Program-made: the position numbers and the translations under genes
Origin: a virus
Strand: one strand, 5' to 3'
Length of the DNA stretch: 20,021 bases
Virus record (IMG/VR): IMGVR_UViG_3300017917_002114
Coordinates: 1 to 20,021 of that record
Notes under the pieces: generated by a model
The model's input: only the letters and a program-made list of their open reading frames with translations
What the model was told of the DNA's origin: nothing
The model's database searches: none
Part shown: positions 1 to 20,021 of the stretch, piece by piece
Layout: each line of letters begins with the position of its first letter
Position numbering within the stretch: position 1 is the stretch's first letter

Positions 1-1225
1 GAAATGTATCTTCCCCAATTTCGCTGATTGCTACAAGAGCTGCTTCTCCTACTGAATTATTTTCTACGCTATAATATATGCTACTTTGACTGCCTTTACT
101 AGTAAACTTATCGTCAATAAACTTACAAATATCTCTTAATATTCTAGCCTGAGCTTGGACAGGAGTGCTGTTATGCTGCCACTCTGCTACCTGTATTAGA
201 CTAGGAATTTCTAAAACTTGTATAGCGGCAGGGTCTCCACCTGTTCCTAGGCTAGGATCTAAACTAACAATATAAGTGCAGGCAACATCTATTTCTTTGT
301 ACCATCTAGCCTGACCCATACGCATTATAGGTTCTTTGCCTTCTAAGTTAGCTAAAATTATACTGCTAATTAATGTTTCATCGAAAATCAAAAACTTACA
401 TTCGTGTTCACGTTCAAATCGCTCTATGCCCACTCGACTGCGTTCAGTGTCTGCCCATTTTTCATCTCTATCAGGATGTTGACTCCAAATTGCCATATAA
501 GGGAAGAAACCGTTTCGACCTAATTCTTGTTCATTACCGTATTCGTCAAACTTTTTATTAGCTTCGTTCCAAATCATAGCAAACTGATCTTCGTCACTGT
601 TTGGTGTTGACGTAATAATTGCCTTACCGCCAGTAGCCAGCGTTGGAGAAATAGAGGTCCAAAATTCAACGGCTATATTAGGTTCAACATAGGCAAACTC
701 GTCACAGTATAATAACGACACAGACATACCACGACCTGTTGTTTCAGTGGTTGTTTGAGCTACTATACGACTGCCGTTATCAAATTCTATACTTTGTTTG
801 TTATAACTTGTAACACCACACCTTATATGATCCGGGCATAATTCGTATCCATAGCGAATACGTTGCATAATTTCTTGGGCACCAGTATATTTGTGAGCGG
901 CAATTAGTATTGTACTGTCTGGTACAAACATAGCATACCATAACAAATAACCCACTGCTGTAGTAGTCTTTCCCATCTGACGACCTAGCATATTAACGCT
1001 AAATCTATGGCCGTGATAACTTTCTAATAGTTCAGTTTGATACTCGTATGGAATATACTTTAATTTACCCTGCGTAGGATGTTGAATAAAAAAGTAATTG
1101 CTTAGAAAAAACCTAGGTCCTGTATCTTGATCAGAACAAGCCAACAGATCTTGAATTTGCTCTTCAGAGTATCGTTGAGTGGCGTTAGCCTTTTTAACTA
1201 ATTGATCTATATTTTTTAGTGCCAT
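1..1225 (-). CDS. 17: Large terminase subunit, gp17-like (C-terminus beyond left edge)
   Basis: ATP-driven DNA packaging motor and headful nuclease; it would dock on the portal and cut concatemeric DNA. I translated it by hand from the ATG at 1225: 408 codons are in the window and the frame stays open at base 1. Visible motifs are a Q-motif-like YQTE near residues 62-65, Walker A GRQMGKTT at 81-88 (Lys86), Walker B LLYCDEFA at 171-178 (Asp175, Glu176), the coupling motif TSTPN at 205-209, the first nuclease acid in SLDPS (Asp323) and a likely second in SVENNS (Glu388). The third nuclease acid would lie outside the window. T4 gp17 is 610 aa, so about two thirds is present. The start is preceded by no Shine-Dalgarno, only a late-promoter-like box 5 nt upstream, and a terminator separates it from the upstream gene. 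Family assignment is secure. Confidence 0.96.
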   Translation of the reverse strand, partial: MALKNIDQLVKKANATQRYSEEQIQDLLACSDQDTGPRFFLSNYFFIQHPTQGKLKYIPYEYQTELLESYHGHRFSVNMLGRQMGKTTTAVGYLLWYAMFVPDSTILIAAHKYTGAQEIMQRIRYGYELCPDHIRCGVTSYNKQSIEFDNGSRIVAQTTTETTGRGMSVSLLYCDEFAYVEPNIAVEFWTSISPTLATGGKAIITSTPNSDEDQFAMIWNEANKKFDEYGNEQELGRNGFFPYMAIWSQHPDRDEKWADTERSRVGIERFEREHECKFLIFDETLISSIILANLEGKEPIMRMGQARWYKEIDVACTYIVSLDPSLGTGGDPAAIQVLEIPSLIQVAEWQHNSTPVQAQARILRDICKFIDDKFTSKGSQSSIYYSVENNSVGEAALVAISEIGEDTF

Positions 1226-1230
1226 AACTT

Positions 1231-1238
1231 TATTTACA
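1231..1238 (-). promoter_or_regulatory. Late-promoter-like box (TGTAAATA) of gp17
   Basis: Read on the minus strand this is TGTAAATA, a 7/8 match to the T4 late promoter TATAAATA. Only AAGTT (5 nt) separates it from the gp17 ATG, and it follows the U-tract of the upstream terminator after one or two bases. If initiation follows T4 spacing, the transcript would begin at or beside the start codon. Promoter function is inferred from the motif and its position. Confidence 0.6.
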
Positions 1239-1239
1239 G

Positions 1240-1267
1240 AAAAAAATAGGCTCCGAAGAGCCTATTT
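1240..1267 (-). terminator. Intrinsic terminator with UUCG tetraloop after the 230-aa gene
   Basis: A perfect 10-bp stem (1244-1253 with 1258-1267) encloses a loop that reads TTCG on the minus strand with a C-G closing pair, the classic stable UUCG tetraloop. The stem is followed on the minus strand by seven T residues (three of them shared with the stem). It lies 15 nt past the stop of the 230-aa gene and just before the gp17 promoter box, so it should insulate gp17 from upstream transcription. Confidence 0.92.
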
Positions 1268-1281
1268 GAAGCGAGTGCTTC

Positions 1282-1974
1282 TTACATTGTTCCGCACTCT
1301 TTAAGGCCGTGTACCGGACACTCCTTGCCTTTTGGTGTATGATTACACTTAGCCTTTTTACCTTCCGCAATGAACTCTTGATATTCTCTATATAATTGTT
1401 GTTCGACAGTTTCCATAGGGTTAGCCCTTGCCAAGCCAGCCTGTCTTTCTCTATGATCTCCATCATTGGGATCATACGCAAATTTATTACTGTCATGAGA
1501 TGGAACGTCTTTAGGATCGTTTGGTTGATTGTCGAATCCTTCTTCTTGTTCCTTGTTGTCGCCTGTTATAGCATCACCGGCTGCTCCGCCAACGGCAGCA
1601 CCTAGAGGTCCACCTAAAGCAGCTCCTAATCCTGCACCAGCCATTGTGCCTAATAGGCCTTCTTCAGCTGGTTCATTCATTGTATCTATTAAACGTTTCA
1701 TACTGTCCATGTCAGACCCTGCAGGCATAGACTGTACAGGTTGTTGTTCAGGTTGGCGATGACCTACTCCTGCTAGGCTCATAAGGTCTTGAAGCATATT
1801 GCTCAATTCTTCGCCACTGCCAGCAGTCATATTAATGGAAGCAGGTGATGATGATCCAGGCATCATGCCGCACTCGTCTAGTGTTTCTTTGTTAAGAACT
1901 TCAGTATCTTTATAAACTCTAGGGTTGTTCTCATCTAATTCAGATAATCTTTTTAAAACGTCTATCATTTGCAT
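1282..1974 (-). CDS. Probable head/core-associated protein of 230 aa, unknown function
   Basis: No firm family is recognised. The N-terminus (MIDVLKRLSELDENNP) is charged and helical. The middle is low-complexity, rich in Met, Ser and Gln. Residues about 108-137 form a glycine-zipper-like stretch (GAGLGAALGGPLGAAVGG), followed by an acidic, Asn/Asp-rich region. Near the C-terminus EYQEFIAE (about 197-204) strongly resembles the T4 internal-protein leader YQEFIAE, which contains the (L/I)xE cleavage site of prohead protease gp21. The last 26 residues hold C210, H212, C219, H222 and C227, a possible zinc knuckle. It starts 2 nt after the preceding gene stop with an AAGGA Shine-Dalgarno, so the two are translationally linked, and it ends at a strong terminator. 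A scaffold/core or internal-head role is an inference from the cleavage-like motif and the location between the terminase genes. Confidence 0.72.
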   Translation of the reverse strand: MQMIDVLKRLSELDENNPRVYKDTEVLNKETLDECGMMPGSSSPASINMTAGSGEELSNMLQDLMSLAGVGHRQPEQQPVQSMPAGSDMDSMKRLIDTMNEPAEEGLLGTMAGAGLGAALGGPLGAAVGGAAGDAITGDNKEQEEGFDNQPNDPKDVPSHDSNKFAYDPNDGDHRERQAGLARANPMETVEQQLYREYQEFIAEGKKAKCNHTPKGKECPVHGLKECGTM

Positions 1975-1976
1975 AG

Positions 1977-2588
1977 TTATTTCCTTGGATCCTTTGATTG
2001 AACAATAGGACTCTTATTGTTTTGAGGAGCATCTGTGTTAAATGATGCTTTGTCTTTTGTTCCTTGGTCTGCATTTGCAGCTTCTGGAATAACTTCGCCT
2101 CTTTCTTTTCTTTGTAGCTTTAAAATATCATTCAATTCTTTTACAAAATTAGAATTATATTTGTCGCCATAAAAATCCTCAAATTTAGCATTTTCAGCTT
2201 CTTTGTAATCGGGATCTTTTAGTAAAGCTTCAGTCCTTGGTTCTACAGGTTTTTGATATTCTTCGTAAGGTTCGTTAGGACTTCTTACTACTAATCTATC
2301 TTTTCCTATTTGAAGGTTGTGTGTAAGATATTCAATTAGCTCATACTGTGTGGTTGGATAAGCTAAGGTGACCTCGTAAATGCTAACTTCCATATTTTTT
2401 AACTGAGGAAAATCTAGTGGCAGCTCCTGTATAGGTGTTTTGCCGTTCTTTTTAAATCCAGATACTTCATATCGATCTAGAAGTGTTTTTAAGCTAGTTT
2501 CTTGCTCAGTAGTCATATCTCCTGCTACCTTTACTTTAAAGGTATAGGATTTTTTGCTCTCAGATAGATGTTCTTTAAAAGTTTTCAT
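1977..2588 (-). CDS. Candidate internal head protein with capsid-targeting leader (203 aa)
   Basis: The first ten residues, MKTFKEHLSE, closely parallel the capsid-targeting leader of T4 internal proteins (MKTYQEFIAE). They end in LSE, which fits the (L/I)xE consensus cut by the T4 prohead protease gp21. Cleavage would leave a mature protein beginning SKKSYTFKV. Residues about 14-95 look like a compact alpha/beta domain with alternating strands (FKVKVAG, EVSIYEVTLAY). The remainder is polar, charged and probably disordered (EPYEEYQKPVEPRTE and a Lys/Asn/Asp-rich tail), typical of head-packaged proteins. It begins 17 nt after gp16, with AGGAAAAAGG upstream of the ATG, and is followed after 2 nt by the 230-aa gene. 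Packaging in the head and cleavage are inferred; no enzymatic fold is recognised. Confidence 0.75.
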   Translation of the reverse strand: MKTFKEHLSESKKSYTFKVKVAGDMTTEQETSLKTLLDRYEVSGFKKNGKTPIQELPLDFPQLKNMEVSIYEVTLAYPTTQYELIEYLTHNLQIGKDRLVVRSPNEPYEEYQKPVEPRTEALLKDPDYKEAENAKFEDFYGDKYNSNFVKELNDILKLQRKERGEVIPEAANADQGTKDKASFNTDAPQNNKSPIVQSKDPRK

Positions 2589-2605
2589 AACCTTTTTCCT
2601 ATCAA

Positions 2606-3082
2606 CTATTTACCTAATTTCTTTAGTTTTTCTAGTATGCTGTTACGGTCAGTGATAATATACCCTTCGCCTTCTACAGTATTACTTTCACTGTTACCGT
2701 GTTTTTTCTCAATGGCTAATTTTTTTAACTGTAAATCAACCATTTTAAGTTTCTTTTCAATTTTATTTGTTTTTGCAGTTATGGCGGCGTTCATCATTTG
2801 AGCAGCCACTTCAAACATTCTAGAGCTATATCTTGCTTCTACATTCATGCCCAAATCCATTAGGTCGTCGTAGGCCTGTTCTGCTTTAATTGCTAGTGCG
2901 TCTAATTCAGCATCGCTGATATCCCCTAATCCTTTGACTCTAGGCAGTGCGGCGGATATCTTATCAAACTCTTCTAGCTTTTCTTGAAGATCAATAGTAG
3001 GAACTTGTACGTCAGTTTTAGGCTCCTCAAGCTCTTTTTCGGTGCTTTCTATGTTTAAAATTTCTTCTAGTTTCTTAGTCAT
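2606..3082 (-). CDS. 16: Small terminase subunit, gp16-like
   Basis: Regulatory subunit of the packaging motor; in T4 it forms rings that recognise concatemeric DNA and stimulate gp17. The 158-aa length matches T4 gp16 (164 aa). The family layout is visible: an acidic, flexible N-terminus (EKELEEPKTD), a helix ending in YDDLMDLGMN, the central helical hairpin (RMFEVAAQMMNAAITAK followed by a Lys-rich coiled coil, KMVDLQLKKLAIEKK), and a short C-terminal tail containing TDRNSILEKL. It sits 8 nt after gp4. Unlike in T4, it is separated from gp17 by two genes and a terminator. The assignment rests on helical architecture, size and context, as gp16 is poorly conserved in sequence. Confidence 0.8.
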   Translation of the reverse strand: MTKKLEEILNIESTEKELEEPKTDVQVPTIDLQEKLEEFDKISAALPRVKGLGDISDAELDALAIKAEQAYDDLMDLGMNVEARYSSRMFEVAAQMMNAAITAKTNKIEKKLKMVDLQLKKLAIEKKHGNSESNTVEGEGYIITDRNSILEKLKKLGK

Positions 3083-3090
3083 ATTTTTAC

Positions 3091-3534
3091 TTATCTTTTC
3101 TTTTTGCCATTATGGAAAAGATCGTGCTCATTTATAACTCTAAATGTTAATCCGTTATTTTTACACCAATTTCTTGCTGCCGCCCATTTGGCTAAATTCT
3201 TAACATATTGAGCTTGATTATATGGGTTTTTACCTACCTTTTCTAAGACCATTTGATTTTCAGGTTTTACTTCCCATATTTCTGCGTGTTTCTTTTGATT
3301 TTTGTCTATGTAGACGACTAAAAAATCCGGAACGTATACTGTTGGTTTTCCGGTCAACGGATCTCTGTATGGAATTTTAACACTTTCACTGGCCCATTGT
3401 TGTATGGCAGGATTTTCATCGCACATCCTCATTACAGAAAGCTCCCATGAACTTCTGTATATCGGTGTTCGTGTGCCTACGTATTTGTCTGGGTTTTTTA
3501 ATTTGTAAGCATCTTTAGCAAACTTTAAACTCAT
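3091..3534 (-). CDS. 4: Head completion protein gp4 (PD-(D/E)XK / TnsA-like nuclease fold)
   Basis: Homologue of T4 gp4 (also called gp50/4), a late head-completion protein thought to trim or protect packaged DNA ends before tail joining. At 147 aa it matches the family (T4 about 150 aa). The N-terminal signature is present (MSLKFAKDAY, then NPDKYVGT and YRSSWEL), with Glu31 in SSWE, the catalytic PDF at 69-71 (Asp70) and EVK at 88-90, which together form an intact PD-(D/E)XK site. The Lys/Arg-rich C-terminus (GKKKR) is consistent with DNA binding. The ATG overlaps the TGA of the preceding 125-aa gene (ATGA), implying translational coupling; gp16 follows 8 nt downstream. Confidence 0.92.
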   Translation of the reverse strand: MSLKFAKDAYKLKNPDKYVGTRTPIYRSSWELSVMRMCDENPAIQQWASESVKIPYRDPLTGKPTVYVPDFLVVYIDKNQKKHAEIWEVKPENQMVLEKVGKNPYNQAQYVKNLAKWAAARNWCKNNGLTFRVINEHDLFHNGKKKR

Positions 3535-3908
3535 GGAAGAATATTTCGTTGTATTTCGTCAGCCGGTAATTGATTCAATACTATGCCCAAACTACTGCTT
3601 TTAAATCTATTATAATTTAAAATTTCTGCAACAAGGCCGCTAATTTCTACATTTGTTAGGCCGCCAAGGGTATCTAAAATTTTTATTGCATTTAGTCCAT
3701 CTCTCTTAGCCTGTGATAAAATAACTATAGATGTAGATTCTGCTGCCATAGGCTGAAAGCCTCTCTTTTCAAAAAAAGCAGACATTGCAGTTAAAGTAGG
3801 GCCGTCTAATTCAATTGGACTTTCGTAGTAATTGTCAAAAAGTTTTACAGTTGCATCGGAGCTACTGGCGCTCGTGTCTATTGGAATATTATTATATAAT
3901 TTTTTCAT
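3531..3908 (-). CDS. Conserved T4-like phage protein of unknown function (125 aa)
   Basis: I do not know a function for this protein, though its pattern looks familiar from marine T4-like phages. It has a short polar N-terminus (MKKLYNNIPIDTSASSSDA) followed by an all-helical core: LTAMSAFFEKRGF, then SIVILSQAKRDGLNAIKILD, then VAEILNYNRFKSS, ending in IQRNILP. There is no signal peptide, membrane segment or metal site. It overlaps the gp54-like gene upstream and gp4 downstream by 4 nt each (ATGA at both ends), so it is firmly part of one translational unit of baseplate and head-completion genes. A small structural or assembly role is the simplest inference; an enzymatic role has no support. 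Confidence 0.8.
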   Translation of the reverse strand: MKKLYNNIPIDTSASSSDATVKLFDNYYESPIELDGPTLTAMSAFFEKRGFQPMAAESTSIVILSQAKRDGLNAIKILDTLGGLTNVEISGLVAEILNYNRFKSSSLGIVLNQLPADEIQRNILP

Positions 3909-5071
3909 GTTCCGCCGCCTACATTTCTAGATGTAGCCTGTGTATTCTTTGATTGGTCAATGTTTTTAAAAATTTCTATCCCTGCAGGAGCAAGTTTAGC
4001 GTTTGCTGCATTTTGAGCGTTGTCAACAAAACTTCCTGATCCTACTGCCGCGGCTGCAAAGACTCCATTAAGAACACTATAACCTTCTTGTTTTAAGCCT
4101 TCTTTTTTAATTGATCGTGCGTTCTGTGCTAAATTTTTTGTTTGTATTGCTACTCTTAATAAATCTGCACCGCTGAGAGGACCTTCTTGTGTTAGTGTAC
4201 CAAATATGTCAGATGCTCCTGCTAGTAAACCGCCGGGACCTAATATGCTCTTTGTTCCTCGACCTGCGATTGACAACGGGCTTGGACTATTATCGTAATG
4301 TTCTCGTTGGAATCCGGGATTTTCTTTTGAGATAGGAGTATTTGCAAGATCATAATAAACGGCCTCGTATGTAAGAGTCATTCGACTATCAAGTAATCTT
4401 TGCCCGTTAGTTTGATCTAAGTTTGCTGGACTCCATTCAGTAATAATAGGATTAATTAGTGTAACTGTATTAAATTTTTTCCTGTTCAATAGATATATTG
4501 TTATTGAATTAAAGAAAGGTTCTGTTTGACCGTTGTTTAAACCATATGCATAAGCACGAGTAGCATATTTTGTATCTCTAAAAGCCTCAGGAATAGATCT
4601 TTCCTGTCCTTTGGTATTACCTACAGTAGCGCCAGCATACCTACTATCTGCAAAATAGTATTGATAATAATTTTTCCATAAATTTGAAGTAACATTATTC
4701 ATGTCATCATGGAATGTTATGCCTATAGGATTGTAAGTTAATTTTGTTTGAATAACAGATTTTCTATTATACTGATTTACTGTTTCGGTGTTAATTGTTA
4801 TTCGAGGTTGGTCAACAGTCTTACAAAGTAAACCTACTTTAGATGAGTGTCTATTATACCAGGTATCATCTATTGCAGGAAATACTAATTTTTCTTTTAT
4901 TCTAGGATTAAAATTGAATACTACAAAATAGCTCCAACCAGCCTTAGGTGTTAGCCCGTAGTTTTCGTCTGCATATAGTCGTGCGGCATGTTTGTAGTCT
5001 TTGAGGTATCCTTGTTCTGCAAATACGCCGCCTGCAAAATTGGATAAAAATTGTGTAAATGCATTAGCCAT
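3905..5071 (-). CDS. 54: Tail-tube initiator / baseplate protein, gp54-like
   Basis: It probably sits on the baseplate hub and nucleates polymerisation of the gp19 tube. The resemblance to T4 gp54 is one of architecture. Strand-rich segments of the tube-protein fold are present: RITINTETVNQYNRKSVIQ, the motif LTYNPIGITFHDDMNNVTSNLWKNYY split over about 110-135, and INPIITEWSPANLDQ with MTLTYEAVYYD around 205-240. These are followed by a Gly/Ala/Ser-rich C-terminal tail (LGPGGLLAGASDIFG), as in gp54. It is 388 aa against 320 in T4. It starts 39 nt after the methyltransferase gene with no Shine-Dalgarno, only a late-promoter-like box 5 nt before ATG, and overlaps the next gene by ATGA. gp48 or another tube-fold baseplate protein is the main alternative. 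Confidence 0.62.
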   Translation of the reverse strand: MANAFTQFLSNFAGGVFAEQGYLKDYKHAARLYADENYGLTPKAGWSYFVVFNFNPRIKEKLVFPAIDDTWYNRHSSKVGLLCKTVDQPRITINTETVNQYNRKSVIQTKLTYNPIGITFHDDMNNVTSNLWKNYYQYYFADSRYAGATVGNTKGQERSIPEAFRDTKYATRAYAYGLNNGQTEPFFNSITIYLLNRKKFNTVTLINPIITEWSPANLDQTNGQRLLDSRMTLTYEAVYYDLANTPISKENPGFQREHYDNSPSPLSIAGRGTKSILGPGGLLAGASDIFGTLTQEGPLSGADLLRVAIQTKNLAQNARSIKKEGLKQEGYSVLNGVFAAAAVGSGSFVDNAQNAANAKLAPAGIEIFKNIDQSKNTQATSRNVGGGT

Positions 5072-5076
5072 AACTT

Positions 5077-5084
5077 TATTTATT
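5077..5084 (-). promoter_or_regulatory. Late-promoter-like box (AATAAATA) of the gp54-like gene
   Basis: The minus strand reads AATAAATA, 7/8 to T4 TATAAATA, followed by AAGTT and the ATG at 5071. The box, spacer length and even the spacer bases are the same arrangement as at gp17. No Shine-Dalgarno is visible. Functional assignment is inferred. Confidence 0.6.
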
Positions 5085-5110
5085 CTAATAAAATTATGGT
5101 GCTTTTTCGA

Positions 5111-5758
5111 TTAAGGCATAAGATTTTTGTAAAGATCTATAACTGCTTCTCTAGTAGGTCCTAGATAATCGTTGTTAATAATTTCAAAGTCTATGCAGTC
5201 TTTCCAAAAAATTCTTAATTCAGTATTAGCTTTTTCTTCTATAATTTTTCCGTAAGGAAAATATGTCAAAGTTTCTATTAAATTAATTTTAGGATACCCT
5301 ATAAGCTTATTGTTTTTTTGATCAAAAATCCATCTATGGTGTATAGCGCCTTTAAACTCGTCTCGATACTGTAATTCATAATACTTGCTAGGTACCGCAA
5401 TAAATCCTTCTTTAGCAATCTTGGGCATATACCTCAAGGCCGCCATAGGATAGGCTATGTCCTCTAACGTATGTGTACAATTACAAAAATCAAATTTACC
5501 ATGTCGTTCAACATAATCAAAAATTTGTTGCCAATCTTCGTACTGATTTATGTCGCCTAAAAAACTGTGTTTGTCTGTTAAGTTATTAGGCCTTAAGTCA
5601 AAGGTATGTGTTAATAGATCAGGTGAGAAGGGATTATGACTAGCACCTATATCTATCATTCTAAAATTTTCTGTTCTTTCTTTTAATTTCTGAACGTGAG
5701 AAATAACCTCAGGTCGTCCATAAAGTTCTTCTTTATGAAGATATATCTGTTGCGGCAA
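5111..5758 (-). CDS. SAM-dependent methyltransferase-like protein (accessory gene)
   Basis: Residues 34-40 MIDIGAS match motif I of class I SAM-dependent methyltransferases, with an acidic residue after the second strand (FDLRP, Asp54). FDFCNCTHTLEDI at 89-101 matches motif IV and the post-motif seen in small-molecule and sugar methyltransferases of the FDxVxxxHVLEH type. At 215 aa it is one catalytic domain without an obvious target domain. The substrate cannot be read; a sugar or nucleotide-sugar is plausible given the RmlC/SDR genes elsewhere in the window. The start is TTG at 5758: an in-frame stop lies two codons upstream, and GGAG at 5765-5768 is spaced 6 nt from the TTG. It follows the gp19 terminator hairpin, so it may be expressed at a low level by read-through or from a promoter I cannot see. 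Confidence 0.75.
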   Translation of the reverse strand: MPQQIYLHKEELYGRPEVISHVQKLKERTENFRMIDIGASHNPFSPDLLTHTFDLRPNNLTDKHSFLGDINQYEDWQQIFDYVERHGKFDFCNCTHTLEDIAYPMAALRYMPKIAKEGFIAVPSKYYELQYRDEFKGAIHHRWIFDQKNNKLIGYPKINLIETLTYFPYGKIIEEKANTELRIFWKDCIDFEIINNDYLGPTREAVIDLYKNLMP

Positions 5759-5774
5759 AGTTTACTCCAAAGTA

Positions 5775-5808
5775 AAAGGCATATATACGTAATTGTATAT
5801 ATGCCTTT
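5775..5808 (-). terminator. Strong hairpin terminator after gp19
   Basis: A perfect 14-bp inverted repeat (5775-5788 with 5795-5808) encloses a 6-nt loop, and the minus-strand 3' side ends in TTTT. It lies just past the gp19 stop and before the methyltransferase start. The stem is AU-rich in its upper half with a GGC/GCC base, and the U-tract is short, so termination may be partial. On the plus strand it has only three U residues. Confidence 0.8.
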
Positions 5809-5825
5809 AGACAAAGTCAACCAAA

Positions 5826-6452
5826 TTAACCGGTTGCTAATGTTCTTAGAGTTCTTCCAACAGCGCCACCGATACCGACTGGAGTATTAGATCCGTCAAC
5901 TTGGATAGCATTATCGTATTTGATTGTTAATGTGATATCAATTGGATCACTGCTCGAATAATCTGTGTTAGAGTACACAGTATTCTGCAAATAACAACCA
6001 GTTAATTCAAATGTTTCTAAAACTCTTGGTTCGTTAGCACCATTACCGCCGTCTAGGATTTCTATTCTTGTCAAAAACTTGTAATCTATGCCGCTAGATG
6101 CAGAGCTTTGTTCAAAAAAGTCGAACTGTTTCTGAATTTGCTCTCCAACTAATCTACTAACTTCACCTGTAGCATCATCTCTTACTACTAATGAAATGTC
6201 TGTCCAAGTGTAACGTCCTGCGTAATTAATCTTACTGTTATAAACGTGTAATTCGATGTTATCAAAGCTTACGCCTGGTCGTGTAACATTCATTACCTGT
6301 TTGGTTAGTTCAGTAGTAGGTTTAGATACTCCAAAGTTTTCTAGAGACACCCTAAATCTGTACTTCAACTTGGGCATTAATAAGCCCTGAGAAGTAGCGC
6401 TCTGACCTGTTGGTAGAGGTACTGTAAATTTACTTAAACTAGTGATTGCCAT
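5826..6452 (-). CDS. 19: Tail tube protein gp19
   Basis: Major protein of the inner tail tube through which DNA passes; hexameric rings stack inside the gp18 sheath. It is 208 aa (T4 gp19 163 aa). Features of the tube family are visible: the N-terminal strand LKYRFRVSLENFG, the conserved core VTRPGVSFDNIELHVYNSKI, the segment AGRYTWTDISLVVRDD, a central helix (LVGEQIQKQFDFFE) and the C-terminal strand IDITLTIKYDNA. Placement directly downstream of the sheath gene is the T4 order. A Shine-Dalgarno AAGGAG (6460-6465) lies 7 nt from the ATG, a late-promoter-like box lies just upstream, and a strong hairpin follows the stop. Confidence 0.95.
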   Translation of the reverse strand: MAITSLSKFTVPLPTGQSATSQGLLMPKLKYRFRVSLENFGVSKPTTELTKQVMNVTRPGVSFDNIELHVYNSKINYAGRYTWTDISLVVRDDATGEVSRLVGEQIQKQFDFFEQSSASSGIDYKFLTRIEILDGGNGANEPRVLETFELTGCYLQNTVYSNTDYSSSDPIDITLTIKYDNAIQVDGSNTPVGIGGAVGRTLRTLATG

Positions 6453-6473
6453 CTAGATGCTCCTTGTTCCTTG

Positions 6474-6481
6474 TATTTAAT
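6474..6481 (-). promoter_or_regulatory. Possible late promoter box (ATTAAATA) of gp19
   Basis: The minus strand reads ATTAAATA, 6/8 to the T4 late consensus, in the 31-nt gap after gp18 and 21 nt before the gp19 ATG. In contrast to gp17 and gp13 there is room for a leader with the AAGGAG site. The match is weak, and it would allow tube protein to be made independently of the long sheath transcript. Confidence 0.4.
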
Positions 6482-6483
6482 CA

Positions 6484-9400
6484 TTATCTTCCAGCTGCAA
6501 TGTCACCAGTATTCTTCAATCTTAATGGAATATATATAAATTCAACAGATTTAACTGGTTCAATTGCTATATCAACGTATAGCTCATTTCTATCTATTCT
6601 AGAAGGAGTATTATTTGACTCATCGCAGACTACGATAAAGTCGTATAGAGCTCTTTGACCTACTAATTCTAGCAATAGACTTTCAGCTGATTGTTTAATT
6701 TCGTTTCTTGTAATTCTATCGTTAGGTTCAAACAAGAATGGACGAGCTAACAAATCTAACTGACGTCTTAGATATGCTACTAATCTAGAAACATTAATTC
6801 TATCTAAGCTACTAGCATTCTTGGCACGAGTTTTTTGTCCAAACAATACAATACCTGCACCGGGTAATGTAGCTACAGGATTAATTTTTACATCTTGTAA
6901 TACATCACGTAAGTTTTGTGGTAGTGGGCTTTGTTGGAACTCGCCGTCTTTTAAGTAACCTACAGCAGTTACATTATCTACACCACCGCGTCTTGTTCCT
7001 GCTGGTGCAAACCATGGATAACTTCTTTGATCACTAACTGCAAATGTTCTTAAGATCATATGACTTGCAGGTACCATAATTGTATTACCCGTGTTGTCTG
7101 TAGTTAGTCCGCTTGGATAGAACATACCCATGTATTCATCGTAGCTTACACTGCCTGTATCATCGTTATCTAATGCAGTTGTGCTAGAACCCCATGCTCT
7201 TAGATCTGTTCCATTTGATGCCAATCTCATTGGTGTGTCACCGACAACAAATGCTGTTAATCCACGGCTGGTGTTTAGCCCAATCATATTTTGAATAGCT
7301 TCAGGATAACCTGGGCAAGCAATCAAGTTCAATACAAGAGTATCTGTATCTCTAATAGATTGATTTGTATCAATTAATGCTTTTAGAGCTTTAACTACAT
7401 AACCTCTTTGAGCAACCCTGCCAAACTTACCGCTGCCGTCTGCATTGTTACCTGTAGCATTAACCCAACGTGCAGTTGCATATTTGGTTTGACCTGTGCT
7501 ACCGTCCATGATCTCATTATTAAATCTCTTATTTTGACCACTGTTTGCTGTAATATCGATAGCATCTGTCTTATACATCTTAACATTGTTGCCACTACGA
7601 CGTGTATTCCATAGTCTCATGCCCTGTGGATACAATGTTGGATCTGGAGCGTCTGCATCTAAGAAATTGCTGGTTAACAAATCTTTTATAGTAGCAGAAG
7701 AACTAGTAGTTCCAGTTAATCCCCAACGTGCGTCAGCAAATAACCAACCAGATGGGCTAGTATTATCTGCTAGATCTTGCTTGACCCATTTAATTTGAGC
7801 CGAACTCCATACATAGATATTCTTACCATAGTTTTCACTACTAGAGCTATCAATCCAGATATCCCCGTCAACTAGTGCTGTTCCGTCGCTCTGTCCTGTG
7901 TCTTTGTCAGGGGCAGTGGCTTTGATAATAGGACCAGCTGGGCTAGTGTTAGGATATACATTTTGATAACCTACCCATGTTGTTCCGTTATGAACTAAAA
8001 TATCTACTTCGTCAGTAATACTAGAATACCATAATGTTCCATTAGCAGGTGTAGTACTTGGTGCGCTGTTTGATGCTACCACAGAAGTAGTTAGCAGTTC
8101 GACAGGTTTCCAGTTACTAGCTCTTAAAGGATATGTTGCAAATGTGCCTGTAGGATACAAATTGCTGGTATAAGTTTGTAAACTAGCATTATAGAAACCT
8201 ACTAATTCTAAAGGAGCATTAGCACCATCTGTTAGATAGATATCTCCGCCTAGCTTATGTCCTAGTGTTAGAACCCTAGTTGCAGGATCAAATGTTGCTG
8301 TAACATTGGTTAAACCGGCAGCACTAACGGCCGCTGCAAATCCAGCAACAGAACTTGTAGTAATTGTTACAGTTTTTGCAGAAGCTAATCCAGGATTATT
8401 TGCTAATGTTTCTGCTACAACAAATGTGCTCCCTGGAGTAAATGTTGTAGAAGTAGAAACTGTAGTTGCAATAGTTGTTGGACTAGAAGTTGTTCTTCTA
8501 AATACTTTAAATTCTGCTGTTGCAGGAGTATTAGGAGCAGCACCAACACCTTCGTCTGGGTTACTTTCTACAAATATTCTACCTGCAGGAATATTAGTTC
8601 CGCCTGTAGTATCTAATCCTGCAATAGCTGCCTGTGTGGTTGCATAGATAGGAGCAGACACTGTATCCCAAGTTTGTGTGCTACCGTTGTAATATTTTAC
8701 AATCCATTCTGCGCCCGAATTAGGTTTTGTTGTTTTAATATAAACGCTACCTGTTGCTACACCCTGTGTGGCATACTGCGGGAATTGATAATGTGGAGCA
8801 ATGGTTAACTTAACAGGACCGTATGTTCCGGCAGTTAATCCTAAAGTTGCTAGTGTACCAGCAGTTACGTTAGCTAAAATTACTCTACCATCCTGTGGTG
8901 CAAGTAGATTAGATTGTGCGGTAGCATCTGCAAAGATAGCTACTTTACCATCGATGTTTTTAGCTCCAATGCCTAACTGAGGCATCTGTGTATTAATTGC
9001 TTGACAAATTCCGTTAACAGATACATCTACAAAAGTAATTTCAACACCGTTGATAGTAATTTTACTATTAACTGCAACAGCAGTTGGTGTTCCTATAACA
9101 ACTGGCCAGCTAGTCTGCCAGCAGTTAGATGTAAATGTAGGTGCTACAATAGGTGCTCCAAAATTGCTTTGGATGCTAGTACCAACTTTTACCCATACAT
9201 TATCTGCATTCTTAAAGAAAATAGCATTGTCATTTTGAGAAGTTATATAAACTGCATAATCCCCTATGCTGCCAATACTTGACAAAGGAGCATTATTAAG
9301 ACTTGCTACATCTTTATTTGTATCATTAATAATTAAAGGAGTTTTGTTAATAAAAACTTTATTAGTGGCGTCCCACTCTCCGATACCAAACTTAGAATTT

Positions 9401-9819
9401 GCAGTATCTAACCAGTAAGTGCCTGAAGCAGGTTTTCCTTTTGGTTCAGATGCTGTAGGTTTTAATTCATCTAAGTCAACATCTGCTCTAACAACATACG
9501 CTCTTGAGCTTACACCTAAAACACTGTATGCGGCCTGTAAACCGTATTCATTCAATTCGCCGCCGTGTACTGGGTTAGAATTAGAATCAGTATAAAATAA
9601 AGGTGTACCAAACGTATCTGTTAGATCACGCTGGCTGGTTATCGTATAAACTTTGCCTACATTGCCAGGTAATGTACCAGCTGCGATACCGGTTCCAGAT
9701 GCATTATTTTTATTGGCTTTTGTTGCTACAAAAATTAAAGGTACAGTTCCAGGAGCGGCGGTTGTATAAAAACTCTCGTCTATAACTGTTACTTGTACTC
9801 CGGGTGAATTCAATGCCAT
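6484..9819 (-). CDS. 18: Tail sheath protein gp18, greatly extended
   Basis: Contractile sheath subunit. The N-terminal sheath signature is clear (MALNSPGVQVTVIDES, GTVPLIFVATKANK, SSRAYVVRADV), as is the C-terminal half from about residue 686: GMRLWNTRRSGNNVKMY, RRGGVDNVTAVGYL, LRRQLDLLARPFLFEPND and the closing VDIAIEPVKSVEFIYIPL. At 1111 aa it far exceeds T4 gp18 (659 aa). The extra length lies roughly between residues 120 and 686 and consists of Thr/Ser/Ala/Gly-rich beta domains: one resembles secreted/flagellar-type insert domains (ITINGVEITFVDV through LATLGLTAGTY), and others follow a G-x-x-W/Y ... W-V pattern (GTLWYSS, GDIWIDSSSS). These inserts would project from the tail surface. 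AAGGAG (9829-9834) lies 9 nt from the ATG, with a late-promoter-like box upstream. The frame is unbroken. Confidence 0.95.
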   Translation of the reverse strand: MALNSPGVQVTVIDESFYTTAAPGTVPLIFVATKANKNNASGTGIAAGTLPGNVGKVYTITSQRDLTDTFGTPLFYTDSNSNPVHGGELNEYGLQAAYSVLGVSSRAYVVRADVDLDELKPTASEPKGKPASGTYWLDTANSKFGIGEWDATNKVFINKTPLIINDTNKDVASLNNAPLSSIGSIGDYAVYITSQNDNAIFFKNADNVWVKVGTSIQSNFGAPIVAPTFTSNCWQTSWPVVIGTPTAVAVNSKITINGVEITFVDVSVNGICQAINTQMPQLGIGAKNIDGKVAIFADATAQSNLLAPQDGRVILANVTAGTLATLGLTAGTYGPVKLTIAPHYQFPQYATQGVATGSVYIKTTKPNSGAEWIVKYYNGSTQTWDTVSAPIYATTQAAIAGLDTTGGTNIPAGRIFVESNPDEGVGAAPNTPATAEFKVFRRTTSSPTTIATTVSTSTTFTPGSTFVVAETLANNPGLASAKTVTITTSSVAGFAAAVSAAGLTNVTATFDPATRVLTLGHKLGGDIYLTDGANAPLELVGFYNASLQTYTSNLYPTGTFATYPLRASNWKPVELLTTSVVASNSAPSTTPANGTLWYSSITDEVDILVHNGTTWVGYQNVYPNTSPAGPIIKATAPDKDTGQSDGTALVDGDIWIDSSSSENYGKNIYVWSSAQIKWVKQDLADNTSPSGWLFADARWGLTGTTSSSATIKDLLTSNFLDADAPDPTLYPQGMRLWNTRRSGNNVKMYKTDAIDITANSGQNKRFNNEIMDGSTGQTKYATARWVNATGNNADGSGKFGRVAQRGYVVKALKALIDTNQSIRDTDTLVLNLIACPGYPEAIQNMIGLNTSRGLTAFVVGDTPMRLASNGTDLRAWGSSTTALDNDDTGSVSYDEYMGMFYPSGLTTDNTGNTIMVPASHMILRTFAVSDQRSYPWFAPAGTRRGGVDNVTAVGYLKDGEFQQSPLPQNLRDVLQDVKINPVATLPGAGIVLFGQKTRAKNASSLDRINVSRLVAYLRRQLDLLARPFLFEPNDRITRNEIKQSAESLLLELVGQRALYDFIVVCDESNNTPSRIDRNELYVDIAIEPVKSVEFIYIPLRLKNTGDIAAGR

Positions 9820-9850
9820 TTTCCAAATCTCCTTAATGGATTCTTTGTTT

Positions 9851-9858
9851 TATTTATT
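9851..9858 (-). promoter_or_regulatory. Late-promoter-like box (AATAAATA) of gp18
   Basis: The minus strand reads AATAAATA, 7/8 to TATAAATA, 31 nt before the gp18 ATG. It would give a normal leader of about 25 nt carrying the AAGGAG ribosome site. It serves as the conventional comparison for the promoter boxes that abut start codons elsewhere in the window. Confidence 0.65.
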
Positions 9859-9880
9859 GAATTCTCGGGTTTTTTAACTT

Positions 9881-9888
9881 GTTAAATA
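9881..9888 (+). promoter_or_regulatory. Possible late promoter box (GTTAAATA) of the HNH-like gene
   Basis: GTTAAATA matches 6/8 of the T4 late consensus and lies 30 nt before the plus-strand ATG at 9919, leaving space for AAAAGGG (9906-9912). It overlaps a short palindrome TTTAAC-TT-GTTAAA. It is only 22 nt from the gp18 box, so this 99-nt region looks like a divergent late promoter pair. The match is weak. Confidence 0.35.
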
Positions 9889-9918
9889 AGCTACAAAGGG
9901 ACCATAAAAGGGCGTGAT

Positions 9919-10254
9919 ATGCGTGATCTTTGCAAAGTTTGTAGGAAAAGACCGGTAGCTATCAACTATAAAAAAGAAGATAGAGTATTTTACAGATCAA
10001 AATGTGATCATTGTAGTCGGGGAAGTAAAGATGGCCAGCCTAAGTGGTATAAAGCCGGATATAGGATATCAAATAAATGTGATAAATGTGGATACACTAG
10101 CAGGTACAAAGATCAATTCAATGTATATCACATAGACGGTAACCAAGACAATTGCAAACACACTAATTTAAAAACAGTCTGTGCTAACTGTCAAAGAATT
10201 TTACATATTCTTAAGCTGCCTTGGCGACAGGGCGATCTGACACCAGATTTTTAA
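9919..10254 (+). CDS. HNH-endonuclease-like zinc-ribbon protein (111 aa)
   Basis: Small basic protein with paired CxxC motifs. C5/C8 with C29/C32 form a first zinc ribbon; C54/C57 with C88/C91 frame a beta-beta-metal element containing VYHIDGN (His71, Asp73, Asn75) and NLKTVC (Asn83). This is the HNH layout H-x-D-G-x-x-x-N...N-L-x-x-x-C. However, the position after the last CxxC that is usually His is Gln92 (CANCQ), so nuclease activity is uncertain. It starts at ATG 9919 behind AAAAGGG. It is the only plus-strand gene among minus-strand neighbours, diverges from gp18, and its last 44 bases overlap the 3' end of gp1 convergently. A free-standing HNH (homing-type or packaging-associated) protein or a DNA-binding regulator are both possible. 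Confidence 0.8.
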   Translation: MRDLCKVCRKRPVAINYKKEDRVFYRSKCDHCSRGSKDGQPKWYKAGYRISNKCDKCGYTSRYKDQFNVYHIDGNQDNCKHTNLKTVCANCQRILHILKLPWRQGDLTPDF

Positions 10255-10864
10255 GTTGTTCAAATAAATGATCAATGGTGCCATTATTATCAATTTCATA
10301 ATCGAACTTTGCACCCACCCATGCTGTTTCGCTGGCATGGATTCCTAATCGTTCTAGTCTAGATCTACTAGTGGCCCAAGAAAGATTACGATCGCCTTCA
10401 TTAAAATTAACAGCATCTTGATACCATTCGGGTTCTGGGCCTCTTTTAACACGTACAACTAATCCGCCAGCATTATGAATAGCTTTAATTTCGTTGGGAA
10501 ATCTTACATCACTGATAACAATATTATCGCCGGTCTTACGCATTTTGTTTTCTAAACTAGCAATCCAGATATCATCATGGAACCGATTACGCAATACATC
10601 TGTACCCCAATATTGCAGAACCCACCGAGGTGTAAGGTTAGGCATTTCTAATCTTTCTGCCCACCACTCGTCAACTTGTTCACGCCATTCTCGAGCTTCT
10701 TTTGTACGGCCTTCCAACAGAACGCGGTCCCAACCAAATACGGCTGCGACCGCGTCTTTAAGTGTATTAGCAAATGAGTCTCTACGGAATTCGTGAAAGT
10801 TAACCAAATAATCTGCGGCTGTATCCTTGCCCGATCCAATAAAACCAACAAAGCCAATAATCAT
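10211..10864 (-). CDS. 1: Deoxynucleoside monophosphate kinase, T4 gp1-like
   Basis: Phosphorylates dNMPs to dNDPs in phage DNA precursor synthesis, in the cytoplasm. The P-loop is GFIGSGKDT at 7-15 (Lys13, followed by Asp14-Thr15), the form typical of the dNMP kinase family. Other signatures are RDSFANTLKDAV, the Trp-rich segment EWREQVDEWWAERL, TPRWVLQYWGTDVLR (the RxxLQxxGTD motif) and VISDVRFPNE around 117-126. It is 217 aa (T4 gp1 241 aa). An AGGAGA ribosome site lies in the loop of a hairpin that pairs the first two bases of the ATG. The gene lies 57 nt after gp13 and its 3' end overlaps the HNH-like gene by 44 nt on the opposite strand. Confidence 0.93.
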   Translation of the reverse strand: MIIGFVGFIGSGKDTAADYLVNFHEFRRDSFANTLKDAVAAVFGWDRVLLEGRTKEAREWREQVDEWWAERLEMPNLTPRWVLQYWGTDVLRNRFHDDIWIASLENKMRKTGDNIVISDVRFPNEIKAIHNAGGLVVRVKRGPEPEWYQDAVNFNEGDRNLSWATSRSRLERLGIHASETAWVGAKFDYEIDNNGTIDHLFEQLKNLVSDRPVAKAA

Positions 10865-10884
10865 AGTATCTCCTGGGATACTAT
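10863..10884 (-). promoter_or_regulatory. RNA hairpin over the gp1 start site
   Basis: Perfect 8-bp inverted repeat (10863-10870 with 10877-10884) with a 6-nt loop. In the gp1 mRNA the loop carries CCAGGA of the Shine-Dalgarno, and the 3' arm includes the first two bases (AU) of the start codon. It may restrain gp1 translation, comparable in principle to T4 hairpins that occlude ribosome sites (genes e, soc, 49). Regulation is inferred. Confidence 0.6.
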
Positions 10885-10898
10885 AATTTACTATAATT
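10879..10898. repeat. Tandem 10-bp direct repeat upstream of gp1
   Basis: Two exact adjacent copies of TACTATAATT (plus strand; AATTATAGTA on the minus strand) lie in the 57-nt gap between gp13 and gp1, the first partly inside the start-site hairpin. Each copy holds a TATAGTA element, so it could act as an early -10-like site or a binding site; it could also be chance in AT-rich DNA. Confidence 0.6.
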
Positions 10899-10921
10899 AG
10901 GTATAAATGTCTATATTTTTT

Positions 10922-11680
10922 TTAGCCAATTACAAATGTTAACGGTTTGCCGCCATCTTTGTAATTGATTAGATCCATCTCTAGAGCTTCTATTTCGGCT
11001 TTGCCTTCGGCTTTGAGTGAAGTACCATTTAAACTTGTACCTCCCTGGGGGCTAGCGATAGTTGCAAATTTTTCACGGGCTTCGCCTAGCATGATTTTGC
11101 AGGTTGCTAGGGCATAATCTTTAAGCCATTGTCCTGAATAGGTATCCTGTAATAAATTAAAATCAGGCCTATAATTATATAACCAAAGTAGAACTTCTTC
11201 TTCCCCTCTAGGACGTTGCATTATTGTTAATTTTTTAGAAGTAGAATTCCATGTAAAATTAATGTCGCTACCAAACATTTTTCCTACTTGTTTTTGATAG
11301 CTAGCAAATGCATAGTAAGTAGCCAAACCGCCCATATTGCTAGAGCTTAAAAGATAAGTGTTTGTATAGGCTAAATTAAAAGGCTCAAAAACAGTTCCAC
11401 CTTCGCCGCCGCCGGACCTAGAACCTATAGTCCTGCGTAAAATTTGCCTAACTTCCATGACTTCGTGGCTCAGAGTGTACTCGTTTACATCTTGAGAAAA
11501 TGTTAAAAAACCAAAACTTTCTTCTGTAGCCGCAGAGCTACGCTGTCTAAATTTACCTAAAGCTCTATCTATTGCTATAGTATAATGTTTAGGATCAAGT
11601 TCAATGTCAATCATTCCATCGCCTAGCATGGCTTTGATATAATCGACGACTAGTTCTCGTTGTTGTATAGTATCACTCAT
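10922..11680 (-). CDS. 13: Neck protein gp13
   Basis: Head-to-tail connector protein that, with gp14, seals filled heads and forms the neck to which the tail attaches. Features shared with T4 gp13 are the N-terminal helix with IDIELDPKHYTIAIDRALGKF (T4: VELTPDQIYDCIQRALELY), VMEVRQILRRTIGS, a middle segment predicting FNSxxxKLxxM-like strands (FTWNSTSKKLTIM), and the strongly conserved C-terminal part WLKDYALATCKIMLG ... GTSLNGTSL ... EIEALEMDL ending in FVIG (T4 ends GILVG). It is 252 aa (T4 309). It diverges from gp14, with only 29 nt between the two start codons. No Shine-Dalgarno precedes the ATG; a late-promoter-like box lies 5 nt upstream. gp1 lies downstream in the same direction. Confidence 0.9.
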   Translation of the reverse strand: MSDTIQQRELVVDYIKAMLGDGMIDIELDPKHYTIAIDRALGKFRQRSSAATEESFGFLTFSQDVNEYTLSHEVMEVRQILRRTIGSRSGGGEGGTVFEPFNLAYTNTYLLSSSNMGGLATYYAFASYQKQVGKMFGSDINFTWNSTSKKLTIMQRPRGEEEVLLWLYNYRPDFNLLQDTYSGQWLKDYALATCKIMLGEAREKFATIASPQGGTSLNGTSLKAEGKAEIEALEMDLINYKDGGKPLTFVIG

Positions 11681-11685
11681 AATGA

Positions 11686-11693
11686 TATTTAGC
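11686..11693 (-). promoter_or_regulatory. Late-promoter-like box (GCTAAATA) of gp13
   Basis: The minus strand reads GCTAAATA, 6/8 to the T4 late consensus with the TAAATA core intact. It is followed by 5 nt (TCATT) and the gp13 ATG. It lies back to back, one base apart, with the plus-strand box of gp14. There is no ribosome site between box and ATG. Confidence 0.5.
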
Positions 11694-11694
11694 C

Positions 11695-11702
11695 AATAAA
11701 TA
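11695..11702 (+). promoter_or_regulatory. Late-promoter-like box (AATAAATA) of gp14
   Basis: AATAAATA (7/8 to TATAAATA) on the plus strand ends 7 nt before the gp14 ATG at 11710. The whole intergenic space to gp13 is 29 nt, so transcription from here would yield an almost leaderless gp14 mRNA. Inferred from motif and geometry. Confidence 0.6.
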
Positions 11703-11709
11703 CATCACT

Positions 11710-12918
11710 ATGCCAAGACTCTCCCTGTACCGCCCAGAAAAGGGCAATGATTTTAAATTTATCGATCGTGCTATAAACGAGCAGTTTCAAGTTGGCGGAA
11801 CTGATGTGTTTATTCATAAGTATCTAGGCCCCGTAAATCCTGCAGAGGGCGAATCTACGCCCGGTATTCCTAACAATACTAACCCTATTGGAGAATTAGG
11901 TATACAAGATTTGATTTTCATGGAAAACAGAGATAGACACTACGATTCCGATGTTTATCAAATTCGAGGCATTTATACTATGCAGGATATAGATTTTAAT
12001 CTAAGCCAATTTGGATTATTTCTGCAAAACGATAATGTTATGATAACTTTTCACCTAAGAGCAACTATAGATACACTAGGTAGAAAAATTATGCCAGGAG
12101 ATGTGTTTGAACTTCCTCACTTAAAAGATGAATATGCCTTAGACGATAGTATGGTTGCTCTAAAAAGATTTTATGTTGTCACAGATGTTAGCAGAGCAGC
12201 CACCGGATTCAGTCAAACTTGGTATCCTCACTTATTAAGAGCAAAATGCGAACCCTTGGTAGATAGTCAAGAATTTAAAGAAATATTAGATGCTCCTGCA
12301 GGAGACGGTAATAAAACGCTTAGAGATGTGTTAAGTGTGTATAACAAGAGTTTAGACATTACCAAATCTATAGTAGAACAAGCTGAGATCGATGCTCCAC
12401 TTAGTGGTTATAATAATATTAATTTGTTCACGATACCATTAGATGAAAATGGGCTAGTAAAATATGTTGATGCTAGTAATACAGAAATTACAGTAGACTC
12501 AGTTACTACTGGCACTATTGATGCTACTACAGTTTTAGGAACTCCTGAGAAAAATATCTATGTAGGTTATCTTACAGATGACGGAGTTCCACCAAATGGG
12601 GCTCCATATAGTTTTGGTATAAGTTTTCCTTTGGCTCCTACACAGGGACAATTTCATCTAAGAACAGATTACTTTCCTAATAGACTATTTAGATGGGATG
12701 GCTCTAAATGGATCAAGTTTGAAGATAATGTTCGAATGACTATAAATCAATTAGGAACAGATGCTACAGCAACCGGCGAAAGATATGATGGAAAACCTGT
12801 AAGGCTGACACAGAGAGGTACCTTTGTTAACAATGATACTACTGCAACTATTGGAGGAAAAATTGTACCTCAGAAACAGGCTCTATCTAAAATTTTAAAA
12901 CCACAGGCGGATAATTAA
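11710..12918 (+). CDS. 14: Neck protein gp14, with C-terminal extension
   Basis: Neck component acting with gp13 in head-tail joining. The N-terminus MPRLSLYRPEKGNDFKF and the core (GGTDVFIHKYLGP, IQDLIFMENRDRHYDSDVY, FNLSQFGLFLQ, MPGDVFELPHLKDEYALDD, LKRFYVVTDVS, FSQTWYPHLLRAKCEPLVDSQEF) match the gp14 type seen in marine T4-like phages as I recall them. T4 gp14 (256 aa) shares the general outline (MQVQDEVTLSIN..., GDLIYFP). Here the protein is 402 aa: residues about 290-360 form an added beta module (GQFHLRTDYFPNRLFRWDGSKWIKF) and the Lys-rich tail may be flexible. No Shine-Dalgarno is seen; a late-promoter-like box abuts the ATG. Its stop overlaps the gp15 ATG by one base (TAATG). Confidence 0.88.
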   Translation: MPRLSLYRPEKGNDFKFIDRAINEQFQVGGTDVFIHKYLGPVNPAEGESTPGIPNNTNPIGELGIQDLIFMENRDRHYDSDVYQIRGIYTMQDIDFNLSQFGLFLQNDNVMITFHLRATIDTLGRKIMPGDVFELPHLKDEYALDDSMVALKRFYVVTDVSRAATGFSQTWYPHLLRAKCEPLVDSQEFKEILDAPAGDGNKTLRDVLSVYNKSLDITKSIVEQAEIDAPLSGYNNINLFTIPLDENGLVKYVDASNTEITVDSVTTGTIDATTVLGTPEKNIYVGYLTDDGVPPNGAPYSFGISFPLAPTQGQFHLRTDYFPNRLFRWDGSKWIKFEDNVRMTINQLGTDATATGERYDGKPVRLTQRGTFVNNDTTATIGGKIVPQKQALSKILKPQADN

Positions 12919-14342
12919 TGGATTATTTTTACGACGGCCAGGTCAAAAGATACCTTACTCAGTTCATGAGGTTAATGAGTAATTTTAGTTACAAAGATGC
13001 TAGAGGCAATCTAATAGAAGTGCCTGTACGTTATGGTGATATGACTAGGCAAGTAGCTAATATTCTTAAAAAGAACAGCGAAAATACTATTCAAGGTGCA
13101 CCTTTTATATCATGCTACATTAAAGATCTTCAGCACGACAGAAATAGAATGCAAGATCCTACCTTCATCAGTAAGATCAGTGTCAGAGAACGAGACTACG
13201 ACGAACAAGCTCAGGAATATCTTAATACTCAAGGTCCAGGTTACACCATAGAAAGATTAATGCCCACACCGTATTTGGCCACATTTAATGCAGATATATG
13301 GGCAACAAATACTGATCAAAAGTTACAAATATGGGAACAAATTACTGTATTTTTTAATCCTAGTTTAGAGTTACAAAGTTCTGACAATTATATAGATTGG
13401 TCTAGTCTTAGTGTTGTTGAGTTAGTTAACCAAGTATTTGAATCGAGATCAATACCTCAAGGTTTAGAAACTGATATTAGTGTAACTACATTAAGTTTTA
13501 ATTGTCCTATCTGGATTAACCCGCCTGCTAAAGTTAAAAAGTTAGGTATTGTTACTAAAATTATTACCAGCGTTTTTGCCAGCGATGCTGTTAACCAAAT
13601 TAGTGCCACAGGATCCTATTCTGATTTAGCATTAGGCGATTTATTCAACAGCGATACACTAGTTGGAAAAACTGTGGTTACTCCTGGTAATTTTGGTCTG
13701 TTAGTTTTAAACAATACTGCTTCGTTGATTCTGCAAAAACAACCAGACGAAACTAGTTATGTAGCAGTTACTGATATAGACAAACGTACTAACTGGTATA
13801 AAATTTTAGATGTCTACCCTGGGCAATTTAAAGCAGGACTAAGCCAGATAAGACTATTAAGACCAGATAATACAGAAATAATTGCATATATTAGTTTAAA
13901 TCCCACAGATGATTTTAGTATGCAATTAAACTTTGACACAGATACAGTGCCTTCTAACACTAGTATAGGCGGGAGAGGAACTATAGATGCAATCATTAAT
14001 CCCCTTACTTATAGCCCAGAAAATAAAGTAGTAGGTACAAGATATTTGATTTTAGATGATATAAACATAAACAGTCAGTTCGGAGAAATAGGGTATGACG
14101 GGCCCGATGCTTGGAAGAATGATGACGGAACTGATTTTCAAGCTAGGACTAACGACATCATAGAGTGGGACGGAGATGCATGGCAGATATTATTCAATAG
14201 TAACACTGTAAGAACGCTAACATATATAACTAATTCATATACAGGAATTCAATATAAATGGTCTAACACTGTCGATGGATGGTCCTGGACCAAGAGCTTT
14301 GAAGGCATATATGATCCTGCGGCTTGGCGTTTGGTGTTATGA
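12918..14342 (+). CDS. 15: Tail completion / tail sheath terminator protein gp15, extended
   Basis: Caps the assembled tail tube and sheath and provides the docking face for the neck. The start MDYFYDGQVKRYLTQFMRLMSNF corresponds to T4 gp15 YFYNSSFRRYATLMGDLFSN; further shared segments are VPVRYGDMTRQVANILKKN, a conserved YTIERLMPTPYLATFNADIW stretch, and SFNCPIWINPPAKV (the W-x-x-PP near the end of the T4 core). T4 gp15 is 272 aa, but this one is 474 aa. After about residue 230 come additional beta-rich modules, including INPLTYSPENKVVGTRYLI, DIIEWDGDAWQILF and YKWSNTVDGWSWTKSFEGIY. It is translationally coupled to gp14 by a one-base overlap and to the Nudix gene by an ATGA overlap. Confidence 0.92.
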   Translation: MDYFYDGQVKRYLTQFMRLMSNFSYKDARGNLIEVPVRYGDMTRQVANILKKNSENTIQGAPFISCYIKDLQHDRNRMQDPTFISKISVRERDYDEQAQEYLNTQGPGYTIERLMPTPYLATFNADIWATNTDQKLQIWEQITVFFNPSLELQSSDNYIDWSSLSVVELVNQVFESRSIPQGLETDISVTTLSFNCPIWINPPAKVKKLGIVTKIITSVFASDAVNQISATGSYSDLALGDLFNSDTLVGKTVVTPGNFGLLVLNNTASLILQKQPDETSYVAVTDIDKRTNWYKILDVYPGQFKAGLSQIRLLRPDNTEIIAYISLNPTDDFSMQLNFDTDTVPSNTSIGGRGTIDAIINPLTYSPENKVVGTRYLILDDININSQFGEIGYDGPDAWKNDDGTDFQARTNDIIEWDGDAWQILFNSNTVRTLTYITNSYTGIQYKWSNTVDGWSWTKSFEGIYDPAAWRLVL

Positions 14343-14764
14343 AAGAAATTATTTGCAGTGGTGGTTTATTTTTAGCTAGAGATACTAAAAGATTTTTATT
14401 TTTATTAAGAACTCAGGGAAAGACAGCTAATACATGGGGATTTGTTGGGGGTAAAAAAGAACCTATAGATCTTACACCCTACGATACTTTAAATAGAGAA
14501 GTATCTGAAGAAATAGGAAAAACTCCTCCTATTAAAAAAATTATACCCCTTGAACAATATCTAAGCAACGATCAATCATTTAAGTATAACACCTATATAT
14601 TAATTGTTGACAAAGAGTTTACACCTTCTTTAAACATGGAACATTCTGGATATGCTTGGTGTAGCTTTGATCATTATCCAAAACCTCTACATCAGGGTGT
14701 TAAAGTTACATTGAATAATAGATTTATAAAAGACAAACTACAGCTAATATTAGACTTGATATAA
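14339..14764 (+). CDS. Nudix hydrolase
   Basis: Hydrolyses nucleoside diphosphates linked to another moiety; the natural substrate is not evident (oxidised nucleotide, ADP-ribose, NDP-sugar or RNA cap are all possible). The Nudix box is recognisable at residues 38-60: GGKKEPID ... REVSEEIG, with the metal-binding REVSEE (Glu54, Glu57, Glu58) intact. The first conserved Glu is replaced by Asp44, and the spacing to Arg53 is one residue longer than the canonical GX5EX7REUXEEXGU. I place the start at ATG 14339, which overlaps the gp15 TGA (ATGA), rather than the in-frame TTG at 14324; the resulting 141 aa fits a minimal Nudix fold. Its 3' end overlaps the opposing SDR gene by 15 nt. Confidence 0.88.
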   Translation: MKEIICSGGLFLARDTKRFLFLLRTQGKTANTWGFVGGKKEPIDLTPYDTLNREVSEEIGKTPPIKKIIPLEQYLSNDQSFKYNTYILIVDKEFTPSLNMEHSGYAWCSFDHYPKPLHQGVKVTLNNRFIKDKLQLILDLI

Positions 14765-15550
14765 ACTAAGTCCCTGTTCTAAACCTTGAAGTTTAATTGG
14801 AATCAACATCAGCTTTGTTCCGTTACCTGTTAAATTATTATTGCCTTTGTTTTCTACTATAACTTTACTGCTATCTAATCCGTGCATATCACAGAATTTT
14901 TTAGCCAAGGTACTTAATCTATATTTTTCATGATAAACACAGTTAATGTCTCGAACCGAATGTATATTGTATAAAAAATGCTTTAGTATTTCTACCAAAT
15001 CATCTAAGCTAATATAATCAAAATATATATCGTTAGATATTGTTATGGTTTTTTGTAAAGCAAGTTTTTTAAAAAATCGAGTTTCTTTTTCTGTGTGATG
15101 AAATACGCCAAATAATCTAAAATTATAAAAATTATCAGTTTCTTTTATTACTCTAGCAATTAAATTTTTAGCTAAACCGTAACTAGTATTAGGCAGATAA
15201 TTGACCAAACTTTCTTCATGTATGAATCTATTATCTTTTGATAGATCATACTCATAAGCTGTTCCTAAATTAAAAAATCTGTTAAATTTTAATCTATTAT
15301 TATATAGATTTTTAAACATTAATAAATTTTCATCGAGATATTTAGGATCTGTACTAAAAAGTTGTTCTCTCCCAACTAATGCCGTATGTATTACAACATC
15401 AAATGTATTTTTATTAAAAAAATTATTAACTTCTTCGGTGTTTAATAAATCTAATTGTTCCTTGCCAACAGCCAATATATTATTAGCTCTTAAATTTTTT
15501 GCAAGATAAGAGCCTACAAATCCTTTGCCGCCGGTAATTAGAACTTTCAT
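14750..15550 (-). CDS. NAD(P)-dependent sugar-nucleotide reductase/epimerase (extended SDR, RmlD-like)
   Basis: The Rossmann glycine motif TGGKGFVG at 6-13, an Asp/acidic strand end (QLDLLN), DVVIHTALVG at 51-60, the serine/threonine position in NLGTAYEY (94-101) and the catalytic Tyr124-x-x-x-Lys128 in SYGLAKN identify an extended SDR of the NAD-dependent epimerase/dehydratase group. FDYI-type substrate-loop residues follow (YFDYISLDDLVEIL). At 266 aa it is shorter than GalE-type epimerases (about 330) and near RmlD or GDP-fucose-synthase reductases (about 290-310). It directly follows RmlC with a 4-nt ATGA overlap, which supports a reductase finishing a dTDP-6-deoxy-L-hexose. GDP-fucose synthase-like activity is the alternative. 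It is very AT-rich compared with the structural genes, suggesting recent acquisition. Confidence 0.82.
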   Translation of the reverse strand: MKVLITGGKGFVGSYLAKNLRANNILAVGKEQLDLLNTEEVNNFFNKNTFDVVIHTALVGREQLFSTDPKYLDENLLMFKNLYNNRLKFNRFFNLGTAYEYDLSKDNRFIHEESLVNYLPNTSYGLAKNLIARVIKETDNFYNFRLFGVFHHTEKETRFFKKLALQKTITISNDIYFDYISLDDLVEILKHFLYNIHSVRDINCVYHEKYRLSTLAKKFCDMHGLDSSKVIVENKGNNNLTGNGTKLMLIPIKLQGLEQGLSLYQV

Positions 15551-16095
15551 AAATCAAACTTATAACAGTTTTCCCAACTTGGGTTATTTAGATCACGATC
15601 ACTAATAATAAGATTATCTTTAATTTTCCAATTAATGTTTAAAGATTTATCATTGTAATCTACCCCACATTCGTTGTTAGGAGCATGGTATTCATCAACT
15701 TTATATCCTACAAACGTGTTTGGCTCTAGGGTTACAAATCCGTGATATAAACCTTTAGGGACAAACAGTAATTGGGGAGTTTTCGAATCTAATGTTACTG
15801 AAACGTGCTGTCCATATGTTGGAGAATTTATTCTGGCATCTACTACAACATCTTGTATAGACCCTGTTAGAACCATAATTAATTTAGCTGGGACAAATTT
15901 ACTATTTTGAGAATGCAATCCTCTTAGTGTCCCTTGTAGGTTGTTATAACTCCAAAATTCGAAAATAAAATCTGTATCAATTCCAAAATCTTTTAACCAA
16001 TTTTCTTTATAGGTTTCGGAAAACCATCCTCTATTATCAATTTTTCTTTCCAAATTGATTAATTTTAATCCGTGTAGAGATAATTCTTGCATCAT
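15547..16095 (-). CDS. rmlC: dTDP-4-dehydrorhamnose 3,5-epimerase (RmlC-like)
   Basis: Cupin-fold epimerase acting on dTDP-4-keto-6-deoxyglucose, normally third in dTDP-L-rhamnose synthesis. At 182 aa it has the normal length. Signature segments are DNRGWFSETYK (20-30), GTLRGLHSQ (55-63) with the catalytic His61 and Arg59, Lys71, GSIQDVVVDARINSPTYG (78-95), LFVPKGLYHGF (110-120), Tyr131 in GYKVDEYHAP, NECGV, and SDRDLNNPSW with Asp168 in the position that pairs with the catalytic His. All key residues appear present, so it is probably active. No Shine-Dalgarno precedes the ATG pair at 16095, only an AT-rich GATAAATT box. The SDR gene overlaps its stop. RmlA and RmlB are not in the window, so the substrate would come from the host or from phage genes elsewhere. 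Confidence 0.93.
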   Translation of the reverse strand: MMQELSLHGLKLINLERKIDNRGWFSETYKENWLKDFGIDTDFIFEFWSYNNLQGTLRGLHSQNSKFVPAKLIMVLTGSIQDVVVDARINSPTYGQHVSVTLDSKTPQLLFVPKGLYHGFVTLEPNTFVGYKVDEYHAPNNECGVDYNDKSLNINWKIKDNLIISDRDLNNPSWENCYKFDL

Positions 16096-16101
16096 AATTA
16101 T

Positions 16102-16109
16102 AATTTATC
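16102..16109 (-). promoter_or_regulatory. Weak late-promoter-like box (GATAAATT) of rmlC
   Basis: The minus strand reads GATAAATT, 6/8 to TATAAATA, ending 6 nt before the rmlC ATG with no Shine-Dalgarno between. It resembles the gp17, gp13 and gp54-like arrangement but the match is weaker. The 37-nt gap after the fibre-like gene holds no terminator that I can see. Confidence 0.35.
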
Positions 16110-16132
16110 GTGCAAAACTATCAAAGAGAAAA

Positions 16133-18556
16133 TTATTGAACGAACCAATTAAAGCCGTCTGAAACAATAGTCCTGTTAGAAACTGTTGATATAACTGCTA
16201 AGAACGAAGTTGAAGTATCTCTTACATTTATTGAAAAGAGTGTTGATCTATTTCTAAATAACAATCTATAACCTGAAGTAGCTGCACCGGCAGCCGGTAA
16301 GAATACATCGCTAGTAGCTATGGTAGGATTAGCTGTAATTATGTTAGCAATAATATTGCTAGTAGTTAGTGTTACATTATTTCCAGACTGCAAAGCAACT
16401 AAATCTAATACTGTTTCTTTAATTACACCACCAACTTGTAAATTTGAAGAAATAGTAGTTGTGCCTGTACCATTTGGAGAAATAGTAATATTTTGATTAG
16501 TTAACAACGAAGAAATAGTTACTGTGGCACTGTTACCAGATCTTGTAAATGTTAAATCATTAAATGAATTAGCAGTCAAAGGTCCATTAATAACAGTAGT
16601 TGCAGTTACCTGAACTCTAGTTGCCGATAAACCAATATTACCAGTACCATTTCCTTGTATGTTTAATCCTTGGTTGGTATTAAACGGATAGACAGTTAAG
16701 TTTGTAGAAGTGCTATAGTCAATAACTAGATCATTAAATCTTGAAGCAGTAGCAGTTTCATTAACTGATAATCCGCCTACAACATTTGTAACTCTAGAAG
16801 CAGTACCTATGAATACTGTTCCAGATCCGTTGCCAACTAAGAATAAATTATTATTTGTAAGGCTAGGTCGAACTCTTGATATAGAACCTAAACCTTTTGA
16901 AACTTCAATTTCATTAAATCTTGTAGCTTCTAACGATCCTAAAACAAAAGTACTGGTATTGAATGTAGCAGATGTAACAGCATTTATTAATATGCTATTG
17001 CCTGATAGAGTTAGAACGCCAGTTCCAGTAGTGTTAATTGTTAAACTTTGACTATTGTCTGGATAAATGTTACCTGTAGCAAGTTTTATTCCGTTATAGT
17101 GGCCGCCTATATATACATTTCCTGTGGCGCTAATACCTCCGTTGGTTCTAATAGAACCGTTTGTAGTATCAGTAGCCGGTGTAGAAATTCTAACCCATAA
17201 TTGATTTGAGTCTAACCAAAGATTTTGACTTCCTGATTGATCTACAACTAGTCTAGAATTTGTGGCGCTCGACGCATAAATTTCTGAGCTACCAAGACCT
17301 CTGCTTTCAATTCTTAATCTTGGAGAATCTGCAGGATTACTACTACCTGATAAAAGATGTAGACCAATCTGTGTGGTAGTAGAGTTTACTAAAATTCCTC
17401 CAGGAGTTTGTAAGAATCCTTTAATTATACTTGCCCCTTCTACTGCTATTCCGCCGGCTGAATATATCGAAGCAGTTGTAGAAAGTTGTTGAGTTGTAGT
17501 ATTCCAAAATGAAGCCTGTGACGAAGACCCGGCAGTTATTTGACCGTTAGCATCAACTGTTGAAAAGAGTCCAAAGTTTCTTCCGAGAATAGTGTCACCT
17601 ATTGGTCCAACAAATAATCCTGCAACAACATTACCGGTGACACCCACTCCACCGGTAACTTGAACGGTACCTGTATTAACATTAGTTGCAGCTATTCCGG
17701 CAGTAGCCCTTAGACTTGGAACATCTAGTCTTACACTACTGGTAAATTTATCCGGCGCATTACTGTAAGTAAAGTTTGCTGTAGTTCCGTCAATTTCGAA
17801 GCCGGCACCCGATGCTATAGCTGTAGTTGTCGAACCTTTTGCTAATGTTATTAATTTGTCAGTAATGTCTAAATTAGTTGTATTAAGATATGTTAATGTT
17901 CCGTTAACTCTAAAATTTCCGCCTACAGTTACATTTCCGCCTACATTTAAATTTTCCCCAATTCCGACACCACCAAATGCTACGATTGCTCCGGTATCGG
18001 TTCCTGCACTAGTTGTAAAATCTCTTATTATCAAACTACCTAAATTATCATTATAGGTAAAATCTGGACTAAACGCTGTAGTACTAGGTGCTGTTTGAAA
18101 TGGTACTTGCCATTGTCCCCCGCCTGCAATGTTTGTAGCAGTGGTAGTGGAAGTCCAAATGCCTTTAGTTCCGTCGCTAACTAGATAAGTTCCCGTTGCG
18201 CCGATTGCAATAAATCCTGTAGTACCGGTGCTAACCTGATAGATAAGTGCGCCCGGTGTACCGCCTGCTATATTTGTAGCAGTACTAACAGATCCAAAAA
18301 TTGGTCCGTAGAAAGTTGCTGTACCATAAACAGTTAGATTTCGACCAATTATTACACTTTTACCAAAGTAACCACCACCTAGTACAACCAGATCTCCAGT
18401 CGAACTACTGACTGTTTCATTACCGCCTATGAGATATAAACGATCAAGAACATTATTAAAGTCACGGCGCCAGCTTTTATAGGCAGAAATGTAAATGTAT
18501 TTGATACCATTTACAATTGCTGTTTGGCCGTTTACTGGAGTTAGTGGAAATCCCAT
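16133..18556 (-). CDS. Tail-fibre-like structural protein with repeated beta modules (807 aa)
   Basis: Probable distal tail or baseplate fibre component. It is built almost entirely of Gly/Thr/Ser/Asn/Val-rich repeats with the recurring pattern TG-x-(I/L/V)-x-(V/T)-x-GG-(V/I)-G(V/I)-x-(G/E)N-(L/V)-x-VGG: TGDLVVLGGGYFGKSV, TGAIVAFGGVGIGENLNVGG, TGTVQVTGGVGVTGNVVAG, GSIRTNGGISATGNVYIGG. A second half repeats 'FN-(E/D)-(I/L)...LTxxxxLxxxGNGTGxxxIG' units, and the C-terminal 100 residues (VALQSGNNVTLTTSNIIANIIT ... LLFRNRSTLFSINVRD ... DGFNWFVQ) look like a compact cap domain. The start MGFPLTPVNGQTAIVNGIKY follows the collagen-repeat gene stop by 15 nt with AGGAATAG as ribosome site. Receptor specificity cannot be inferred. 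Confidence 0.82.
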   Translation of the reverse strand: MGFPLTPVNGQTAIVNGIKYIYISAYKSWRRDFNNVLDRLYLIGGNETVSSSTGDLVVLGGGYFGKSVIIGRNLTVYGTATFYGPIFGSVSTATNIAGGTPGALIYQVSTGTTGFIAIGATGTYLVSDGTKGIWTSTTTATNIAGGGQWQVPFQTAPSTTAFSPDFTYNDNLGSLIIRDFTTSAGTDTGAIVAFGGVGIGENLNVGGNVTVGGNFRVNGTLTYLNTTNLDITDKLITLAKGSTTTAIASGAGFEIDGTTANFTYSNAPDKFTSSVRLDVPSLRATAGIAATNVNTGTVQVTGGVGVTGNVVAGLFVGPIGDTILGRNFGLFSTVDANGQITAGSSSQASFWNTTTQQLSTTASIYSAGGIAVEGASIIKGFLQTPGGILVNSTTTQIGLHLLSGSSNPADSPRLRIESRGLGSSEIYASSATNSRLVVDQSGSQNLWLDSNQLWVRISTPATDTTNGSIRTNGGISATGNVYIGGHYNGIKLATGNIYPDNSQSLTINTTGTGVLTLSGNSILINAVTSATFNTSTFVLGSLEATRFNEIEVSKGLGSISRVRPSLTNNNLFLVGNGSGTVFIGTASRVTNVVGGLSVNETATASRFNDLVIDYSTSTNLTVYPFNTNQGLNIQGNGTGNIGLSATRVQVTATTVINGPLTANSFNDLTFTRSGNSATVTISSLLTNQNITISPNGTGTTTISSNLQVGGVIKETVLDLVALQSGNNVTLTTSNIIANIITANPTIATSDVFLPAAGAATSGYRLLFRNRSTLFSINVRDTSTSFLAVISTVSNRTIVSDGFNWFVQ

Positions 18557-18571
18557 GTTATACTATTCCTA

Positions 18572-20021
18572 TTATTTTACTACGCATTCAACTAGACTGT
18601 CTTCACCGTCTTCGAGAGCATAAGCAAACGGTTGCTTACCGTTATTTACAGCCCAACCTTGCCCATTGTCTGTAGGCCATATGGCATCACCTTTCTTAAC
18701 TTTGCCCTTGATTTTAACAGGAACTCGACCTAGCAATGCTATAGCTTGGCCTTCACTACTGCTATTCATTAGATAAGCTGGTTTAGCAGAAATAACACCA
18801 AGTACATAGTCATTGTTACCTGTAACCATTGTAGCTTCATTAGGACCACCAACCTTAACTACTGTTCCTACAGAATATTCTTTGTCTGTTAGATACTTTT
18901 CTGCCACGTCAGCGTATTGCGCCGAAGTTGCAGTTCCTCTAAAGAACCTAGCATATACGTCATTAGAAGCATTAGTTAGATATAAATCTGCAGATGGTAA
19001 ATTATATCTACTAGGACTTGCCTGATATTGCAGATAATAAGTGTTGGTTGCGCCTAGATATACATAGCCGCCGTTAGCCCTTAACTGGTTCGATGTTACT
19101 GTTGTACCGTCAAATGTAAAGGCCGCGCTAGTAGCTAATATGTTACTAGCATTCTTATACAGAACTTGGTTAGCAGAACCAACTGTAGCTAAGTTACCTG
19201 CAGAACCTTGGAAGCCAATATTACCTGTACTACCTTGGAAACCAATAGCACCGATACTTCCAGTCCATCCTTGAATACCTTGGCTACCCCTAAATCCAGC
19301 CGAACCTTGGAAACCTGTTGGACCAACGCCGCCTGCAGAACCTTGGAAACCTTGGCTACCTCTAAATCCAGCACTTCCAGTAAATCCAGAACTTCCTAAG
19401 AAACCTGCTGATCCTTGGAATCCAACTCCGCCTGCACTACCCCGATAACCAGCAGATCCATAATAACCGGGAGAACCAAAATAACCCACCGATCCAGTAT
19501 AACCTGCTGAGCCCCTATACCCTTCTGAACCTCTAAATCCTGATGATCCTTGGAAACCGATTGATCCAGTATATCCTGCAGAACCCCCATATCCCGGTCC
19601 AGCGGATCCTTGGAATCCAACATTACCTGTACTACCTTGGAAACCTACTGATCCTTTAAAACCTTCCGAACCTCTAAAACCTTCGCTACCAATATAACCT
19701 GCAGATCCTCTGTAACCAATGCTTCCTTGATAACCAGCAGACCCCTGGAATCCGACGCCAGAGCTACCTTGGTAACCAGCACTACCCCAATAGCCGATTG
19801 ATCCAGTATATCCTGTTGAACCTCTATAACCCTCTGATCCTCTAAAACCTTCTGAACCAGAATAGCCTGCGCCCGCTGATCCTTGATAACCAGCTGATCC
19901 TCTATAACCCTCTGAGCCTCTATAACCTGCTGATCCATAGAAACCTACAGCACCAATACTTCCCGCATAACCTGCTGAACCGGTATATCCTGCAGAACCA
20001 TAATAGCCCGCTGATCCTCGA
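18572..20021 (-). CDS. Collagen-like tail fibre protein (N-terminus beyond right edge)
   Basis: The frame is open to the right edge; the apparent start at 19489 is only a GTG (Val) inside the repeat, so the gene continues leftward from outside the window. In-window residues 1-277 are about 90 Gly-x-y triplets, mostly alternating GS(A/E/Q/I) and G(Y/F)(R/Q/T), with three two-residue interruptions (GA, GV, GP). After residue about 277 comes a non-repetitive C-terminal part: a short strand region (NQVLYKNASNILATSAAFTFDGT), then ARFFRGTATSAQYADVAEKYLTDKEYSVGTVVKVGG and VLGVISAKPAYLMNS, ending KGDAIWPTDNGQGWAV ... SLVECVVK. The latter recalls the C-terminal trimerisation/autoprocessing domains (Peptidase_G2-like) of phage fibres, a tentative link. 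It is followed by the 807-aa fibre-like gene. Confidence 0.85.
   Translation of the reverse strand, partial: RGSAGYYGSAGYTGSAGYAGSIGAVGFYGSAGYRGSEGYRGSAGYQGSAGAGYSGSEGFRGSEGYRGSTGYTGSIGYWGSAGYQGSSGVGFQGSAGYQGSIGYRGSAGYIGSEGFRGSEGFKGSVGFQGSTGNVGFQGSAGPGYGGSAGYTGSIGFQGSSGFRGSEGYRGSAGYTGSVGYFGSPGYYGSAGYRGSAGGVGFQGSAGFLGSSGFTGSAGFRGSQGFQGSAGGVGPTGFQGSAGFRGSQGIQGWTGSIGAIGFQGSTGNIGFQGSAGNLATVGSANQVLYKNASNILATSAAFTFDGTTVTSNQLRANGGYVYLGATNTYYLQYQASPSRYNLPSADLYLTNASNDVYARFFRGTATSAQYADVAEKYLTDKEYSVGTVVKVGGPNEATMVTGNNDYVLGVISAKPAYLMNSSSEGQAIALLGRVPVKIKGKVKKGDAIWPTDNGQGWAVNNGKQPFAYALEDGEDSLVECVVK
19190..20020 (-). repeat. 18-bp tandem coding repeat (collagen-like GSxG[YF]x)
   Basis: About 46 degenerate copies of an 18-bp unit (minus strand, roughly GGATCAGCAGGTTATAGA) encode the hexapeptide GSxG(Y/F)x. 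Third positions and the x residues vary, so the copies are diverged rather than recently amplified. The repeat continues beyond the window edge. Only about three prolines occur in 277 residues. Confidence 0.9.

Follow-up and report, generated by a model that had tools for sequence, protein, structure and literature searches.

Paired Late-Promoter Boxes beside the Start Codons of gp13 and its Divergent Neighbour Point to Leaderless mRNAs for Virion Genes in T4-Type Jumbo Phages

In an uncultured T4-type jumbo phage, gp13 and a virion gene in the position of gp14 diverge from a gap of only 29 nt that holds two late-promoter boxes back to back. Very probably these boxes are gp55-type late promoters that drive leaderless mRNAs, and thereby part of a second mode of late expression that extends over the genome. 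The two genes look like the clearest case of what appears to be a genome-wide habit. Leaderless genes and T4-type late promoters are each already known; their systematic combination for virion genes would be the new element. No description of a gp55-type phage with systematic leaderless mRNAs for virion genes was found in the open-access literature searched.

According to the proposed mechanism, the phage late sigma factor and RNA polymerase would open each box and start 4–5 nt downstream of it. The gp13 mRNA would begin with its own AUG, the mRNA of the gp14-position gene would reach its AUG after 0–3 nt, probably as ACUAUG, and ribosomes would initiate on the 5'-terminal AUG without a Shine-Dalgarno sequence (SD). 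One mode of late expression would consist of a box, 4–8 nt and an AUG without SD (terminase, gp13, the gp14-position gene, a tube-like gene, a baseplate wedge subunit and others), the other of a box followed by 17–45 nt with an SD (sheath, tube, fibres and others).

Results and Discussion

Boxes and Genes of the Window

The window, i.e. the whole stretch of 20,021 nt that was analyzed, is a 20-kb virus record. The phage is an uncultured T4-type jumbo phage, with RaK2, PA5oct and Atu_ph07 among its relatives. No match at the DNA level was found among phage records. Its gp13 is about 37–47% identical to the gp13 of PA5oct, Atu_ph07, RaK2-type and CBB phages. A cyanophage origin, first suggested by the motif, was rejected because the nearest relatives are jumbo phages of the RaK2/PA5oct/Atu_ph07 type. 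The gap between the divergent genes (11681–11709, 29 nt) reads AATGATATTTAGCCAATAAATACATCACT and is organized as follows:

10922–11680, minus strand: gp13, neck / head-tail adaptor Ad2, 252 aa, PHROG 211; predicted leaderless
11686–11693, minus strand: putative late-promoter box of gp13, GCTAAATA; 5-nt spacer TCATT to the ATG at 11680–11678
11695–11702, plus strand: putative late-promoter box of the gp14-position gene, AATAAATA; 7-nt spacer CATCACT to the ATG at 11710
11710–12918, plus strand: virion structural protein in the gp14 position, 402 aa, PHROG 11591; predicted leader of 0–3 nt

Only a single base, 11694, separates the boxes. GGAG, AGGA and GAGG were sought ahead of both genes in the window and are absent for both. 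The back-to-back arrangement, the spacers of 5 and 7 nt and the lack of an SD, all given in a preliminary description of this DNA, were thus confirmed in the sequence. The same description had named two major neck proteins, and this wording can be kept in part. A T4 gp13-like identity of gp13 follows from PHROG 211 and from T4 gp13 chains in a PDB profile search (E 6.6e-20). The name gp14 is a positional one only, as similarity to T4 gp14 could not be found by sequence: the 402-aa protein gave no alignment with T4 gp14 (hhalign probability 0.1%) and no match in the PDB profile search, and its AlphaFold model, with a pLDDT of 43, is too poor for fold comparison. Nor is "major" appropriate, the T4 neck proteins being low-copy connector proteins. 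The gp14-position proteins of Atu_ph07 and Phosso, orthologues with 40–41% identity to that of the window, are likewise encoded divergently from gp13. Within the tail region the window also carries two sugar-nucleotide genes at 14750–16095, one NAD-dependent epimerase/RmlD-like and one for a dTDP-4-dehydrorhamnose 3,5-epimerase. A collagen-like repeat fibre protein with a weak match to Peptidase_G2 (autoproteolytic) is encoded at 18572–19489, its GTG start being called inside a longer repeat.

The short layout occurs at four genes of the window, namely gp13, the gp14-position gene, a tail-tube-like gene and terminase, and further boxes belong to the leadered mode:

1231–1238, minus strand: box TGTAAATA of the terminase large subunit (terminase PHROGs), 5 nt before the ATG at 1225
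5077–5084, minus strand: box AATAAATA of the tail-tube-like gene (3905–5071, PHROG tail tube), 5 nt before the ATG at 5071
6474–6480, minus strand: box TTAAATA of gp19 (tail tube, 5826–6452), 21 nt before the ATG, SD AAGGAG; leadered mode
9851–9858, minus strand: box AATAAATA of gp18 (tail sheath), 31 nt before the ATG at 9819, SD AAGGAG; leadered mode

Among the five large contigs of the clade (G001–G005), the 5-nt geometry of the tail-tube-like gene is repeated in the homologues of G002–G005, and the short spacer of terminase in those of G001–G005. The loose box TATAAATA, with at most one mismatch, is not enriched in the window (59 found, about 70 expected). TAAATA-N5-ATG occurs four times against 0.54 expected, whereas TAAATA on its own is underrepresented (15 found, 41 expected), as it is in large clade contigs and isolates (about 0.45–0.7 of expectation). 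Since the position relative to the ATG is enriched, a chance origin of the boxes is unlikely, even though a loose box match is uninformative.

Conservation of Spacing

By protein similarity 160 IMG/VR loci were collected, from which near-copies were removed before spacer scoring. In all 151 loci that hold both genes, the window included, gp13 and gp14 are divergent. In 107 of 110 scored relatives, whatever the gap length, exactly 5 nt lie between the gp13 box (TAAATA) and the ATG, and 106 of these 107 short-spacer loci lack an SD-like word. For gp14 the spacer measures 4–8 nt in 104 loci, mostly 7 nt (7 or 8 nt in 94 relatives), and 103 of the 104 are without SD. ATG is the start codon at all short-spacer loci of both genes. 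The distance between the boxes varies from 0 to 40 nt and once reaches 483 nt, whereas each box keeps almost the same distance to its own ATG. The hexamer is nearly invariant across relatives while most spacer bases drift; exceptions are a pyrimidine at −1 in 106/106 spacer-5 gp13 loci and an A at −3 in 76/76 spacer-7 gp14 loci. The preliminary description had asked whether box and box-to-ATG distance persist while other bases drift, and the relatives answer this in the affirmative, also at differing gap lengths.

To what extent the layout is used elsewhere in the genome was surveyed in G001–G005 (1155 genes). With gene starts other than those of gp13 and gp14 taken from a simple longest-ATG ORF caller, by which individual genes may be miscalled, and with a simple word match as SD test on contigs that are mostly partial genomes, the boxed genes comprise 93 with a spacer of 3–9 nt (one with SD), 8 with 10–16 nt and 129 with 17–45 nt (81 with SD). 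The bimodality is significant for the SD (p = 4e-25) as well as for the 10–16 nt gap (p = 8e-10). This near-empty class would correspond to leaders of about 5–11 nt and matches the leader class missing in Lactococcus cremoris, where leader lengths are likewise bimodal and leaders of 4–14 nt were not found (PMC10986495).

Short-spacer genes include those for terminase, gp13, the gp14-position protein, a tube-like protein, a baseplate wedge subunit and peptide deformylase. Sheath, tube and fibre genes are leadered, mostly with an SD, which is present in 83 of 88 leadered sheath genes and 18/18 leadered tube genes. We infer that the leaderless layout gives low-copy assembly proteins a lower output than the leadered one, a low-copy versus high-copy pattern drawn from a handful of identifiable genes, major capsid and portal not among them. 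For comparison, short spacers number two in T4, where an SD-like word accompanies each, while Syn9 has none and P-SSM2 six; genome-wide counts in related isolates are three in PA5oct, none in RaK2 and four in 400 kb of Atu_ph07. The layout is therefore, as had been proposed, unlike the T4 norm.

A second divergent pair with back-to-back boxes was observed in G002 (L196:13610-14887); its gap measures 30 nt, the spacers are 7 and 6 nt long, and one side belongs to PHROG 36119. The peptide deformylase genes at L190:4407-4901 (G002) and L179:10242-10760 (G001) have short box-to-ATG spacers of their own.

Predicted Transcription Starts and Alternative Explanations

The T4 late promoters (gp55/gp33/gp45) carry TATAAATA at −13 to −6 (PMC2988020, PMC1524935), and the +1 positions given here are transferred from this geometry. 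The clade boxes resemble them in the TAAATA core and the variable first bases, and the clade has a gp55 homologue. With the box at −13 to −6, a 5-nt spacer would therefore place +1 of gp13 at the A of its ATG (11680). The 7-nt spacer of the gp14-position gene predicts a leader of 2–3 nt and thus probably not strict leaderlessness. Its 5' end would be A11707 (5'-ACUAUG) or C11708; 5'-ACUAUG is probably the right one, because the invariant A at −3 falls 4 nt after the box. Of the two leaderless mRNAs originally postulated, that of gp13 is hence retained with a predicted leader of 0 nt, and that of gp14 would have to be amended to a leader of probably 3 nt. Both 5' ends and the leaderless translation are predictions from box geometry and base conservation.

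A pyrimidine at −1 was found in 39 of 42 spacer-5 genes of the five large contigs, compared to about 47% in other genes (p = 3e-10). This lends indirect support to a start at the ATG, since it is expected of a pyrimidine-purine initiator, but it could instead reflect a preference in start-codon context. Among SD-led genes of these contigs, an initiator of this kind is only weakly apparent.

Further indications come from terminators. A terminator-like hairpin with a T run lies within 70 nt upstream of 15 of the 93 short-spacer genes compared to 25 of 903 box-less genes, and at short-spacer genes such hairpins usually end directly before the box. The window provides an example at terminase:

1244–1267, minus strand: intrinsic-terminator-like hairpin AAATAGGCTC-TTCG-GAGCCTATTT with T run; 5 nt separate its end from the terminase box downstream

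The same succession of hairpin, box and ATG is repeated at the homologous genes of G001–G005. With a hairpin directly before the box, upstream transcripts should stop there, and no room would be left for a leader. This bears on the possibility that the boxes are real but the working gp13 and gp14 mRNAs come from promoters further upstream in the opposing gene and are leadered and SD-less. Sigma-70-like matches do exist in the opposing genes, though in a number (62) below the shuffled mean of 69. In 98 loci, no second conserved TAAATA was found over 320 nt ahead of gp14 in the opposing gene; beyond the proximal bin of 20 nt, which holds 92 occurrences, there are 6 in the next bin and 3 far upstream. 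Together with the terminators between upstream gene and box at other short-spacer genes, and with the empty 10–16 nt class and the fixed 5-nt spacer, which upstream promoters leave unexplained, this makes such an origin quite improbable.

A/U-rich stretches near starts often aid initiation, and TAAATA next to the ATG might accordingly act as a translation enhancer in a longer mRNA instead of a promoter. The motif is, however, oriented and exact, and unrelated permuted hexamers (without 5-base overlap with the motif) lack such a peak, with 6–19 genes in the 3–9 nt class compared to 93 for the motif. It also occurs 17–45 nt upstream of SD genes in clade and isolates, and the clade encodes a late sigma factor. 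The latter, of the gp55 type, was detected in five of six clade contigs tested and in all isolates tested; the test was made on clade contigs, the 20-kb window itself being too short. The homologues in G001–G004 and G006 match phrog_12791 (E about 1e-85 to 1e-90) and phrog_234 (E about 1e-25), and none was found in G005, a fragment. An enhancer is on these grounds highly improbable. That the inverted TATTTA...TAAATA pair, which forms an inverted repeat at the window locus, is an operator (palindromic protein-binding site) or a hairpin and not two promoters is barely credible, as the inter-hexamer distance varies widely with each hexamer's distance to its own ATG kept, for which reason the palindromic operator was rejected, and as many genes outside divergent pairs have a single hexamer at the same spacer, and leadered genes have it 17–45 nt upstream.

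Start Codons and Translation

The reading as two late promoters with leaderless mRNAs gains from loci in which the gp14 box has moved away. Where it lies at least 19 nt from the start, an SD is present in 10/10 loci, and most loci with a box beyond 80 nt have one, too. At loci with a distant box the start codon is usually AUU (ATT starts in L006, L011, L013, L026, L040, L052, L058, L067, L103 and L157). Of the 13 SD-led gp14 copies that the tree set contains, 11 start with a non-AUG codon, nine of them with AUU. The ATT occupies the exact place of the ATG in the leaderless homologues, a few bases after AGGAG, and for seven of the ten loci listed the stretch from the preceding in-frame stop to the AUU is free of standard start codons. 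Non-AUG starts of gp14 are confined to SD-led copies, and AUU starts as a general habit of the clade were not found outside gp14. On one quick gp13 tree, and with a number that recombination could inflate, the SD-led form corresponds to 11 changes, at least 6 of which are forced by well-supported branches. Since leaderless initiation needs AUG (PMC4611024), the gain of SD and AUU upon displacement of the box supports a leaderless AUG at the short spacer.

The preliminary description had called for a host or phage mechanism dedicated to leaderless translation. This is not required, as 5'-AUG mRNAs are translatable by ordinary bacterial ribosomes (PMC4611024). Among candidate aids, no S1-domain phage protein was found, and bS21 was dismissed as a general explanation with only one of 15 clade contigs (G005) encoding it. 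Phage-encoded bS21 is located at L205:2974-3132 in G005 and occurs in the genomes of PA5oct, Atu_ph07, Phosso, Vibrio 2.275 and SCTP-2.

IF3 antagonises both leaderless and AUU initiation (PMC4611024). An IF3 gene (PF00707) is present in five of seven related isolates, RaK2, CBB, Atu_ph07, Phosso and Vibrio phage 2.275 (L163, L164, L165, L166, L167), but was found in none of 15 clade contigs, including one of 353 kb. It was not found in PA5oct, SCTP-2, T4, Syn9 and P-SSM2 either, so its absence alone does not predict leaderless genes; PA5oct, T4, Syn9 and P-SSM2 lack it and yet are mainly leadered. The antagonism to both start types and the distribution between isolates and clade contigs hint at a late infection during which effective IF3 would be low. 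Leaderless AUG and SD-led AUU mRNAs would then both be usable, the two gp14 forms would interchange in evolution and the layout would set the dose of assembly proteins. We regard this extension as rather unlikely. The bacterial gene infC starts with AUU. Like several SD-led gp14 variants it combines AUU initiation with an SD; different from infC, AUU is restricted here to one form of a virion gene, the alternative led by an SD, and the gene has an AUG close to the 5' end in all other cases.

Relation to Known Systems

In T4 and Syn9 the box lies at least 12 nt before nearly all boxed starts, in T4 usually with an SD, whereas about 40% of the boxed genes in the clade have 3–9 nt and no SD. An ATAAATA late motif was predicted in the jumbo phages CBB and GAP32 (PMC5259590), and the same motif stands before structural genes in relatives of the clade. 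Unlike the short gp13 spacer of the clade, the inspected gp13 and sheath spacers in CBB, RaK2 and PA5oct amount to about 20 nt or more. Atu_ph07 and Phosso share the divergent gp13/gp14 pair with back-to-back late boxes, but each box-to-ATG spacer there exceeds 20 nt and comes with an SD-like sequence. The pairing of the boxes may have preceded the leaderless layout.

Leaderless mRNAs are known from bacteria (Lactococcus cremoris, mycobacteria) and from lambda cI; the mRNAs predicted for the clade are alike in having a 5'-end AUG and no SD. Those of the clade, as judged from sequence alone, would differ in the use of a phage late sigma factor and in serving virion assembly genes. If this holds true, the clade offers a large natural data set on the co-evolution of promoters and translation starts, including the repeated switching of the same gene between a 5'-terminal AUG and an SD with AUU. 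In these jumbo phages, which are widespread and uncultured, many starts would be questioned or wrongly placed by gene finders that expect an SD, and the box-to-ATG distance would be usable to predict them.

In a search for the host, no gp14 relative was detected in the bacterial genome collection, and a tmRNA-tag scan came back empty. Contig G001 (353 kb; L172:5875-6376, L173–L176, L186) contains 49 predicted tRNA genes and a permuted tmRNA (RF04321, 106.9 bits; tag ANDSVYALAA). Two clade contigs carry anticodon-CUA tRNAs, which are amber-reading (Pyl according to ARAGORN), at L205:3210-3285 and L173:18311-18387; in clade contigs with such tRNAs TAG is still an ordinary stop codon of low frequency.
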